Shown here piece after piece: positions 1 to 64,000 of a stretch of 64,000 nt of DNA. Each line of letters starts with the position of its first letter. The first letter of the stretch is position 1. Under the pieces are notes generated by a model. It was given only the letters and a program-made list of their open reading frames with translations, made no database searches and had not been told where the DNA came from. The position numbers and the translations under genes are program-made. Source of the stretch: Actinomycetota bacterium (GTDB lineage: Bacteria > Actinomycetota > Thermoleophilia > Solirubrobacterales > 70-9). The stretch lies in contig JAFDWB010000095.1 in assembly GCA_018268675.1 (NCBI GenBank), positions 62,001 to 126,000 on the forward strand, in the 5' to 3' direction.

Positions 1-957
1 CGTGTCGCCGGGCGGGACGAGCCGCGCGGCGCCGGCGTCGGCGACCTCGGGGAAGCCGCCGACCGCGCTCACCACCATCGGCTTGCCGAAGGCGAGGCCG
101 GTGTAGAGGACGCCGGAGTGCTCGGCGTCGAGATACGGCAGGGCGACGACGTCGGCGCGGCGGAAGATCGCCGGGATCTCGGCGTCCTCGACGAACCGGG
201 TCACGAAGCGGACCCGCGCCCCGGTGAGCGCCGCCGCCTCGTGCAGCGGCTCGACCGACATGCGCGGGTTGCCGACGATCCAGAGCTCGGCGCCGGAGAC
301 CTCGGTGAACGCCTCGAGCAGGTTCTCGAGGCCCTTGTAGGGGCGGAGCAGGCCGAAGGAGAGGACGACCGGGCCCTCGGCCCCCGCCAGCTCCTCCGGC
401 AGCGGCTTCTCCTCCGGCAGCCGGGTCAGGTAATCGAAGGCGCCGTGCGGGATCACGCGGATGCGCTCGGCCGGCAGCCCGACCTCGTCGCGCAGCCGCG
501 CCGCACCGTGCAGCGAGTGGGCGACGACCGCGTCCATCGCGCCGAAGACCCGGTGCGCGCCGCGGGCGGCGCGGCGGCTCGCGTTCGGCGGCAGGATGTA
601 GTGCGCGGTCATCACCCGCGGCCGGGTCGGCGGCAGCAGGCGCCGGTCGAGCCCCGGCAGCGTCAGCCACTGGTAGTGGACGAGGTCGGCGTCGGACGGG
701 GCGCGGCGAAACGCGAGCATGTCCCGCAAGTGCTCGGCTCCCTTGAACGGCAAACGTGCCGAGGTGGATAGCCCGCGCGCCGCGGTGCGCCGGTAGAAGC
801 GCTCGTCGACCTCGTACCCGTCGGCGTCAGGGACAGGGCCATAGAGGAACCGCGTCGTCACCAGCTCGACCTCGACCCCCGCACGGGCAAGCGCCGCGGC
901 GAGCGCCCGGTCGTAGGGCGGCGTGAAGGCGGATGGGTCGACTAGCTGGACGCGCAT
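1..957 (-). CDS. Glycosyltransferase, GT-B fold (GT4-like), 3' end cut by window
   Basis: This cytoplasmic or membrane-associated glycosyltransferase probably adds a sugar from an NDP-sugar to a growing surface polysaccharide; the acceptor is unknown. The first 319 codons are present and the frame runs off the left edge. The N-terminal Rossmann half begins MRVQLVDPSAFTPPYDRALA. The hinge region carries LLRPYKGLENLLEAF, typical of GT4 enzymes. The donor-binding half shows EHSGVLYTGLAFGKP followed by VVSAVGG, which fits the E-x7-E region of the family. The ATG at 957 directly abuts a divergent frame across a CATATG, and a 24-bp palindrome sits just beyond. Polysaccharide genes follow in the next 8 kb, which supports the role. 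Substrate cannot be read from the sequence. Confidence 0.85.
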   Translation of the reverse strand, partial: MRVQLVDPSAFTPPYDRALAAALARAGVEVELVTTRFLYGPVPDADGYEVDERFYRRTAARGLSTSARLPFKGAEHLRDMLAFRRAPSDADLVHYQWLTLPGLDRRLLPPTRPRVMTAHYILPPNASRRAARGAHRVFGAMDAVVAHSLHGAARLRDEVGLPAERIRVIPHGAFDYLTRLPEEKPLPEELAGAEGPVVLSFGLLRPYKGLENLLEAFTEVSGAELWIVGNPRMSVEPLHEAAALTGARVRFVTRFVEDAEIPAIFRRADVVALPYLDAEHSGVLYTGLAFGKPMVVSAVGGFPEVADAGAARLVPPGDT

Positions 958-966
958 ATGCGTGGT

Positions 967-990
967 GGTGTCCAGTCCGGACTGGACACC
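967..990. promoter_or_regulatory. 24-bp perfect palindrome between divergent glycosyltransferases
   Basis: Half-site GGTGTCCAGTCC is followed directly by its exact reverse complement, with no spacer and no mismatch. It lies 10 bp from the start of the leftward glycosyltransferase and 13 bp before the likely start (1003) of the rightward one. That is where an operator for a homodimeric repressor would act on both genes. No regulator gene is adjacent, so the binding protein is unknown. Confidence 0.5.
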
Positions 991-1002
991 GGACAGGCGA
1001 TT

Positions 1003-1932
1003 ATGGTGGCCTCCTTGGCTCCGGAGCTCTCCTACTGCATCGTGAATACGGACGGGCGCGACTTCTTGCTCGCCTGCCTGTCAGCTGTGCATCTGACACA
1101 CCCGACAGGCCTCGAGCGGGAGATCCTCGTCCTCGACAACGCCTCCACGGACGGGTCTGCCGACGCGGTGCGGGCGCTGGGGGGGGACATCCAGCTGATC
1201 GAGCGGGACCGGCGGACGGGGAAGGCGGCCAACGACTCGCTGCTGATGGAGCGTGCGCGCGGGCGGTACTGCCTACTGCTGAACGAGGACTCCGAGCTGC
1301 GGCCGGGGACGGCGGCGGTGCTGATCGAGGCGCTCGAGCGGGACCCCCGGGCCGCCGCGGCGACCCCCCAGCTGCTCTCCCCCGACGGCGCCCCCACCCC
1401 CTGCGCGTGGCGCTTCCCCGGCGTCGGCACGGCGCTCGGCGGGGCGCTTTTCCTGCACCGGTGGCTGACCGTGCAGAGCACCGGCAGGACGACGCGGCGG
1501 GTGGACTGGGCACAGTCGAGCGCGCTGCTGGTCCGCCGCGAGGCCGCCGCGGAGGTCGGCTTCATGGACCCCGACTTCTTCGTCTATTACGACGAGTGTG
1601 ACTTCGCCAAGCGACTCGCCGAGGCAGGCTGGCACGAGCTCTTCGTCCCCGGCGCCGCCGCCGTCCACCACGACCAGCTGGCGACCGACCTCGCCGTCGG
1701 GCTGCCGCGGATCGTTGAATTCCACCGCAATCGCGACCTCTACATGCGCAAGCACGGGAGCCGCGCGGCGGCGCTCGCGGTCCGCGCCCTCACCGCCTGG
1801 GCCTACGCGCTCCGGGCAGTCGCCGCGACGTTCATCCCCGGGCAGCCGGCGGACGTCTACCGCGCCCACGCACGGCAGGCGCTCTTTCCGGCGCGGGGCG
1901 CCGGGCTGCGCGAGCGGGCCGAACGGGCCTAG
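1003..1932 (+). CDS. Family 2 glycosyltransferase (rhamnosyltransferase-like)
   Basis: This inverting GT-A glycosyltransferase transfers a sugar from a nucleotide-sugar onto a surface glycan or lipid-linked intermediate. The N-terminus has the GT2 pattern LSYCIVNTDGRDFL, then ILVLDNASTDGSADAV. LLLNEDSEL supplies the DxD-like metal and donor site. FFVYYDECDFAKRLAEAGW matches the acceptor-side block common in rhamnosyltransferase-like GT2 enzymes. Length is about 309 residues, normal for a single-domain member. I chose ATG 1003 over ATG 958 because the family homology starts there and the upstream palindrome would otherwise be coding. The gene converges on tatA and the two stop codons overlap by 4 bp. 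Substrate is not predictable. Confidence 0.85.
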   Translation: MVASLAPELSYCIVNTDGRDFLLACLSAVHLTHPTGLEREILVLDNASTDGSADAVRALGGDIQLIERDRRTGKAANDSLLMERARGRYCLLLNEDSELRPGTAAVLIEALERDPRAAAATPQLLSPDGAPTPCAWRFPGVGTALGGALFLHRWLTVQSTGRTTRRVDWAQSSALLVRREAAAEVGFMDPDFFVYYDECDFAKRLAEAGWHELFVPGAAAVHHDQLATDLAVGLPRIVEFHRNRDLYMRKHGSRAAALAVRALTAWAYALRAVAATFIPGQPADVYRAHARQALFPARGAGLRERAERA

Positions 1933-2111
1933 TCGGCTTCAGCGTCGCTTTTGGCGGCGGGCTTCTCGGAGTCGCCCGAGATGCCGGCTTTGAACTCGCG
2001 CATGCTCCTGCCGAGGCCGCGCCCCGCCTCGGGCAGCCGTTTGGGGCCGAACACGAGGAGGGCGACGATCGCGACGATGGCGAGCTCGAGGGGTCCGATC
2101 GAGGAGAGCAT
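1929..2111 (-). CDS. tatA: Sec-independent translocase subunit TatA
   Basis: TatA is the small pore-forming subunit of the twin-arginine translocase, which exports folded proteins. The protein has 60 residues, the usual compact length. A single N-terminal membrane helix (LELAIVAIVALLVFGP) is followed by the hallmark FGPKRLPEAGRGLGRSM hinge and amphipathic helix, then a short acidic-basic tail. tatB and tatC are not nearby, so this is a lone tatA inserted among polysaccharide genes. At least one possible Tat client, the sulfatase at 55918-57573, is in the window. The stop codon overlaps that of the convergent glycosyltransferase. Confidence 0.93.
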   Translation of the reverse strand: MLSSIGPLELAIVAIVALLVFGPKRLPEAGRGLGRSMREFKAGISGDSEKPAAKSDAEAD

Positions 2112-2153
2112 GCCGCTCAGTATGCACCACGGCGCGAGGGCGGGGGCGGAAAT

Positions 2154-3716
2154 TCAGAACGGCGAGTCCTCGTCCATGCGCTCCACCTCGTAGATCTCCC
2201 CCGGTTCGCCTTCGACCGCGGGGGGGCGGGAGCGGACGGCGGTGAAGGTCGCGGCAAGTTCGCGGGGGTGGCGGAGGCGGGCCAGCCAGCCCCGCTCCTC
2301 GGCGGTGAAGAAGCCGCTCGCGAGGAGGACCGCCGGGTAGAGCAGGGCGAGCAGAAGGCGACCGGCGAAGCCGGCGAGGCCCGCGGTCGGCATCACCAGC
2401 TCCCCCAGCCCGACCAGTCCCGCGGCGGCGAAGAGGACGCGGGCGAGGCGGCCCCATTCGTAGGGGACGGGGAAGAGGCGCTCGGTGAACCAGTGCATCA
2501 GCGCCACCACGACCAGGTAGGAGGCGACCAGGGCGAGGCCGGCGCCGACGATGCCGAGCGGCGGCACCAGGATCAGGTTGAGGGCGACGTTGGAGACCAG
2601 CGCCGCGAGCGCGGCGGGGAGGTTGAACTCGGTCCTCCCGGTCCGGCCGAGCACCACCACCATCACCATGTAGAGCGCGTAGAGCGTGACCGCGGCGGCG
2701 ATCAGGCCGACGACTTCGTAGGCGTCGAAGAATTCCGGCGCGGCGAAGAAGCGCAGCAGGTAGCGGGCGAGGAGCCACAGCCCGACCACCATCCAGGTAC
2801 ACCCGGCGAGGAACAGCGTGATCACGGTGGCGTAGGTGCGGCGCGCCTCGTCGTCGTCGCGGATCGAGTAGGCGAGCGGCGGCCAGGCGAGCTGGAAGCC
2901 GCGCACGAGGACGTTCACCGCCTGGGCGAACTTCACCGCCAGCGAGTAGAGCCCCGCCTCGCCGAGCCCCAGCGTGCGGGTGATGATCAGCCGATCGGCG
3001 AAGTTGAGCAGGTAGAGGCTGACCTCGGCCGGCATCGTCGGCAGGCCGAAGCGCAGCAGCCGCCGGAGCAGCGGCGGATCGACCCGCAGGGTGAGGCGGC
3101 GGCGCTGCTCGGCGATCATCCCGAGGACGAAGAGGGCGCCGACGAGGTAGGAGCCGAGCAGCAGGCCGCGGGCCCCGTCCCCCACCCCGACCACGAGGAT
3201 CACGGTCAGCGCGATCGTCGCGACGACGTTGGTGATCGTGACGACGAAGTAGGCACGGGCGCGCTCGTCGAGGCGGTAGAGCGTCAGCAGGTATTCGAAC
3301 AGCGTCGCCACCCAGAGGCCGCCGATCGCGATCCGCGTCAGTTCGGTGCCGGAGGCGAGGGCCGCCGGGGTGTGGGGGTCGAGCAGCGCCTGTGCGAGCG
3401 GTTCGGCGAAGGGCAGCGCCACCAACGCCCCGACGGTCGAGAACCAGAAGAGGCCGGAGAAGGTGGCGCCGACGATCCGCTTCGGGTCCTCGTCCTCGCG
3501 GTAGTAGAAGCGCAGCACCGCCTCGATCAGCCCCAGGCGGACGACGATGCTGGCGGTGACGACCGCGGCGAAGAGGACCTCGGCGGCGCCGTAGTCGGGG
3601 GTCGTGAGGTGCCGCGTGTAGAGCGGCAGCAGGGCGACCGCGATCAGCTTCGAGAGGATGCTCGCCGCCGTGTAGGCGGCGCCGGTGGTGGCGAGTCGCC
3701 TCAGATAGCCGGACAC
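2154..3716 (-). CDS. Wzx-type polysaccharide flippase
   Basis: This integral membrane protein of the MATE/MOP superfamily probably flips undecaprenyl-linked repeat units of an exopolysaccharide across the inner membrane. Its 520 residues hold about 12-14 hydrophobic segments, starting with YTAASILSKLIAVALLPLYT, whose conserved N-terminal arrangement is typical of polysaccharide biosynthesis flippases. There is a basic loop (RRRLTLRVDPPLLRRLLRFG) before the second half. The C-terminal tail after residue 490 is hydrophilic and acidic. The start is GTG at 3716. It lies downstream of the O-antigen ligase-like gene and the dehydratase on the same strand, as in Wzx/Wzy systems. Lipid II or teichoic acid flipping is a less likely alternative. 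Confidence 0.85.
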   Translation of the reverse strand: MSGYLRRLATTGAAYTAASILSKLIAVALLPLYTRHLTTPDYGAAEVLFAAVVTASIVVRLGLIEAVLRFYYREDEDPKRIVGATFSGLFWFSTVGALVALPFAEPLAQALLDPHTPAALASGTELTRIAIGGLWVATLFEYLLTLYRLDERARAYFVVTITNVVATIALTVILVVGVGDGARGLLLGSYLVGALFVLGMIAEQRRRLTLRVDPPLLRRLLRFGLPTMPAEVSLYLLNFADRLIITRTLGLGEAGLYSLAVKFAQAVNVLVRGFQLAWPPLAYSIRDDDEARRTYATVITLFLAGCTWMVVGLWLLARYLLRFFAAPEFFDAYEVVGLIAAAVTLYALYMVMVVVLGRTGRTEFNLPAALAALVSNVALNLILVPPLGIVGAGLALVASYLVVVALMHWFTERLFPVPYEWGRLARVLFAAAGLVGLGELVMPTAGLAGFAGRLLLALLYPAVLLASGFFTAEERGWLARLRHPRELAATFTAVRSRPPAVEGEPGEIYEVERMDEDSPF

Positions 3717-3735
3717 GCGCCCACCCTAGAGCGGG

Positions 3736-3838
3736 CCTGGCGGTCTCTCACCGAGCAGGTCAAGGACGCAGGGAGCGTGGCGTGCTCTGCACGCGAGCGA
3801 CCGAGGACGCCGAGATGCGCCGGTGAGAGACCGCCAGG
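3736..3838 (-). repeat. Structured repeat C1 (18-bp outer stem, 103 nt)
   Basis: A perfect 18-bp inverted repeat, 3736-3753 against 3821-3838, encloses 67 nt. Read on the minus strand, the interior holds two copies of a GCGTCCT motif (3802-3811 and 3761-3770) around a small hairpin with a CGTG stem. The same arrangement occurs in element C2 at 34613-34775, although the outer stems differ. The element overlaps the last 26 codons of the ligase gene, so those residues appear to have been supplied by the element. Confidence 0.7.
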
Positions 3839-5265
3839 GACGCGCCCAGCGCCAGCAAAACGTAGGTGATCGGGTCTTGGAAGAAGCCCGCGTAGGCCAT
3901 CGTGTGGGCCAGCAGCGCGACGAAGGAGGCGAGCACGGCGGCGCGCGCCGCGACTGTGATCGTCGGCCGGTCCGGCCCCCGCGCCCAGAGCCCGGCGCCC
4001 ATCGTCCACAGCGCGATCGCGATCAGGCCGACGTAGAAGACCAGCCCGATCAGCCCCTGCTCGGAGGCGACCGTGATCGGCTCGGTGTGGGAGATCGTCA
4101 CCGGCGCCTTGCCGGTGCGCAGGTGGTTTTCGTAGGCGTGCTGGAAGGAGCCCGAGCCGTACCCCCACAGCGGCCGTTCGGAGAACAGTTCGGCGCCGCC
4201 GGAGATCAGGTGCCCGCGGCCGGAGGTGTCGACGTTGAAGCGGTTGAGGTCGAACCCCTTGCCGCCGATCATGATCACCACCAGCGCCCCGCCGACCGTG
4301 GCGATCACCACCACGGCGAGGGTCCAGCGCCAGCTCCAGCGCAGCGCCGCCAGCATCGCGAGGCCGGCGAGCATGGCGACGAAGCTCGACTGGCTGAAGG
4401 TCTGCGCGAGGCCGAGCCAGAGCACGAGGATCGCTCCCGCGATCAGCCAGAAGTCGCGGCGGGTCTTCACCCAGAGGAGCGCCGCCGTGGCGACGACGAG
4501 CACCAGGGCGAGGTAGCGGCCGAAGATGTTCGGGTCCCAGAAGACCGAGTTGACGCGGAAGTAGGTGTGGAATTCGTTCGAGCGGATCACCGCCTCGTTC
4601 CAGAAGAGGCTTTCGCTGACGTACTCGATGCTCCCGATCAGGACGAACAGGATCGCCTCGCCGACGATCATCAGGAAGACCCAGGTGAGCAGCCGCCGAT
4701 CCCACTCGACATCGCGGAGAAGCCCGTAGGCAAGCGTGAACGGGACGAGGAAGAAGCAGACTTCCTGCAGGCCTTTCGAGAAGTCCTCGGAATAGAAGGT
4801 CTGCAGGGTGTAGAGGACGACGAAGGCGGCCAGCGCCCGCGGCAACCAGACCGAGGTCTTCCGGCCGGGGGGCGGCGAGACGACCGCGCTGAGGACGCCG
4901 GCGGCGATCACCACGTAAAGCGGGACCAGGAGGTTCGCCGATTCGCCCCCCGATTCGAGCGGGATGCGGAAAGGCAGCAGGCCGATGATCGCCAGCGGCA
5001 GCAGCTTCGGCCACCTGCGGAAGACCCAGGCGAGCGCCAGCACGGCGACGACACCGATGACGATGCCGGCCGCGGCTTTGGCCTCGTGGTGGCGCAGTTC
5101 GACGATCCGGTGGCTGTGCCACTGGTCGCCGAGGATCAGGATCGGGAAGAGGACGAGCGCGGTGAGCATCGCGGCGGAGCGCGCGCGGCCCGCGGGCAGG
5201 AGGATCGAGGCAGCGGCCGCGGCGGCGGCGATCAGCAGGCCGGCGCCGGAGAGGAAGCCGCTCAA
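3760..5265 (-). CDS. O-antigen ligase / polymerase family membrane protein
   Basis: This polytopic membrane protein of the Wzy/WaaL (O-antigen ligase) family is likely to polymerise repeat units or attach polysaccharide to a carrier on the outer face of the membrane. Its 501 residues include about 10-12 helices and a large periplasmic-type loop near residues 320-370. That loop contains GRGHLISGGAELFSERPLWG and GYGSGSFQHAYENH, the conserved R/H-rich Wzy_C signature. The start overlaps the stop of the upstream Ig-like gene by 4 bp, suggesting coupled translation. The last 26 residues (ending PRSLRP) are encoded by repeat C1 and look like an acquired tail. Ligase versus polymerase cannot be told from sequence. 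Confidence 0.85.
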   Translation of the reverse strand: MSGFLSGAGLLIAAAAAAASILLPAGRARSAAMLTALVLFPILILGDQWHSHRIVELRHHEAKAAAGIVIGVVAVLALAWVFRRWPKLLPLAIIGLLPFRIPLESGGESANLLVPLYVVIAAGVLSAVVSPPPGRKTSVWLPRALAAFVVLYTLQTFYSEDFSKGLQEVCFFLVPFTLAYGLLRDVEWDRRLLTWVFLMIVGEAILFVLIGSIEYVSESLFWNEAVIRSNEFHTYFRVNSVFWDPNIFGRYLALVLVVATAALLWVKTRRDFWLIAGAILVLWLGLAQTFSQSSFVAMLAGLAMLAALRWSWRWTLAVVVIATVGGALVVIMIGGKGFDLNRFNVDTSGRGHLISGGAELFSERPLWGYGSGSFQHAYENHLRTGKAPVTISHTEPITVASEQGLIGLVFYVGLIAIALWTMGAGLWARGPDRPTITVAARAAVLASFVALLAHTMAYAGFFQDPITYVLLALGASLAVSHRRISASSVARVQSTPRSLRP

Positions 5266-5705
5266 CAGGTGCCTCGCAGCGTCCGCTTCAGGCGGATCGT
5301 GCCCGGCAGGGTCAGCTCACGGCCTTCGGTTTCAAGCAGGACGCGGACCCGGTACCGGCCGGGTGGCTGCACCGCCCCCGCGTCGCTCTTCCCGTCCCAG
5401 TGGAGGACGTGGTAGCTGTAGCGCTTGAGGAACTGGTCTTCGGCCAGGGTGCGCACCAGCTTGCCGCCCGGCCGGATGATCTGGACGGTGGCCTGGTTCG
5501 AGGTCGTCGTCCGAAATTTCAGCTTGACGTGCGAATAGCACTTCGAGCCGGGGACGAAGGCGTTCGAGTTCTTCGGCCCGATTTCGACCCGGTCGATCAG
5601 CAGCGGGTCGCGCTTCACCCGCTGGGCGTAGGCGAAGGCGCCGAGGGTGGCGACGACGAGCAGCGCGAAGACGACGGCGGCCGCGTCAATTCGCCGCCGA
5701 GGCAT
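5262..5705 (-). CDS. Single-pass exported protein with FlgD-like Ig fold
   Basis: This 147-residue protein has an N-terminal basic stretch (MPRRRID), one membrane helix (residues about 8-27) and an extracytoplasmic domain. The C-terminal part, RPGGKLVRTL, then LHWDGKSDAG, then GRYRVRVLLE, matches the pattern of FlgD-type Ig-like domains, in which a W-D-G-x-x-x-x-G turn precedes the last strands. It is sandwiched by 4-bp and 20-bp overlaps between the LytR_C protein and the ligase, so it belongs to the polysaccharide operon. A structural or scaffolding role outside the cell is inference; no catalytic residues are visible. Confidence 0.65.
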   Translation of the reverse strand: MPRRRIDAAAVVFALLVVATLGAFAYAQRVKRDPLLIDRVEIGPKNSNAFVPGSKCYSHVKLKFRTTTSNQATVQIIRPGGKLVRTLAEDQFLKRYSYHVLHWDGKSDAGAVQPPGRYRVRVLLETEGRELTLPGTIRLKRTLRGTC

Positions 5706-6471
5706 TGTCCTCGCCGACGACGACCGAGACGTTCGCTTCTCCCGAGACCTGCGCGACTTCGTTGCTCATCGGTTCCAGCTTCGAGATCGACAGATCCTTG
5801 GCGACCTTCTTGGCTTCCGGCTCGCGCCCGTGCTTGAACATCACCACGGACTTTTCGTAGCTCGAGCTGCTGTTGGTGACCGCCCCCAGTTCGAAGCCCT
5901 TTTTTTCGACTTTGGCGCCGTAGGTCGCGGCGAGGCCCGGCACCGAGGTCCCGTTCAGCACCGCCACTTCGATTTCGCCCGGCTTGATCTTGGCCGCCGC
6001 GGCGGCCTGGTCGGCCTTGTGGTCGGCGCCCTTGCTTTCGCCGCTGCCGTTGTTGAGGACCGCGTAGGCGACGCCGCCGACGACGAGCACGAAGACGAGG
6101 AACAGCGCCACCAGCAGCGCCGGGCGCGAGAGCGTTTCGCCGAAGCCCGAGAGCCGCTGGCGGATCTGCTCCCCGCGCGTGAGTTCGGGCAGCCCTTCTT
6201 CGCGCCGCTGGCGCCGGTGCTCGCGCTGCTCGATCGCCTCGTGCTCGGCCGTCCGCTGCTCCTCCAGTTCGCGCAGCTCCTCGGCCCGCTGGGCGGCGAT
6301 CGTCTGCGTCTGTTCGAGCCGGTCGGCTTCCCGCTCGGGCGCCGCGCCGGCCCAATCGCGCAGCCGGCGGATGTCGCGGCCGTGGGCGAACAGGAGCAGG
6401 GCGAAGATCCCGAGGCCCAGAAATGAGGCGAGGCCCGCGAAGGACCCGATTCTTTCGATGGTGTGCAGCAA
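5686..6471 (-). CDS. Membrane protein with coiled coil and LytR_C domain
   Basis: This 261-residue protein starts with a membrane helix (residues 10-28), continues with a long charged, probably coiled-coil cytoplasmic segment rich in E, R and Q (about 45-110), and crosses the membrane again at 118-140. It ends in a LytR C-terminal domain (about 165-250) that begins IEVAVLNGTSVPGLA, the usual N-G-T/S motif. LytR_C domains accompany LCP phosphotransferases that attach glycopolymers to peptidoglycan; no LCP catalytic domain is present here. Its place between the dehydratase and ligase genes suggests a wall-polymer attachment or scaffold role. Glutamates in the outer domain are mostly GAA-coded. 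Confidence 0.7.
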   Translation of the reverse strand: MLHTIERIGSFAGLASFLGLGIFALLLFAHGRDIRRLRDWAGAAPEREADRLEQTQTIAAQRAEELRELEEQRTAEHEAIEQREHRRQRREEGLPELTRGEQIRQRLSGFGETLSRPALLVALFLVFVLVVGGVAYAVLNNGSGESKGADHKADQAAAAAKIKPGEIEVAVLNGTSVPGLAATYGAKVEKKGFELGAVTNSSSSYEKSVVMFKHGREPEAKKVAKDLSISKLEPMSNEVAQVSGEANVSVVVGEDNASAAN

Positions 6472-6483
6472 AGTTGCGGAAGG

Positions 6484-8376
6484 CTACTCGTCCAAGGCGA
6501 CTTTCGCCGGGCCTCCGCCGGGAGAGGCGATGAGGTCAACGACCCGTTCTGCCAAGTTAGCCTCGTCCCCGGCCAGAACCAAGGCTTCCAGCGCGCTGAG
6601 GGTGGAATCGACCCACTCCGGGTCGAGCGGCGCCGTCCGCACCGCGCGGTAGATGCGTTTCGCCGCGGTCGGCTGGGCCACCTCGTGGTCTGAGAACAGG
6701 ACCTCGTGGAGCTTCTCCCCCGGCCGCGGCTGGGTGAACTCGACCGCGATGTCGGCCTCCGGCTCGTACCCCGCGAGCCGGATCATGTTGTGGGCGAGAT
6801 CGACGATCTTCACCGGCTCCCCCATGTCGAGGACGAACACCTCGCCCTTCCCGGCGCCGATGTCTCCGGCGCGGATCACCAGCTGCACCGCCTCCGGGAT
6901 CGTCATGAAGTACCGCGTCATCTCCGGGTGGGTGACCGTGACCGGGCCGCCGCGCTCGATCTGCCCGCGGAAGATCGGCACCACGCTCCCGGAGGAGGCG
7001 AGCACGTTGCCGAAGCGGACCGAGGCGAAGCGGGTGCCGGGGTGGTTGTGGCCGGCGACCTCGACGATCCACTCCGCCATCGCCTTCGAGGCGCCCATCA
7101 CGGTCTGCGGGTTGACCGCCTTGTCGGTGGAGATGAGGACGAAGCGCTCGGCCTTCGCGGCGGCCGCGGTTTCGGCGGTGATCCGGGTGGCGATCGTGTT
7201 GTTGCGGATCGCCTCGAGCGGGTTCGCCTCCATCAGCGGCACGTGCTTGTAGGCGGCGGCGTGGAAGACGACCTCAGGCTTGAAGCGCTGCATCGTCTCC
7301 AGCATCCGGTGCGGCTCACGACAATCGGCGAGCACCGTCTCGGCGTTGCTGAAGTGACGCTCGTCGAGCATCTCGCGCTCGATCTCGAAGAGGTTGTCCT
7401 CGGCGTGGTCGAGCATCACCAGCAGGCGCGGGCCGACCCGGGCGATCTGGCGGCAGAGCTCGGAGCCGATCGAGCCGCCGGCGCCGGTGACGAGCACGAT
7501 CTTGTCGTGCAGGTAGGCGCCGACGCGGTCGATTTCGACCACGATCGGCTCGCGCCCGAGCACGTCCTCGACCTGGACGTCGCGCAGTTGGCGGGAGAGC
7601 TGGACGCCGCCGCGGAGGAGCTCGAACACGGTCGGCAGGGTGCGCACGCGGATGCGCCGCTCGCGGCAGGCGGCGACGACCTTGGCACGCAGCGTCCCGG
7701 GCGCCGAGGGGATCGCGATGATCACCTCGTCGGGGTCGGTCTCGTCGAGGATCGGGGCGATCTCGTCGGTCGAGCCGAGCACCTTGACGCCGCCGACCAT
7801 CCGCATCCCGCGCTTGCGCGGGTCGTCGTCGACGAAGCCGATCGCGGTGGAGCCGAGCGCCGGGTTGAGGCGCATCTCGCGCACCACCATCTGGCCGCCG
7901 GAGCCGGCGCCGACGATCAACACCTCGTGGCGGGGCACGCGGTCGCCCTTCGACGGGCGCTCGACGATCAGCCGCACCAGCAGGCGCGCCCCGGCGATCA
8001 GGATCAGGGTGAGCACGAAGTCGATCACCACGACCGAGCGCGGCAGCGTGTGGTGGAACGGCTGGATCACGGCGAAGGCGATCACCAGCAGGGCACTCGA
8101 GATCGCCACCGCGCGCAGGATCAGGAGGAAGTCGCGGCCGCTCACGTAGCGCCACCACTTCTGGTAGAGCCCGGAGGCGGCGAAGACGAGCAGCTTGCCC
8201 GCGATCACGAAGCCGACCGACTGGGCGAAGAGGATCTCGTAGCGGTGCGGCCAGCCGCCGGGGTCGTCGAGGAAGCGCAGCTGGAAGGCAAGGAAGTACG
8301 CCAGCGCGACGAGTGCCGCGTCGGCGAGTATCTGCCCCACCCTGTTGCGGTAGACGGGATGGTTCAACCGGCGCAT
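6484..8376 (-). CDS. Membrane-bound nucleotide-sugar 4,6-dehydratase (PglF/WbpM/CapD type)
   Basis: This membrane-anchored SDR enzyme probably converts a UDP-HexNAc to the 4-keto-6-deoxy sugar used in surface glycans. About four N-terminal helices lie within residues 15-135. A first Rossmann domain follows, with the motif VLIVGAGSGGQ. The catalytic SDR domain starts at LVTGAGGSIGSELCRQI, with the STDKAVNP block and an S-M-K-type catalytic set (GASKAMAE) in place of Y-x-x-x-K, as in WbpM and PglF. The length of 630 residues is typical of the long form. It lies 12 bp upstream of the LytR_C gene on the same strand. The exact sugar product cannot be read from the sequence. Confidence 0.88.
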   Translation of the reverse strand: MRRLNHPVYRNRVGQILADAALVALAYFLAFQLRFLDDPGGWPHRYEILFAQSVGFVIAGKLLVFAASGLYQKWWRYVSGRDFLLILRAVAISSALLVIAFAVIQPFHHTLPRSVVVIDFVLTLILIAGARLLVRLIVERPSKGDRVPRHEVLIVGAGSGGQMVVREMRLNPALGSTAIGFVDDDPRKRGMRMVGGVKVLGSTDEIAPILDETDPDEVIIAIPSAPGTLRAKVVAACRERRIRVRTLPTVFELLRGGVQLSRQLRDVQVEDVLGREPIVVEIDRVGAYLHDKIVLVTGAGGSIGSELCRQIARVGPRLLVMLDHAEDNLFEIEREMLDERHFSNAETVLADCREPHRMLETMQRFKPEVVFHAAAYKHVPLMEANPLEAIRNNTIATRITAETAAAAKAERFVLISTDKAVNPQTVMGASKAMAEWIVEVAGHNHPGTRFASVRFGNVLASSGSVVPIFRGQIERGGPVTVTHPEMTRYFMTIPEAVQLVIRAGDIGAGKGEVFVLDMGEPVKIVDLAHNMIRLAGYEPEADIAVEFTQPRPGEKLHEVLFSDHEVAQPTAAKRIYRAVRTAPLDPEWVDSTLSALEALVLAGDEANLAERVVDLIASPGGGPAKVALDE

Positions 8377-8505
8377 GAAGAGCCGAGTTTACGGGTGGTT
8401 CTTAAGGACGTGGTGATCGGGGAGGCCGATGGGCGGCGCGGTCCTCACCTACGATTGGCGGCGCATGCCACATGCGATGCACCTCCTCGTGATGACCCCG
8501 GACGC

Positions 8506-9309
8506 TTGAGCGGGGGACTGCCGCTCCGCCGCGCGCTCGCGCTGGGCATCGTGCAGGGCCCGGCCGAGCTGCTGCCGATCTCCAGCTCCGCCCACATCGT
8601 CCTCGTCCCGTGGCTGCTCGGCTGGGACTGGGACGCGATCGACCCGGAGGTGCGCAAGAGCTTCGAGGTCGCCCTCCACACCGGTGCCGCGGCGGCGCTC
8701 CTGGTCGGCCAGCGACGGCTGATCGCGGAGGAGCTGCGGAGCTTCGACGCCGGCCGGGCACTGCTGCTGGTGCTCTCCTTCGCCCCCGCGGCGGCGGTCG
8801 GCTACGGGTGCGAGCGCCAGATCGAGCAGCGGCTCGGCGGGCCGCGGGCGACCGCCTTCGGCCTGCTCGCCGGGGCGGCGCTGATGGTGCTTGCCGACCG
8901 CCGGCCGCAGTTGCGCGGCCGCGGCGAGGCGCGGCCGATGGACGGCCTGGCGCTCGGCGTCGCCCAGGCCGCGGCGCTCGCGCCGGGGGTGTCGCGCAAC
9001 GGCGTGACCCTGGCCGCCGCGCGCTGGCGCTGCTTCTCGCGGGCCCAGGCGAACCTCCTCTCGCGGACGATCGCCCTGCCGATCATCGTCGGCGCGACCG
9101 GCTTGAAGGGCGCCCGCCTCGCGCGCCGCGGCACCACCCCCGAGCTGCGCAAGACCCTTGCCGTCGGCATCGGTGCCTCGTTCGTCTCCACCCTCGCCTC
9201 CCAGCGCCTGATCGGCCTGGTGGAGCGCGACCGCGCCCTCTGGCCCTACTCGGCGTACCGCGCCGGGCTGGCGGGCCTGGTGCTGGCGAAGCTGCGCCGC
9301 GGCCACTGA
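8506..9309 (+). CDS. uppP: Undecaprenyl-diphosphate phosphatase
   Basis: This BacA/UppP-type membrane phosphatase recycles undecaprenyl pyrophosphate to the monophosphate carrier for peptidoglycan and polysaccharide synthesis. The first conserved block LGIVQGPAELLPISSSAH carries the E and the PISSSAH motif, and the second block VAQAAALAPGVSRNGVT matches the (P/A)GxSRSGxT signature with N in place of the second S. The length of 267 residues is normal. No in-frame ATG or GTG lies upstream before a stop, so TTG 8506 is the best start. The 129-bp gap to the divergent dehydratase gene probably holds both promoters. It serves the adjoining polysaccharide genes and the wall cluster. Confidence 0.9.
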   Translation: MSGGLPLRRALALGIVQGPAELLPISSSAHIVLVPWLLGWDWDAIDPEVRKSFEVALHTGAAAALLVGQRRLIAEELRSFDAGRALLLVLSFAPAAAVGYGCERQIEQRLGGPRATAFGLLAGAALMVLADRRPQLRGRGEARPMDGLALGVAQAAALAPGVSRNGVTLAAARWRCFSRAQANLLSRTIALPIIVGATGLKGARLARRGTTPELRKTLAVGIGASFVSTLASQRLIGLVERDRALWPYSAYRAGLAGLVLAKLRRGH

Positions 9310-9342
9310 CCAAATTCCTGGGCGGCTGAAAGAATCGTCGGC

Positions 9343-10347
9343 GTGAGCGACGCTTACGCACGATCCGGGGTCGACCAGGGCGCCGCCGACGCGGCGGTCG
9401 CCGGGCTGGTGCGGGCGCTGGGGAGAATCGAGCTGGGGCGGCCCTCGGCGCAGGTGCCGCTGCCGGGCCACTACGCGAGCGTGGTCGAGGTGGCGCCGAA
9501 CCTCGGCATCGCGCTCTCCACCGACGGGGTGGGGACGAAGCTGGTGCTCGCCGAAGCGCTCGGCAGGCTCGACACGGTGGGGATCGACTGCGTGGCGATG
9601 AACGTCAACGACGTGATCTGCGTCGGCGCCGAGCCGCTGGCGATGCTCGACTACATCGCGATCGACCGGGCGGACCCGGAGGTGACCGAGGCGATCGGGG
9701 TCGGGCTCGCGCGCGGCGCCACCCTGGCCGGGATCGAGATCCCCGGCGGCGAGCTCGCCCAGCTCGGCGACATGGTCCACGGCGTCGACGTCTCCGGCGC
9801 CTGCTTCGGCACGGTCGCGCTCGACGCGATCGTCGACGGCCGCCGCGTCACCGCGGGCGACTCGATCATCGGCCTCCCCTCCTCCGGCCTGCACTCGAAT
9901 GGATACACGCTGGCGCGGGCGGCGCTCGACGGCCTCGACATGGGCGCCGACCCCGAAGGTCGCCTCGGCCGGCCGCTCGGCGACGCCCTGCTCGAGCCGA
10001 CCGTCATCTATGTCAAGCCGATCGTCGAGCTCCTGCGCTCCGAGGTCGACGTGCGCGGCCTCGCCCACATCACCTCGGGCGGCGTCAACAACCTCCTCCG
10101 CCTGGCCGCGCCGGTCGGCTACGAGATCGACCACCCCCTCCCGGTCCACCCCCTCTTCGAGCTGATCCGCGAGCGCGGCGGCATCGCCGACACGGAGATG
10201 CACGAGGTCTTCAACATGGGCTGCGGCTTCTGCGTCGTCGTCCCCGAGAACGACGAGTCCCGCGCCCTCGACCTCCTCCGCACCCACCATCCGGGCGCCG
10301 CCCGGATCGGCCGCGTCACCGACGACGCGGGGCACGTCGTTCGGTAG
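9343..10347 (+). CDS. purM: Phosphoribosylformylglycinamidine cyclo-ligase
   Basis: PurM (AIR synthetase) closes the imidazole ring in purine biosynthesis, turning FGAM and ATP into AIR. The 334-residue protein shows the family blocks STDGVGTKL, CVAMNVNDVICVGAEPL, GGELAQLGDMV, GLPSSGLHSNGYTLAR, HITSGGVNNLLRL and FNMGCGF, covering both the ATP-binding and the dimer domains. The start is GTG at 9343. No other purine gene is adjacent, so it stands alone after uppP. Immediately after the stop is an 11-bp hairpin (10350-10378) with no T tract, then a repeat-containing intergenic region. Confidence 0.95.
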   Translation: MSDAYARSGVDQGAADAAVAGLVRALGRIELGRPSAQVPLPGHYASVVEVAPNLGIALSTDGVGTKLVLAEALGRLDTVGIDCVAMNVNDVICVGAEPLAMLDYIAIDRADPEVTEAIGVGLARGATLAGIEIPGGELAQLGDMVHGVDVSGACFGTVALDAIVDGRRVTAGDSIIGLPSSGLHSNGYTLARAALDGLDMGADPEGRLGRPLGDALLEPTVIYVKPIVELLRSEVDVRGLAHITSGGVNNLLRLAAPVGYEIDHPLPVHPLFELIRERGGIADTEMHEVFNMGCGFCVVVPENDESRALDLLRTHHPGAARIGRVTDDAGHVVR

Positions 10348-10443
10348 GGCTCGGGGCGCCGGAAGCTGGCGCTCCGAGGCACGAGGGACGGGCCGTGGGA
10401 GAGGGAGGGCCGGCACGACCCACCAGGTGCCCCGCCCGGTGAA

Positions 10444-10598
10444 CGTCACGGTTCCTCCCGTCTTCCTCATGCCTTCCCACCGGTCAAACCTTTGCTGTGG
10501 AGAGAAACTCTCTCTATACGAGAGTAAGGCGCCACAGGTGCCCCGTCGCCGCGGTCAGAGGTCTCCTTCCCCCACGGACCGCTCACGTCCTGGGCGTC
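10444..10598 (+). repeat. Structured repeat B1 in purM/DsbA-like intergenic region
   Basis: The non-coding 10348-10609 region shares two exact blocks with 48698-49163: 22 nt at 10444-10465 (same as 48894-48915) and 17 nt at 10582-10598 (same as 49079-49095). Between them, each copy has a nested stem. Here CTGTGG pairs with CCACAG around an inner CTCTC/GAGAG hairpin with a TATA-type loop. The stem sequences differ from copy B2 while pairing is kept. No open frame in this stretch has recognisable homology. Confidence 0.6.
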
Positions 10599-10609
10599 CG
10601 CCCCCGCCC

Positions 10610-11506
10610 CTACGCGAGCTCCCAGAGCGTCCCCGTCAGCGCCGGCACCGGGTGCAGGCGGTGCTCGACCGCGAGGCGCCAGAGCTCGGCGCGGGTCTCG
10701 ATCGGCTCGGTGCGGGCGAGGAGGTCGACCTCGGGGACGGCCAGGCGGCCGAAGCGGGCGACGGCCTCGAGCGGCGGCAGCTCACCATCGTTGGCCGGGC
10801 GGGCGCCGGCGGCGCGGGCCGCGTCGCGGTAGGCCCGCGCGGGCTGGGCACCGTAGACGCCGTGGCGCACGCCGTCGGCGCCGATGAAGATCGCGGACGG
10901 GAAGCTGAGGCGCTCGTGGCCCTCGGTGACGCTCGTCTTCCCCAGGTCGCGCGCCTCCTGGGGAACCTCGCGGACCTCCTCGAGGTGGGCTTCGAAGGCC
11001 GCCATCGGCGCGGTCGAGTCGAGCGCCGCCTCGAAGGCGTCGACGTCGAGTCCCGCGGGCGCCGCCTCGGCGATCAGCGCGGCGGGCTCGTCGAGCTTGC
11101 GGCGGAAGCAGAGGATGCCTTCGCGAATCCGCCGCAGGTACCGGTAGCCGGCCTCCCAACCCTGCTCGGACGCCGCCTCGACCGCCACGCAGGCCGGGAA
11201 GCTGCTGGAAATGGGGTCATCGGTCCATAGTCGAGGGTCACACGGCATCCCGGTCCGACCGGCTACGTTGAGCCAATGCGCCATCAGATCCGCAAAGCAG
11301 TCGGGGCCGTTGCCGACCCGCGCCTCGCTGTCGCGGTAGGCGGAGCCGAAGTGGCGCGCCAGGCCCCCCATCCCCCAGACGAAGCTGAGCTCGCCCTCGA
11401 ACTCCCACATCAGGCGGCGCAGGGCGGGCTCGGCAGCCCACGACCAGATGCAGGCGGGGTCGGAGTAGTAGCGAACCTCTACGGACACGTGCTCGACAAT
11501 ATTCAC
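10610..11506 (-). CDS. DsbA-family thioredoxin-fold protein with CxxS active site
   Basis: This 298-residue cytoplasmic protein of the DsbA/FrnE/SpxH-like group has no signal peptide. It begins VEVRYYSDPACIWSWAAEP, where the D-P-x-C-x-W-x-W pattern of this group is kept but the second active-site cysteine is serine (C-I-W-S). That argues against dithiol oxidase activity and for a monothiol or adaptor role, as in SpxH/YjbH ClpXP adaptors. The helical insertion (residues about 50-190) and the return to the thioredoxin fold at LSFPSAIFIGADG (the cis-Pro region) are visible. GTG 11506 has a G-rich ribosome-binding site. The gene is divergent from a kinase. Function is not certain. Confidence 0.7.
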   Translation of the reverse strand: MNIVEHVSVEVRYYSDPACIWSWAAEPALRRLMWEFEGELSFVWGMGGLARHFGSAYRDSEARVGNGPDCFADLMAHWLNVAGRTGMPCDPRLWTDDPISSSFPACVAVEAASEQGWEAGYRYLRRIREGILCFRRKLDEPAALIAEAAPAGLDVDAFEAALDSTAPMAAFEAHLEEVREVPQEARDLGKTSVTEGHERLSFPSAIFIGADGVRHGVYGAQPARAYRDAARAAGARPANDGELPPLEAVARFGRLAVPEVDLLARTEPIETRAELWRLAVEHRLHPVPALTGTLWELA

Positions 11507-11538
11507 AGCCGCCCCCCGGCTTCCCCGGCAAGCGCCTG

Positions 11539-13071
11539 ATGGCAGACCGCACACCCACCAGCTCGAAGATGATCGGCACCGTGCTCTCGGGCCGGTACCG
11601 GCTGGAGGCGAAACTCGGCTCGGGGGGGATGTCGACCGTCTACCTGGCTCGCGACACGACGCTCGACCGCCCGGTCGCGGTGAAGGTCATGCACCGGGAG
11701 ATGTCCGAGCAGGCCGATCAGCTCGAGCGCTTCCGCCAGGAGGCCCGCGCGGTCGCCAAGCTCTCCCACCCCAACGTGGTCGCGGTGATCGACGCGGGCG
11801 AGGACGGCGGCTACCCCTACATCGTCTTCGAGTACGTCGAAGGGGAGACGCTGAAGGCGCGGATCAACCGGGTCGGGGCGCTCGACACGCAGGAGGCGCT
11901 CGCCTACGCGATCGAGATCGCGCGCGGCCTCACCGTCGCCCACGCCCGCAACATGGTCCACCGCGACATCAAGCCGCAGAACGTCCTGATCGACGCCGAG
12001 GGGCGCGCCAAGCTCACCGACTTCGGCATCTCCCGCCAGCTCGAGCAGGACGGGATGACCGCCACCGGCCGCGTCCTCGGCACCACCGACTACGTCGCTC
12101 CCGAGCAGGCGATGGGCCGCGGCGCCGACCAGCGCTCCGACATCTACTCGCTCGGCGTCGTGCTCTTCGAGATGTTGACCGGCAGCGTCCCCTTCAAGGC
12201 CGACAGCCAGGTGGGGGTGGCGATGAAACACGTCAACGAGGAGCTCCCCGACGTGCAGGCGGAGCGGCCGGAGCTGTCGGCGGCGACCGCCCTGGTGGTC
12301 GAGCGGGCGACCGCCAAGGACCCCGCCCAGCGTTACGCCGACGTCGGCGAAATGATCGATGACCTCTCGACCGCGCTGGAGGTCGAGGCGGCGCGGGCGG
12401 GCTCGACCACCGGCGAGGCGACCGCCGTGCTGAAGGCCGTCCCCCCGGCCAAACGCAAGCTTCCGGCGGGAACGCGCCTCTCCCGGGGTCTGGTCGCCCT
12501 GGGGCTGCTGATCGCGGCCATCGTCGTCGCGGTCATCCTGATCGACTCGAGCGGCAACACGCCGATCGTCGGCAAGAACGAAAACCCACCCGCGAAGCCC
12601 ACCGCCACCCCGGTGGCGCTCGAATCGGCAACCGCCTACGACCCCGAGGGCGACGGCGTGGAGAACGACGCCGAGGCGAAGAACGTGCTCGACGGCAACG
12701 CCGAAACCTCCTGGTCGACCGAGCACTACGAATCCCAGACCTTCGCCGGGACGAAGACCGGCCCCGACCAGGGCGTCGGGATCTACGTGACCGCCAAAGC
12801 ACCGGTGACGCCCGACAAGTTGGTCATCCGCACGCCCACCCCGGGCTGGAGCACCCAGATCTTCGCCGCCCCCTCAGGTCCGCCCGAAGGAATCGAAGAA
12901 TGGGGCGAACCGATCGCCGAAATCACCAACGTCAACGAGGTCGAAGAAGTGCAGCTCCACCTCGGCGCCGCCGCCAAGTACTTCCTGGTCTGGATCACCA
13001 AGCTCTCCCCCTCGAGCGACCAGGAAGGTCGCTACCAGGTGGAAATCTCCGACATCAAGCTGCTCGAATAG
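11539..13071 (+). CDS. Transmembrane Ser/Thr protein kinase with discoidin-like outer domain
   Basis: This Hanks-type kinase of 510 residues has a kinase domain at about 17-280, with the glycine loop GSGGMSTVY, lysine in VAVKVM, catalytic HRDIKPQN, DFGIS and the activation-loop GTTDYVAPEQ. A membrane helix lies at about 315-336. The outer C-terminal domain has YDPEGDGVENDAEAKNVLDG followed by ETSWST, the pattern of discoidin/F5-8C-like carbohydrate-binding domains. It could therefore sense a wall or extracellular sugar, in contrast to the PASTA kinase 1 kb away. Glutamate codons are almost all GAG in the kinase half and mostly GAA outside. It is convergent with ddl, with only one base between stops. 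Confidence 0.88.
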   Translation: MADRTPTSSKMIGTVLSGRYRLEAKLGSGGMSTVYLARDTTLDRPVAVKVMHREMSEQADQLERFRQEARAVAKLSHPNVVAVIDAGEDGGYPYIVFEYVEGETLKARINRVGALDTQEALAYAIEIARGLTVAHARNMVHRDIKPQNVLIDAEGRAKLTDFGISRQLEQDGMTATGRVLGTTDYVAPEQAMGRGADQRSDIYSLGVVLFEMLTGSVPFKADSQVGVAMKHVNEELPDVQAERPELSAATALVVERATAKDPAQRYADVGEMIDDLSTALEVEAARAGSTTGEATAVLKAVPPAKRKLPAGTRLSRGLVALGLLIAAIVVAVILIDSSGNTPIVGKNENPPAKPTATPVALESATAYDPEGDGVENDAEAKNVLDGNAETSWSTEHYESQTFAGTKTGPDQGVGIYVTAKAPVTPDKLVIRTPTPGWSTQIFAAPSGPPEGIEEWGEPIAEITNVNEVEEVQLHLGAAAKYFLVWITKLSPSSDQEGRYQVEISDIKLLE

Positions 13072-13072
13072 C

Positions 13073-14038
13073 TCAGAACTCGTAGGAGCGGGCGCGGGTG
13101 TGGCGCTCGACGGCGAGGGTGACGAGGCGGTCGCAGAGGGACGGGTAGGCGAGGCCGCCGGCCTCGAGGAGCTTGGCGTAGACGCTGGTCTCGGTGAAGC
13201 CGGGCATGGTGTTGATCTCGTTGACCAGCACGGTGCCGTCGGGCTCGACGAAGAAGTCGCAGCGGGCGAGGCCGGAGCAGCCGGCGAGGGTGAAGACCTG
13301 GGCGGCGAGGGCGCGGACGCGGGCGGTCTCGATCTCCGAGATCGGGGCGGGGACCGCCAGGTCCATGCCGCCCGCCGCGTACTTGGCCTCGTAGTCGTAC
13401 CACTCGGAGTGGGCGAGGATCTCGCCCGGCATCGAGGTCTCGGGGTCCTCGTTGCCGAGCACCGAGCACTCGACCTCGCGGCCGTGGGCGGAGGCCTCGA
13501 CGATGACCCGCGGGTCGTGGCGGAGGGCGGTCTCGACCGCGGAGTCGAGCGCCGCGAGGTCCTCGATCCGGGTGATGCCGACGCTCGAGCCCATCCGCGA
13601 GGGCTTCACCCAGAGCGGCGTCCCGAGCGCGGCGCAGCGCTCCCGCCACCCGTCCTCGCCGACCGCGACGAAGTCGACCTGCGGGATCCCCTGCCCGGCC
13701 AGCAGACGCTTCAGGGTCAGCTTGTCCATGCAGGTAGCCGAGGCGAGGACGTCGGAGCCGACGTAGGGCAGGTCGAGCATCTCCAGCAGCCCCTGGAGGC
13801 TGCCGTCCTCGCCGAAGGCGCCGTGCAGGACCGGGAAGGCGACGTCGACGTCGAGCAGGCCGGCGCCCGGGATCAGGTCCACCGCCGCCCCCTCGGCGCT
13901 CCAGCGCCCGTCGCGGCCGATCCGCACCTCCACCACCTCGTGCCCGGCTTCTTCCAGGCCCTTGATCACCGAGGCGCCCGAGTTGAGCGACACCTCGTGC
14001 TCGGAGGAGCGCCCGCCGGCGAGGACGGCGACCCTCAC
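13073..14038 (-). CDS. ddl: D-alanine--D-alanine ligase (copy 1)
   Basis: This cytoplasmic ATP-grasp ligase makes D-Ala-D-Ala for peptidoglycan precursors. The 321-residue protein shows LAGGRSSEHEVSLNSG at the N-terminus (substrate-binding E and S), HGAFGEDGSLQGLLE, PYVGSDVLASATCMDK, LWVKPSRMGSSVGI and the metal site VLVNEINTMPGFTETS. The start overlaps the pknB stop by 4 bp, so it is the last gene of the phosphatase-FtsW-PBP-PknB operon. A second, diverged paralogue lies at 41247-42182. D-Ala-D-Lac or D-Ala-D-Ser specificity is possible for one of the two but cannot be decided by eye. Confidence 0.93.
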   Translation of the reverse strand: MRVAVLAGGRSSEHEVSLNSGASVIKGLEEAGHEVVEVRIGRDGRWSAEGAAVDLIPGAGLLDVDVAFPVLHGAFGEDGSLQGLLEMLDLPYVGSDVLASATCMDKLTLKRLLAGQGIPQVDFVAVGEDGWRERCAALGTPLWVKPSRMGSSVGITRIEDLAALDSAVETALRHDPRVIVEASAHGREVECSVLGNEDPETSMPGEILAHSEWYDYEAKYAAGGMDLAVPAPISEIETARVRALAAQVFTLAGCSGLARCDFFVEPDGTVLVNEINTMPGFTETSVYAKLLEAGGLAYPSLCDRLVTLAVERHTRARSYEF

Positions 14039-15939
14039 GGTTTTGCGCCTTCGGTTTCGCCTTCGATCGCGCCGGGCACTTCCGGTTCGACTTTCGCGCG
14101 CTTGCCGACGGTCAGCGTCACTTCCGACCCCGGCGCCAGTTCGGTGCCGCCGTGCGGGGACTGGCGGATCACCAGGCCGATCTTTTCTTCGTTGGGAGTT
14201 TCTTCTTCTTCGACCACCGGGGTCAACCCGGCGGCGCGCACGGCTTCGACCGCTTCGCGGCGTTCCTGGCCCACCACCCCCGGCATCTTCTTCATTTCGC
14301 GGCCGGAGGAGACGACGATCCGCACCGTCGCCCCCGGTTCGAGTTCCTGGCCGGCGCTGGGCGTCTGGCGCAGCACGCGGCCGACCTGCTGGCCCGATTC
14401 TTCTTCTTCGACTTCCGGGGTCAGGCCACGGGCGCGGATTTCCTGCACCGCCAGCCGCCGCGGCTTGTCCACCAGCACCGGGACCTTGACCAGCTTCGGC
14501 CCGGTGGAGACGAAGATCGTCACGGTCGAGCCGTGGGTTGCCGTCTTGCCCCCACGCGGTTCGGAGTAGACGACGTCGCCCGCCGGGACCGAGGTGGAGT
14601 TGACGTTTTCCGTCGCCACTTCGAATTCGGCGGCTTCGAGCTTCTTCGTCGCGTCGGCGCGACTCAGGCCGTTGACCTTGGGAATCGCCCCTTCGCCGGG
14701 GCCAGCGCTGATCGTCAGGGTGACCGCCGGCTTCGAGCAGAAGAGGGTCAGGAACGAGCAGTTTTCCTCGGCTTCCCGCGCCGGCGGCGAGGGCAGCGGG
14801 TCCTGCTCGAGCACCGTGCCCGCCGCGACCTGACGGTTGACGGTGAGCGGCGGCTGGTTCACGGTGAAGCCGCGCTGTTCGAGGATTTCTTCGGCCCGCT
14901 GGAGGCTGCGGCCTTCGACGCTCGGCACCTGGGTGGTGGTTTCACGGCTCAACAAGAGGCCGATCAGGGCACCCAGCAGGATCGCCACCAGCGCCGCGAT
15001 GATCCACCAGTTGCGACGCCGTCGGCGCGCCGCGGCGGCGTCTTTCCCGTCCTCCTCGGGCGGCGCGACGACCGGCGGCAGCGCCGCGAAGGACTGCGTC
15101 CCGCGCCCGGCGCCCCCCGGCTCGCGCATCGCCTGGTCGAGCGCGGCGATGAACGCGTCGGCGCTCTGGAAGCGCTGCCCGGGATCCTTCTCCAGCGCCC
15201 GCATGACCACCGCGTCGAGGGCCGGGCTGACCCGCGGCTGGATCGAGCTCGGCCGCTGCGGCATCTGCGAGACCTGTTTCATCGCCACCGCGACCGCCGA
15301 TTCGCCCTCGAACGGGACCCGCCCGGTGAGCGTCTCGTAGAGCATCACGCCGATCGAGTAGAGGTCGGAGACGGCGGTGACTTCGAAGCCCTGCGCCTGC
15401 TCGGGCGAGAGGTAGTGCGGCGACCCCATCACCGAGCCGGTCTGGGTGATCTCCGAGAAGCCGGCGCGGGCGATGCCGAAGTCGGTGACCACGGCTTTCC
15501 CCTCCGGGTCGACGATCACGTTCTGCGGCTTCAGGTCGCGGTGGACGATCCCCTGCCGGTGCGCATACCCCGCCGCCTGCAGGACCTGGCGGATCACCGC
15601 GACCGCCTGCTCGACCGTGATCCCGGAGTCGATCAGCTGCTTCAGCGTCGGCCCTTCCACATACTGCATCGCGATGTAATAGGTGCCCTCCCATTCGCCG
15701 CGGTCGAAGACCGAGACGATGTTCGGGTGCTGCAGCCCCGCCGCCGACTCGGCCTCGCGCTGGAAGCGCATGACGAACTCCCGGTCCTGGGCGAAGCGCC
15801 CGTGCAGGACCTTCAGCGCGACGCGGCGCTGCAGGTGGTCATCCTCGGCGAGCCAGACGTCGGCCATGCCGCCGCCGCCGACCTTCGCCACCACCCGATA
15901 ACGCCCGTCGACGACCGCGCCGACCGCGATCTCAGCCAC
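14035..15939 (-). CDS. pknB: PASTA-domain Ser/Thr protein kinase PknB
   Basis: This membrane kinase coordinates wall growth and division in actinobacteria by sensing muropeptides or lipid II through PASTA repeats. The kinase domain (about 10-270) has VGGGGMADVW, HRDLKPQN, DFGIA and GSPHYLSPEQ. A basic juxtamembrane run (RRRRRNWW) and a helix at about 318-340 follow. Four PASTA repeats begin near VPSVEGRSL, IPKVNGLSR, VPVLVDKPR and MPGVVGQER. Length is 634 residues, as usual. It sits between a class B PBP and ddl, in the conserved order. By my reading about 38 of 40 glutamates outside the membrane use GAA, against about 5 of 21 inside. Confidence 0.95.
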   Translation of the reverse strand: MAEIAVGAVVDGRYRVVAKVGGGGMADVWLAEDDHLQRRVALKVLHGRFAQDREFVMRFQREAESAAGLQHPNIVSVFDRGEWEGTYYIAMQYVEGPTLKQLIDSGITVEQAVAVIRQVLQAAGYAHRQGIVHRDLKPQNVIVDPEGKAVVTDFGIARAGFSEITQTGSVMGSPHYLSPEQAQGFEVTAVSDLYSIGVMLYETLTGRVPFEGESAVAVAMKQVSQMPQRPSSIQPRVSPALDAVVMRALEKDPGQRFQSADAFIAALDQAMREPGGAGRGTQSFAALPPVVAPPEEDGKDAAAARRRRRNWWIIAALVAILLGALIGLLLSRETTTQVPSVEGRSLQRAEEILEQRGFTVNQPPLTVNRQVAAGTVLEQDPLPSPPAREAEENCSFLTLFCSKPAVTLTISAGPGEGAIPKVNGLSRADATKKLEAAEFEVATENVNSTSVPAGDVVYSEPRGGKTATHGSTVTIFVSTGPKLVKVPVLVDKPRRLAVQEIRARGLTPEVEEEESGQQVGRVLRQTPSAGQELEPGATVRIVVSSGREMKKMPGVVGQERREAVEAVRAAGLTPVVEEEETPNEEKIGLVIRQSPHGGTELAPGSEVTLTVGKRAKVEPEVPGAIEGETEGAKP

Positions 15940-15976
15940 GCCGCTCTCCCCTCGCTCTCGGAATCGTCTGACCCAC

Positions 15977-17452
15977 CTATCCCCCCGCCAGGATCGTTTC
16001 CGCCACTTCGCGGAAGATCGGCGCGGCGACGTCGCCGCCGAATTTTTCGGTGCACTCGATCGACACCGCGAGCGCGACCTTCGGGTGGTTCGCCGGGGCG
16101 AAGCCGATGAACCACGCCTGGTTCTGTTCGCTGCCGCCGCCGCACGCTTCGTTGCCGGGCGTTTCCGCGGTGCCGGTCTTGCCCGCCACCGGGACGCCTT
16201 CGATCGCCGCGTTGGTCCCGGTCCCTTCGCGCACCACCCCTTCCATCGCCGTCGTCAGCTCTGCCGCCGTCTTCGGCTTGAGCGGTTCGCTGTACACGCT
16301 CGGCTTCATCCGCTTGGTGACGCTGCCGTCGATGTTCACCACCCGCTTCCAGATCTGCGGCCGCATCAGCTTGCCGTGGTTGGCGACCGCGGCGGCCACC
16401 ATCGCGTCCTGCAGCGGCGTCACCAACAGCCGCTCCTGGCCGATCGCGACGCGGGCCAGGTCGACCGGGTCGTGGCGGGTCAGCATCCGTTCGTTTTCGT
16501 AGTCCCAGAGCCCGCTCGCGAGGACTTCGCTTTCCGGCAGGTCGATCGGCGGCGTCGCGTTGAAGCCAAACTTTTCCATCATCGCGAAGAGCTTTTCCTG
16601 GCCGACTTTCTGACCGAGCTGGGCGAACCAGGTGTTGACCGAGTTGGTCAGCGCGGTGTCGAGGCTGATGTTGCCCCAGCTCTGGTTGTAGTCGTTGGCG
16701 AGTTCGTGGCCTTCGTCGATGATCGAGCCGGGCGCGTTGATCGTCGTTTCCGGGGTGATCACGCCCGATTCGAGCCCCGCCGCGGCGGTCACGACCTTGA
16801 AGGTCGAGCCCGGCGGATAACGGGCGAAGGTCGCCCGGTTGACCAGCGGCGCGTTCGCTTCTTCCGCCTTGGAGTTCAGCCGCTTCCACACCTTTTCGTT
16901 CGACACCGAGTTCGGGTTGTAGGGCGGGTTCGAGGCGAGCACCTTGACCGCCCCGGTGCTCGGTTCGATCGCCACCACGGCGCCATGCCCGGCGCCTTCG
17001 AGTGCGTGCATCGCCACTTCCTGCGCCTTCACGTCGAGGTTGGTGACGATCTGTTCGCCTTCCTGCTTCTGCCCGGTGAGCTGATTGAGGATCGAGCCGA
17101 ATTCCGTTTCTTCGCCGGTCAGTTCGGCGTTGTGGAACTTCTCGAACTCCGACTGCCCGAGTTCCATGAAGCTGTAGCCGATCGGGTGGCCGAACAGGGG
17201 GCCCAGCGGGTAGTGGCGTTCGTAGCGGAGGTTCGAGCCCCGCCCCTTGCGGACCGACTTCGCGATCACGGTGCCGTCGGCGGCGAGGATCCGGCCGCGG
17301 GGGATCTGCTGCTGCTCGAAGAGCGGCCGCCGGTTGGTTTCCTGGGCCTTCAGGTTCTTGGCGTCGAAGACCGACCACCAGGCGGTGAAGCCGACCAGGA
17401 CCGCGAAGAGGACGACGATGAAGCCGAACAGCTTGATGATCTGGCGGTTCAC
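15977..17452 (-). CDS. pbpA: Class B penicillin-binding protein (PbpA type)
   Basis: This monofunctional D,D-transpeptidase cross-links septal or polar peptidoglycan and partners the FtsW/RodA polymerase encoded next to it. One N-terminal anchor helix (residues 8-27) precedes the non-penicillin-binding domain. In the catalytic domain the motifs are PPGSTFKVV (S-x-x-K nucleophile), SVN in LTNSVNTWF (the S-x-N motif), and KTGTAE. The length of 491 residues matches actinobacterial PbpA. The start overlaps the ftsW-like stop by 4 bp, so the two are translationally coupled. A role in elongation rather than division is possible, since PbpA and FtsI are separate in actinobacteria. Confidence 0.92.
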   Translation of the reverse strand: MNRQIIKLFGFIVVLFAVLVGFTAWWSVFDAKNLKAQETNRRPLFEQQQIPRGRILAADGTVIAKSVRKGRGSNLRYERHYPLGPLFGHPIGYSFMELGQSEFEKFHNAELTGEETEFGSILNQLTGQKQEGEQIVTNLDVKAQEVAMHALEGAGHGAVVAIEPSTGAVKVLASNPPYNPNSVSNEKVWKRLNSKAEEANAPLVNRATFARYPPGSTFKVVTAAAGLESGVITPETTINAPGSIIDEGHELANDYNQSWGNISLDTALTNSVNTWFAQLGQKVGQEKLFAMMEKFGFNATPPIDLPESEVLASGLWDYENERMLTRHDPVDLARVAIGQERLLVTPLQDAMVAAAVANHGKLMRPQIWKRVVNIDGSVTKRMKPSVYSEPLKPKTAAELTTAMEGVVREGTGTNAAIEGVPVAGKTGTAETPGNEACGGGSEQNQAWFIGFAPANHPKVALAVSIECTEKFGGDVAAPIFREVAETILAGG

Positions 17453-18795
17453 GCCGCCGCCCCGAGCGCTTCGTCGCGACCACTCCGGGGCACGCCCTCT
17501 TCGGCTTCGCGGCGGGCGCGGTCGGAGATCAGCAGAAGGAGCGCGAGCAGCACGAAGTTGGCGACGATCGAGCTGCCGCCGTAGGAGACGAACGGCAGGG
17601 TGACGCCGGTCAGCGGGATCACCCGCGAGACGCCGCCGATGATCACGAAGGCCTGGATCGCGAAGACCGCGGTGAGCCCGGTCGCGAGCAGCTTCGAGAA
17701 GCCGTCGTTGGCGAGCAGCGCGATCTTGAAGCCGCGGGCGGTGATCAGCAGGTAGGTGGCGATCAGGCCGACCGCGCCGAAGAGGCCGAGCTCGTTGACG
17801 ATCAGCGAGTAGATCGTGTCGGTCTGCGCCACCGGCAGCATCGTCAGGTTGGGGTGGCCGGGCACGGTGAGCAGCGCCTGCCCGAAGCCTTTGCCGAAGA
17901 GTCCGCCGTCGGCCTGCGCGAACGTCGACTGCAACACCTGGAAGCCGTTGCCGAGCGCGTCGTGGTACGGGTGGAGCCAGTTCTCGACCCGTTCGTGCAC
18001 GTGCGGGACGGTGGTGAAGATGAACCAGGCGCCGAGCAGGAACATGATCGTCCCGACCACGACGAAGCTGAAGCGCCCGGTCGCCACGTAGAGCAGGGCG
18101 AGGAAGGCGGTGAAGAACATCAGCGAGGTGCCGAGGTCGCGGATGTAGATGAGCATGAACATCGCGGCGCCCCAGACGACCAGCATCGGGCCGAAGTGTT
18201 TGAGCGGCGGCAGCGTCACCCCGAGCACCCGCCGCGCCCCGACGATCAACACCTCGCGGTTCTCGCGCAGGTAGGAGGCGAGGAAGACGACGATCGCAAG
18301 CTTCGCGATCTCGCCGGGCTGGAAGGAGATCGGCCCGAGCTTCACCCCGAGGTAGGCGCCGTTGACTTCTTCGCCGATCCCCGGCAGGCGCGGCGCCAGC
18401 AGCAGCAGGATCCCGGCGGTGGCGATGATGTACCGGTAGCGCTCGAGGATCTCGTAATCGCGCAGGAAGTAGATCGTCAGGGCGAAGAGGATGAGCCCGA
18501 AGACGAACCAGTTCGCCTGGTTGCGGGCGAGGCTTTCGTCGATCCGGTAGATCATCACCAGCCCGAACGCGGTCAGCAGCGCCATCAGCGGGAAGAGATA
18601 GGGATCGGCGTGCGGGAGGCGGAACCGCAGGAAGATGTGGGTCGCCAGGCAGACGGCGAGGAAGTAGGCGCCGTAGGTGAGGCTGAGGTTGCCGAGCTTG
18701 GCGTGGTCCTGGGCGAAGACCGCGGCGAAGCCGGCGGTCAGCAGCAGCGCCACCGGGATCAGGGCGAGCAGCTCGCGGTTGCGGGCGCGGGTCAC
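17449..18795 (-). CDS. SEDS peptidoglycan polymerase (FtsW/RodA family)
   Basis: This polytopic membrane glycosyltransferase polymerises lipid II into glycan strands. Its 448 residues include about 10-12 helices. The conserved SEDS regions are ALTIYFLRDYEILERYRY, then ISFQPGEIAKLAIVVFLASY, RDLGTSLMFFTAFLALLYVATG and IGGVSRVIPLTGVTLPFVSY with GGSS. The gene overlaps both pstP upstream and pbpA downstream by 4 bp. This is the rodA slot of the actinobacterial fhaA-fhaB-pstP-rodA-pbpA-pknB cluster. Whether it acts as FtsW or RodA cannot be separated from sequence alone. Confidence 0.93.
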   Translation of the reverse strand: MTRARNRELLALIPVALLLTAGFAAVFAQDHAKLGNLSLTYGAYFLAVCLATHIFLRFRLPHADPYLFPLMALLTAFGLVMIYRIDESLARNQANWFVFGLILFALTIYFLRDYEILERYRYIIATAGILLLLAPRLPGIGEEVNGAYLGVKLGPISFQPGEIAKLAIVVFLASYLRENREVLIVGARRVLGVTLPPLKHFGPMLVVWGAAMFMLIYIRDLGTSLMFFTAFLALLYVATGRFSFVVVGTIMFLLGAWFIFTTVPHVHERVENWLHPYHDALGNGFQVLQSTFAQADGGLFGKGFGQALLTVPGHPNLTMLPVAQTDTIYSLIVNELGLFGAVGLIATYLLITARGFKIALLANDGFSKLLATGLTAVFAIQAFVIIGGVSRVIPLTGVTLPFVSYGGSSIVANFVLLALLLLISDRARREAEEGVPRSGRDEALGAAA

Positions 18796-19985
18796 CCCCC
18801 CACCCCCTGCCCGCGTTCGATTTCTTCGAGCAGCTTCTGCGCGTCGGCGTGCGAGCGCAGGCCGTGCCCGGTCACCGCGTCCTTGCGCCGCGCGGGCAGC
18901 GCCTGGGTCTGCACCGGGGCCGCGTACCGTTCGCTGTAGAGCTTGACGCCGAAGGGCAGTTCGTAGGGCAGGCCGCGGTAGAGGGCGACGCGGCCGGCGC
19001 TGTCGGTGCCGAGGAACCAGACATGGCGCAGGCCGTAGGCGGCGCCGAAGACGATCGCCCCGATCACGGCCAGCGTCGCGAGGACCGCGGCCGCCCGTTT
19101 GATCCGGCGCCGGCGCCGGCCGGGCACGGCCGCAGCCTGGTCCTCGCGCCGTTTGCGCGCCGCGTCGGCCGCCGCGCGGCGTCGCACCTCGGTCGCCGTC
19201 AGCCCGGCCTCCTCGGCGCCCTGCCCGATCAGCGTCGCGCCCTCGGAGGCGAGCGACGGTTCGGCCGCGTCGACCAGCTTGAAGGCGATCACGCTGATGT
19301 TGTCGCGCCCGCCCGCCCGGTTGGCTTCGTCGACCAGCGCGCGGACCGCGTTCGGCATCGAGGTGGCGCGGGCCAGGATGCGCTCGATGTGCTCCTCGTC
19401 GAGCATCGTGGTCAGCCCGTCGGAGCAGATCAGGAAGATGTCGCCGGACTGCGCGGGCACCGTCTGCAGGTCCACGTCGACCTCCGGTTCGGGACCGACC
19501 GAGCGGGTGATGATCGAGCGCTGCGGGTGGTCCTCGGCCTGCGCCTCGGTGAGTTGCCCTTTGCGGCGCATCTCCTCGACCAGCGAGTGGTCGCGGGTCA
19601 GCCGTTCGAGCTTCCCCCGCCGCAGCCGGTACGCGCGGCTGTCGCCGACATGGCCGATCGCGACCTCCTCGGCCTGCTCGTCGACGATCGCCGCGGTCGT
19701 CGTCGTCCCCATCCCGGAGAGGTTCGGATCCTTGCCGGCGAGCGAGTGGATCGTCCGGTTGGCGCCTTCGATCGTCTCCCGCAGCACCCGCTCCGGGGGC
19801 GCGTCGGGGAGCTGGTGGTCGAAGGCCTCGACCACCGTCTTCGAGGCGACCTCGCCCGCCCGCGCGCCGCCCATCCCATCGGCGATGACGAACAGCGGCG
19901 CGCGGACGAAGACCGAGTCCTCGTTGGCGCTGCGCTGGCGCCCGGTGTCGGTGGCGTAGGCCTGGTCGGTGATCCGCAGCGTCAT
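18792..19985 (-). CDS. pstP: PP2C-family Ser/Thr phosphatase (PstP)
   Basis: This metal-dependent phosphatase reverses phosphorylation by PknB-type kinases. The PPM domain (residues 1-240) carries NEDSVF, VIADGMGGARAGEVAS, IGHVGDSRAYRL, RSIITRSVG, ICSDGLTTML and GRDNISVIAF, covering the Asp metal ligands. A basic linker and a single membrane helix (about 296-320) follow, then an outer tail of about 75 residues. Length is 397 residues against about 510 for the Mycobacterium protein. The stop overlaps the FtsW-like start by 4 bp. The upstream FHA gene is 23 bp away on the same strand. Confidence 0.95.
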   Translation of the reverse strand: MTLRITDQAYATDTGRQRSANEDSVFVRAPLFVIADGMGGARAGEVASKTVVEAFDHQLPDAPPERVLRETIEGANRTIHSLAGKDPNLSGMGTTTTAAIVDEQAEEVAIGHVGDSRAYRLRRGKLERLTRDHSLVEEMRRKGQLTEAQAEDHPQRSIITRSVGPEPEVDVDLQTVPAQSGDIFLICSDGLTTMLDEEHIERILARATSMPNAVRALVDEANRAGGRDNISVIAFKLVDAAEPSLASEGATLIGQGAEEAGLTATEVRRRAAADAARKRREDQAAAVPGRRRRRIKRAAAVLATLAVIGAIVFGAAYGLRHVWFLGTDSAGRVALYRGLPYELPFGVKLYSERYAAPVQTQALPARRKDAVTGHGLRSHADAQKLLEEIERGQGVGG

Positions 19986-20008
19986 CTCTCCCCTAAACCC
20001 GGCTCGCC

Positions 20009-20482
20009 CTACGATGCCTCGAAGCGAAAGACGGTGTCGCCGATCTGGAGGGTGTCGCCGTCGACCAGCTCCGCCTCGCCGTCGAGCGGCGCCCCGTTCA
20101 GCAAGGTCCCGTTGGTCGAGTTCATGTCCTCGGCGAAGTGGAGGCCTTCGCGCGAGAACAGCCGGGCGTGGATGCCGGACGCGTAGCGATCGTCGATCTG
20201 CACGTCGGCGTCCTTGGAGCGGCCGATCGAGAGGCCGCCGATCAGGTCGAAGCGCTCGTCACGCTCGAGCCCGCCGCCGCGCTCGGCGACCAGCCAGGCG
20301 TCGACGCCGCGCTGCACCTCGCCGACGCCCACCGGGACCGCATGGAAGCCGGTCGCGTCAGGCGCCGGGGCGGCCGTCCGGCGCAGGTCGCGGTAGGCGC
20401 TCCTGGCGATCACCAGCAGGAACAGGAAGAGGACGGCCAGGAAGCCGAATTTCAGGGCGGTCGATAGAGGATCGTATGCCAC
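20009..20482 (-). CDS. fhaB: FHA-domain membrane protein FhaB (FipA type)
   Basis: This phosphothreonine-binding protein links kinase signalling to the divisome. One N-terminal membrane helix (residues about 10-25) precedes a canonical FHA domain (about 70-157), with LSIGRSKDADVQIDD, YASGIHARLF and MNSTNGTLLNGAPLDG. Those stretches contain the G-R-S, S-G-I-H and N-S-T-N-G phosphopeptide contacts. The length of 157 residues equals the Mycobacterium FhaB/FipA form. It lies between fhaA and pstP on the same strand in the conserved order. Confidence 0.92.
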   Translation of the reverse strand: MAYDPLSTALKFGFLAVLFLFLLVIARSAYRDLRRTAAPAPDATGFHAVPVGVGEVQRGVDAWLVAERGGGLERDERFDLIGGLSIGRSKDADVQIDDRYASGIHARLFSREGLHFAEDMNSTNGTLLNGAPLDGEAELVDGDTLQIGDTVFRFEAS

Positions 20483-20530
20483 TCGCTCGTCACCTTACGG
20501 TCAGCGCCTGAAGCCAGGCGGCGTGCTGGG

Positions 20531-21307
20531 CTACTGCTCGACGTCGAACAGGAAGGTGGTGGTGCCGACCGTCACCTGGTCGCCCGGGCTGAGGCGGGTG
20601 GAGGTGACGCGCCGGCCGTTCACCTTGATCCCGTTGGTCGAGCCGAGGTCGACGATCTGCCAGTCCCCGGTGTCGGAACGGCGCAGCTCGGCGTGGCGAC
20701 GGGACACGTTGGGGTCGGCGAGCACGCACTCGGCCGACTTCGAGCGGCCGATCGTGGCGCGCGGGCCGTCGAATACGTAGCGGCGGTCGTCGATCGAGAC
20801 CACGGCACGGGTGGAGACGAGGGCGCGCACCGCCTGCTCCGGTTCTTTCGGCCGCTGGCGATCGCGCTCGCGGACCGCCGAGTAGACCATCGTGTGGCCC
20901 TCTTCGCCCTGTTTGGGCGCCTCGCCCTCGCGCACCGGGGCCTTCACCATCCGCGGCTGGATCCCGAACTCGCCAAGCCGCAGGCGCTCGTCGGTCTGGA
21001 ATTCGACCGTCGGCCGGGTGAGCAGGTCGTAGCCACGCCGGCGGGCGTGCTCGAGCAGGTAGCCGGAGAGCTCCTGCTCGAGCGAGCGCTCGTAGCCTTC
21101 GAGCTTCGCGCGGTCCTGGCGGGAGAGGAAGACCGTGTACTCGTTGGGCACGTAGACGCGCTGCACCGAGGCGGTCTTGTGGGAGTCCATTTCCTTGGCC
21201 AGTTTGCGGGCCAGTTCGACCGGCTGCACCTCGGAGCTGAAGGCGCGCGAGAACACCCCCTCGACGAGGCCTTCGATCCCGGACTCAAGCTTGCGGAGAA
21301 GGGCTAT
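20531..21307 (-). CDS. fhaA: FhaA: DUF3662 plus FHA domain, apparent ATA start codon
   Basis: This cytoplasmic scaffold binds phosphorylated kinase and MviN-type partners at the growing wall. It has an N-terminal DUF3662 domain (LESGIEGLVEGVFSRAF through TVEFQTDERLRLGEFG) and a C-terminal FHA domain with ATIGRSKSAECVLAD, VSRRHAEL and STNGIKVNG. No ATG, GTG, TTG or CTG occurs in frame between the upstream kinase stop (21382) and the start of family homology. At the expected position, 21307, the codon is ATA (IALLRKLESG), with GGAAG 7 nt upstream. Either ATA is the start or an ATG was mutated or misread. An ATG at 21338 reads into a stop after 11 codons in another frame. Confidence 0.85.
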   Translation of the reverse strand: MALLRKLESGIEGLVEGVFSRAFSSEVQPVELARKLAKEMDSHKTASVQRVYVPNEYTVFLSRQDRAKLEGYERSLEQELSGYLLEHARRRGYDLLTRPTVEFQTDERLRLGEFGIQPRMVKAPVREGEAPKQGEEGHTMVYSAVRERDRQRPKEPEQAVRALVSTRAVVSIDDRRYVFDGPRATIGRSKSAECVLADPNVSRRHAELRRSDTGDWQIVDLGSTNGIKVNGRRVTSTRLSPGDQVTVGTTTFLFDVEQ

Positions 21308-21381
21308 CGGAAGTCTTCCTGGGTCGGTGCCTTTGTCATGGCAGGGTGGAGCGTCCGCGTCTCGCGGAGGAAGCGAAGATT

Positions 21382-22296
21382 CTACGGGAGGACGAGCCCA
21401 TGGCCGAGCACGAGGATCGCGCCGACCACGGCGGCGACCCCGATCGCGCCCAGCCGCAGGCCGACGTGACGGGTGCGGGTCGCGTGGTGGTCGGCGAGCT
21501 CGTCGAGCGAGTCCTCGATCGCCGTCCCCAGCTCCTCCAGCGAGGGCCGGTGCCGGGGCTGCGGGTCGAGGCAGGCATCGATCTCCTCGGCCAGCTCGCG
21601 CGGGAGGTCGGGTCGCAGACGACGAAGCGGGCGGGTGCGGCGGCCGATCGCGCGGGCGGTGGCCACCGCGTTGCCGCGGCGGTGTGGGTTCTCGCCGCTC
21701 CAGCACTCGTACAGCGTCAGGGCGAGCGAGTAGACATCGGCCTCGGGCCCCGCCTCGCGGCCCTCGGCCTGCTCGGGCGACATGTATGCGAGCGTGCCGA
21801 CGACGTCGCCGGTCGCGGTCAGCCCCGCCGCGTCGGCGACCAGGGCGATGCCGAAGTCCATCAGCTTCGCGTGCGGCTGGCCGTCGACCACCTGGACGTT
21901 CTGTGGCTTGATGTCGCGGTGGACGACGCCACGCGAGTGGGCGTGGTCGAGTGCCTCGCAGAGGTCGGCGCCGATCTCGCCGATCTCGCGGTCCGAGAGG
22001 GCTTCCTCGGCGGTGAGCCGGGCCAGCGTTTCGCCCTCGACCAGCTCGGAAACGAGCAGCGCGTTGCCGTCTTCCTCCCCCATCTCGTAGAGGGTCACGA
22101 TCCCCGGGTGGTTGAGGCGGGCGGCGGCCTGGGCCTCGCGGAGCACCCGCCGGCCGGGCTCGCCGCGCTGTTCGATCGCCTTCACCGCGACCGGGCGCTC
22201 GAGCCTGCCGTCCCAGGCCTCGTAGACGACGCCGAAGCCGCCGCTGCCGATCCGGCGCTCGATCAAGAAGCGGTCAAGTACGAGTGAGCCGACCAA
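21382..22296 (-). CDS. Ser/Thr protein kinase with C-terminal membrane anchor
   Basis: This is a third Hanks-type kinase, of about 304 residues. Visible motifs are GSGGFGVVYEAW (glycine loop), VAVKAI, VVHRDIKPQN, MDFGIA, GTLAYMSPEQ and a C-lobe arginine near RPSLEELG. A single hydrophobic helix of about 20 residues (GLRLGAIGVAAVVGAILVLG) lies at the very end, so the kinase is probably tail-anchored with no outer sensor domain. TTG 22296 fits the usual M-V-G-S-x-x-L-D-R start; a GTG at 22362 would add 22 residues. It is the first gene of the FHA-phosphatase-FtsW operon and is divergent from the CARDB gene. The input signal is unknown. Confidence 0.85.
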   Translation of the reverse strand: MVGSLVLDRFLIERRIGSGGFGVVYEAWDGRLERPVAVKAIEQRGEPGRRVLREAQAAARLNHPGIVTLYEMGEEDGNALLVSELVEGETLARLTAEEALSDREIGEIGADLCEALDHAHSRGVVHRDIKPQNVQVVDGQPHAKLMDFGIALVADAAGLTATGDVVGTLAYMSPEQAEGREAGPEADVYSLALTLYECWSGENPHRRGNAVATARAIGRRTRPLRRLRPDLPRELAEEIDACLDPQPRHRPSLEELGTAIEDSLDELADHHATRTRHVGLRLGAIGVAAVVGAILVLGHGLVLP

Positions 22297-22441
22297 AGCT
22301 CCTTCTTCTTCGCGCCGGGCTTCCTGCCTCCTGCCGCTATGGTTGGGAAAACGGCACCGCACGCGGGGAGAAGCGGCGGCCTGCCGGCCGTAGTCGCCAT
22401 ACTCCCCCGCCAGCCAAACCGCCCCCTGGGAGAGCCGCTTC

Positions 22442-23485
22442 TTGGAGTACTCGACTTCAAGCGGTGAAAGCCGGCGTCCGCGTCGGCCCAGCCGCCGCCC
22501 CGAACGTCAGCAGATCATGCTGCGGCGCCTCCTCGCCCTGGGGGCGGCGCTGGTGGTGTTGATCCTGGTGGTGCTCGGGGTGAAGGGGTGTCTCGACGCG
22601 CAGGCGCGCTCGGCCCTCACCGGCTATTCCGGCGGGGTCAAGCAGATCGTGATCGAGACCGACCAGACCAGCAAGAACTTCTTCAAGCTGCTCGAAGAAC
22701 CGGGCAACCTCTCGGTCACCGAATTCACCGGCAAGGTGAGCGCCGAACGCAGTGCGATGACCAACTACCGGACGCGGGTGGAAGCGCTGAGCGCGCCGAG
22801 CGAACTGAGCGGCGCCCAGAAGTCGCTCGAACTCGTGTACGAGCTGCGGGCGTCGGCGATGGAAACGATCGCCAACAAGATGCCGACCGCGCTCGGCGAA
22901 GCGGGAGCGGCGCAGGCGACGGCGGCGATCACCAACCAGATGCAACGGCTGCTCGCCGCCGACATCCTCTACGAAGCGGTGACGCGCCCGGAAATCAACG
23001 GCAGGCTCGCCGCCGAAGGGATCGAAGGCGAAGACGTGCCGAAAAGCCAGTTCCTCCCCGGTGGCACCAAGTGGCTGAACGAAGCCGAAGTGAAGAAGGC
23101 GCTGGGGGCGGTCAGCGGGTCGAGCGGCGGCGAACCGAGCCCCGGCCTGCACGGCCTCGGCCTGCTCGGGGTCAGCGTCAGCGGCACCGAACTGACCCCC
23201 GAAACGACGAACTCGGTGGTCGTCGAAGGCACGCCGGAAATTGAAGTCGTGGTCCAGAACCAGGGCGAATCGACCGAGAACGGCTTGACCGTGGTGGTGG
23301 TCGCGAACGGTAAGGAAACCACCGGGGAAATCGCCTCGCTCGAACCAGGAGCCGAAGAAACGGCGGTTGTGCCGCTGACCCCGGCGCCGAAAGGCGAAAC
23401 GACCCTGGAAGTCGAAGTCAAGCCGGTGCCGGGCGAGCACGTCACCACCAACAACGAAGCGACCTACACGGTCAACTTCGAATAG
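22442..23485 (+). CDS. Membrane-anchored protein with CARDB-like outer domain
   Basis: The family was not recognised beyond domain level. A basic N-terminus (SRRPRRPSRRPERQQ) precedes one membrane helix (about 30-47, ending in GVKGC). A helical extracytoplasmic region (about 50-225) follows, then a serine/glycine linker. The C-terminal beta domain has TPEIEVVVQNQGESTENG and VPGEHVTTNNEATYTVNF, the pattern of CARDB adhesion modules with the N-N-x-x-T/A end. By my reading about 36 of 40 glutamates in the outer part are GAA. TTG 22442 was chosen because the basic leader is a natural stop-transfer flank; ATG 22517 is the alternative. The gene is divergent from a kinase, and pheA follows after 10 bp. 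Confidence 0.6.
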   Translation: MEYSTSSGESRRPRRPSRRPERQQIMLRRLLALGAALVVLILVVLGVKGCLDAQARSALTGYSGGVKQIVIETDQTSKNFFKLLEEPGNLSVTEFTGKVSAERSAMTNYRTRVEALSAPSELSGAQKSLELVYELRASAMETIANKMPTALGEAGAAQATAAITNQMQRLLAADILYEAVTRPEINGRLAAEGIEGEDVPKSQFLPGGTKWLNEAEVKKALGAVSGSSGGEPSPGLHGLGLLGVSVSGTELTPETTNSVVVEGTPEIEVVVQNQGESTENGLTVVVVANGKETTGEIASLEPGAEETAVVPLTPAPKGETTLEVEVKPVPGEHVTTNNEATYTVNFE

Positions 23486-23495
23486 CTTCCCCTGA

Positions 23496-24332
23496 GTGGT
23501 GCGGATCGCTTATCTCGGACCGGCCGGGACGTTCACCGAGGACGCCCTGAACGAAGCGCTGGGCGACGCGGAGTTCGAGCCGTTGCGCACCGACACCGTC
23601 TTCGACGCGATCCAGGCGGTGACCGAGGGCCGCGCCGACCGGGCGCTGGCCCCGTACGAGAACTCGATCGAGGGATCGGTCCGTGGCACGCTCGACATCC
23701 TCGCCTTCGAAGCGCCGGAGGTGGCGATCGTCGGCGAGCACGACTACCCGGTGCGCCAGCACCTGATCGCCCGCGACGGCATCGAGCTCGGCGAGGTCGA
23801 GGCGGTGCTCTCCCACCAACAGGGACTGGCGCAGACGGCGCGGTTCCTGCGCGAGAACCTGCCGGGGGTGGAACTGCGCAGCGTCAGCAGCACCGCGGCG
23901 GCGGTGCGGATGGTCTCCGAGTCACCACGGCCCTGGGCGGCGGTCGGCTCGCGGTCGGCCGCGGGCCTCTACGGGTGCCGCATCCTGCGCGAGGGGATCC
24001 AGGACGAGCAGAACAACGTCACCCGCTTCGTCTGGCTGGCGCCGGCGGGGACGGAGCCGCCCGCGGGCGAGCGGTGGAAGACCTCGCTGATCTTCTCCGA
24101 GCTCGGCGACGACCGACCCGGCGCCCTGGTCGACGCGCTGGCCGAGTTCTCCTCCCGGGGAATCAACCTCTCCCGCATCGAGTCGCGGCCCCAGCGGTCC
24201 GAACTGGGGCGCTACTTCTTCTTCTGCGACCTCGACGGGCGGCTCGACGACCCGCTGATCGAGGCCGCGGTCGAGGCCCTGCGGGGGAAAGCCGAATCGG
24301 TCCGCATCCTCGGCAGTTATCCGATCATCTGA
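23496..24332 (+). CDS. pheA: Prephenate dehydratase
   Basis: PheA decarboxylates and dehydrates prephenate to phenylpyruvate in phenylalanine synthesis. This is a stand-alone enzyme of 278 residues without a chorismate mutase domain. The PDT domain (1-180) has YLGPAGTFTEDAL, then APYENSIEGSV and DEQNNVTRFVWLA, the last containing the T-R-F catalytic motif. An ACT domain (about 195-275) with DDRPGALVDALAEFSSRGIN and ESRP supplies phenylalanine feedback control. GTG 23496 or GTG 23499 is the start. Unlike its upstream neighbour it uses GAG for glutamate, as expected for a cytoplasmic enzyme here. Confidence 0.95.
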   Translation: MVRIAYLGPAGTFTEDALNEALGDAEFEPLRTDTVFDAIQAVTEGRADRALAPYENSIEGSVRGTLDILAFEAPEVAIVGEHDYPVRQHLIARDGIELGEVEAVLSHQQGLAQTARFLRENLPGVELRSVSSTAAAVRMVSESPRPWAAVGSRSAAGLYGCRILREGIQDEQNNVTRFVWLAPAGTEPPAGERWKTSLIFSELGDDRPGALVDALAEFSSRGINLSRIESRPQRSELGRYFFFCDLDGRLDDPLIEAAVEALRGKAESVRILGSYPII

Positions 24333-24369
24333 AGGGCCGCTGCCCGACCCGCTTACAATTCCCCGCACC

Positions 24370-24879
24370 ATGGCCAGGGTGCTGGTGCTGAATGCGACGT
24401 ATGAGCCGATAAACGTCTGCACTTTGCGACGCGCCGCTGTCCTGCTCTTGAAGGAAAAGGCCGAGCTCCTCGAGGAGCGGGCGGGCGACGCCCTCCACTC
24501 CGAGCACATGACCCTGGAGCGGCCGGACGTGATCCGCCTCGTCAACTACGTCCGCATCCCGCGCGAGGCCCACCGGCGCAAGATCACCCGCCGGGCCGTC
24601 CTCGCCCGCGACTCTTGGACCTGCCAGTACTGCGGCTCGACCAAGTCCGGCCTCACCGTCGACCACGTCATCCCCCGCTCCCGCGGCGGCGAGTCGGTCT
24701 GGGAGAACATCGTCGCCGCCTGCGCGTCCTGCAACCGCAAGAAGGGCAACCGCCTCCCCCGCGAGATCCACATGCATCCGAAGAACGCCCCGAAGGCCCC
24801 GGCGCCGACGGTGTTCATCCAGGTCGCCAGCCCGAAGATGCCGGATAGCTGGCAGCAGTATCTGCCGCAGGCGGCGTAG
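24370..24879 (+). CDS. HNH endonuclease family protein
   Basis: This 169-residue protein is the widespread actinobacterial and cyanobacterial stand-alone HNH protein; its physiological substrate is not established. The zinc-finger HNH module at about 84-130 contains WTCQYCGS, LTVDHVIPRSRGG, WENIVAACASCN and KKGNR, giving two CxxC pairs and the D-H...N...N set. The N-terminal block MARVLVLNATYEPINVC is conserved in this family. A TACAAT -10 box (24354-24359) ends 10 bp before the ATG, so the leader is very short. The stop codon lies inside the outer stem of repeat A1. Confidence 0.88.
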   Translation: MARVLVLNATYEPINVCTLRRAAVLLLKEKAELLEERAGDALHSEHMTLERPDVIRLVNYVRIPREAHRRKITRRAVLARDSWTCQYCGSTKSGLTVDHVIPRSRGGESVWENIVAACASCNRKKGNRLPREIHMHPKNAPKAPAPTVFIQVASPKMPDSWQQYLPQAA

Positions 24880-24994
24880 GGAGTCCTGACACCCTCCTCT
24901 CTCAACCTTCCGGCGGGCAACGCGCTCCGGACTGACGAGGACGCTGCCGGCGCCAAGGAAGGTACAAGCCGTTCGGAGGGTGTCAGGACTCCCT
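24878..24994 (+). repeat. Structured repeat A1 (117 nt, 20-bp outer stem)
   Basis: A perfect 20-bp inverted repeat, 24878-24897 against 24975-24994, encloses a 77-nt core. The core starts TCTCTCAACCTTCC and ends GGAAGGTACAAGCCGTTC; its ACCTTCC and GGAAGGT pair as a second stem. The core matches A2 at 69 of 77 positions by my count. The outer stem begins on the second base of the HNH stop codon. No T tract follows, so a simple intrinsic terminator is not sufficient as an explanation. Confidence 0.85.
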
Positions 24995-25064
24995 CACACG
25001 GAGCACAGAGACGCCGCATACGTCGCGAAAGATCGAGTGGGCCTCGGAGCAACTGACAATCAGC

Positions 25065-25113
25065 GTTGATGGGCCGAAAACCGCTCCATATCAGTGGTTT
25101 TCGGCCCATCAAC
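25065..25113. repeat. Long hairpin E between convergent genes
   Basis: An 18-bp perfect inverted repeat (25065-25082 with 25096-25113) can extend by five further pairs, one of them G-U, to leave a 7-nt loop. Each arm includes an A4 or T4 run next to GGCC. It lies midway between the convergent HNH and gyrA genes and could act as a bidirectional terminator, although no T tract follows the stem. It lacks the interior found in families A-D. Confidence 0.6.
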
Positions 25114-25144
25114 ATGCTCCCGAAGCAGTGCGAGGCTCCGCAGA

Positions 25145-25274
25145 CGGGGGAGCCGGGTAGGGCTCGGGCGAGCCTCCACAACTCGTTGCATAATCCTCGC
25201 GCCGAAGGCGCGATCTCAGTTGCACCGAGCGAAGCGAGGTGCTGCGCTCGCCCGAGCCCTACCCGGCTCCCCCG
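25145..25274 (-). repeat. Structured repeat D (130 nt, 29-bp outer stem) at gyrA 3' end
   Basis: A perfect 29-bp inverted repeat, 25145-25173 against 25246-25274, encloses 72 nt. The interior has further hairpins: TCGCGCC-GAA-GGCGCGA at 25197-25213, a CAAC/GTTG pair, and a GCACC/GGTGC stem. Together they give a branched fold. The right arm covers the gyrA stop codon and its last codons, which encode the glycine-rich GGGAG tail. It shares the architecture of family A but not its core sequence. Confidence 0.65.
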
Positions 25275-27799
25275 CCGTCGCTGCTCACATCGTCGTCAGC
25301 CAGCTCGATCTGATCGACGTCATCCTCGACCGGCGCGCTGTTGTCTTCGGACTCGACCACCAACGCCACCGCCGAGACGCTGTCGTCGTCCTTGATGTTC
25401 ATGACTTTCACACCCTGGGTGGCGCGGCCCAGTTGGGAGATGCCCTCGACGCCGGTGCGCTGGACCATCCCGTTCTGGGAGATGAAGAGGAGGTCCTGGT
25501 GGGCGTTGACGATCAGGGCACCGGCGAGGCCACCCTTCTTCTCGGTGAGCTTCGCGGTGAGCACGCCTTTGGTGCCGCGCCCCTTCACCGGGTACTCGGA
25601 GACCGGGGTGCGCTTGCCGTAGCCGTTCTCGGTGACGACGAACAGTTCGGTGTCGTTGCGGGCGATGTCCATCGCCAGGAGCCGATTGTCCTTGCCGCTG
25701 ACGTTCATGCCTTTGATGCCACTCGTGTCGCGACCCATCGGACGCACCAGCTCCTCGGAGAAGCGGGCGGCGTGGCCGGAGTGGGACACCATCAGGATGT
25801 CGTCTTCGCCCGAGGTGAGGCGGACCTGCACCAGCTCATCGCCCGGCCGCACCTTGATCGCGATGATCCCGTCGGCGCGGATCGGAGTGTTGTAGGCGAG
25901 GAATTCGGTCTTCTTGACCAGACCCTCCGCGGTCGCGAAGACCAGGTAACGGTTCTCTTTGAAGTCCCGGGTCGGGATCACCGCCATCACTTTCTCGTCT
26001 TCCTGCAGCGGCAGCACGTTGCGCAGGCTGGAGCCTTTCGAGGTGCGCGAGCCCTCCGGCAGTTCGTACACCTTCGTCCGGTACACCTTCCCCCGGTTGG
26101 TGAAGAACAGGAGGAAGTCGTGGGTCGAGCTGATGTGGAGGTGGGCGATGTAGTCGTCCTCTTTGAGGTTCATCCCCATCACGCCGACGCCACCGCGATT
26201 CTGCTGACGGTAAGTCGCCAGGGGGAGCCGCTTCACGTACCCCGAGGCGGTCAGCGAGATCACCATCTGCTGGTCGGCGATCATGTCCTCGATCCCGACC
26301 TCGCCCTCGAAGGCCGCGATCTCGGTGCGCCGTTCGTCGCCGTAGGAGTCGACGATTTCGCCGAGCTCCTCCTTGATCAGGCCCATCACCCGCGACTCGT
26401 CGCCGAGGATCGCGCGCAGTTCGCCGATCCGCTCCATCAGGTCGGCGTGCTCGGCGCGGACTTTGTCGGCCTCGAGTGCGGTCAGGCGCTGGAGGCGCAT
26501 GTCGAGGATCGCCTGCGCCTGCTCGCGCGAGAGCTCGAACTGGTCCATCAGCCCTTCGCGCGCGGCGTCCGGATCGGGTGACGCGCGGATCAGTTTGATC
26601 ACCGCGTTGAGGTTGTCCAGCGCGACCAGCAATCCCTCGAGGATGTGGGCGCGGGCCTCGGCGCGGCGCAGTTCGTACTGCGTCCGGCGGGTGACCACCT
26701 CGCGCTGGTGGTCGACGTAGTGCTGGATCATCTCCAGCAGGCTGACCGTGCGCGGCACGCCGTCGACCAGCGCCACCATGTTGGCGCCGAAGGTCGACTG
26801 CATCGCGGTTTTTTTGTAGAGGTTGTTGAGGACTACCTTGGCCGGCGGGCCGCCGCGTTTCAGCTCGATCACGATCCGCATGCCGGAGCGTTCGTCGCTC
26901 TCGTCGCGGAGGTCGGAGATGCCCTCGAGTTTGCGGTCCCGCGCCAGTTCGGCGATCTTGGTGATCAGGCCGCTGTCGCCGCCCTTCTTCACCATGAACG
27001 GAAGCTCGGTGACGATGATCGCCTCCTTGCCCCCTTTCAGCGGCTCGACGTGGGCGCGGGCACGGACTTTGATGCCGCCGCGGCCGGAGGCGTAGGCGTC
27101 GCGGATCCCCTCGCGGCTCATCAGGCCGCCGCCGGGGAAGTCGGGGCCTTTGACGTGCTTCATCAGGCCCTCGAGGTCGATCCCCGGGTCGTCGATGTAG
27201 GCGGTCACCGCACCGGCGACCTCGCGCAGGTTGTGCGGTGGGATGTTGGTCGCCATGCCGACCGCGATCCCCGAGGTCCCGTTGACCAGCAGGTTCGGGA
27301 AGCGCGAGGGCAGGACCAGTGGCTCCTGGGTCGATTCGTCGTAGTTGGGGCCGAAGTCGACGGTGTCGGCGTCGATGTCGCGGAGCATCTCGGTTGCGAT
27401 CCGCGCCATCCGCGCCTCCGTGTACCGCATCGCCGCCGCCGGGTCGTCGTCGATCGAGCCAAAGTTCCCCTGCCCGTCGACCAACAGGTAGCGGAGGGAG
27501 AAGTCCTGCGCCATCCGCACCAGCGTGTCGTAGATCGCCGAGTCACCGTGTGGGTGGTATTTGCCCATCACCTCACCGACGATGAACGCGCACTTACGGT
27601 AGGGCCGCGTCGGTTGCAGGCCGAGGTCGTGCATCGAGTAGAGCACCCGTCGGTGGACCGGCTTCAGCCCGTCGCGGATGTCGGGCAGCGCCCGGCCGAC
27701 GATCACGCTCATCGCGTAATCGAGGTACGACGAGCGCATCTCCTGCTCGAGGCCGCGCTCTTCGATGTTGCCGCCGCTCAACACGTCATGGGCAGCCAC
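25259..27799 (-). CDS. gyrA: DNA gyrase subunit A
   Basis: GyrA is the breakage-reunion subunit of gyrase, which introduces negative supercoils into DNA. The 846-residue protein has [20 protein letters not shown] at the N-terminus, and the quinolone region [12 protein letters not shown] keeps the susceptible-type serine and aspartate. The catalytic tyrosine is in [10 protein letters not shown]. The C-terminal pinwheel includes a GyrA-box-like QQNRGGVG. The start is 12 bp after the gyrB stop, and the two form an operon. The last residues (SSDGGGAG) are encoded within the arm of repeat D, so the tail may be acquired. Confidence 0.97.
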
Positions 27800-27811
27800 T
27801 AGTTCGTCTCC

Positions 27812-31793
<3,982 letters not shown>

Positions 31794-31814
31794 CGGCGGC
31801 GCCCTCCGGCCGCC

Positions 31815-32921
31815 CTACACGTTGAGGCGGATCGGCATCACGAGGTAGCGGAAGTCCTCGCTCTCGACCGGCTGCATCAGCCCCGGCCGCAGCGGCGAGA
31901 TCAGGCGCACCAGCACCTCCTCGCCGGCGACGCTTTCGATCCCCTCGCGCAGGTACTCGGGGTTGAAGCCGATCTCCATCGGCTCGCCCTCGAAGACAGC
32001 CGGCATCGTCTCGCGCGCGTCGCCGACGTCGGGGGTCTCGGCGGAGACGGTCAGCTCGCCGGGCTCGAAGGAGAAGCGCAACGGCGCGTTGCGCTGCGCC
32101 AGCTGGCTGATCCGTCGCGCCACGTCGAGGAACTCCGACCGCGGCAGCCGCACGTCGTGCTCGTAGGACTCGGGGAGCAGCTGGCGGAAGTTCGGGAACT
32201 GGCCCTCGATCAGCCGCGTGGTCAAGGTGATCGACCCGGCCTCGAAGATCGCCTGGTTCTGGAGCAGGGTGATCGATGCCTCCTCGACCCCCTCGGCGGA
32301 GAGGATCCGGGCCAGCTCGCGCAGCGCTCGCGCCGGGATGTTGGCCTCGATCTCGCCGCTCAGCGGCGACTCGAGCTCGGTTCGTTTGACCGCCAGGCGG
32401 TAGGAGTCGGTGGCGACCATCGTCATCTCGTTGCCGGAGGCGGTGACGAAGACGCCGGTCAGCACCGGGCGCATGTCGTCGCGCGAGGCCGCGCGGGCGA
32501 CCAGGTCGATGCTCTCCGCCAGGGCGGCGGCGGGGATCTTGATCGGCTCGCCGGCGGCGCTCGGCAGGGTGGGGAAGTCCTCGACCGGCAGCACCCGCAG
32601 GTGGAAGCGCGAGGTGCCGCTGCGGATCTCAACGTCGCGCTCCGCCTCGCGCGTCTCGATCTCCACCGTGTCGTCGGCCAACGACCGGGCCACTTCGGCG
32701 AGCAGCCGCCCGGGCAGCAGGACCGAGCCGCCGGACTCGACGTCCGCCGCGGCGGTGGTGCGCAGGCCGAGGTCGAGATCGGTGGCCGACAGCGTGACCG
32801 ATCCCTCGCCAGCCTCGATCAGGACCCCGGACAGCGCCTGGGTCGCGGCGCGGGTGGAGACGGCGCGCGAGACGGTGGAGAGCTTGGAGACGAGTTCTTC
32901 CCGTTTGGTCGTGAGCTTCAA
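31815..32921 (-). CDS. dnaN: DNA polymerase III beta clamp
   Basis: DnaN is the sliding clamp that tethers DNA polymerase III to DNA. The 368-residue protein has the three-fold repeated clamp fold. Recognisable stretches are ALSGVLIEAGEGSVTLSATD in domain 1, RDDMRPVLTGVFVTASGNEM in domain 2, and the C-terminal end FRYLVMPIRLNV with the M-P-x-R/M-L motif that shapes the peptide-binding pocket. The gene follows dnaA across the probable origin. Confidence 0.96.
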   Translation of the reverse strand: MKLTTKREELVSKLSTVSRAVSTRAATQALSGVLIEAGEGSVTLSATDLDLGLRTTAAADVESGGSVLLPGRLLAEVARSLADDTVEIETREAERDVEIRSGTSRFHLRVLPVEDFPTLPSAAGEPIKIPAAALAESIDLVARAASRDDMRPVLTGVFVTASGNEMTMVATDSYRLAVKRTELESPLSGEIEANIPARALRELARILSAEGVEEASITLLQNQAIFEAGSITLTTRLIEGQFPNFRQLLPESYEHDVRLPRSEFLDVARRISQLAQRNAPLRFSFEPGELTVSAETPDVGDARETMPAVFEGEPMEIGFNPEYLREGIESVAGEEVLVRLISPLRPGLMQPVESEDFRYLVMPIRLNV

Positions 32922-33095
32922 GAGTCTGCCTTGTGGAGTTGGTTTAGATCCTGTGGAAAGAGGTTGGGGCGAAGACTATTCGGCGATGCAAAGCGGGAAG
33001 CGGGCTGTGGACCGGGTTGTGGACGGGCGTGGATTCTTGCAGTGGTCGCGGCGCCTGCGGTTCAGGGGCCTGCGGGCTTGTGGATTGCTGTGCGT
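32922..33095. other. Probable chromosomal origin: DnaA-box cluster between dnaA and dnaN
   Basis: The 140-bp gap between dnaA and dnaN and the adjoining end of dnaA hold at least six close copies of the TGTGGA core of the DnaA box: TTGTGGAGT (32931), CTGTGGAAA (32951), CTGTGGACC (33005), TTGTGGACG (33017), CGTGGATT (33028) and TTGTGGATT (33078). All lie on the plus strand and in the same orientation. An A+T-richer stretch at about 32940-32985 could unwind. No copy is a perfect TGTGGATAA, as is common in high-GC origins. Confidence 0.75.
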
Positions 33096-34405
33096 AACTC
33101 GGCGACCTTCTCGGTCAGCGCCTGGTCCTCGCCGAGGCTCGCTTCGACCCGTCGCAGGCTGTTCAGCACGGTGGTGTGGTCGCGGCCGCCGTAGAGCCGG
33201 CCGATCTGCGGGAGGGAGAGCTCGGTGAGCTCGCGGGTCAGATAGATGGCGACCTGACGGGCGCGCAGCGGCGCGGCGGCGCGGCTCGAGCCGACCAGCT
33301 CGGCGCGGGAGATGCCGAAGCGTTCGGCGACCTGCTGTTGGATCTCCTCGACCGATGTGGCCTGCGCGGAGCGGCCCGAGCGTGGGATGACCTCGGCGAT
33401 CAGCTCGGAGCTGAGCGGCTTCGCGAGCAGCGAGGCGTGCGCGATCACGCGGGTGAGGGCACCGTGCAGTTGGCGGACGTTCGCGTCGATCCGGTTGGCG
33501 AGCTCGGCGAGGGCTCCCGAGTCGTCGATCTCGATCCCGGCCTCCTTGACCAGGTGCCGCAGGACGGTCAGGCGGGTGGCGAGGTTGGGCGGTTCGACCG
33601 GCACCGTGAGGCCCCACTCGAAGCGGTCGCGGAGGCGGGAGGCGAGCGTCGAGAGCTCACTCGGGATCCGGTCCGCGGAGAGGACCAGCTGGCTCCCCGA
33701 CTCATACAGCGCGTTGAAGGTGTGGAAGAACTCCTCTTCGGTGGCGGGCTTGCCCTCGAGGAACTGGACGTCGTCGATGAGCAGCACGTCGATGTCGCGG
33801 TAGCGGGCCTTGAAGGCCTCGGCGCCGGTCGAGCGCAGCGCCGCGACGAACTCGTTGGTGAAGGACTCGGCGGTCGCGTAGCGGACGCTCAGGCCCGGTG
33901 CGTTGTCCTGCAGGTAGTTGGCGATCGCGGCCAGCAGGTGGGTCTTGCCGAGGCCCGGTGGGCCATGGAGGAAGAGCGGGTTGTAGGCCTCCGACGGCGC
34001 CTCGGCGACGGCGAGGGCGGCACCGTGCGCGAGCCGGTTGCCGGGGCCGATCACGAAGCGCTCGAAGGTGTAGCTGGGGTTCAGCTCCGGGCCAGGAGCG
34101 CCCGATCGGGCCTCATCGCGGGGCGCGGCGAAGCTGACCCGGCGCAGGCCTGTGCCGGTGTCGGCGAGGGCGGCGACGATCAGCGCGGAATAGCGCCGCT
34201 CGGCCCAGGCCCGGATGCCCTCCGGGGCTTTGACGTAGAGCGTCTCGTCATCGGCGCCGACCGCCTCGAGCGGCTCCAACCAGAGCCTGTAGGTCGACTC
34301 CGGCACCGATTCCCGCAGGCTTCTCTGGGTCGCTCGCCAAAGCGTCGGGAGGTCTGTCGGGAGGGAGTCGTCGGGCACGGGGCGCGGCGACGATAGCGCC
34401 GTCAT
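33062..34405 (-). CDS. dnaA: Chromosomal replication initiator DnaA
   Basis: DnaA binds DnaA boxes and opens the origin in its ATP form. Domain I lies in the first 80 residues ([20 protein letters not shown]). Domain III has [17 protein letters not shown] (Walker A), [14 protein letters not shown] (Walker B) and [19 protein letters not shown]. Domain IV ends with the DNA-reading helix [17 protein letters not shown] chose ATG 34405, giving 447 residues; a TTG at 34432 would add nine residues without homology. The 73-bp gap to divergent rpmH holds both promoters. Confidence 0.96.
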
Positions 34406-34462
34406 TTGCTGGGGGAACCCACCCACCCGCAAATGGCGGGGAAAAGATTTTGCCGGTGTCCC

Positions 34463-34468
34463 TATACT
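34463..34468 (+). promoter_or_regulatory. -10 box of rpmH promoter
   Basis: TATACT lies 10 bp before the rpmH ATG, with a weak GGAAAA about 17 bp upstream as a possible -35. The predicted leader is only a few bases, in line with the close-set boxes before parA, hemB and the HNH gene in this window. Confidence 0.45.
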
Positions 34469-34478
34469 CCCGCCGGCA

Positions 34479-34613
34479 ATGAAGCGGACTTACCAGCCCA
34501 AGAAGCGGAAGCGGGCCAAGACCCATGGTTTCCGCGCGCGCATGAGCACTCGTGGAGGCCGCGCGGTCCTGAAGCGGCGCCGGCGTAAAGGTCGGAAGCG
34601 ACTCACTCCCTGA
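34479..34613 (+). CDS. rpmH: Ribosomal protein bL34
   Basis: This is the 44-residue, very basic large-subunit protein bL34. It begins [20 protein letters not shown] and ends with the usual [20 protein letters not shown] segment and RLTP. It is divergent from dnaA, the universal arrangement beside the origin. The last base of its TGA stop is also the first base of the outer stem of repeat C2, which separates it from rnpA. Confidence 0.97.
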
Positions 34614-34775
34614 GCGCCGTGTCCGGTGACGCTCACCCTCTCTGGCTTGACCTCGCCGCGCCCGCCTGCGTCCTCGACCGCTCGACGTGGCTCTGCCACG
34701 CCTTCGGGTCTGCGTCCTTGTCGGACACCACGATGCCTGCGCCAGAACCGGGCGACCGTCACCGGACACGGCGCT
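34613..34775 (+). repeat. Structured repeat C2 (163 nt, 19-bp outer stem) between rpmH and rnpA
   Basis: A perfect 19-bp inverted repeat, 34613-34631 against 34757-34775, encloses 125 nt and fills the whole rpmH-rnpA gap: it starts on the rpmH stop codon and ends 2 bp before the rnpA ATG. The interior holds TGCGTCCTCG (34667), an ACGTGG/CCACGC hairpin (34685-34701) and TGCGTCCTTG (34711), matching the interior of C1. The outer stem shares no sequence with C1. Confidence 0.75.
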
Positions 34776-34777
34776 AG

Positions 34778-35149
34778 ATGCCGCCGTCGAAGCGCCGTCG
34801 GCTCTCGCGCAGCGGCGAGTTCGACCGCGTCTATCGCGATGGCTCATCGCATGCGACCCGCTACCTCGTCCTCTACACGTTTCCACGTCGCGACGAGGAG
34901 CGCGAAGAGGTGAGGCTCGGCGTCTCCGTGTCACGCAAGGTCGGTGGAGCGGTCGACCGCAACAAGGTCAAGCGCACGCTGCGTGAAGCCTTCTGGTCGC
35001 TCTCCGACCGGCTCCCGGACAAGCATGACTTCGTAATCGTGGCTCGCGCCGACATCGGCGGGCTGATCGAGAAGGAAGGGACCGCGGGCGTCACCAAATC
35101 GCTCGAAGAGGCGATGGACGCCAGCTTCGGTGGGGGGCGTTCCACGTGA
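34778..35149 (+). CDS. rnpA: Ribonuclease P protein component
   Basis: RnpA binds RNase P RNA and helps mature the 5' ends of tRNAs. The 123-residue protein starts RLSRSGEFDRVYRDG and has the RNR signature in VDRNKVKRTLREAFW and the strand DFVIVARADIG. The ATG lies 2 bp after the repeat C2 stem with no visible ribosome-binding site, so initiation would be close to a very stable hairpin. The stop codon TGA (35147-35149) is embedded in the first parS site. Confidence 0.95.
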   Translation: MPPSKRRRLSRSGEFDRVYRDGSSHATRYLVLYTFPRRDEEREEVRLGVSVSRKVGGAVDRNKVKRTLREAFWSLSDRLPDKHDFVIVARADIGGLIEKEGTAGVTKSLEEAMDASFGGGRST

Positions 35150-35153
35150 AACG
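35138..35153. promoter_or_regulatory. parS site 1
   Basis: CGTTCCACGTGAAACG matches the bacterial parS consensus TGTTCCACGTGAAACA except at the two outer bases. It covers the end of rnpA, including its stop codon, and is 2.5 kb from parAB, the normal distance for an origin-proximal ParB-binding site. Confidence 0.92.
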
Positions 35154-35176
35154 CTCGCCCGATTCCGCGACCGGTG

Positions 35177-35192
35177 CGTTCCACGTGAAACG
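35177..35192. promoter_or_regulatory. parS site 2
   Basis: This is an identical 16-bp copy, CGTTCCACGTGAAACG, 39 bp from site 1 in the same orientation. The GTG inside CACGTG (35185) is the most likely yidD start codon, so ParB binding here would cover the yidD translation start region on the DNA. Confidence 0.92.
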
Positions 35193-35460
35193 CGTCGTCC
35201 TCGCGCCAGTGCGTGCCTACCAGCGCTGGATCTCGCCCGCCCGCCCCCGCCGCTGCCGCTACGAGCCCACCTGCTCGGCCTACGCTGTCGAGGCGGTCGA
35301 ACGGTTCGGCGTGATCCGCGGTCTGGTCCTGGCGAGCTACCGCCTGGTCCGCTGCAACCCCTTCAGCCATGGCGGCTTCGACCCGGTGCCGGACCACTTC
35401 ACGCTGCGCGGCCTTGGCCACATCCACCCGGCCGACTACCACGGTGAGGCCCACTCGTGA
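35185..35460 (+). CDS. yidD: Membrane protein insertion efficiency factor YidD
   Basis: YidD is a small membrane-associated protein that aids YidC-dependent insertion. From GTG 35185 the protein is 91 residues and reads VKRVVLAPVRAYQRWISPA, which aligns with the usual M-K-x-x-x-x-x-x-x-R-x-Y-Q-x-x-I-S-P start. The signature CRYEPTCSAYAVEAVERFG and SYRLVRCNPFSHGGFDPV follow. A GTG at 35146 would add 13 residues and is less likely. The stop overlaps the yidC ATG (TGATG). Confidence 0.95.
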   Translation: MKRVVLAPVRAYQRWISPARPRRCRYEPTCSAYAVEAVERFGVIRGLVLASYRLVRCNPFSHGGFDPVPDHFTLRGLGHIHPADYHGEAHS

Positions 35461-36215
35461 TGGTCCCCGACGCGAACATCCTGCAGCCGCTGATCGATGT
35501 CGCGAACTCGGTCCTCAAGTTCTTCCACGACAACATCGGCCTCTCCTGGGGCATGTCGATCGTCGCGCTCACCGTCTGCACGCGCGCGGTCCTGATCCCG
35601 CTCACCTACAAACAGATCAAAGGCATGCGGGCAATGCAGGCCTTGCAGCCGCAGATCAAGGAACTCCAGGAGAAATACAAAAACGACAAACAGCGCATGC
35701 AGCAGGAAATGATGCGCTTCTACAAAGAGAACAAAGTCAACCCGTTCGCCTCCTGCGTCCCCCTGCTGGCGCAGCTGCCTGTCTTCATCACCCTCTTCTA
35801 CACGCTGCGCACCGAGCTGCCGCCGGACATGGGCTGCGAAGCGGGCCACTGCTCCGCCTACGGCGCCGAATTCCTCTTCGTCAAGGACCTGACGGCATCC
35901 GCGCACGGTGCCGAACTGATCGCGCTGCTGGTGCTCTACGTCGGGACCCAGTTGGCCTCCGGGTTCTTCATGTCGGTGACCGCGGACAAATCCCAGCGGA
36001 TGATGATGTTCGCCCTGCCGCTGATCTTCGTCCCGTTCGTGATCAACTTCCCGGCGGGGCTGATCGTCTACTGGATCACGACCAATCTCTGGACGATCGG
36101 GCAGGGGCTGGTGGTGAACCGGATCATCCCGGCGCCGAAAGTGCCGACGCCGGCGGAGGTCAAGGCGGCCAAACCTCCTCCGAAACCGCCGAAAAAAAAG
36201 AAGAGACGACGGTAG
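35460..36215 (+). CDS. yidC: Membrane protein insertase YidC
   Basis: YidC inserts and folds membrane proteins alone or with SecYEG. This compact form of 251 residues has the conserved five-helix core: SWGMSIVALTVCTRAVLIPL with the key arginine of the hydrophilic groove, an MQALQPQIKELQEKYKND coiled coil, then helices ending in NFPAGLIVYWITTNLWTIGQ. The C-terminal tail is strongly basic (PPKPPKKKKRRR), like the ribosome-binding tails of some Gram-positive YidC proteins. It is translationally coupled to yidD. An intrinsic terminator follows directly. Confidence 0.95.
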   Translation: MVPDANILQPLIDVANSVLKFFHDNIGLSWGMSIVALTVCTRAVLIPLTYKQIKGMRAMQALQPQIKELQEKYKNDKQRMQQEMMRFYKENKVNPFASCVPLLAQLPVFITLFYTLRTELPPDMGCEAGHCSAYGAEFLFVKDLTASAHGAELIALLVLYVGTQLASGFFMSVTADKSQRMMMFALPLIFVPFVINFPAGLIVYWITTNLWTIGQGLVVNRIIPAPKVPTPAEVKAAKPPPKPPKKKKRRR

Positions 36216-36244
36216 AAAGGGCTCCTGGGAAGGGCCCTTTTGCT
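36216..36244 (+). terminator. Intrinsic terminator of the rpmH-rnpA-yidD-yidC operon
   Basis: AAAGGGC (36216-36222) pairs with GCCCTTT (36234-36240) and is followed by TGCTTT. It starts at the base after the yidC stop codon. Repeat A2 starts 8 bp downstream. Confidence 0.75.
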
Positions 36245-36251
36245 TTGCGGG

Positions 36252-36368
36252 GAGGGGATCAGATCCCCTCCTCTCTCAACCTTCCGGCGGGGATCGCGTG
36301 GTGGACTGGCGAGGTCGCTGCCGGCGCCAAGGAAGGTACAAGCCGTTCGGAGGGGATCTGATCCCCTC
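36252..36368 (+). repeat. Structured repeat A2 (117 nt, 20-bp outer stem)
   Basis: A perfect 20-bp inverted repeat, 36252-36271 against 36349-36368, encloses a 77-nt core nearly identical to A1 (69 of 77 positions by my count), with the same ACCTTCC/GGAAGGT second stem and the GGTACAAGCCG end. The outer arms differ from A1 at many positions yet remain perfectly complementary. The left arm is itself close to self-complementary. It lies between convergent yidC and rsmG, just past the yidC terminator. Confidence 0.88.
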
Positions 36369-36371
36369 TCG

Positions 36372-37055
36372 TCAGCCTTGGGGGCGCTTCTTGGCCATGC
36401 CGGACTTACGGGGCAGATTCGGGGGCGTGGTGCCGGACTTGCGGAGGACGTGCAGGTGGCGGTGCTTGGAGCCGGCTCGGTGGCCCACGTCGAGGATCTG
36501 CTCCGGGCGCATGGCGAGGGATTCCGCGGCTCGGGACATCTGGGCCTCTTCGTCGGGATCGCGTTTGCCCTTCCAGGCGATCAGGAGGCCGCCTTCCTTC
36601 AGGAGCGGGGAAGCGAGCTCGGCGAGGGTCGAGAGGCGGCCTACGGCTCGGGCGGTGACTATGTCGTAGGACTCGCGGGTCGCTTCGTCGCGGGCGACGT
36701 CCTCGGAGCGGGCCGTGATCGGGGTGGCGTTGGGGATGGCGGCGGCCTCGGCGGCGCGGGCGATGAAGGCCGTCTTGCGGCCCACGGACTCGATCAGGTC
36801 GACATGGGCCTCGGGTAGGGCCACGGCCAGGACGAGGCCGGGGAAGCCCGCCCCGGCGCCGATGTCGGCGATCCGGGAGGCATCACGCAGCTCGGGGACG
36901 TCGAGGCCGGTCAGGCTGTCGGCGACGTGGACGCGCCAGGCGCGCTCGTCGACCACGGAGCTGACCGAGGCGCGCTCTTCGGCGAGCAGCCCGAGGACGG
37001 TCTCGAGCGACCGGCGCTGGGCCGGGGACAGGGACGCCGTCGGGTCCTTGCCCAC
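36372..37055 (-). CDS. rsmG: 16S rRNA (guanine(527)-N(7))-methyltransferase RsmG
   Basis: RsmG (GidB) methylates G527 of 16S rRNA using SAM; its loss gives low-level streptomycin resistance. The 227-residue protein has HVADSLTGLDVPEL, then the SAM-binding IADIGAGAGFPGLVLAVALP, VDLIESVGRKTAFI and VTARAVGRLSTLAELA. GTG 37055 overlaps the jag stop codon (TAGTG), so jag and rsmG are coupled. In most actinobacteria this pair lies on the same strand as yidC and parAB; here it is inverted. Confidence 0.93.
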   Translation of the reverse strand: MGKDPTASLSPAQRRSLETVLGLLAEERASVSSVVDERAWRVHVADSLTGLDVPELRDASRIADIGAGAGFPGLVLAVALPEAHVDLIESVGRKTAFIARAAEAAAIPNATPITARSEDVARDEATRESYDIVTARAVGRLSTLAELASPLLKEGGLLIAWKGKRDPDEEAQMSRAAESLAMRPEQILDVGHRAGSKHRHLHVLRKSGTTPPNLPRKSGMAKKRPQG

Positions 37056-37537
37056 TATTCGTGAACGAGCGGGGCGACGATCACGCAGCGGTGGGGCTCG
37101 TCGCCCTCGCTGTACGTCTCGACCCCGGAGCGGCCTTTGAGGCGTTCGTGGACGACGCGGCGCTCCTGGGCGCTCATCGGGTCCATCTCGACCACGCGGT
37201 TGTTGGTCAGCGCCTGCTCGGCGGCGCGGTCGGCGCGGCTCTCGAGCGTCTCGCGACGGCGGCCGCGGTAGCCGGCGGCGTCGACGATCACCCGCTTGCG
37301 CTCGCGCAGCCCGCGGAAGGCGGCCTGGTAGCAGAGCAGCTGCAGGGCGTCGATCGTCTGCCCCCTTTTCCCGATCAGCAAGCCGTAATCGTCGCCTCCG
37401 ACGACAGTCACGAGGATGCGGTCGTCGTCCTCCTCGATCTCCACGTCGCCGTCGAGGTCGAGCTCGTCGAGCACCCCCTCGACCAGCTCGCGGGCGCGCT
37501 CTGCGGGATCGTCGGGCCAGTCGGCCAGGTCGGACAC
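37055..37537 (-). CDS. jag: R3H/KH RNA-binding protein Jag (KhpB)
   Basis: Jag/KhpB is a small RNA-binding protein linked to cell division and wall synthesis in Gram-positives and normally encoded after yidC. The 160-residue protein has a KH domain with LLIGKRGQTIDALQLLCYQA (G-x-x-G loop G-K-R-G) and an R3H domain with NNRVVEMDPMSAQERRVVHE. The N-terminal Jag_N part is short. The start is GTG 37537. It is divergent from parA and opposite in strand to yidC, indicating a local inversion. Confidence 0.92.
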   Translation of the reverse strand: MSDLADWPDDPAERARELVEGVLDELDLDGDVEIEEDDDRILVTVVGGDDYGLLIGKRGQTIDALQLLCYQAAFRGLRERKRVIVDAAGYRGRRRETLESRADRAAEQALTNNRVVEMDPMSAQERRVVHERLKGRSGVETYSEGDEPHRCVIVAPLVHE

Positions 37538-37644
37538 GCGCCCAGGCTATCCGACCGCCGCCCACCGCGGGGCACGATTTCGCCCGCCCACCTTCGCGAC
37601 CGCGCGCGGCGGGACGGGCGGGGACTCATCTAGTCTGGCGCGCG

Positions 37645-38403
37645 ATGGGCACCGTCTACGCGATCGCGAACCAGAAGGGAGGGGTCGGCAAGACGACGAC
37701 CGCGGTCAATCTGGCCGCCTGCACGTCCTCGCAGGGCGAGCAGACGCTGCTCGTCGACCTCGACCCGCAGTGCAACGCGACGGTTGCGCTGGGCGGCGAC
37801 CGGGACCTCCACCCGTCCTCCTACGACTGCCTGACCGGCGATACCGAGGTGGCCGCCGCGGCCCGTCCCGCCGGGCCCGACAACCTCTGGCTCGTCCCCG
37901 CCAACCGCGATCTGGCGGGCGCCGCGGTCGAGCTCCCGCGGATCGAGGACTCCGAGACGCGCCTGCGCGAACGGCTCGGCCCCGTCCGCGAGCGTTTCGC
38001 CCGCACCTTCCTCGACTGCCCGCCCTCGCTCGGCCCGGTCTCGGTCAACGCCCTGGTCGCCGCCGACCGCGTGATCGTCCCGGTGCAGGCCGAGTACCTG
38101 GCGCTCGAGGGGCTCGTGCAGTTCCTCGACACGCTCGGTCTGATCCGCCGGCAGCTGAACCCGCGGCTGGAGGTGTCGGGCCTGCTGATCACGATGTACG
38201 ACGAGCGCACGCGGCTCGCCCAGGACGTCGAGGCCGAGCTGCGCGAGCACTTCGTGGGGATGGTCTTCGAGACGGTGATCCCGCGCAGCGTCCGAGTCGC
38301 CGAGTCGCCGAGCTATGGTCTGCCGGTGACCGACCACGCCCCCTCCTCGCGCGGCGCCGTCGCCTACCGCGCCCTCGCCAAGGAGCTCGCGGCGCGTGGC
38401 TAG
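37645..38403 (+). CDS. parA: Chromosome partitioning ATPase ParA
   Basis: ParA (Soj) is the Walker-type ATPase that moves ParB-parS complexes. The 252-residue protein has the deviant Walker A motif KGGVGKTTTAVNLAA with the signature lysine, LLVDLDPQCNATVALG (Walker A') and LDCPPSLGPVSVNALVAADR (Walker B). It lacks the N-terminal extension of plasmid ParAs. A TAGTCT box (37631-37636) ends 8 bp before the ATG, suggesting a nearly leaderless mRNA. It overlaps parB by 8 bp. Confidence 0.95.
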   Translation: MGTVYAIANQKGGVGKTTTAVNLAACTSSQGEQTLLVDLDPQCNATVALGGDRDLHPSSYDCLTGDTEVAAAARPAGPDNLWLVPANRDLAGAAVELPRIEDSETRLRERLGPVRERFARTFLDCPPSLGPVSVNALVAADRVIVPVQAEYLALEGLVQFLDTLGLIRRQLNPRLEVSGLLITMYDERTRLAQDVEAELREHFVGMVFETVIPRSVRVAESPSYGLPVTDHAPSSRGAVAYRALAKELAARG

Positions 38404-39277
38404 CTCGACCAAGAAGCGGCGCCCCGGGATCGGCCGCGGGCTCGCCGCGATCCTCCCCGAGACGCCCGCCGACGCCGCCGCCGGCGAGCTGCTCGAGCTG
38501 CCGGTCTCGCTGATCAAGCCGAACCCGCACCAGCCGCGGACCAACTTCGACCCCGAGGCGCTGACCGCGCTCGCGGCCTCGATCGAAGCCTCCGGGATCG
38601 TCCAGCCGCTGCTCGTCCGCCCCCTCGCCGACGGCAGCTACGAACTCGTAGCGGGCGAGCGGCGTTGGCGCGCCGCGCAGCAGGCCGGGCTGGAAAAGGT
38701 CCCGGCGGTCGCCCGCGACCAGGCCGAGCCGGAGCGGCTGCAGGCGGCGCTGATCGAGAACATGGTGCGCGAGGACCTGAACCCGGTCGAGGAGGCGAAA
38801 GCCTGCGCCGCGCTGGTCGAGGATCTCGGCCTCACCAAAGAGGAGCTGGCGCGCCGGGTCGGCCGCAGCCGCCCCGCGGTCTCCAACCTGATCCGCCTGC
38901 TGGAGCTGCCCGACGAGGCGCTCGCGATGCTGCAGTCGGGCGAGCTGAGCGAGGGCCACGGCCGCGCCCTGCTCGCCGCCAACGGCAACGATGTGCGCCG
39001 GCGCCTCGCCCGCGACGCAGCGGCGGGGGGGTGGTCGGTCCGCGAGACCGAAGATCGGGTTCGGCTGGCCGGCCGGCCAAAAGCGAGGCCGAGACGGGCG
39101 CCGGTCGATCCCGACGAACGGGCCGCGCTCGAGGACGCCACCGACGCGCTCGAGTCGGCGCTCGGCCACGAGGTAAGCGTCAAGGCGCGCGGCGGCACCA
39201 TCGTCGCCGAGCTTCGCTTCGACAGCGTCGAGGAGGCGCACCGCCTGGCGCGCGACCTGCGCCACCGGGGCAAGTGA
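38396..39277 (+). CDS. parB: Chromosome partitioning protein ParB
   Basis: ParB (Spo0J) is a CTP-dependent clamp that loads at parS and spreads. The 293-residue protein shows the ParA-stimulating N-terminus (KKRRPGIGRGLAAIL), the CTP-binding PNPHQPRTNFDPEAL and GERRWRAAQQAG motifs, then ENMVREDLNPVEEAKACAAL and the helix-turn-helix ELARRVGRSRPAVSNLIRLL that reads parS. The dimerisation domain is at the C-terminus. Two matching parS sites are in this window at 35138 and 35177. Confidence 0.95.
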   Translation: MASSTKKRRPGIGRGLAAILPETPADAAAGELLELPVSLIKPNPHQPRTNFDPEALTALAASIEASGIVQPLLVRPLADGSYELVAGERRWRAAQQAGLEKVPAVARDQAEPERLQAALIENMVREDLNPVEEAKACAALVEDLGLTKEELARRVGRSRPAVSNLIRLLELPDEALAMLQSGELSEGHGRALLAANGNDVRRRLARDAAAGGWSVRETEDRVRLAGRPKARPRRAPVDPDERAALEDATDALESALGHEVSVKARGGTIVAELRFDSVEEAHRLARDLRHRGK

Positions 39278-39313
39278 GCCGGCCGGCGCGCCGCCGCTAT
39301 CATCGCCGTCCCC

Positions 39314-39387
<74 letters not shown>

Positions 39388-39431
39388 CTTTGGTCCTCAA
39401 GCGGCCCGGCCCGCCTGCCGATCAAGGCGAG

Positions 39432-40697
39432 GTGATCCGAGGACTCGGCCGTTCCCTGCCCGCCGCCCTCGTCGTCGTCTTGCTCGCGGGCTGTGGGAGC
39501 GGGGGAGGATCCACGGCCGGCGGTGCCACGGCCGCCGCCAGGACGGCGACGAGCGCCGCGCCCCCCGTCCACGCGAACACCCACACCGTCGACTGGCCGA
39601 TGTTCGGCCGGGTGCCGCAGCGCACCCACTACCTGCCGCTGCCGATGGGGAAGCTGAACCCGCCGCTGAAAGTCGCCTGGTCGATCGACACCCACGCGCT
39701 GATCGAGTTCCCCCCGGCGATCGCGAACGGGGTCGCCTACGTCGTCAACAAGTTCGGCAACACCGGCGCGATCCGGCTGAGCGACCAGAAGACCCTCTGG
39801 TACCACATCACCCGCGCCCGCCAGCACGGCAACCCGACCGATGTCACCGGGCCGGTCTACGCGGCGGGCCGGGTGTACTACGCCGGGCTCGGCGGCTACC
39901 TCTTCTCGCTCGATGCCCGCACCGGCAAGGTGGTGTGGATGCGCGACCTGCACGCACACCTGGAGTCCTCGCCCCTGGTGGTGAGCAAGATGCTCTACAT
40001 CGGCACCGACAGCGCCCAGCTGCTGGCGATCGACACCACCACCGGCCGGGTCCGCTGGCGCTTCGACGCGCCCGCGGCGATCAAGGCGAGCCCCTCCTAC
40101 GACCGCGGCGTCGTCTTCGTCCCCGACTACCAGAGCGGCATGTTCGCCCTCGACGCCCACACCGGCAAGGTGATCTGGCGGACCAACACCAGCACCCAGG
40201 AACCGTTCGGGCGGGGCGGCTTCTACAGCTCGCCGGCGATCGCCTACGGCCGCGTCTACTCGGCCCGCGACGACGGGGTGGTGTTCGCCTTCGACGAGAA
40301 GACCGGCAAGATCGCCTGGTCCTACCCGACGGGCGGGGCGGTCTACGGCTCCCCGGCCGTGGCCCGCGTTCCCGGCACGCCGCCGAGCGTCTACGTCGGC
40401 TCCGAAAACGGCCGCTTCTACGCGCTCGATGCGCGCTCCGGCAAGGTCGAGTGGACCTACGACGTGGGCGGCCCGGTCCCCGGCACCGCCAGCGTCGTCG
40501 GCGACACGGTCTTCACCTCGAGCTTCATCACCAAAAAGTCGATCGGGATCGACGTGCGCACGCACAAGCGTGACTTCTCGATCGGGACCTCCGGCTACAG
40601 CCCGGTCGTCTCCGACGGCCACCACCTCTATGTGGCCGGCTACTTCGACTTCGTCGCCCTCGAGTCGAAGGCGAAGCCCGACCTGTCCGCGCCCTGA
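39432..40697 (+). CDS. PQQ-like beta-propeller lipoprotein
   Basis: This is a secreted lipoprotein of about 421 residues. The signal peptide RSLPAALVVVLLAGC ends in a lipobox whose cysteine is followed by a glycine/serine-rich tether. The body consists of repeated propeller blades of the PQQ/BamB type, for example LFSLDARTGKVVWMRDL, LLAIDTTTGRVRWRF, MFALDAHTGKVIWRT and FYALDARSGKVEWTYD. Such propellers bind protein partners or ligands outside the membrane; no enzyme active site is visible. GTG 39432 has AAGGCGAG just upstream; earlier TTG codons would touch the tRNA. Unlike other exported proteins here, most of its few glutamates are GAG. Confidence 0.82.
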   Translation: MIRGLGRSLPAALVVVLLAGCGSGGGSTAGGATAAARTATSAAPPVHANTHTVDWPMFGRVPQRTHYLPLPMGKLNPPLKVAWSIDTHALIEFPPAIANGVAYVVNKFGNTGAIRLSDQKTLWYHITRARQHGNPTDVTGPVYAAGRVYYAGLGGYLFSLDARTGKVVWMRDLHAHLESSPLVVSKMLYIGTDSAQLLAIDTTTGRVRWRFDAPAAIKASPSYDRGVVFVPDYQSGMFALDAHTGKVIWRTNTSTQEPFGRGGFYSSPAIAYGRVYSARDDGVVFAFDEKTGKIAWSYPTGGAVYGSPAVARVPGTPPSVYVGSENGRFYALDARSGKVEWTYDVGGPVPGTASVVGDTVFTSSFITKKSIGIDVRTHKRDFSIGTSGYSPVVSDGHHLYVAGYFDFVALESKAKPDLSAP

Positions 40698-40758
40698 GCC
40701 GTCGCGGCCGGCCCCGTACACTTTTTGGCCCAAGTCCACGCACGGCGGGAGCAATCTC

Positions 40759-41250
40759 TTGCAGCAGATGCAGATCTATGGCGTCAGCTTCGACATGGTC
40801 GGCAAGCAGCCGATCGTGTTGCTGAAGACGGTCGACGGCAATCGGTTCCTGCCGATCTGGATCGGGCACCCGGAGGCCGCGGCGATCCTGATGAAGCTGC
40901 AAGGTGCCTCGACGCCGCGGCCGATGACCCACGACCTGCTCTCCGACGTGCTCGAGAACCTCGACGCGAAATGCGAGCGAGTGGCGGTCACCGAGCTCCG
41001 CGACAACACCTTCTACGCCTCGATCACGGTCTCGGTGGGGGGGTCGGAGATCGAGATCGACTCGCGCCCGTCCGACGCTCTGGCCCTGGCCGTCCGCGTC
41101 GCCGCCCCGATCTTCGCCGCCGAGGAGGTCATCGAGGAGTCGGCGATCGAGTTCGAGCACGAGGTCGAGGACACCGAGGAAGTGGTCGACAAATTCAAAG
41201 ACTTCCTCGACGAAGTCTCGCCCGAGGACTTCGCCAGCGGCGATTCCTAG
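40759..41250 (+). CDS. DUF151 (bifunctional nuclease) family protein
   Basis: This protein of about 163 residues has the DUF151 core: QPIVLLKTVDGNRFLPIWIG, then the helix with HPEAAAILMKLQG, PRPMTHDLLSDVLENL, and ALALAVRVAAPIFAAEEVIE. An acidic C-terminal tail with a UvrB/C-like pattern (EDTEEVVDKFKDFLDEV) follows. Members have been reported to have RNase and DNase activity, but their cellular role in bacteria is unclear. TTG 40759 is favoured because GGGAG sits 7 nt upstream; ATG 40768 lacks a spaced site. A TACACT box lies near 40716. It converges on the second ddl with a 4-bp overlap. Confidence 0.82.
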   Translation: MQQMQIYGVSFDMVGKQPIVLLKTVDGNRFLPIWIGHPEAAAILMKLQGASTPRPMTHDLLSDVLENLDAKCERVAVTELRDNTFYASITVSVGGSEIEIDSRPSDALALAVRVAAPIFAAEEVIEESAIEFEHEVEDTEEVVDKFKDFLDEVSPEDFASGDS

Positions 41251-42182
41251 GGGACGCCCGCGGGGGACAGCGCCAAGTGGAGTATCCGCTCAACCAATCC
41301 CTCGAAGCTCATCCCGGCGGCCTCGGCGGCCTGGGGGAGGAGGCTGGTGTCGGTGAGGCCGGGGATCGCGTTGGCCTCGAGGACCCAGGGGCCGTCGGCG
41401 CCGAGGATCAGGTCGACGCGGGCGAAGCCTTCGCAGCCGAGGGCGCGGCAGGTGGCGAGGGCGGCGTCGGTGACCGCGGTGCGCTCGGTGGGGGAGAGGT
41501 CGGCGGGGCAGGCGAAGTCCGTGCGGCCGATCTCGTAGCGGGCCTCGAAGTCGTAGGGGTCGCCACCGACCGGCAGCGCCTCGACGACCGGCAGCGCCTC
41601 CCCGCCGAGCACGCTGACGGCGAGCTCGCGCCCGCCGACGAAGCGCTCCAGCATCACCCGGTCGTCGTAGGAGAAGGCGGCGACCAGGGCGCCGGGGACC
41701 TCGGCCGGGGCGGCGGCGAACTTGACCCCGAGCGAGGAGCCGCCGCGGCTCGGCTTGACCACGAGCGGGAAGCCGAGCGTGCCCTCGAGGTCGGCGAGCG
41801 CGTCGGCGGCGCCGAGGTCGCGGAAGGCCGTCTGGGTGAAGGCGAAGGAGTCCGGGGTGGGGATGCCCGCGGCGCGCATCGCCGCCTTCGCCATCACCTT
41901 GTCGATCGAGCGCGCGCAGGCGGCGGCGTCGGGGCCGGTGAAGGGAATGCCGAGGATCTCCAGCAGCTCCTGCGCGGTCCCGTCCTCGCCGCCGACCCCG
42001 TGCATGGCGACGAAGGCGACGTCGGGGCGCTCGGCGCGCAGGCGTTTCACCAGGTCGGCGCCGACGTCGATCGGCACCACCTCATGGCCGAGCCGGTCGA
42101 GCGCGTCCTCGACCCGGGCGCCGGAGCGGAGCGAGACGCCGCGCTCGAGCGACCGGCCGCCTTTGAGCACCGCGACCTTCAC
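41247..42182 (-). CDS. D-alanine--D-alanine ligase (copy 2)
   Basis: This ATP-grasp ligase of 311 residues is a paralogue of the enzyme at 13073. It has VLKGGRSLERGVSLRSG, HGVGGEDGTAQELLEILG, PFTGPDAAACARSIDK, LVVKPSRGGSSLGVKF and WVLEANAIPGLTDTS, so the main substrate and metal-binding residues appear intact. In the first motif SLERG replaces the SSEHE of copy 1, which may affect first-site D-Ala binding. It overlaps the upstream aminotransferase by 4 bp. A role in alternative peptidoglycan termini or another D-Ala ligation is possible. D-Ala-D-Ala synthesis is the default call. Confidence 0.88.
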   Translation of the reverse strand: MKVAVLKGGRSLERGVSLRSGARVEDALDRLGHEVVPIDVGADLVKRLRAERPDVAFVAMHGVGGEDGTAQELLEILGIPFTGPDAAACARSIDKVMAKAAMRAAGIPTPDSFAFTQTAFRDLGAADALADLEGTLGFPLVVKPSRGGSSLGVKFAAAPAEVPGALVAAFSYDDRVMLERFVGGRELAVSVLGGEALPVVEALPVGGDPYDFEARYEIGRTDFACPADLSPTERTAVTDAALATCRALGCEGFARVDLILGADGPWVLEANAIPGLTDTSLLPQAAEAAGMSFEGLVERILHLALSPAGVP

Positions 42183-43552
42183 GCGCCCGCTTCCTTGCGC
42201 AGCGGCACGACGTTGCTGGTCGCCTCCTCGGCCGGCCCCTCGTCAACCGAGGACTCGGGGGCGTCCTCTGAAGGCGCCAGGGCCTTGTAGAGCTCGACCT
42301 GTTCGCTGATCACGCGTCCGATCCGGACGATCCCCTCGCGGATTTCCTCGTCCGTGACCCCGCTGAAGTTCAGCCGCATCGAGCTCTTCCCGCGCCCGTC
42401 CACGTACGCCGCCTGGCCGGGGACGAAGGCGACGTCGTTGCGCAGCGCCTTCGCCAGCAGGTCACCGGTGTCGATGTAGCCGGGGAGCGTCGCCCAGATG
42501 AAGAGGCCCCCCTCGGGCTCGGTCCAGGTCGCGGCGGCGGGGAAGTGCTCGGTGAGGGCCGCCAGCATCGTGTCGCGCCGCCCGCGGTAGAGCTCGACCA
42601 GGTCCGCGACGTAGCGCCGCCAGCCGCCTTCGGCGAAGTACTGGCGGACGAAGAACTGGGTGAGGGTGGAGGTGCAGAGGTCGGTGGCGCCCTTGCCGAG
42701 GACCACTTTCTCCAGCACCGGCGGCGGCGCCACGACCCAGCCGAGGCGGATCCCGGGGGAGAGGATCTTCGAGAACGTCCCCAGGTAGACGACGAAGTCG
42801 CCGCCGTCGAGCTGGTAGAGCGTCGGCAGCGCCTCGCCGCCGTAGCGGAGCATCCCGTAGGGGTTGTCCTCGACCACGAGCAGCTCGTGCAGCTGCGCCA
42901 GCTCGACCAGGCGCGCCCGGCGCTCGAGCGAGAGTGTGACCCCGCCGGGGTTCTGGAAGCTCGGCACCGTGTAGACGAACTTCGGCCGCCGCCCCTCCGC
43001 CTTGAGCTCGTCGAGGAGCGCTTCCAGCAGGTCGATCCGCATCCCCTCGCCGTCCATCTCGACCTGGCGGACGTCGGCCTGGTAGCTGCAGAAGACCGGC
43101 ACCGCGCCGGGGTAGGTCGGGGCCTCGCAGATCACCACGTCGCCCGGGTCGACCAGGGTCTTGGTGACGAGGTCGATCGCCTGCTGGCCGCCGGTGGTGA
43201 CGACGATGTCGTCGGGGTCGGGCAGCATTCCCTCGCCCGCCATCACCTCGACGATGCAGTCCTTCGTCTCGTCGAAGCCCTCGGTCGGCCCGTACTGGAG
43301 CGCCGCCGCCGCCGACTCCTGGGCGATCCGGGTCATCTGCGCGGCGAAGCTCTGCGGCGGGAAGGTCGAGGTGTCGGGGAGGCCGCCCGCCAGCGAGATC
43401 ACTTCCGGGCGCGCGGTCACCGCCATCAGGTCGCGCATCGCCGAGGACCGCATCACGGTGGTGCGCTCGGCGAAGAGGCCCGCGTAACGCTCGAGGTCCC
43501 GGGTCGAGGTGTGGGCGCGGCGTCTGTGTGGCGGCTGCGGAACCTCGGTCAT
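42179..43552 (-). CDS. PLP-dependent class I/II aminotransferase (LysN/2-aminoadipate type)
   Basis: This fold-type I aminotransferase of about 457 residues belongs to the MocR-like stand-alone group but lacks the GntR DNA-binding domain. Visible motifs are VISLAGGLPDTSTFP, LQYGPTEGFDETKD, the cofactor-binding TTGGQQAIDLVTKTL, VPSFQNPGGVTL, LVVEDNPYGMLRYGG, the PLP lysine in YLGTFSKILSPGIRLGW, and SSMRLNFSG with the carboxylate-binding arginine. ATG 43552 is preferred over the upstream ATG at 43582. It is coupled to the second ddl, hinting at a D-amino-acid or wall-related substrate, but 2-aminoadipate or aromatic substrates are typical of the family. Confidence 0.82.
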   Translation of the reverse strand: MTEVPQPPHRRRAHTSTRDLERYAGLFAERTTVMRSSAMRDLMAVTARPEVISLAGGLPDTSTFPPQSFAAQMTRIAQESAAAALQYGPTEGFDETKDCIVEVMAGEGMLPDPDDIVVTTGGQQAIDLVTKTLVDPGDVVICEAPTYPGAVPVFCSYQADVRQVEMDGEGMRIDLLEALLDELKAEGRRPKFVYTVPSFQNPGGVTLSLERRARLVELAQLHELLVVEDNPYGMLRYGGEALPTLYQLDGGDFVVYLGTFSKILSPGIRLGWVVAPPPVLEKVVLGKGATDLCTSTLTQFFVRQYFAEGGWRRYVADLVELYRGRRDTMLAALTEHFPAAATWTEPEGGLFIWATLPGYIDTGDLLAKALRNDVAFVPGQAAYVDGRGKSSMRLNFSGVTDEEIREGIVRIGRVISEQVELYKALAPSEDAPESSVDEGPAEEATSNVVPLRKEAGA

Positions 43553-43574
43553 GCGGGAAGTGTGGCGGATTGCC

Positions 43575-44012
43575 ATGAACACCCTCGCACCGTTAGGTTT
43601 CCCGGTCGTGCATTTGCTTCAGGACCTCGGCATCGGCTTCGCGATCGGCATGCTCGCCGGCACCACCGGCACGCAGGGCGGCGCCCGCGGGCGGATGGTC
43701 CTGCTCGCCGCGGTCGTCGGGCTGGTCGTCGGCCTGCTGATCGACGGGCTGGTCGGCGCGATCATCGCCGCGGTCGGCGCCGGCGCGGCCTGCCTGGTGA
43801 TCTCCGACCTCGTCTTCGGCGCCTCCCGCCGCGAGGGCAGCGGCGCCGGGGCGCTCGGCTTCATCGTCGCGCTCGCCGCGCTGATCGTGCTGGCGATCTC
43901 GCTGCTGGTGCCGATCGCCGTGATCGTCGTCGCGATCGCGCTGATCTGGCTCGGGTACAGTCGCCACCGCCGCTCGCAGCGCAAACACGCGGGCCTCCGC
44001 GTCCTCCGCTGA
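43575..44012 (+). CDS. Small hydrophobic membrane protein, unknown function
   Basis: I do not recognise this gene. It encodes about 145 residues with four hydrophobic segments: around LQDLGIGFAIGMLAG, MVLLAAVVGLVVGLLIDGLV continuing into an alanine-rich helix, GALGFIVALAALIVLAISLL, and VPIAVIVVAIALIWLGY. It ends in a basic tail (RHRRSQRKHAGLRVLR). The start could be ATG 43575 or GTG 43608; neither has a strong ribosome-binding site. It is divergent from the aminotransferase and 36 bp before a phosphodiesterase gene, so it may be cotranscribed with that gene. Confidence 0.55.
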   Translation: MNTLAPLGFPVVHLLQDLGIGFAIGMLAGTTGTQGGARGRMVLLAAVVGLVVGLLIDGLVGAIIAAVGAGAACLVISDLVFGASRREGSGAGALGFIVALAALIVLAISLLVPIAVIVVAIALIWLGYSRHRRSQRKHAGLRVLR

Positions 44013-44048
44013 CCGATCGCCGACGGCCGAGGCCCGCCGTCCACGATC

Positions 44049-45596
44049 ATGGAGGCAGCGATGCCCGGCGAGCGCCGCAAGAAGCTGATCCTCACCTACG
44101 TCGACTCGCTGCGCACCGACATGCTGCGGGCCGCGATCGAGGCGGGCCGCGCGCCCAACTTCGGCGCCCTGGTCGAGCGCGGCGTGCTGGTCGAGGAGTG
44201 CGTCTCGAGCTTCCCCTCCGTGACCCCGGTCGCCTGTGCGGAGATGGTCACCGGGGTGGGTGCCGACGGCCACTGGATCAGCGGCATGAACTGGTATCAC
44301 CGGCTCGAGCGGCGCTACGTCGAGTACGGCTCCTCGCTCGAGGCGACCCGCGCCGTCGGCGTCTTCCGCGCCCTCTATGACCTCGTCTACAACATGAACC
44401 TGGCGCACCTGAGCCCGGAGATCGAGACGTTGTGGGAGCAGCTCGACGACTCCGGCGCGCGCACGGCCTGCACGCCGTTCCTGATCTACCGCGGCCGGCA
44501 CCGCCACGAAGTCTCGCTCGACGGGCTGCTGCGGCGGGCGGTGGACGCGACCCGGCTGAAGTTCCGCCACCACACCTGGGGGCCGGCCGAGCTCTTCTAC
44601 GGCGACCTCTACGCGAGTCGCGAGGTCCCCTGCAAGTCGACCTCGATCCCCGGCGTCCGCGACCCCTACGCCGCCTGCTGCGCGGTCGAGCTGATGAAGG
44701 AGGACGGCTTCGACTTCCTCCTGCTCTCGCTGCCCGACAACGACAACTACTCGCACCGGCACGGGCCGGAGGCCTCGGTCGAGTCGATCGCGCGTGCCGA
44801 CGAGTGCTTCGGCACGCTGGTCGAGGAGGCGGGCGGGATCGAGCCCTTCCTCGACGGGCACGCGGTGATCCTGCTCGCCGACCACGCGCAGACCGCGGTC
44901 GAGCGCGGCCTGCCGCTGGCCGAGATCCTCGGTGCCGAGTGGTCGGTGCTGCAGCCCTCCGACGACCGGCCGGAGCTGGCTCAGCTCGCGGTGAGCCCGA
45001 CCGGCCGCGCCGCCCACGTCTACCTGCTGCCGGGGGAGGGGGAGCGGGCCGACCCGGCGGCGGTAGGGGAGAGGCTCGCGGAGATCGAGGGGGTCGACCT
45101 GGTCTGCCGGCTGCTCGACACCGAGGGGGCGCCGCTCTACCGGCCCGAGCCGGGGATGCCGGCGGCGGGCGGCGAGTGGGCGACGGTCGAGCGGGCGGGG
45201 GAGCGGGTGCGCTTCCGGCCCGGGGAGGGGGTCGCCGACCTGCGCGGGGGGAGCTGGGAGGTCGAGGGGGAGCTCGGCGTGCTCGCGGCGCGGGTCGAGG
45301 ACGGCTGGCTGCGGAGCGACGCCTACCCCGATCCGCTGCAGCGCGTCTGGTCGGCGTTGACCGCGCCGCACTCGGGCGACTGGGTGCTCTCGCTCGCCGC
45401 CGGGTACGAGGCGGTCGACTGGGGTGGCACCAGCCACGCGGGCGGCGGCAGCCACGGGGCCCTCGCCGCCGGGGACAGCCTCGGGCCGCTGCTGTTCGTC
45501 GGCTGTGGGCCGCAGTCGGCGGCGGCGCGGGAGCAGTGGAGCCTCCGCGACGTCACCCCGGCGATCCTCACCCACTTCGGCCTGGGCGCGGGTTGA
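44049..45596 (+). CDS. Type I phosphodiesterase / alkaline phosphatase superfamily protein
   Basis: This 515-residue protein of the alkaline phosphatase superfamily has no signal peptide. The two-metal site can be followed: aspartate in LILTYVDSLRTDML, the catalytic threonine in SFPSVTPVACAEMVTG, aspartate and histidine in LSLPDNDNYSHRHGP, and VILLADHAQTAV. The last histidine is probably the one in TSHAGGGSHGAL. Such enzymes hydrolyse phosphodiesters or nucleotide pyrophosphates, or remove head-group phosphates. The next gene starts in its stop codon (TGATG) and encodes a polytopic glycosyltransferase-like protein, which suggests a lipid-linked substrate. Specificity is unknown. Confidence 0.8.
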   Translation: MEAAMPGERRKKLILTYVDSLRTDMLRAAIEAGRAPNFGALVERGVLVEECVSSFPSVTPVACAEMVTGVGADGHWISGMNWYHRLERRYVEYGSSLEATRAVGVFRALYDLVYNMNLAHLSPEIETLWEQLDDSGARTACTPFLIYRGRHRHEVSLDGLLRRAVDATRLKFRHHTWGPAELFYGDLYASREVPCKSTSIPGVRDPYAACCAVELMKEDGFDFLLLSLPDNDNYSHRHGPEASVESIARADECFGTLVEEAGGIEPFLDGHAVILLADHAQTAVERGLPLAEILGAEWSVLQPSDDRPELAQLAVSPTGRAAHVYLLPGEGERADPAAVGERLAEIEGVDLVCRLLDTEGAPLYRPEPGMPAAGGEWATVERAGERVRFRPGEGVADLRGGSWEVEGELGVLAARVEDGWLRSDAYPDPLQRVWSALTAPHSGDWVLSLAAGYEAVDWGGTSHAGGGSHGALAAGDSLGPLLFVGCGPQSAAAREQWSLRDVTPAILTHFGLGAG

Positions 45597-47281
45597 TGGC
45601 GCGGCGCGGCGCGGCGGGCCGGCGAGTGGGGGTCGCGCTCCTCCTCCTCGCGCTGGCGCTGCTGCTGCCGGGTGCCGCGGGGGCGGCGAAGACCGAAGAG
45701 CCCGCCCCGGGCGACATCGGCTCGCAGCGCGCGATCCAGGCCGCCGCCAAGGACCCGAACGTCCTGAAGGAAGAACGCGTGCACCCCGACCTGGCGCCGA
45801 GCGCCGCCTACAAGCACGAAAAATGGGAAGTCGGCTGGTTCGAAGGCGAACGCGAGTACGTGCTCGTGATGGTCGACCCGAAGACCGGCGAGGTGACCGA
45901 ATCGTGGACCGGCTACCAGGTCGCCTGGGAAATGGCGCGCGGCTACTCGGGCGAGTTCGCCCACTCGCTGAACTCACCGCTGATCTGGCTGCCGCTCTGC
46001 GCCGTCTTCCTCGTCGGCCTGTTCGACTGGCGGCGGTGGCGGCGCGTCGCCAACCTCGACCTGCTGGTGTTGCTCGGCTTCGGCGTCTCCCACATCTTCT
46101 TCAACCTGGGGAACATCGGCCTCTCGGTCCCGCTCGCCTACCCGGTGTTGGTCTACCTCCTGGTGCGGTCTCTGTGGGTGGGGTTCCGCGGAGGCGGCGC
46201 CGGGCTGCGGCCGGTGTGGCCGACGATGTGGCTGCTGGTCGCGGCACTCTTCCTGATGGGCTTCCGGGTGGGGCTGAACATGGCCGACGCGGGGGCGATC
46301 GACGTCGGCTACGCGGGCGTGGTCGGCGCCGACAAGATCGCCCACGGCGAACCGCTCTACGGCAACTTCCCCAAGGACATCAGCTCCGGCGACACCTACG
46401 GCCCGGTCAACTACCTCGCCTACGTCCCGTTCGAGCGGATCTGGCCCTACTCGGGCGAATGGGACACCCTGCCCGCCGCCCACGGCGCCTCGATCGCCTT
46501 CGACATCGCCACCTTCGTCCTCCTCCTGGTCCTCGGCATCCGCATCCGCCCGGGGCCGCCGGGGCGCCGCCTCGCGGCGATCCTCGCCTTCGGCTGGGCC
46601 GCCTTTCCCTACACCGCCTACGTCCTCGAGTCCGACTCCAACGACTCGCTCATCGCCGCCTTGCTGGTGCTGACCTTGGTGCTCCTGGCGAAGCCTTTCT
46701 GGCGCGGAGTCAGCCTGTCCCTCGCCACCTGGGCGAAGTTCGTCCCCTTGATGCTCGCCCCCATGCTCCTGACCTACCACCCGAGCCCCTGCCCGGGTTC
46801 CCGCCGCAAAGCCATGATCCTGTTCGCCCTTGGTTTCGCGGCGGTCACGGTCGTCGTCATGGCCTGGCCCGCGATCGACCCCGGCTTGAAGGTCTTCTAC
46901 GAACGCACGATCGCCGCCCAGGCCGGCCGCACCTCCCCGTTCAGCATCTGGGGCCAGGACGAATCCCTCGAACCGATCCGCATCGCGATCCTCGCCGCCA
47001 CCGGCGTCCTGGCGATCGCCCTCGCCTTCGTCCCCCGGCGGAAGTCCCTGCTCCAGGTGGCGGCGCTCTCGGCGGCGCTCCTGCTCGGCGTGCAGATCAC
47101 GCTCCACCACTGGTTCTACCTCTACATCGTCTGGTTCTTCCCGCTGCTGCTGGTCGCCCTGGCGCTGCTCGAGCCGACCGAGGAGCCGGAGGACCCGCCG
47201 ACGATCAGGTGGCCGATCAGGCGGCGGCGGGAGCCGGAACCATCACCGGCTCGATCGCGTCCGCCAGTCCCTGCGGGTTGA
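45596..47281 (+). CDS. Polytopic membrane protein, GT87/DUF2029-like mannosyltransferase
   Basis: This membrane protein of 561 residues has a signal-like first helix, an extracytoplasmic domain (about 25-130, rich in GAA-coded glutamate) and about 9-10 further helices. The segment GVVGADKIAHGEPLYGNFP is typical of the first outer loop of GT-C enzymes such as GT87 polyprenol-phosphate-mannose-dependent mannosyltransferases. FGWAAFPYTAYVLESDSNDS and WAKFVPLMLAPMLL are also characteristic. The tail is basic and proline-rich. It overlaps the phosphodiesterase stop by 1 bp, and its last 65 bp overlap the convergent YmdB gene. Sugar and acceptor are unknown. Confidence 0.72.
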   Translation: MARRGAAGRRVGVALLLLALALLLPGAAGAAKTEEPAPGDIGSQRAIQAAAKDPNVLKEERVHPDLAPSAAYKHEKWEVGWFEGEREYVLVMVDPKTGEVTESWTGYQVAWEMARGYSGEFAHSLNSPLIWLPLCAVFLVGLFDWRRWRRVANLDLLVLLGFGVSHIFFNLGNIGLSVPLAYPVLVYLLVRSLWVGFRGGGAGLRPVWPTMWLLVAALFLMGFRVGLNMADAGAIDVGYAGVVGADKIAHGEPLYGNFPKDISSGDTYGPVNYLAYVPFERIWPYSGEWDTLPAAHGASIAFDIATFVLLLVLGIRIRPGPPGRRLAAILAFGWAAFPYTAYVLESDSNDSLIAALLVLTLVLLAKPFWRGVSLSLATWAKFVPLMLAPMLLTYHPSPCPGSRRKAMILFALGFAAVTVVVMAWPAIDPGLKVFYERTIAAQAGRTSPFSIWGQDESLEPIRIAILAATGVLAIALAFVPRRKSLLQVAALSAALLLGVQITLHHWFYLYIVWFFPLLLVALALLEPTEEPEDPPTIRWPIRRRREPEPSPARSRPPVPAG

Positions 47282-47996
47282 CGTCGACCACGGCGCCCAT
47301 CACCCAGACGTCCTCGTCGGCGGTCTCGAAGCGGGTCGGCATCTGGGTGATCAGGGCGCCGAGCGCGTCCTCGATCCGCACCCCGAGGATGCTCTGGCGG
47401 GCGCCGGTCATGCCGACGTCGGAAATGAACGCGGTGCCCTTCGGGAGCACGCGGCCGTCGGCGGTGGGGACGTGGGTGTGGGTGCCGAGCACCGCGGCGA
47501 CGCGGCCGTCGAGGTGCCAGCCCATCGCCACCTTCTCGCTGGTCACCTCGGCGTGAAAGTCGACGATCACCGCGTCGGCATCGAGTCGCTCGAGGATCGC
47601 GTCGACGGTGTCGAAGGGCGAGCGGGCGACTTTGAGCCCGACCGCGCCGCTGAGGTTGACGACGCCGACCCGCATGCCACCCGCCTCGACCACCGTGTGG
47701 CCGCGGCCCGGGTTGCCGGTCGGGTAGTTGGCGGGGCGGATCACCCGCTCCGCGCGTTCGAGGAACGGGTAGGCGTCGCGGTGGCGGTAGACGTGGTTGC
47801 CGGTCGTGATCACCGCGGCGCCGGTGTCGAAGATGTCGTTGGCGGTGCGCTCGGTGATCCCCATCCCGCCCGCCGAGTTCTCGCCGTTGACGACGATCAG
47901 GTCCGGCGCATACCGCTCCCGCAGCGAGGGCATCGTCTCCCGCAGCCCCCGCCTGCCGGGCCCCCCGACCACGTCGCCGATGAAGAGCAGCCGCAT
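47217..47996 (-). CDS. YmdB-family metallophosphoesterase
   Basis: This TIGR00282/YmdB-type dinuclear metallophosphoesterase of 259 residues hydrolyses 2',3'-cAMP and related cyclic nucleotides in Bacillus, where it affects RNA turnover and biofilm behaviour. Motifs are LLFIGDVVGGPGRRGL (first D), LIVVNGENSAGGMGIT (N/E), ITTGNHVYRHRD (GNH), DFHAEVTSEKVAMGW and LGTHTHVPTADGRVLP (HxH). The start is ATG 47996, divergent from the next gene by 14 bp. Its 3' end overlaps the polytopic glycosyltransferase gene by 65 bp in antiparallel. Confidence 0.9.
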   Translation of the reverse strand: MRLLFIGDVVGGPGRRGLRETMPSLRERYAPDLIVVNGENSAGGMGITERTANDIFDTGAAVITTGNHVYRHRDAYPFLERAERVIRPANYPTGNPGRGHTVVEAGGMRVGVVNLSGAVGLKVARSPFDTVDAILERLDADAVIVDFHAEVTSEKVAMGWHLDGRVAAVLGTHTHVPTADGRVLPKGTAFISDVGMTGARQSILGVRIEDALGALITQMPTRFETADEDVWVMGAVVDVNPQGLADAIEPVMVPAPAAA

Positions 47997-48010
47997 GGCG
48001 CGACTCTAAG

Positions 48011-48697
48011 GTGCGAAGCGTGGCGGCGCGGCCCGACACCGACGAGCTGGTCCGGCGGGCGCTCGCCTATCCGTACGGACCGCCGACGGGGTCGTTCGTC
48101 CAGGTCGGGGACCGCACGCTGCCGGTGCCGCCGGAGGGGGTCGACGTCGAAGGGCGGCGGGCGCTGCTCGCCTACGGGGCGAACGCATCGCCCGCGGCGC
48201 TGTCTCGCAAGCTGGCCGACCTGCCGCCCGCGCCGCTCCCGGTGCTGCGGATCGCGCTCGGTGGCTGGGACGTCGTCTACTCGGCGCACATCACCCGCTA
48301 CGGCACCGTCCCGGCCGCGGTCGTCCCCAGCCCCGGCACGGTCGCGAGCGTCCACCTCGCCTTCCCCGACGACGAGCAGCTCGCGACCCTGGCGGCGACC
48401 GAGGGCGAGAACTACCGGCTCGAGCGGCTGGTCGACTACTCCGCCGCCCTCGAGGTCGGGGGAGAGCCCCCGCCCGAGATCGACGCCTTCGTCAGCATCT
48501 TCGGCCCGCTGCCCCTCGACGGCGCGCCGGTCGCCCTCGCCGCGATCCCCGCCCGCGACCGCGCCTTCCCCGAGCTCTCGACCCCCGCGATGATCGACCG
48601 CGTCCGCGCCGCCCTCCGTCCCGACCTCACGGTCCCCGAGTTCGTCCTCGAACAGATCGCCCGCGGCGGTATGTGCCCGCTTCCGGCGCTGGGGTAG
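48011..48697 (+). CDS. Gamma-glutamylcyclotransferase-like fold protein (tentative)
   Basis: This 228-residue cytoplasmic protein is not clearly assigned. The stretch ALLAYGANASPAALSRKL resembles the nucleotide- or substrate-binding Y-G-S/A-N-x-x loop that opens gamma-glutamylcyclotransferase-like proteins. VYSAHITRYGTVPAAVVPSPG and a later E-containing strand are compatible with that fold. The catalytic glutamate cannot be placed with confidence. It has no transmembrane segment or export signal. It is divergent from the YmdB gene, and its 3' end faces repeat B2. Another small-molecule-binding role is equally possible. Confidence 0.45.
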   Translation: MRSVAARPDTDELVRRALAYPYGPPTGSFVQVGDRTLPVPPEGVDVEGRRALLAYGANASPAALSRKLADLPPAPLPVLRIALGGWDVVYSAHITRYGTVPAAVVPSPGTVASVHLAFPDDEQLATLAATEGENYRLERLVDYSAALEVGGEPPPEIDAFVSIFGPLPLDGAPVALAAIPARDRAFPELSTPAMIDRVRAALRPDLTVPEFVLEQIARGGMCPLPALG

Positions 48698-48719
48698 CCG
48701 GCGCCCGGGGAAGGGACGA

Positions 48720-49141
48720 CGGCCGTCTCGGCCACGACCCTGGCAGGCTGTGGCCGTGGCCGAGACGGCCGGGTCTGTGGGAAGAGGAGGAAGGGTCGCG
48801 GGGGAGGGGGGGGTGACGGGAGCCGCACGGGACCGTCACCGAAGTGGGACCTCGTCCTCGTCGGGAACGCGGTCGGCCGGGAAAAGAGGAGGTCGTCACG
48901 GTTCCTCCCGTCTTCTTCAGACGCTCGAGACGCGCTGCAACGATAAGTGTCGCTATGGCGACCTGAATCCTTGCAGCGCGTCCAGGGCCCTCGATCCCGG
49001 CCCCGCCACCGGGCGCCCTGTCGCCTCTCTCGCAAGGGACGACTTCCTCCGTCCCTCCGCCCGCTCCCTCACGAACCCCTCACGTCCTGGGCGTCTCATG
49101 GGGGCACAGCCTGCCAGGACCCCCATGAGACGCGCAGGACG
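48720..49141 (+). repeat. Structured repeat B2 with terminal hairpins whose loops are complementary
   Basis: This 466-bp intergenic stretch (48698-49163) has no recognisable gene. It begins with a 17-bp hairpin (48720-48736 with 48755-48771) and ends with a 14-bp hairpin (49091-49104 with 49120-49133), extended past one mismatch by 49083-49089 with 49135-49141. The first loop contains CCTGGCAGGCTGTG (48739-48752) and the second its exact reverse complement (49105-49118). Inside are a GGTGACGG stem (48812-48840), a 12-bp stem (48929-48940 with 48971-48982) around GTCGC-TATG-GCGAC, and the two blocks shared with B1. Confidence 0.7.
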
Positions 49142-49163
49142 CACCTCGGACGGCCGCACCCCT

Positions 49164-50516
49164 CTAAACCCGCGCGAACCTGCGCAAGGCGAGCCGTGCG
49201 ATCAGGGCGTAGGCGACGCCGAGGATCGCCAGGTGCAGGAGGGGGGCGCCGAGGCTGCCGTTGCCGGCTTCGAGCGCCGCGGTGAGCGCTTCCAGCGCCG
49301 GCTTGAACGGGAAGATCGCGGCGATCAGCTTGATCACGTCGTAGAGGCCCGCGCCGACCGTGCCGGAGGGGACGAGCGAGAGGAAGGCGACCGGCAGGGT
49401 CACCATGAAGGCGAGGAGGGAGACGGCGCGCACCTCGCGAGCGGCCGCGCCGAGGGCCGCGCCCGCGGCCGCCAGGGATGCGCCGCCGACCACGATCGCC
49501 GCCAGCCAGAGCCCGAAGCGCCCCCATTCCAGCGGCACGAAGATCTGCAGGCCCGCCAGCATCAGCACGGTCACGACGAGGCCGACCGCGACGCCGAGGA
49601 GGATCTTCTCGCCCAGCAGCGCCTCGGTCGAGACGAGGCCGCGGGTGAGTCGCGGGTAGGCGTTCTCCTCGCGCTCCAGGGCGAGCGACCCGGCGACCAG
49701 GAGGACCGCGACGAAGGCCAGGGTGAGGGTCGCGGCGACGGCGACCGCGAAAGTTTCGAGCGGCGGCGCGGAGCCGCCGACCGCGACCTTCTCGACCCGG
49801 ATCGGCTGCGCCAGCCGGTTGATCAGCGGCCCGGCGATGTCGAGGTTCTCGCTCGCCTGGGTGGCGAATTCGGTGACCTCGGAGAGTGCCGCGCGCAGCG
49901 GCCCGCGCGGCAGTGCCGGTTCGATCGCTTCGAGGATGCGGGCGCTCGCCTGCAGGCCGAGGACGTGGACCGCCCCCGCGAGCACCGGCAGGTTGCCGCC
50001 CTTGATCACCAGGTTCAGGTACTTGCCGCCTTCGACCGCGATCCGCTTCGCCAGCGCCAGATTCGCCTGCGCGAGCAGCGCTTCGATCCGGTCGTCGACC
50101 GCGGCCGCCTTCAACGGGTCGGATTCGTTGACCAGCACTTCGACCTTCGGCGTGCCCGGCGCGAGGGTGGAGAGGGAGTTGATCTTGTTCACCAGGTCTT
50201 CGGGCAGGACCAGCGCCGCGAGCACGTCCCCCGATTCGACCTTGGCCACGGCTTCCTGGCGCGAGTGGACGTGGACGCATTCGACCCGGCTGCAGATCCG
50301 CCGCTGGACGTTGGCCGAGGGGAGCTTCGTGCCGCTGAGGCTGACCCGGGCGTTGTCGGGGACTTCGTTCAGCAGCGCGACCCGCGGCCTTTCCGGCCCG
50401 CCCGAGATCGCGAGGCCCACGAGCACCGCGATCAGCACCGGGTAGAGCACCAGCAGGGCCGCCTGGAGCGGCGAGCGGCGGAGGATCTGCAGATCCTTCA
50501 GCAGCAGCCAGCGCAC
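49164..50516 (-). CDS. ABC-2 type transporter permease
   Basis: This exporter permease of about 450 residues is of the ABC2_membrane_3 type. One helix (residues about 20-40) is followed by a large extracytoplasmic domain (about 45-240) and then five or six helices, with AFVAVLLVAGSLALEREENAYPRL marking the return inside and the usual E-R-E-x-x cytoplasmic loop. The substrate is not evident. GTG 50516 is 2 bp after the ATPase stop. Glutamate codons are mostly GAA in the outer domain (about 14 of 17) and mostly GAG inside. Repeat B2 lies at its 3' side. Confidence 0.85.
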   Translation of the reverse strand: MRWLLLKDLQILRRSPLQAALLVLYPVLIAVLVGLAISGGPERPRVALLNEVPDNARVSLSGTKLPSANVQRRICSRVECVHVHSRQEAVAKVESGDVLAALVLPEDLVNKINSLSTLAPGTPKVEVLVNESDPLKAAAVDDRIEALLAQANLALAKRIAVEGGKYLNLVIKGGNLPVLAGAVHVLGLQASARILEAIEPALPRGPLRAALSEVTEFATQASENLDIAGPLINRLAQPIRVEKVAVGGSAPPLETFAVAVAATLTLAFVAVLLVAGSLALEREENAYPRLTRGLVSTEALLGEKILLGVAVGLVVTVLMLAGLQIFVPLEWGRFGLWLAAIVVGGASLAAAGAALGAAAREVRAVSLLAFMVTLPVAFLSLVPSGTVGAGLYDVIKLIAAIFPFKPALEALTAALEAGNGSLGAPLLHLAILGVAYALIARLALRRFARV

Positions 50517-50518
50517 GC

Positions 50519-51223
50519 TCAGTGCCCCCGGTGGTGGAGGTAGGCGACGAAGGCGGTCTCGAAGTCGCGGTCGGCGGCCTCCGGCGCCTCGCTCCGCACC
50601 GCCTCGCGGAGCTCCTCGGCCGAGCCGTCGAAGAGCGCCTCGCCGTCGGCCAGCACCAGCATCCGGTCGCCGTAGCGCTCCGCCTCCTGGATGTCGTGGG
50701 TGGAGAAGATCACGGTCGTCCCCCCGCCGGCGAGGCCGGAGACGAACTCCCAGAGGCGCGCCCGTTGGCGCGGGTCGAGGCCGACGCTCGGCTCGTCGAG
50801 CAGCAGCACGCCGGGGCGCGCGAGGAGGCCGATCGCGATGTTGATCCGCTGCTGGTTGCCGCCCGAGAGCCGCGCCACGATCTCCCCCCGCCGCTCGCCG
50901 AGCCCGGTCAGCTCGAGCATCTCCGCCACCGACGCCGCCGGATCCTCGTGCTTCTCCAGCCGCGCGAAGAGCATCAGGTTCTCCTCCACCGTCAGGCGCC
51001 GGTAGAGCGCCGCCTGCTGCGGCACCCACCCCACGGCCCGGGCCCCCACCTCGACCTCCCCGCCGTCCGCATCCAGGATCCCCGCCAGGATCGAGAGCAG
51101 CGTCGTCTTCCCCGCCCCATTCGGCCCGATCACCGCAAGCAGTTCCCCCGCCTCGGCAGCAAAGCCCACCCCCCGGAGCGCCTCAAGCCCCCCGAAGCTC
51201 TTCACCAAGCCCCTGGCCAGCAC
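50519..51223 (-). CDS. ABC transporter ATP-binding protein
   Basis: This cytoplasmic ATPase of 234 residues powers the adjoining permease. Motifs are GPNGAGKTTLLSILAG (Walker A), the Q-loop in GWVPQQAALYRRLTVEENL, the signature RLSGGNQQRINIAIGLL, LLLDEPSVGLDPRQRA (Walker B and D-loop) and FSTHDIQEAERYGD (H-loop). The family is the DRA/CcmA/Nod-like exporter group, so the pair could export a drug, lipid or peptide. The start is GTG 51223 near the divergent hemB start, with about 33 bp between the two genes. Confidence 0.93.
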   Translation of the reverse strand: MLARGLVKSFGGLEALRGVGFAAEAGELLAVIGPNGAGKTTLLSILAGILDADGGEVEVGARAVGWVPQQAALYRRLTVEENLMLFARLEKHEDPAASVAEMLELTGLGERRGEIVARLSGGNQQRINIAIGLLARPGVLLLDEPSVGLDPRQRARLWEFVSGLAGGGTTVIFSTHDIQEAERYGDRMLVLADGEALFDGSAEELREAVRSEAPEAADRDFETAFVAYLHHRGH

Positions 51224-51256
51224 GCGTCAAACGTAACGGACCTCCCTAGACTGACG

Positions 51257-52234
51257 ATGATGCCCTTTCCCGCCACGCGTCTCCGCCGCCTCCGCGGCAG
51301 CGGCACTTTCCGCGGCCTGATCCGCGAGACCGATCTCTCCCCGGCGCACCTGATCATGCCCGCCTTCGTCACCGCCGGCGAGGACATCCGCGAGGAGATC
51401 CCCTCGATGCCCGGCATCGAGCGGTACTCGATCTCCAAACTGGTCGAGCACGCCGCCGAGGTCGCCGCCGCGGGGATCGGCTCGATGCTGCTCTTCGGCA
51501 TCCCCGCCGACAAGGACGAGTTCGGCACCGGCGCCTACGACGACGAGGGGATCGTCCAGATGGCCGTCCGCGCGCTGAAGGAGGCCCACCCCGACCTCGC
51601 CGTGATCACCGACGTCTGCCTCTGCGAGTACACCTCCCACGGCCACTGCGGCATCCCCGACCCCGACGGCAAGATCCAGAACGACCTCAGCGTCGAGCTG
51701 ATCGCGAAAACGGCGATCTCCCACGCCGAGGCAGGCGCCGACGCGGTCGCGCCGAGCGACATGATGGACGGCCGGGTGGGCGCGATCCGCTACCAGCTCG
51801 ACGAGGAGGGCCACTCGGAAGTGCCGATCATCTCCTACAGCGTCAAGTACGCGTCGGCGTTCTACGGACCCTTCCGCGTCGCCGCCGAATCGACCCCGTC
51901 CTTCGGCGACCGGCGCGGGTACCAGATGGACCCCGCCAACGGCGCCGAAGCCGTGCGCGAGGCCGAGCAGGACCTCGAAGAGGGCGCCGACATGCTGATC
52001 GTGAAGCCCGCCACGCCGTACCTCGACATCGTGCGCCGGGTCAAAGACGCGACCGGGGCGCCCGTCGCCGCCTACCATGTCGGGGGCGAGTACTCGTCGC
52101 TCAAGGCCGCCGCCGAGAAGGGTTGGCTGGACGAGCGGGCGGCCGTCCTCGAGACGCTGACCGGCATCCGCCGCGCCGGCGCCGACGCGATCATCACCTA
52201 CTACGCGAAGGAGGCCGCCGAGTGGCTTCAGTGA
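51257..52234 (+). CDS. hemB: Delta-aminolevulinic acid dehydratase (porphobilinogen synthase)
   Basis: HemB condenses two ALA molecules to porphobilinogen. The 325-residue protein has the zinc site DVCLCEYTSHGHCG (three cysteines, so the Zn-dependent type), the Schiff-base lysines in SYSVKYASAFYGPFR and YHVGGEYSSLKAA with neighbouring motifs, APSDMMDGRVGAIR and IVKPATPYLDIV. A TAGACT box (51247-51252) lies 4 bp before the ATG at 51257, so the mRNA is probably leaderless; ATG 51260 is an alternative. ahbAB starts within its last codons and hemL follows, forming a heme operon. Confidence 0.96.
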   Translation: MMPFPATRLRRLRGSGTFRGLIRETDLSPAHLIMPAFVTAGEDIREEIPSMPGIERYSISKLVEHAAEVAAAGIGSMLLFGIPADKDEFGTGAYDDEGIVQMAVRALKEAHPDLAVITDVCLCEYTSHGHCGIPDPDGKIQNDLSVELIAKTAISHAEAGADAVAPSDMMDGRVGAIRYQLDEEGHSEVPIISYSVKYASAFYGPFRVAAESTPSFGDRRGYQMDPANGAEAVREAEQDLEEGADMLIVKPATPYLDIVRRVKDATGAPVAAYHVGGEYSSLKAAAEKGWLDERAAVLETLTGIRRAGADAIITYYAKEAAEWLQ

Positions 52235-53297
52235 AGACGTCAGCAAAAGCACCTCAGTCGAAGGCGCGCTCGCGCAAGGGGGGCTCGGCGATCCCGCTGG
52301 ACGAGACCGACAAGCGGCTGATGAACCTGCTGCAGTCGAGCTTCCCGCTCGACCCGGAACCGTTCGCGCTGGTCGCGGGCGAGGCGGATCTGGACCTGGA
52401 CGACGTGCTCGGCCGCACCCAGCGCCTGCTCGACGGCCGCATCATCCGCGAGATCACGCCGATCTTCGACACCCGCGCGCTCGGCTACGACTCGATGCTG
52501 GTCGCCGCCAAAGTCGACTCCGAGAACCCGCAGCGGGCGGCCCGGATCGTCAACGCCCACCCCGGCGTCTCCCACAACTACCTGCGCACCCACGACTTCA
52601 ACCTCTGGTTCACGATCGCCACGCCGCCGGACTCGAAGCTCGGCCTGAAGGGGACGATCGAGGCGCTGATGGAGGAGACCGGCGCCACCTCGATGCGCGA
52701 ACTGCCGACCCTCACCCTGTTCAAGATCAACATGAACCTGGAGATGGAGAAGGGCACCGACGCGCTCGCCGCCGCGGTCGAGGCCGCGCCGCCGCGCGAG
52801 CTCGAGGCGCAGCCCTACGACGAGCGCGACATCGCGATCATCAAGGCCCTGCAGGGCCCGATGACCGCGACCCGGCGCCCGTACGACGAGGCGGCGGCGG
52901 CGATCGGGATGTCGACCGAGGACCTGCTCGCCCACCTTGGCGGGATGGTCGACCGCAAGATCCTGCGCCGCGTGGCGGCGATCCTCTACCACCGGCGCGC
53001 CGGCTTCTCGGCCAACGGGATGGGGGTCTGGAAGGTCCCCGAGGACCAGATCCTCGAGGTCGGCGGCCGGATGGCGGCGACCCGGGGGATCAGCCACTGC
53101 TACCAGCGGCCGACCTACGAGGACTGGCCCTACAGCGTCTTCACGATGGCCCATGGCCGCTCCAAGGAGGAGTGCGACGCGGTGCTCGACTCGATCGCCG
53201 AGAAGTGCGACCTCGGCCCCGACGACCGCGCCACTCTCTACTCCTCGACCGAGTACAAGAAGGTCCGCCTCCACTACTTCACCCCGGATTACGCCGA

Positions 53298-53319
<22 letters not shown>
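52222..53319 (+). CDS. ahbAB: Siroheme decarboxylase, AhbA-AhbB fusion
   Basis: This 365-residue protein has two tandem AsnC/Lrp-like modules of the NirD/NirL-AhbA/AhbB family. The first half has DETDKRLMNLLQSSFPLDPE, ARIVNAHPGVSHNYLRTHDF and NLWFTIATPP. The second has DERDIAIIKALQGPM, HRRAGFSANGMGVWKVPED, ISHCYQRPTYEDWPYSVFTM and HGRSKEECDAVL. AhbA-AhbB removes two acetate carboxylates from siroheme to give didecarboxysiroheme in the alternative heme (or d1 heme) route. GTG 52222 overlaps hemB by 13 bp and has AAGGAGG 7 nt upstream. Annotation pipelines often call such genes Lrp regulators; position between hemB and hemL argues for an enzyme. Confidence 0.85.
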
Positions 53320-54568
<1,249 letters not shown>

Positions 54569-54572
<4 letters not shown>

Positions 54573-54991
54573 GCGCCCTGCGCGCGCTGGCCGACCAGCT
54601 GCGCGGCGAGGACACGCCGATCGCCGCGCACGTGGTGGACCCGGCAGGACCGATCCCCGAGGCGGAGCTCGGCGCGCTCGCGGCGTCCGGCCCGCGCGCC
54701 GCCGCGGCGCCGGGCGAGTATGCCCTGGTCGTCGAGGCGGTCCGCGAGGGGTACCTGCTCCACTACGGCGATTCTCGACTGCTGGCCGGGCACGACGCGG
54801 ACCTCGGGCTGCTGGCGGGGGACTACCTCTACGCGTTGGGGCTCGACCGGCTCGCGGCACTGGGGGACACGGAGGCAGTGGCGGTGCTCTCGGAGCTGAT
54901 CTCGAGGTGCGCGCAGCTGCACGCGGAGGGCCGGGCCCGAGAGGTCGAGCCACTCTGGGCGGACGCGGCGCGGCAGGTCGGCGGGAGCTAG
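54569..54991 (+). CDS. Small protein resembling a prenyl-synthase small subunit (tentative)
   Basis: This 140-residue, alanine-rich helical protein starts in the hemL stop codon (GTG 54569). The centre, LLAGDYLYALGLDRLAALG, resembles the L-x-A-G-D-x-x-x-x-x-A helix of trans-polyprenyl diphosphate synthases and of the small subunit of heptaprenyl diphosphate synthase. The aspartate-rich DDxxD motif is absent. It may be an accessory subunit or a degenerate relative; a full polyprenyl synthase gene lies at 63549. Its position at the end of the heme operon suggests possible heme or quinone prenylation, but this is speculation. Confidence 0.4.
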
Positions 54992-54995
54992 GGAC

Positions 54996-55848
54996 TCAGC
55001 CGTCCAGGTACGGCCGGATCCGCCGGAGGACCCCCGTCACCTCGTCCGGTGCGTGGGCGATCTGCCAGTGGGTGAAGCGGAGAACCCTGAGGCCCGAGGA
55101 GCTGTGCGTCTGGTCGCGGCGGGCCATGCGGGCCTGTTGGGAGGCGGTGCGGTGGTACCGGAGGCCGTCGGTCTCGACGACCAGGGACTGTTCGGGGAAC
55201 CAGAAGTCCACTTCGTATCCGAGGACCCAGTGTTTGGTCAGGGGCACGGGGAGGTCGGCGGCGATGGCGAGTGGACGGAAGAGAACCTCGAGGTCTGAGT
55301 CGGAGAGCCGGAAGGTGTGCCGGTCGAGCATCCTGCCGAGAGTCTTCACACCCGGCATGCCCTTGTAGTAGTCGAGTGCCCTTCGAAGAGTTTCCGGGTC
55401 CACGAGATCCCGCTTGTCGGCCTCGTTCACGGACCGCTCCAACCGAAGCAGCGGGACCTCGGTCGCCAGGTCGATCAGCGTCTGCACCGGATGGGTGACC
55501 GGGATGCCGAACCTCCTGACGATGCTTGCCTCCGGCAACGAGGGCCTGGCGCGGACGTTGATCCCGGGCTGCTCGAGCCTGCTCCGCCGCGCTCCAGTGG
55601 CTGAGCGCCGCCCCGTCCCCACACGCGAGCACGGCCGCCATCCACCGCCCGTGCGGCGTCAGCTCCGGGCGCCCCACCGCATAGACGCCCGCCGCAACCT
55701 GGTGCAGGCGACCGTTGTGGAGGCGCTGTTCGACCTCGCGCCGCGTGAACCCGACGGCCAGGAGCTGTCGCCGTGCCACCACCCCGTTTTGCCTGCGGAC
55801 CAGGGCCCAGGCTTCCGCGTCCCGAACTGAGCGACTTTTCCACGCCAT
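54996..55848 (-). pseudogene. Broken AbiEi-like / DUF559 protein gene (frameshift and small deletion)
   Basis: The first 89 codons from ATG 55848 (RRQNGVVARRQLLAVGFTRR, LHQVAAGVYAVG, ALSHWSAAE) encode the winged-helix domain common to AbiEi-type antitoxin/DUF559 proteins. The nuclease-like DUF559 half (GIPVTHPVQTLIDLA, then YEVDFWFPEQSLVVETDG and HRTASQQARMARRD) is in another frame, from about 55562 to 54996. Around 55560-55585 the two halves meet with about 15-20 residues fewer than related proteins have between these motifs, consistent with a small deletion that shifted the frame. A base-calling error could also explain the shift. The start codon lies in the loop of a 9-bp hairpin (55835-55860). 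Confidence 0.65.
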
Positions 55849-55893
55849 GCGGTGGAAAAGCCGTGCAGGGCGGGGTTCTCTCCCCCCTGAGAC

Positions 55894-55911
55894 CCCGGGC
55901 GGGCGCCCGGG
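55894..55911 (-). terminator. GC-rich hairpin after the sulfatase gene
   Basis: CCCGGGC (55894-55900) pairs with GCCCGGG (55905-55911), 7 bp downstream of the sulfatase stop on the minus strand. No T tract follows, so it is a weak or factor-dependent terminator candidate. Confidence 0.4.
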
Positions 55912-55917
55912 TTGCCG

Positions 55918-57573
55918 CTAACCGGGGGACTTTGCGAGCGGGCGGAGGCGGGTCTTTTCGACCTTCGCCAGCTTCTTCTTGAGGCGGAGGAATTCGCGCT
56001 CCTGAGCGGCGGTTCGTTCGTAGCCCTCGAAGGCGAGGTTGATTTCCTCGTAGGGGTCGGTCTTGAGGTCGTACATCTCCCACTGGGGAGGTTTGGGGCC
56101 GCGTTTTTCGACCGGCTTGCCGTCGCGGACCCGGACGTCGATGTCGGAGTATTTGGCGAGCTTCCAGCGCTTCTCGCGGATGCTGGTCAGGTGGTTCGGC
56201 TGTTTGGGGTAGGGGCCGGTGGCCTGGCCGGACTGGAAGTCGTCGTAGGTGAAGGCGACGTAGTCCTGGGGGGCCGAGCCGCGCTCGGGGTGGAGGACGA
56301 TGTCGGAGTAGTCGACGCCCTGCCAGTCGCTGCGCGCCGACGCGGGCGCTCCGGCGAGGGTCGCCAGAGTGGGGAGGAGGTCGACGTGGGAGACGAGCGC
56401 GTCGGAGGTGACCGGCCGCGGGAACATCTTCGGGTTCGAGTAGACGAGCGGGACCTTGAGGGTCTCCTCGTAGAAGTTGAAGTTCTTCTGCCGCAGGCCA
56501 CCGTGGGAGAGCCCCATCTCGCCGTGGTCGGAGGTGCGGATGATCAGCGTGTCGTCGAGCATCCCGAGCGATTCGAGCTTGTCGAGGACTTCGACCACGT
56601 AGTTGTCCGAGGACCGCATCAGGTTGCCGTAGAAGTTCAGGTAGGCGCGTTTTTCGGCTTCGCTCTTCGGTTCCCCGGTGAGGCTCATGACGCGCAGGAA
56701 CTGCTCCTGCACGGTCGGCTTCGTGCTGAGGCTTTCGTCGAAGGTCGGCGGCAGCTCGATGTCACCCGCCAGCCAGGAGTCGTCGTAACCCGATTCCTCG
56801 AAGGTCCGGCTCGGGTAGAAGAGCACGTCGTGCGGGTTGACCAGGGAGATGACGAGGAAGAACGGCGCCTGTTCCGCGGCGAAGGAGTCGAGGTACTGGA
56901 TCGCGCCCTCGGCCGCATTCTGCGCTTCCCCTTCGGATTCCATGAAGCGGCCGTCGTTGTTGGTGATCCCGCCGCCTGCCTCGGACACGCTCTGGTTGGC
57001 GCCCCCGTCGGGCGGATCCCATCGGTCGAAGCCGTACTTTTCGAGGTCTGAGGGTTGGGCGCCGAGCGTTTCGTTCGCCGGTTTCGAGCAGTGCCACTTG
57101 CCCTTGTAGACGGCGTGGTAGCCGGCCGCCCGCATCACCGTGCCGAGGTTCGGCAGCGTCGTCGGTAGTTCGACCTGCGGGTATTTCCGTGCTTCCATGT
57201 CCGACTCGAGCGTGTATTTGACGCCGTGCTGGGCGGGGAAGTACCCGGTCATCAGGCTGGAGCGCGAGGGCGAGCACATGCAGGCCGCGGTGCAGGCCGA
57301 TTCGAAGCTCAGCCCGTGGCGCTTCAGTCGGCGCAGGCCGGGCAGGTTCTCCCGCATCCAGTTGGGCGGGAAGTACTGGATCTCCCGCTCCTGGTCGGTG
57401 AGGAAGAGGATCACGTTCTTGCCCCCGAGCCCTTTGGCGTCGCCCTTGCCCGCCGCCATCGCCCTGTCGAGCCCGAGCCCAGGCGCGAGCATCGCCGCCG
57501 CCGCGGCCCCCGCTCCGGTGCCGAGCAGCTGTTTACGGGTCAGGCCGCCCTGGCGGCGCTCCTCGTTGCTCAT
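55918..57573 (-). CDS. Secreted type I sulfatase
   Basis: This formylglycine-dependent sulfatase of 551 residues acts outside the cytoplasm on a sulfate ester. The modification motif CSPSR is intact within ACMCSPSRSSLMTGY. Metal ligands include VILFLTDQE near the N-terminus and IIRTSDHGEMGLSHGG. The N-terminus GGLTRKQLLGTGAGAAAAAM is a Tat-like signal with R-K in place of R-R. The start ATG has AGGAGG 6 nt upstream and overlaps the beta-propeller stop by 4 bp. No formylglycine-generating enzyme or sulfate transporter is adjacent. Arylsulfatase versus glycan sulfatase cannot be told apart. Confidence 0.88.
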   Translation of the reverse strand: MSNEERRQGGLTRKQLLGTGAGAAAAAMLAPGLGLDRAMAAGKGDAKGLGGKNVILFLTDQEREIQYFPPNWMRENLPGLRRLKRHGLSFESACTAACMCSPSRSSLMTGYFPAQHGVKYTLESDMEARKYPQVELPTTLPNLGTVMRAAGYHAVYKGKWHCSKPANETLGAQPSDLEKYGFDRWDPPDGGANQSVSEAGGGITNNDGRFMESEGEAQNAAEGAIQYLDSFAAEQAPFFLVISLVNPHDVLFYPSRTFEESGYDDSWLAGDIELPPTFDESLSTKPTVQEQFLRVMSLTGEPKSEAEKRAYLNFYGNLMRSSDNYVVEVLDKLESLGMLDDTLIIRTSDHGEMGLSHGGLRQKNFNFYEETLKVPLVYSNPKMFPRPVTSDALVSHVDLLPTLATLAGAPASARSDWQGVDYSDIVLHPERGSAPQDYVAFTYDDFQSGQATGPYPKQPNHLTSIREKRWKLAKYSDIDVRVRDGKPVEKRGPKPPQWEMYDLKTDPYEEINLAFEGYERTAAQEREFLRLKKKLAKVEKTRLRPLAKSPG

Positions 57574-59096
57574 TCGATCCTCCTGAAGACGTCGACCGCG
57601 TTGCTCAGCGAGGCAGTCGAGTAGACGTTGCGGCCGTCGGGGCTGACGACGATCGAGCCGGCCCCGGCGAGGGCCCGGCCCAAGGTGCAGCCGTGGACCT
57701 TCCGCGGCGCGACGCAGCCGCGCGGGCCGGGCTTCTGGGCGACGAAGCCCGATTCGAGGTTGCGGTCGAAGACGTCGATCGCCCCGGTCTGGAACGCGGT
57801 GACGTAGAGGCTGGTCCCGTCCGGGGAGAGGGCGAGGCCCTCCGGCGCCTGGATCGCGACGCCGAACGCGCAGCCGGCCGAGCGCAGGTACACGGTGCAG
57901 CCATCGGGGCTGGGGGTGCCCGCGGGCGCCGGCACCGTTTCCTTCCCTTTCCCACCTTCCTTCTGGACCTGCTGTTCGGGCCCGGGCGGCTGGCTGATCC
58001 CGATGCTCCCCAGGAGCGGGTTGAAGGTCGTCAGGCTGTTGCTGAACAGCGAGGTCGCGTAGACGTCGCCGCCCTGAGGCGAGACCGCCAGCGCGTTCAC
58101 GCCTTCGAACTCGTAGCCGAGGGCGCAGCCGCTCACCGGCGCGTTCGTGATGCAGCCGATGCCGCCGCCGGCCTGGGAGAGCGCGCCGGTTGAGCGGTCG
58201 CGGGCGAAGATGCCGACGGCGCTCGACGCGACCGCGGCGGTGTAGAGCGCCCCGCCACCTTCGCTGATCGCCATCCCCTCGATCGCGCCGATCTCGATCC
58301 CGGGGGCGCACCCTTCGGCCCCGCCTTCGGCGACGCAGCCGGCGCTCCCTGGCAACTGGGTCAGCGCGCCGCCTTTCGCGGCCCGCGAGAACGAGGCGAC
58401 CGAGCTGCCCGCGAAGGCGCCGACGTAGACGTTCTTCCCGTCGGCAGAGATGACCACCACGTCGGGGTCCTTCAGCGCCCGGGCGGGCGTGCATCCGGGG
58501 AAGGGGAGGCCGGAGATGCAGCCCGCGGCGGCCGGCGGCAGCTGGCGGAGCGCGCCGGTGAGGGGGTTGCGGGCGAAGGTGACGAGCGAGGAGCCACCGC
58601 GCGAGGTCGCGTAGACGTTCCGCCCGTCCGGGCTGACGGCGACCGAGTTGGGGCCGATCAGTCCGACCGCCAGGGCGCACCCTTCGGCGCCCTTGGCCGC
58701 GGCGCAGCCGCCCCTGCCCCGCGGCTGGGTCAGCGCGCCGGTCTGGCGGTTGCGGTCGAAGATCGCGATCGCGTCGCTTTTCGAGGAGGCGACGTAGACG
58801 TTGCGGCCGTCGGGGCTGATCGCGATCGCCCGCGAGCCGAAGCCCACGCCCGGATCCTTCAGCGCCCGCGCCCGGCCGCACAGCTTCACCGCGGTCCTGC
58901 CCTGCGCGAGGCAGCCGAGCCGGCCGGGCAGCTGTTCGAGGCCGCCCGCGCTCGTTTCCACCGGCGGCTGGACGTGTTCGGAGCCGCCGCTCTGTTTCGA
59001 CGGCTGCGCCACCGCCGTCGCCGAGATGACCAGCAGCGCCAGGATCACCAGGAGCCCGAGGGGGAGTGACGAGCGATGGAGGAGACGGTGGGGCAT
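57570..59096 (-). CDS. Secreted YVTN/lactonase-type beta-propeller protein
   Basis: This exported protein of 508 residues has an N-terminal signal (SLPLGLLVILALLVISATAVA) and about seven repeats built as S-P-D-G-x-N-V-Y-V-A followed by F-x-R-x-x-x-T-G-A-L, for example ISPDGRNVYVASSKSDA and VSPDGRNVYATSRGGSS. Each repeat also contains cysteine pairs near GC-x-x-x-x-x-x-GC, unusual for this fold and suggestive of disulfides. ATG 59096 is chosen because the signal peptide starts there. It is encoded between a small secreted protein and the sulfatase, so the three probably act together outside the cell. A lactonase activity is only a family suggestion. Confidence 0.75.
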   Translation of the reverse strand: MPHRLLHRSSLPLGLLVILALLVISATAVAQPSKQSGGSEHVQPPVETSAGGLEQLPGRLGCLAQGRTAVKLCGRARALKDPGVGFGSRAIAISPDGRNVYVASSKSDAIAIFDRNRQTGALTQPRGRGGCAAAKGAEGCALAVGLIGPNSVAVSPDGRNVYATSRGGSSLVTFARNPLTGALRQLPPAAAGCISGLPFPGCTPARALKDPDVVVISADGKNVYVGAFAGSSVASFSRAAKGGALTQLPGSAGCVAEGGAEGCAPGIEIGAIEGMAISEGGGALYTAAVASSAVGIFARDRSTGALSQAGGGIGCITNAPVSGCALGYEFEGVNALAVSPQGGDVYATSLFSNSLTTFNPLLGSIGISQPPGPEQQVQKEGGKGKETVPAPAGTPSPDGCTVYLRSAGCAFGVAIQAPEGLALSPDGTSLYVTAFQTGAIDVFDRNLESGFVAQKPGPRGCVAPRKVHGCTLGRALAGAGSIVVSPDGRNVYSTASLSNAVDVFRRIE

Positions 59097-59098
59097 CG

Positions 59099-59169
59099 GC
59101 TGGGCGTCGGCCACCGACGCCCAGCGCCGCCGTCCGACGGCCGTGATCTTCCTCCCGACCGTCGGACGG
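59099..59169 (-). promoter_or_regulatory. Two stacked hairpins in the leader of the beta-propeller gene
   Basis: A 12-bp stem with a 3-nt loop (59099-59110 with 59114-59125) ends 2 bp before the ATG at 59096. An 11-bp stem with an 18-nt loop (59130-59140 with 59159-59169) lies just upstream. Together they occupy nearly the whole gap after the upstream gene and would mask the ribosome-binding region, so they may control translation or separate the two genes. Confidence 0.5.
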
Positions 59170-59204
59170 AAATCTTGAACCAATAGGCCCTCAGGGCACT
59201 CCGC

Positions 59205-60017
59205 TCAGTTTTCGGCGCGGCAGGTGCGGACCAGGGTTTCGGAGATCGTCTGCGCGCCGACGAACCCGTAGGCGGCGCGCACCAGGGGGAAGGTGGCGCC
59301 GGGGAAGCCTGCCGGGGCCGGGCAGGCGGCGCTCAGGTAGCTGCGGCGTTCGCCCGCGGCGGTGTAGAGGCGATGGAGGCGCAGGGCGAAGGAGGTGATG
59401 TGGGCGGTGCGCCGGGTCTTCGGTGGGACGGTGGCGACGAGGCGGGTGCCGTAGATGCCGCGGCCGGGCCCGAGCGTGAAGGCGAGGACGAAGGTCAGCG
59501 GCGCCGGGCGGTTGGCGTAGAGGTGGGCGAAGATCGCGCCGCGCCCGCCCGGCAGCCTGCCGTTGAAGGCGACCACGCGGCCGCCGAAGGGGGTCGGTTC
59601 CTGTTCGGGCAGGACGATCACGCCGGCCACGCGGCCTTCGCCGACCAGCGCGCCGTGGCAGGCCGCCAGCGCCCCCGCGGTGGAGGACGCGCGCAGCCGG
59701 TTCAGGGGGCAGGTGGGCAGGCCGCTTCGTTCGAGCACGCCGATGCGGTTGACTTCGATCGCGATCCGGCGCAGGGAGGGTGGCACCGCGCCGGTGACCG
59801 TGCGCACGCCGCCGCGGATCGCCACCGAGACCGGCGTCGTGCCGGTCCGCGGCAGCAGCTGTGGCGCGACCGAGCCGCCGAAGGACACCTGCAGGCCGCC
59901 GTGGCGCACCGTCTCGCCGCCGGCGCCGCCGGGCAGCAACGCCGCCGGGCAAAGGGCGCAGAGCAGCACAGCCGGCCAGGTCGTCGGAAACCTCACAAGT
60001 CGTCCGGACCGCGGCAT
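59205..60017 (-). CDS. Secreted protein of unknown function
   Basis: I do not recognise the family. The protein has 270 residues with an N-terminal signal (RFPTTWPAVLLCALCPAALLPG) and a mature part that looks all-beta. It includes GGSVAPQLLPRTGTTPVSVAIRG near the N-terminus and paired cysteines (LPTCPLNRL, LAACHGAL, SAACPAPAG, VRTCRAEN). ATG 60017 has GGGGGAGG about 8 nt upstream. It is divergent from qcrA and is the first gene of the beta-propeller and sulfatase operon. Nearly all of its glutamates are GAA-coded, like other exported proteins in the window. Confidence 0.6.
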   Translation of the reverse strand: MPRSGRLVRFPTTWPAVLLCALCPAALLPGGAGGETVRHGGLQVSFGGSVAPQLLPRTGTTPVSVAIRGGVRTVTGAVPPSLRRIAIEVNRIGVLERSGLPTCPLNRLRASSTAGALAACHGALVGEGRVAGVIVLPEQEPTPFGGRVVAFNGRLPGGRGAIFAHLYANRPAPLTFVLAFTLGPGRGIYGTRLVATVPPKTRRTAHITSFALRLHRLYTAAGERRSYLSAACPAPAGFPGATFPLVRAAYGFVGAQTISETLVRTCRAEN

Positions 60018-60066
60018 CCTGGCCTCCCCCTTTTGAATAGACTGCGCGACCGAGCGGCAACCGAAC

Positions 60067-60741
60067 GTGGCAGACGACGCGGACAAGATCAACGAGCCTT
60101 ACCGGGCTCCCGAGCAGGTAAGGGCTGAACCGCCTCCCCCCGGGTATTTCGAGGGCGAGTCGATGACCCGTCGCAAGGTCTTCACGATCGCGTCCCAGGC
60201 GATCGGCGGCGTCGCCGGGCTGGCGATCATCCTGCCCGCCGTCGGCTTCGCCGTGGCCCCGATCTTCCACCGTGGCAAGGAGCGCTGGGAGAAAATCGGC
60301 AAGACCGGCGACTTCACCGAAGACACGTACCGCCAGGTCGTCTTCACCGAAACGCCGGGGATCGGCGACGTCGGCAAGCAGCTCGCCTACGTGCGCAAGA
60401 GCTCCAAGGAACTGGGCGAAGAACCGAACCAGTTCGTCGCCGTCTCCAACCGTTGCGCCCACCTCGGCTGCCCGGTGCGCTTCGTCCAGGCGGCCGGCAA
60501 CTTCATCTGCCCGTGCCACGGCGGCGTCTACGACTTCCAGGGCAAGCGGATCGGCGGCCCGCCGGTGCGCCCGCTCGACCGCTTCCAGACGCGCGTCACC
60601 CAGGGCGTGGTCGAAGTCGGCCCCCGCTACAGCGTCACCTCGCAGCTGGAACCGGTCCGCGCCCGCGACCCCGGAGAGTTCACCGGCGGCGTCTGGGAAT
60701 ACCTCTACCCGCCGCGGCCCTCGACCTTCCCGCCCCCCTGA
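60067..60741 (+). CDS. qcrA: Rieske iron-sulfur subunit of menaquinol-cytochrome c reductase
   Basis: QcrA carries the 2Fe-2S cluster that takes the first electron from menaquinol. The 224-residue protein has one membrane helix (about 38-60, preceded by MTRRKVF, a possible Tat motif) and the Rieske ligands in NRCAHLGCPVRF and FICPCHGGVYDFQG. The start is GTG 60067, with a short spacing from the divergent secreted-protein gene. It is followed by qcrB after 3 bp. Length and single helix match the Bacillus-type subunit rather than the three-helix actinobacterial QcrA. Confidence 0.95.
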   Translation: MADDADKINEPYRAPEQVRAEPPPPGYFEGESMTRRKVFTIASQAIGGVAGLAIILPAVGFAVAPIFHRGKERWEKIGKTGDFTEDTYRQVVFTETPGIGDVGKQLAYVRKSSKELGEEPNQFVAVSNRCAHLGCPVRFVQAAGNFICPCHGGVYDFQGKRIGGPPVRPLDRFQTRVTQGVVEVGPRYSVTSQLEPVRARDPGEFTGGVWEYLYPPRPSTFPPP

Positions 60742-60744
60742 TAG

Positions 60745-61701
60745 ATGCCGAAGCTCGCCGACCTACTCGTTCCCGCGCCGTTGCGCAAGACGCCGAAGCC
60801 CGGCGAAGCCGGCGTGCCCAAGACCCCTGCCCCGCAGGATCTGAAGACGTCGCCGCCGGAACGCCCGACCGACCTCGGTCGCTTCGGCGAGAAGGCGTTG
60901 GAAGCGCCGATGGAGTCGGTCGCCTGGATCGACCAGCGGATGGCGGCGAGCGGCTTCCTGACCGGGATGCTCTTCCGCAAGGTGCCGAAAGGGACCAACT
61001 GGTTCTACACGCTCGGCTCCGCCACCCTCTTCGCCTTCATCGTGCAGGCGGTCACCGGGGTGTTCCTGGCGATGTTCTACACGCCCTCGACCACCCAGGC
61101 CTACAGCTCGATCGCCCACATCAACAACGACGTCTTCCTCGGCCAGTTCGTGCACGGGATGCACAAGTGGGGCGCCAGCGTGATGGTGATCCTGATCTTC
61201 CTCCACATGGGCCGGACCTTCTTCTTCGGCGCCTACAAGTACCCGCGCGAGCTCAACTGGGTGATCGGCGTGGTGCTGCTGATCCTGACGATGACGATGG
61301 CCTTCACCGGCTACCTGCTGCCGTTCGACCAGCGCTCCTACTGGGCCTCGATCGTCGGCATCAACATCAACGGCACCGGCCCGATCGTCGGCCCCTACCT
61401 GAGTGACTTCCTGCGCGCCGGGCCCGAGGTCGGGGCGACGACGCTGTCGCGCTTCTACGCGATCCACATGCTGCTCGTGCCGGGGGCGATCATCGCCCTG
61501 ATCGGCGCCCACCTCTACCTGGTGGTGAAACTGGGGACGACCGCGCCGCCCTGGACCAAGGCCGACAAACCGCGGATCGCCGAGCCGACCACGTTGCTCG
61601 ACGCCGGGGTCGCGGGCAACGGCTACCACCCGAACGGCACCGGCACGATCGCCGGCGTGCAGATCGACGGCCACGGCGGAGATGGGACGGCGACCGCCTG
61701 A
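60745..61701 (+). CDS. qcrB: Cytochrome b subunit, N-terminal (b6-type) half
   Basis: This is the heme b-bearing membrane subunit of the reductase, 318 residues, with four core helices after a hydrophilic N-terminus of about 90 residues. Paired heme ligands lie in FVHGMHKWGASVMVILIFLHM and in FYAIHMLLVPGAIIALIGAH, and GYLLPFDQRSYWASIVG is the quinol-site region. The second half of cytochrome b (subunit IV) is encoded by the next gene, as in b6f and Bacillus b6c1 complexes. The stop and the qcrC start overlap by one base. Confidence 0.94.
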   Translation: MPKLADLLVPAPLRKTPKPGEAGVPKTPAPQDLKTSPPERPTDLGRFGEKALEAPMESVAWIDQRMAASGFLTGMLFRKVPKGTNWFYTLGSATLFAFIVQAVTGVFLAMFYTPSTTQAYSSIAHINNDVFLGQFVHGMHKWGASVMVILIFLHMGRTFFFGAYKYPRELNWVIGVVLLILTMTMAFTGYLLPFDQRSYWASIVGININGTGPIVGPYLSDFLRAGPEVGATTLSRFYAIHMLLVPGAIIALIGAHLYLVVKLGTTAPPWTKADKPRIAEPTTLLDAGVAGNGYHPNGTGTIAGVQIDGHGGDGTATA

Positions 61702-62402
61702 TGAAGCCGAGCGAGAAGCAGGCCTACCTCGAGGAATACGAGCTCCTGAAGAAGAAGGGGAAGCCGTTCTTCCCCTACGCGGTGATGAAGGACTCGGTGA
61801 TGGCGCTGATCGTGGTCGGCGTGATCATCGCGATGTCGATCCTGCTCGGCGCCGAGCAGGGGCCGAAGGCCGACCCGACCACGACCACCTACGTGCCCCG
61901 GCCGGAGTGGTACTTCTTCTTCCTCTTCGAGGTCCTGCGCGTGATCAAACCGCCGGAGCTCGTGCCGCTGGCGACGATCGGCATCCCGACCATCTGCATG
62001 GTCCTGCTGCTCCTGCTGCCGTTCTACGACCGCGGGCCGGAGCGCCGCCCGGAGCGCCGCCCGCTGGCGACCACCGCCGGGATCCTGACGATCCTCGCGA
62101 TGGGATACCTCACCTACGCGGGCGCCGTCGCGGGCTCGCCGACCGAGATCGACATGAAGGTCGCGCCCCAATACAAGGCGGGCTCCGAGGTCGTGGCCGG
62201 ATCTGGCTGCCTCGCCTGCCACAAACTGGGCGAGAACGGCAACAACGGCCCGGGCCCCGAACTGACCCACATCGGCGCCCGCATCCCGCGCGCGGCGATC
62301 CTCCGCTCGATCGAAATCGGGCCCAGCATCATGCCTTCCTTCCGCGAACTGCCGAAGGAAAAGCTCAACGAGCTCGCGGACTTCCTGTCGTCGTTGCACT
62401 GA
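61701..62402 (+). CDS. qcrC: Subunit IV-cytochrome c fusion of menaquinol reductase
   Basis: This 233-residue protein joins the cytochrome b C-terminal half (subunit IV, with YVPRPEWYFFFLFEVLRVIK, the P-E-W-Y quinol-site motif, and three helices) to a C-terminal single-heme cytochrome c domain (GSGCLACHKLGENGNNGPGP, the CxxCH site, with methionine in SIMPSF as axial ligand). This is the arrangement of Bacillus QcrC. It replaces the di-heme QcrC and full-length QcrB of typical actinobacteria. Repeat A3 starts 12 bp after its stop codon. Confidence 0.94.
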   Translation: MKPSEKQAYLEEYELLKKKGKPFFPYAVMKDSVMALIVVGVIIAMSILLGAEQGPKADPTTTTYVPRPEWYFFFLFEVLRVIKPPELVPLATIGIPTICMVLLLLLPFYDRGPERRPERRPLATTAGILTILAMGYLTYAGAVAGSPTEIDMKVAPQYKAGSEVVAGSGCLACHKLGENGNNGPGPELTHIGARIPRAAILRSIEIGPSIMPSFRELPKEKLNELADFLSSLH

Positions 62403-62413
62403 GGGCTTGCGGG

Positions 62414-62530
62414 GAGGGGATCCCGACAGGGGTCTCGCTCAACCCCTGCGCGCGGATCGCCTGGAAGCTGGCGCCCGGAATTTTCAAGCTCCGGGGTACA
62501 AGCCGCTGCGACCCCTGTCGGGATCCCCTC
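62414..62530 (+). repeat. Structured repeat A3 (117 nt, 20-bp outer stem)
   Basis: A perfect 20-bp inverted repeat, 62414-62433 against 62511-62530, encloses a 77-nt core with the family ends GCTCAACC and GGTACAAGCCG. The second stem here is ACCCC/GGGGT instead of ACCTTCC/GGAAGGT, a compensated change. The core middle shares 30 identical bases with A4. It follows qcrC. Confidence 0.87.
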
Positions 62531-62665
62531 ATGGGAGGCTCTGAGTAGGGGCGCCAGGTGTCCTGAGCGACAAGCTGCAAGGGACGAGAGGGTCGCGGAA
62601 GGCCTCCGCAGCTCTACCCATCCTGATCGCCGGTCAAGTCTGGCTCCGATGCCTCCCCGAACTTG

Positions 62666-62784
62666 GCGGTGGTCCCGGGCAGGGGGTGAGGCGGCTTGTA
62701 CCCTGAGCTCGAAGACCCCCGGGCGCCAGCTTCCAGGCGATCCGCGCGAAGGGTTGAGCCGAACCCCCTGCCCGGGACCACCGC
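62666..62784 (-). repeat. Structured repeat A4 (119 nt, 22-bp outer stem), inverted copy
   Basis: A perfect 22-bp inverted repeat, 62666-62687 against 62763-62784, encloses the family A core on the minus strand (CGGCTTGTACC at 62691-62701 and GGGTTGAGCC at 62751-62760 when read on plus). The second stem is ACCCT/AGGGT. A3 and A4 point at each other across 135 bp (62531-62665) in which I see no gene. The ubiE start is 37 bp beyond. Confidence 0.85.
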
Positions 62785-62820
62785 TCTGCGGACCTGGCTC
62801 CGCTACGCTCGGCTCCCTCC

Positions 62821-63549
62821 TTGGACACGATCAACGACAACCGCTCCTCGCCCGACTTCGCCGGGCAGGTCAACCGCATGTTCGACCGGGTCGCCGGTCG
62901 CTACGACACGTTGAACGGGGTGATGACCGCGGGCCTTCACCACCGCTGGCGGGAGCGGGCCGCGGACCGGGCGGCGCTGGGACCGGGCGAGTCGGCGCTC
63001 GACGTCTGCTGCGGGACCGGGGACCTCGCCTTCGAGCTGGCCCGCCGGGTCGCGCCGGGCGGGCGCGTGGTCGGCTGCGACTTCTCCGAGCCGATGCTCG
63101 ACCTGGCGCGCGAGAAGGCCGCCGCGCGGGGCACCGAGGGGGTCCGCTTCGAGTGGGCCGACGCGCTGGAACTCCCCTACGACGGCGAGCGCTTCGACGC
63201 GGTCACGGTCGGCTTCGGCGTCCGCAACCTCGCCGACCTCGACCGCGGCCTGCGCGAGATGGCCCGGGTGCTGAAGCCCGGCGGGCGGCTCGTCATCCTT
63301 GAGATCACCCAGCCCACGCGCCCGCCGCTCTCCTTCTTCTTCTCGCTCTGGTTCGACCGCATCGTGCCGCTGCTCGGCGCCTTCTCCGACGAGCCCGAGG
63401 CCTACAGCTACCTGCCCGAGTCCGTCCGCAGCTTCCCCTCCCCGCACGGCCTCGCCGAGAAGATGGACCGGGCCGGCTTCCGCGGGGTCCGCTACACGGT
63501 GCTGGCCGGCGGCATCATCGCGATCCACAGCGGCGCCAAAGGCGCCTGA
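62821..63549 (+). CDS. menG: Demethylmenaquinone methyltransferase
   Basis: UbiE/MenG-type SAM methyltransferase that performs the last step of menaquinone synthesis. The 242-residue protein has FDRVAGRYDTLNGVMTAGLH, then SALDVCCGTGDLAFELAR (SAM motif I), VGCDFSEPMLDLAREK, the family motif FGVRNLADLDRGLREMARVL and GGRLVILEITQP. TTG 62821 is the best start; a TACGCT box ends 11 bp earlier, so the leader is short. The next gene, a polyprenyl diphosphate synthase, starts in its stop codon (TGATG). Together with qcrABC this links quinone supply to its use. Confidence 0.94.
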   Translation: MDTINDNRSSPDFAGQVNRMFDRVAGRYDTLNGVMTAGLHHRWRERAADRAALGPGESALDVCCGTGDLAFELARRVAPGGRVVGCDFSEPMLDLAREKAAARGTEGVRFEWADALELPYDGERFDAVTVGFGVRNLADLDRGLREMARVLKPGGRLVILEITQPTRPPLSFFFSLWFDRIVPLLGAFSDEPEAYSYLPESVRSFPSPHGLAEKMDRAGFRGVRYTVLAGGIIAIHSGAKGA

Positions 63550-64000
63550 TGCCTCCGGGCTCCGCGGTGCCGCCGCCGGTGACGGCGGTCCTCGATGCCT
63601 CCCAGCGGTGGCTGCCGATGCGGCTCGGGGAGGTCGAGGACCGGCTGCGGGCGGCGATCGCGGGCTGGGGCGGTCCGCTCGGCGAGGACGCGGGGGCGAC
63701 CCTCGCGGCCGGCGGCAAGCGGCTGCGGCCGATGCTCGTCCTGCTCTGCGCGGGTGAATCCCGGGGGGCGGAGGCGGTCCGCGCGGCGACCGCGATCGAG
63801 CTCGTCCACATGGCGACGCTGGTCCACGATGACGTGCTCGACGAGGCGCCGCTGCGCCGCGGGCTGCCGACCGTCGCGGCGACGTCGGGCAGGGGGCGGG
63901 CGCTGGCCACCGGGGACCTGCTGTTCTCGCGCGCCTTCGCGCTGCTGAGCGAGGCCGGCGACGGGCGCTCGGTGCTGTTGCTCGCCGACGCGGCGGTGGC
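63549..64000 (+). CDS. Polyprenyl diphosphate synthase, 3' end cut by window
   Basis: This trans-isoprenyl diphosphate synthase makes the side chain of menaquinone. The 150 residues present include the allylic-substrate lysine-arginine block GGKRLRPMLVLL, the first aspartate-rich motif within LVHDDVLDEAPLRRG, and ATGDLLFSRAFALLSEAG. The frame is open at position 64000. It is coupled to menG by a TGATG overlap. Chain length cannot be read from this part. Confidence 0.92.
   Translation, partial: MPPGSAVPPPVTAVLDASQRWLPMRLGEVEDRLRAAIAGWGGPLGEDAGATLAAGGKRLRPMLVLLCAGESRGAEAVRAATAIELVHMATLVHDDVLDEAPLRRGLPTVAATSGRGRALATGDLLFSRAFALLSEAGDGRSVLLLADAAV

What the first reader, a model, noticed from the sequence alone, without database searches (positions are those of the whole stretch)
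48720..49141. Element B2 is bounded by two hairpins whose 14-nt loops are exact reverse complements
Loop 48739-48752 (CCTGGCAGGCTGTG) is complementary to loop 49105-49118, while the two hairpin stems are unrelated in sequence. In RNA this would form a long-range kissing interaction closing a 420-nt domain. In DNA it gives inverted hairpin ends like those recognised by single-strand transposases. The interior holds further nested stems and no evident gene.
Basis: seen in the sequence. Interest (0 to 1): 0.65.

Follow-up and report, generated by a model that had tools for sequence, protein, structure and literature searches.

The report
Dispersed hairpin-doublet repeat between convergent genes
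The two matching hairpin loops are real: they are the ends of a non-coding DNA element scattered in dozens of copies, mostly where two genes run head-on into each other, in one genus of uncultured actinobacteria, and what copies it is unknown.

Summary
Loops CCTGGCAGGCTGTG (48739-48752) and CACAGCCTGCCAGG (49105-49118) are exact reverse complements on unrelated stems, and this recurs. The 466-nt element (48698-49163) is one of at least 40 dispersed copies in this genome. It occurs in six or seven species of one genus (Solirubrobacterales, family 70-9); a model of its end hairpin hits nothing else among 232 genomes of the order. In 64 of 65 complete elements from six species, a left and a right hairpin carry the same loop in inverted orientation, identical at 12-14 of 14 positions. 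Stems diverge with strong compensatory change while the loops stay frozen. The loops do not covary within species, so the complementarity reads better as an inverted-repeat recognition sequence shown in hairpin loops than as a co-evolving RNA kissing pair. Elements sit mainly between convergent genes (36 of 56, against about 13% of other junctions). At this locus relatives have an empty site or an unrelated small hairpin. No Y1/RAYT transposase was found in the genus. The closest known kind is the REP doublet/REPIN, but this is larger, loop-conserved and lacks the enzyme. Best reading: a non-autonomous mobile palindrome doublet, perhaps a two-way mRNA 3'-end element; mobiliser and function are inferred.

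The parts
48698..49163 (+). whole dispersed element (466 nt, left end to right end); outer limits approximate
   Evidence: fills the gap between two convergent stop codons; relatives have 5, 20 or -1 bp there; homologous copies
48698..48719 (+). left flanking unit (GGCGCCCGGGG then AAGGGACG), single here, tandemly repeated in species G006
48720..48771 (+). left terminal hairpin, stem of about 20 bp
   Evidence: covariation; model hit 74.9 bits
48739..48752 (+). left loop CCTGGCAGGCTGTG
   Evidence: core GGCAGGCTGTG strongly conserved in six species
48812..48840 (+). interior hairpin GGTGACGG...CCGTCACC
   Evidence: aligned
48929..48982 (+). central hairpin GACGCGCTGCA...TGCAGCGCGTC with tip TATG
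   Evidence: counterparts seen in other species and double-sided pair changes in G000 copies
49083..49141 (-). right terminal hairpin, stem of about 22 bp, sequence unrelated to the left stem
49105..49118 (-). right loop, reverse complement of the left loop
49145..49157 (+). right flanking unit CTCGGACGGCCGC, tandemly repeated in species G006
48020..48697 (+). upstream convergent gene (no Pfam match); its stop abuts the element
49164..50516 (-). downstream convergent gene, ABC-2 type transporter permease; its stop abuts the element

Best explanation
This is one copy of a dispersed, non-coding, non-autonomous repeat. It is a doublet of two long hairpins in inverted orientation around a structured spacer, inserted where two genes converge. 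Shown: copies, orientation, covarying stems, frozen loops, empty sites, convergent-gene preference. Inferred: the same 11-14 nt recognition sequence is presented in the loop at each end, so an unidentified protein (or nucleic-acid) partner meets the same hairpin loop whichever end it approaches; the loops are complementary because the ends are inverted repeats. Also inferred: new copies spread by an enzyme that is not a Y1/RAYT transposase, or by DNA repair and gene conversion of palindromes. Selection tolerates them at gene 3' ends, where on transcripts from either gene they could act as a two-way termination or 3'-end-protecting element.
For: At least 40 dispersed copies in the own genome and more hairpins by covariance model. 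Paired inverted ends in 64 of 65 complete elements. Stem covariation in 15 of 22 pairs, score 0.329 against 0.120 shuffled, 0/500. Loop core strongly conserved in six species. Empty orthologous site in G003, G007, G008, and a different small hairpin in G006 and G011. 36 of 56 elements between convergent genes against 46 of 366 other junctions, p 8e-16. Copies cluster by species, 65 of 68 nearest neighbours, even at orthologous sites, so they amplify or homogenise within genomes.
Against: No mobilising gene was found: no Y1; reverse transcriptase and IS110 families do not follow the distribution; no recurrent gene next to copies. No target-site duplication was demonstrated and the outer ends are fuzzy. 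No U-tract follows the terminal hairpins, so simple intrinsic termination is not supported. Gene-context calls rest on a home-made gene caller.
Confidence: 0.6

Rival explanations
1. A large structured RNA whose two end hairpins kiss through the loops, closing a 420-nt domain in cis.
For: Strong folding, covarying stems, interior covarying pairs, very stable own-loop duplexes. The species with G at loop position 3 on the left (G003) usually has it on the right too.
Against: No within-species loop covariation, p 0.16; in G000 15 of 16 pairs carry an unmatched change. Some one-sided changes give G-U but the T/G site gives a real mismatch. Loops are frozen rather than drifting in concert. One copy has the right loop flipped and three have lost the right hairpin. 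Not in Rfam. No promoter-like site.
Confidence: 0.2
2. A REPIN or IS200/IS605-type element moved by a Y1 (RAYT) transposase acting on single-stranded hairpins.
For: Inverted hairpin doublet, extragenic, many copies, 3' ends of convergent genes, as described for REPs (PMC3733652; PMC3116915).
Against: No Y1_Tnp in any of 12 genomes of the genus although E. coli and four other controls ring. REP families are defined by stem and tag, whereas here the loop is the conserved part. No unpaired GTAG or CGTC tag at the stem foot (sequence inspection).
Confidence: 0.07
3. A classical MITE: the ends are terminal inverted repeats of a DDE transposon whose autonomous copy is lost or not yet recognised.
For: Inverted ends with a conserved core, non-coding, dispersed, species-specific bursts.
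Against: No longer copy with a transposase was seen in the fetched loci (paired ends at most about 850 nt apart). No clean ends or target duplication. Ends are palindromic with covarying stems, which TIR binding alone does not require.
Confidence: 0.15
4. Not mobile: convergent terminators that arose or converged at many sites and are kept by selection on mRNA 3' ends.
For: Convergent-gene preference; at this locus two relatives carry another hairpin.
Against: Copies are homologous over hundreds of bases including linkers, so they were copied. Three carrier species have no hairpin at all at this locus.
Confidence: 0.06

Closest known systems
REP doublets / REPINs and CGTC-tagged REPs (PMC3116915, PMC3733652)
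   Same: Extragenic palindromes in high copy, inverted pairs, located downstream of genes and between convergent genes close to both 3' ends. CGTC-REPs also lack a known dedicated transposase.
   Different: Stems of about 20-26 bp and loops of 12-14 nt instead of about 8-9 bp stems with 4-5 nt loops (CGTC families); 200-850 nt between the two loops with structured spacer; the loop, not stem or tag, is conserved; left and right stems unrelated; flanking tandem arrays in one species; Actinomycetota; no RAYT found.
MITEs
   Same: Short, non-coding, dispersed, inverted ends, fold into long hairpins.
   Different: No parent transposon seen, no clean target duplication, ends are themselves palindromes with covarying stems.
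Large ornate bacterial RNAs with kissing loops (GOLLD, ROOL, OLE; PMC12286853)
   Same: Several hundred nt, multi-hairpin, potential loop-loop pairing.
   Different: Dozens of copies per genome at convergent junctions, no Rfam match, loops not covarying, copies carry inserted hairpin modules.
IS200/IS605 subterminal hairpins
   Same: Hairpin ends.
   Different: Here the ends are inverted and no Y1 enzyme was found in the genus.

Membership tests
REP/REPIN | extragenic palindromes in inverted pairs, many copies | tested here: met
REP/REPIN | RAYT (Y1) transposase in the genome | tested here: not met
   PF01797 absent in 12 of 12 genus genomes, controls positive
REP/REPIN | unpaired GTAG or CGTC tag at the stem foot, 20-40 bp unit | tested here: not met
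   hairpins of about 52-60 nt; CGTC occurs only inside the paired right stem (inspection)
MITE | terminal inverted repeats | tested here: inconclusive
   inverted loop core, but outer ends fuzzy
MITE | target-site duplication | tested here: inconclusive
   empty sites found only in diverged species; no duplication visible
MITE | autonomous relative with the same ends | tested here: inconclusive
cis kissing-loop RNA | loop changes compensated at the partner loop | tested here: not met
   within-species permutation p 0.16; across species p 0.0014, which reflects species-level differences
cis kissing-loop RNA | transcribed as a discrete RNA | not testable with these tools
   no expression data
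Rho-independent terminator | GC stem followed by U-tract | tested here: not met
   terminal hairpins lack it; only one weak inner site
IS200/IS605 | Y1 HUH transposase | tested here: not met
Rfam families | match above gathering score | tested here: not met

The most novel reading that the evidence does not exclude
One clade of this genus carries an unrecognised system that multiplies palindromic DNA. Several unrelated hairpin families (this doublet, the GATGGGCCGAAAA hairpin, the CTGTTCCTTATG hairpin) expand together, nest in one another and replace each other at convergent gene ends, without a Y1 transposase. The doublet is recognised through its loop sequence rather than its stem.
Probability: 0.35. 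Interest if true: 0.75.

Novelty: new variant of a known kind. Interest (0 to 1): 0.55.

Why it matters
Bacterial palindromic repeats are usually explained by Y1 (RAYT) enzymes, and CGTC-REPs are a standing puzzle because they lack one. Here is a genus-restricted, high-copy case with no such enzyme found, with loop rather than stem conservation, and with closely related carrier and non-carrier species. That makes it a good setting to find what multiplies palindromes and whether they serve as two-way 3'-end elements.

Tried and rejected
Chance: rejected by the recurrence of the paired loops. Rfam RNA: only noise below gathering scores. Phage, plasmid and viral origin: no match. Y1 transposase: absent. 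Y2/IS91: none found, but the control was silent, so not informative. Reverse transcriptase and IS110: present in only 2 and 3 genomes and not matching carriers. A gene linked to the copies: none, only common families mostly at about 30-40% identity. Strand-of-function test by G-U versus A-C mismatches: A-C exceeds G-T on the GGCAGGCTGTG strand at both ends (33:10 events, p 0.0006), which points to the opposite strand at each end and fits no simple one-strand RNA model; left unexplained. Papers on palindromic repeats in Solirubrobacterales: none found. Laying out the whole genome: not available.

Full report
Observation. The two hairpins and the exactly complementary 14-nt loops are in the sequence as described, and the region folds much better than shuffles (z -7.5). 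The region is a non-coding gap that runs from the stop codon of a + strand gene (ends 48697) to the stop codon of a - strand ABC-2 permease gene (ends 49164).

It is a repeat family. Searching the own genome (4.2 Mb, 95 contigs) with the 476-nt stretch gives at least 40 separate places, several at contig ends. Related copies occur in G003, G005, G006, G007, G008 and G011 of the same genus; five smaller same-genus genomes and the other genera searched have none, apart from one weak hit in G022. Public names for four carriers are Solirubrobacterales bacterium 70-9 and the MAGs SZAS-9, SZAS-15 and RYN_247. No phage, plasmid or viral contig matched.

Architecture. In 68 complete elements from six species the two loops face each other inverted. 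On the deduplicated set, 64 of 65 pairs are inverted; the exception is L040, whose right loop is flipped. Distances between the loops run from about 200 to 850 nt. The left and right stems differ from each other and between species, for example CGGAGGCG/CGCCTCCG in G008. Fifteen of 22 stem pairs have changes on both sides, with covariation score 0.329 against 0.120 in shuffles and at most 0.074 in slid controls. Apart from one T/G and one A/G site, the loop positions are near invariant at both ends in all six species. Between the ends lie further hairpins. The central one has counterparts in the other species, and a CAGCTGTTCCTTATG...GAACAGCTG hairpin is cleanly present in most G000 copies and absent in some, including the window copy. 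In G006 both outer flanks grow into tandem arrays of roughly 35-40-nt units.

Are the loops a kissing pair? If pairing in cis were the constraint, a change in one loop should be matched in the other. Over 64 pairs the loops differ at 0, 1 or 2 of 14 positions in 25, 28 and 11 pairs. Within species, shuffling partners gives about the same number of mismatches (50 observed, 52.2 +/- 1.8, p 0.16); only differences between species exceed chance (p 0.0014). The window copy is the only perfect one of 16 in its genome. Pairing would still be thermodynamically strong (median -27 kcal/mol). So kissing is possible but not what best explains the freezing. A shared recognition sequence presented at both inverted ends explains the identity, the inversion and the lack of covariation.

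Mobility. The locus is syntenic in the genus. G007, G008 and G003 have 5, 20 and -1 bp between the two genes, and G006 and G011 have a short unrelated hairpin there, so the element is most simply a gain in G000. Copies are most similar to copies in their own species (65 of 68), also at orthologous sites such as L104/L126, which means amplification or homogenisation within genomes. No enzyme was found: Y1 absent with controls positive; reverse transcriptase and IS110 sporadic; Y2 search uninformative; no linked gene. Outer ends are fuzzy and no target duplication could be shown.

Context. Of 56 elements with genes called on both sides, 36 lie between convergent genes, 16 between tandem and 4 between divergent genes. 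Other junctions in the fetched loci are 46 of 366 convergent (p 8e-16); with gaps of at least 50 nt, 19 of 171 (p 3e-14); the window itself has 8 of 58 (p 3e-8). In most species the element lies within tens of bases of the stop codons. This is the placement reported for REP sequences (PMC3733652).

Mechanism proposed. Shown: inverted hairpin doublet, frozen loop, covarying stems, convergent-gene preference, species-specific copies, occupied and empty sites. Inferred: a loop-recognising partner, a mobiliser other than Y1, and a role as two-way 3'-end element. The terminal hairpins lack a U-tract, so protection of mRNA ends or factor-assisted termination is more likely than simple intrinsic termination. 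G-U versus A-C mismatches in the stems are strand-asymmetric in mirror fashion at the two ends (33:10), an observation that none of the models predicts well.

Relation to known kinds. It works like a REP doublet/REPIN (inverted palindromes, many copies, 3' ends; PMC3116915, PMC3733652), but two defining features were tested and not met (RAYT; tagged short stem), so it is not filed as a REPIN. It is best called a new variant of dispersed palindromic repeats. Other hairpin families follow nearly the same species pattern: GATGGGCCGAAAA has 33-146 hits in six carriers, one in G010 and none in the other five; CTGTTCCTTATG has 101, 181 and 175 hits in G000, G006 and G008, 33 in G005, and few or none elsewhere. 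This hints at a general palindrome-multiplying process in this clade.

Noticed in passing
window 25065-25113: A small hairpin GTTGATGGGCCGAAAACCGCT...AGTGGTTTTCGGCCCATCAAC, also between convergent genes (HNH nuclease and gyrase A). The same family sits at the orthologue of the 48.7-kb locus in G006 and G011, with a variable inner stem; 33-146 motif hits per carrier genome and 0-1 in the other genus genomes.
   Followed up: partly
L018 and most G000 copies, interior; flanks of G006 copies: A second hairpin family (CTGTTCCTTATG...CATAAGGAACAG) is inserted as a module inside many elements and also stands alone; 101, 181 and 175 motif hits in G000, G006 and G008.
   Followed up: partly
L168-L247 (G006), outside both end hairpins: Tandem arrays of degenerate units of roughly 35-40 nt flank the element on both sides in G006, different units left and right.
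   Followed up: partly
terminal stems in all species: Mismatched stem pairs are A-C rather than G-T on the GGCAGGCTGTG strand at both ends (33:10 events), mirror-symmetric about the element centre.
   Followed up: partly
L040; L025, L037, L046: One copy has the right hairpin loop inverted in place; three copies have lost the right hairpin, leaving the flanks joined near the stem base.
   Followed up: no
genus-wide: Carriers of these repeats have 3.4-4.7 Mb genomes, non-carriers of the same genus 2.4-2.9 Mb. G005 (3.4 Mb) has related interior sequence but no hit to the loop-hairpin model, possibly a relic.
   Followed up: partly
L014, L015, L019, L023 interiors and the right flank of L034: A third hairpin module GTGAGTTCGCA...TGCGAACTCAC occurs inside some elements and outside another.
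   Followed up: no
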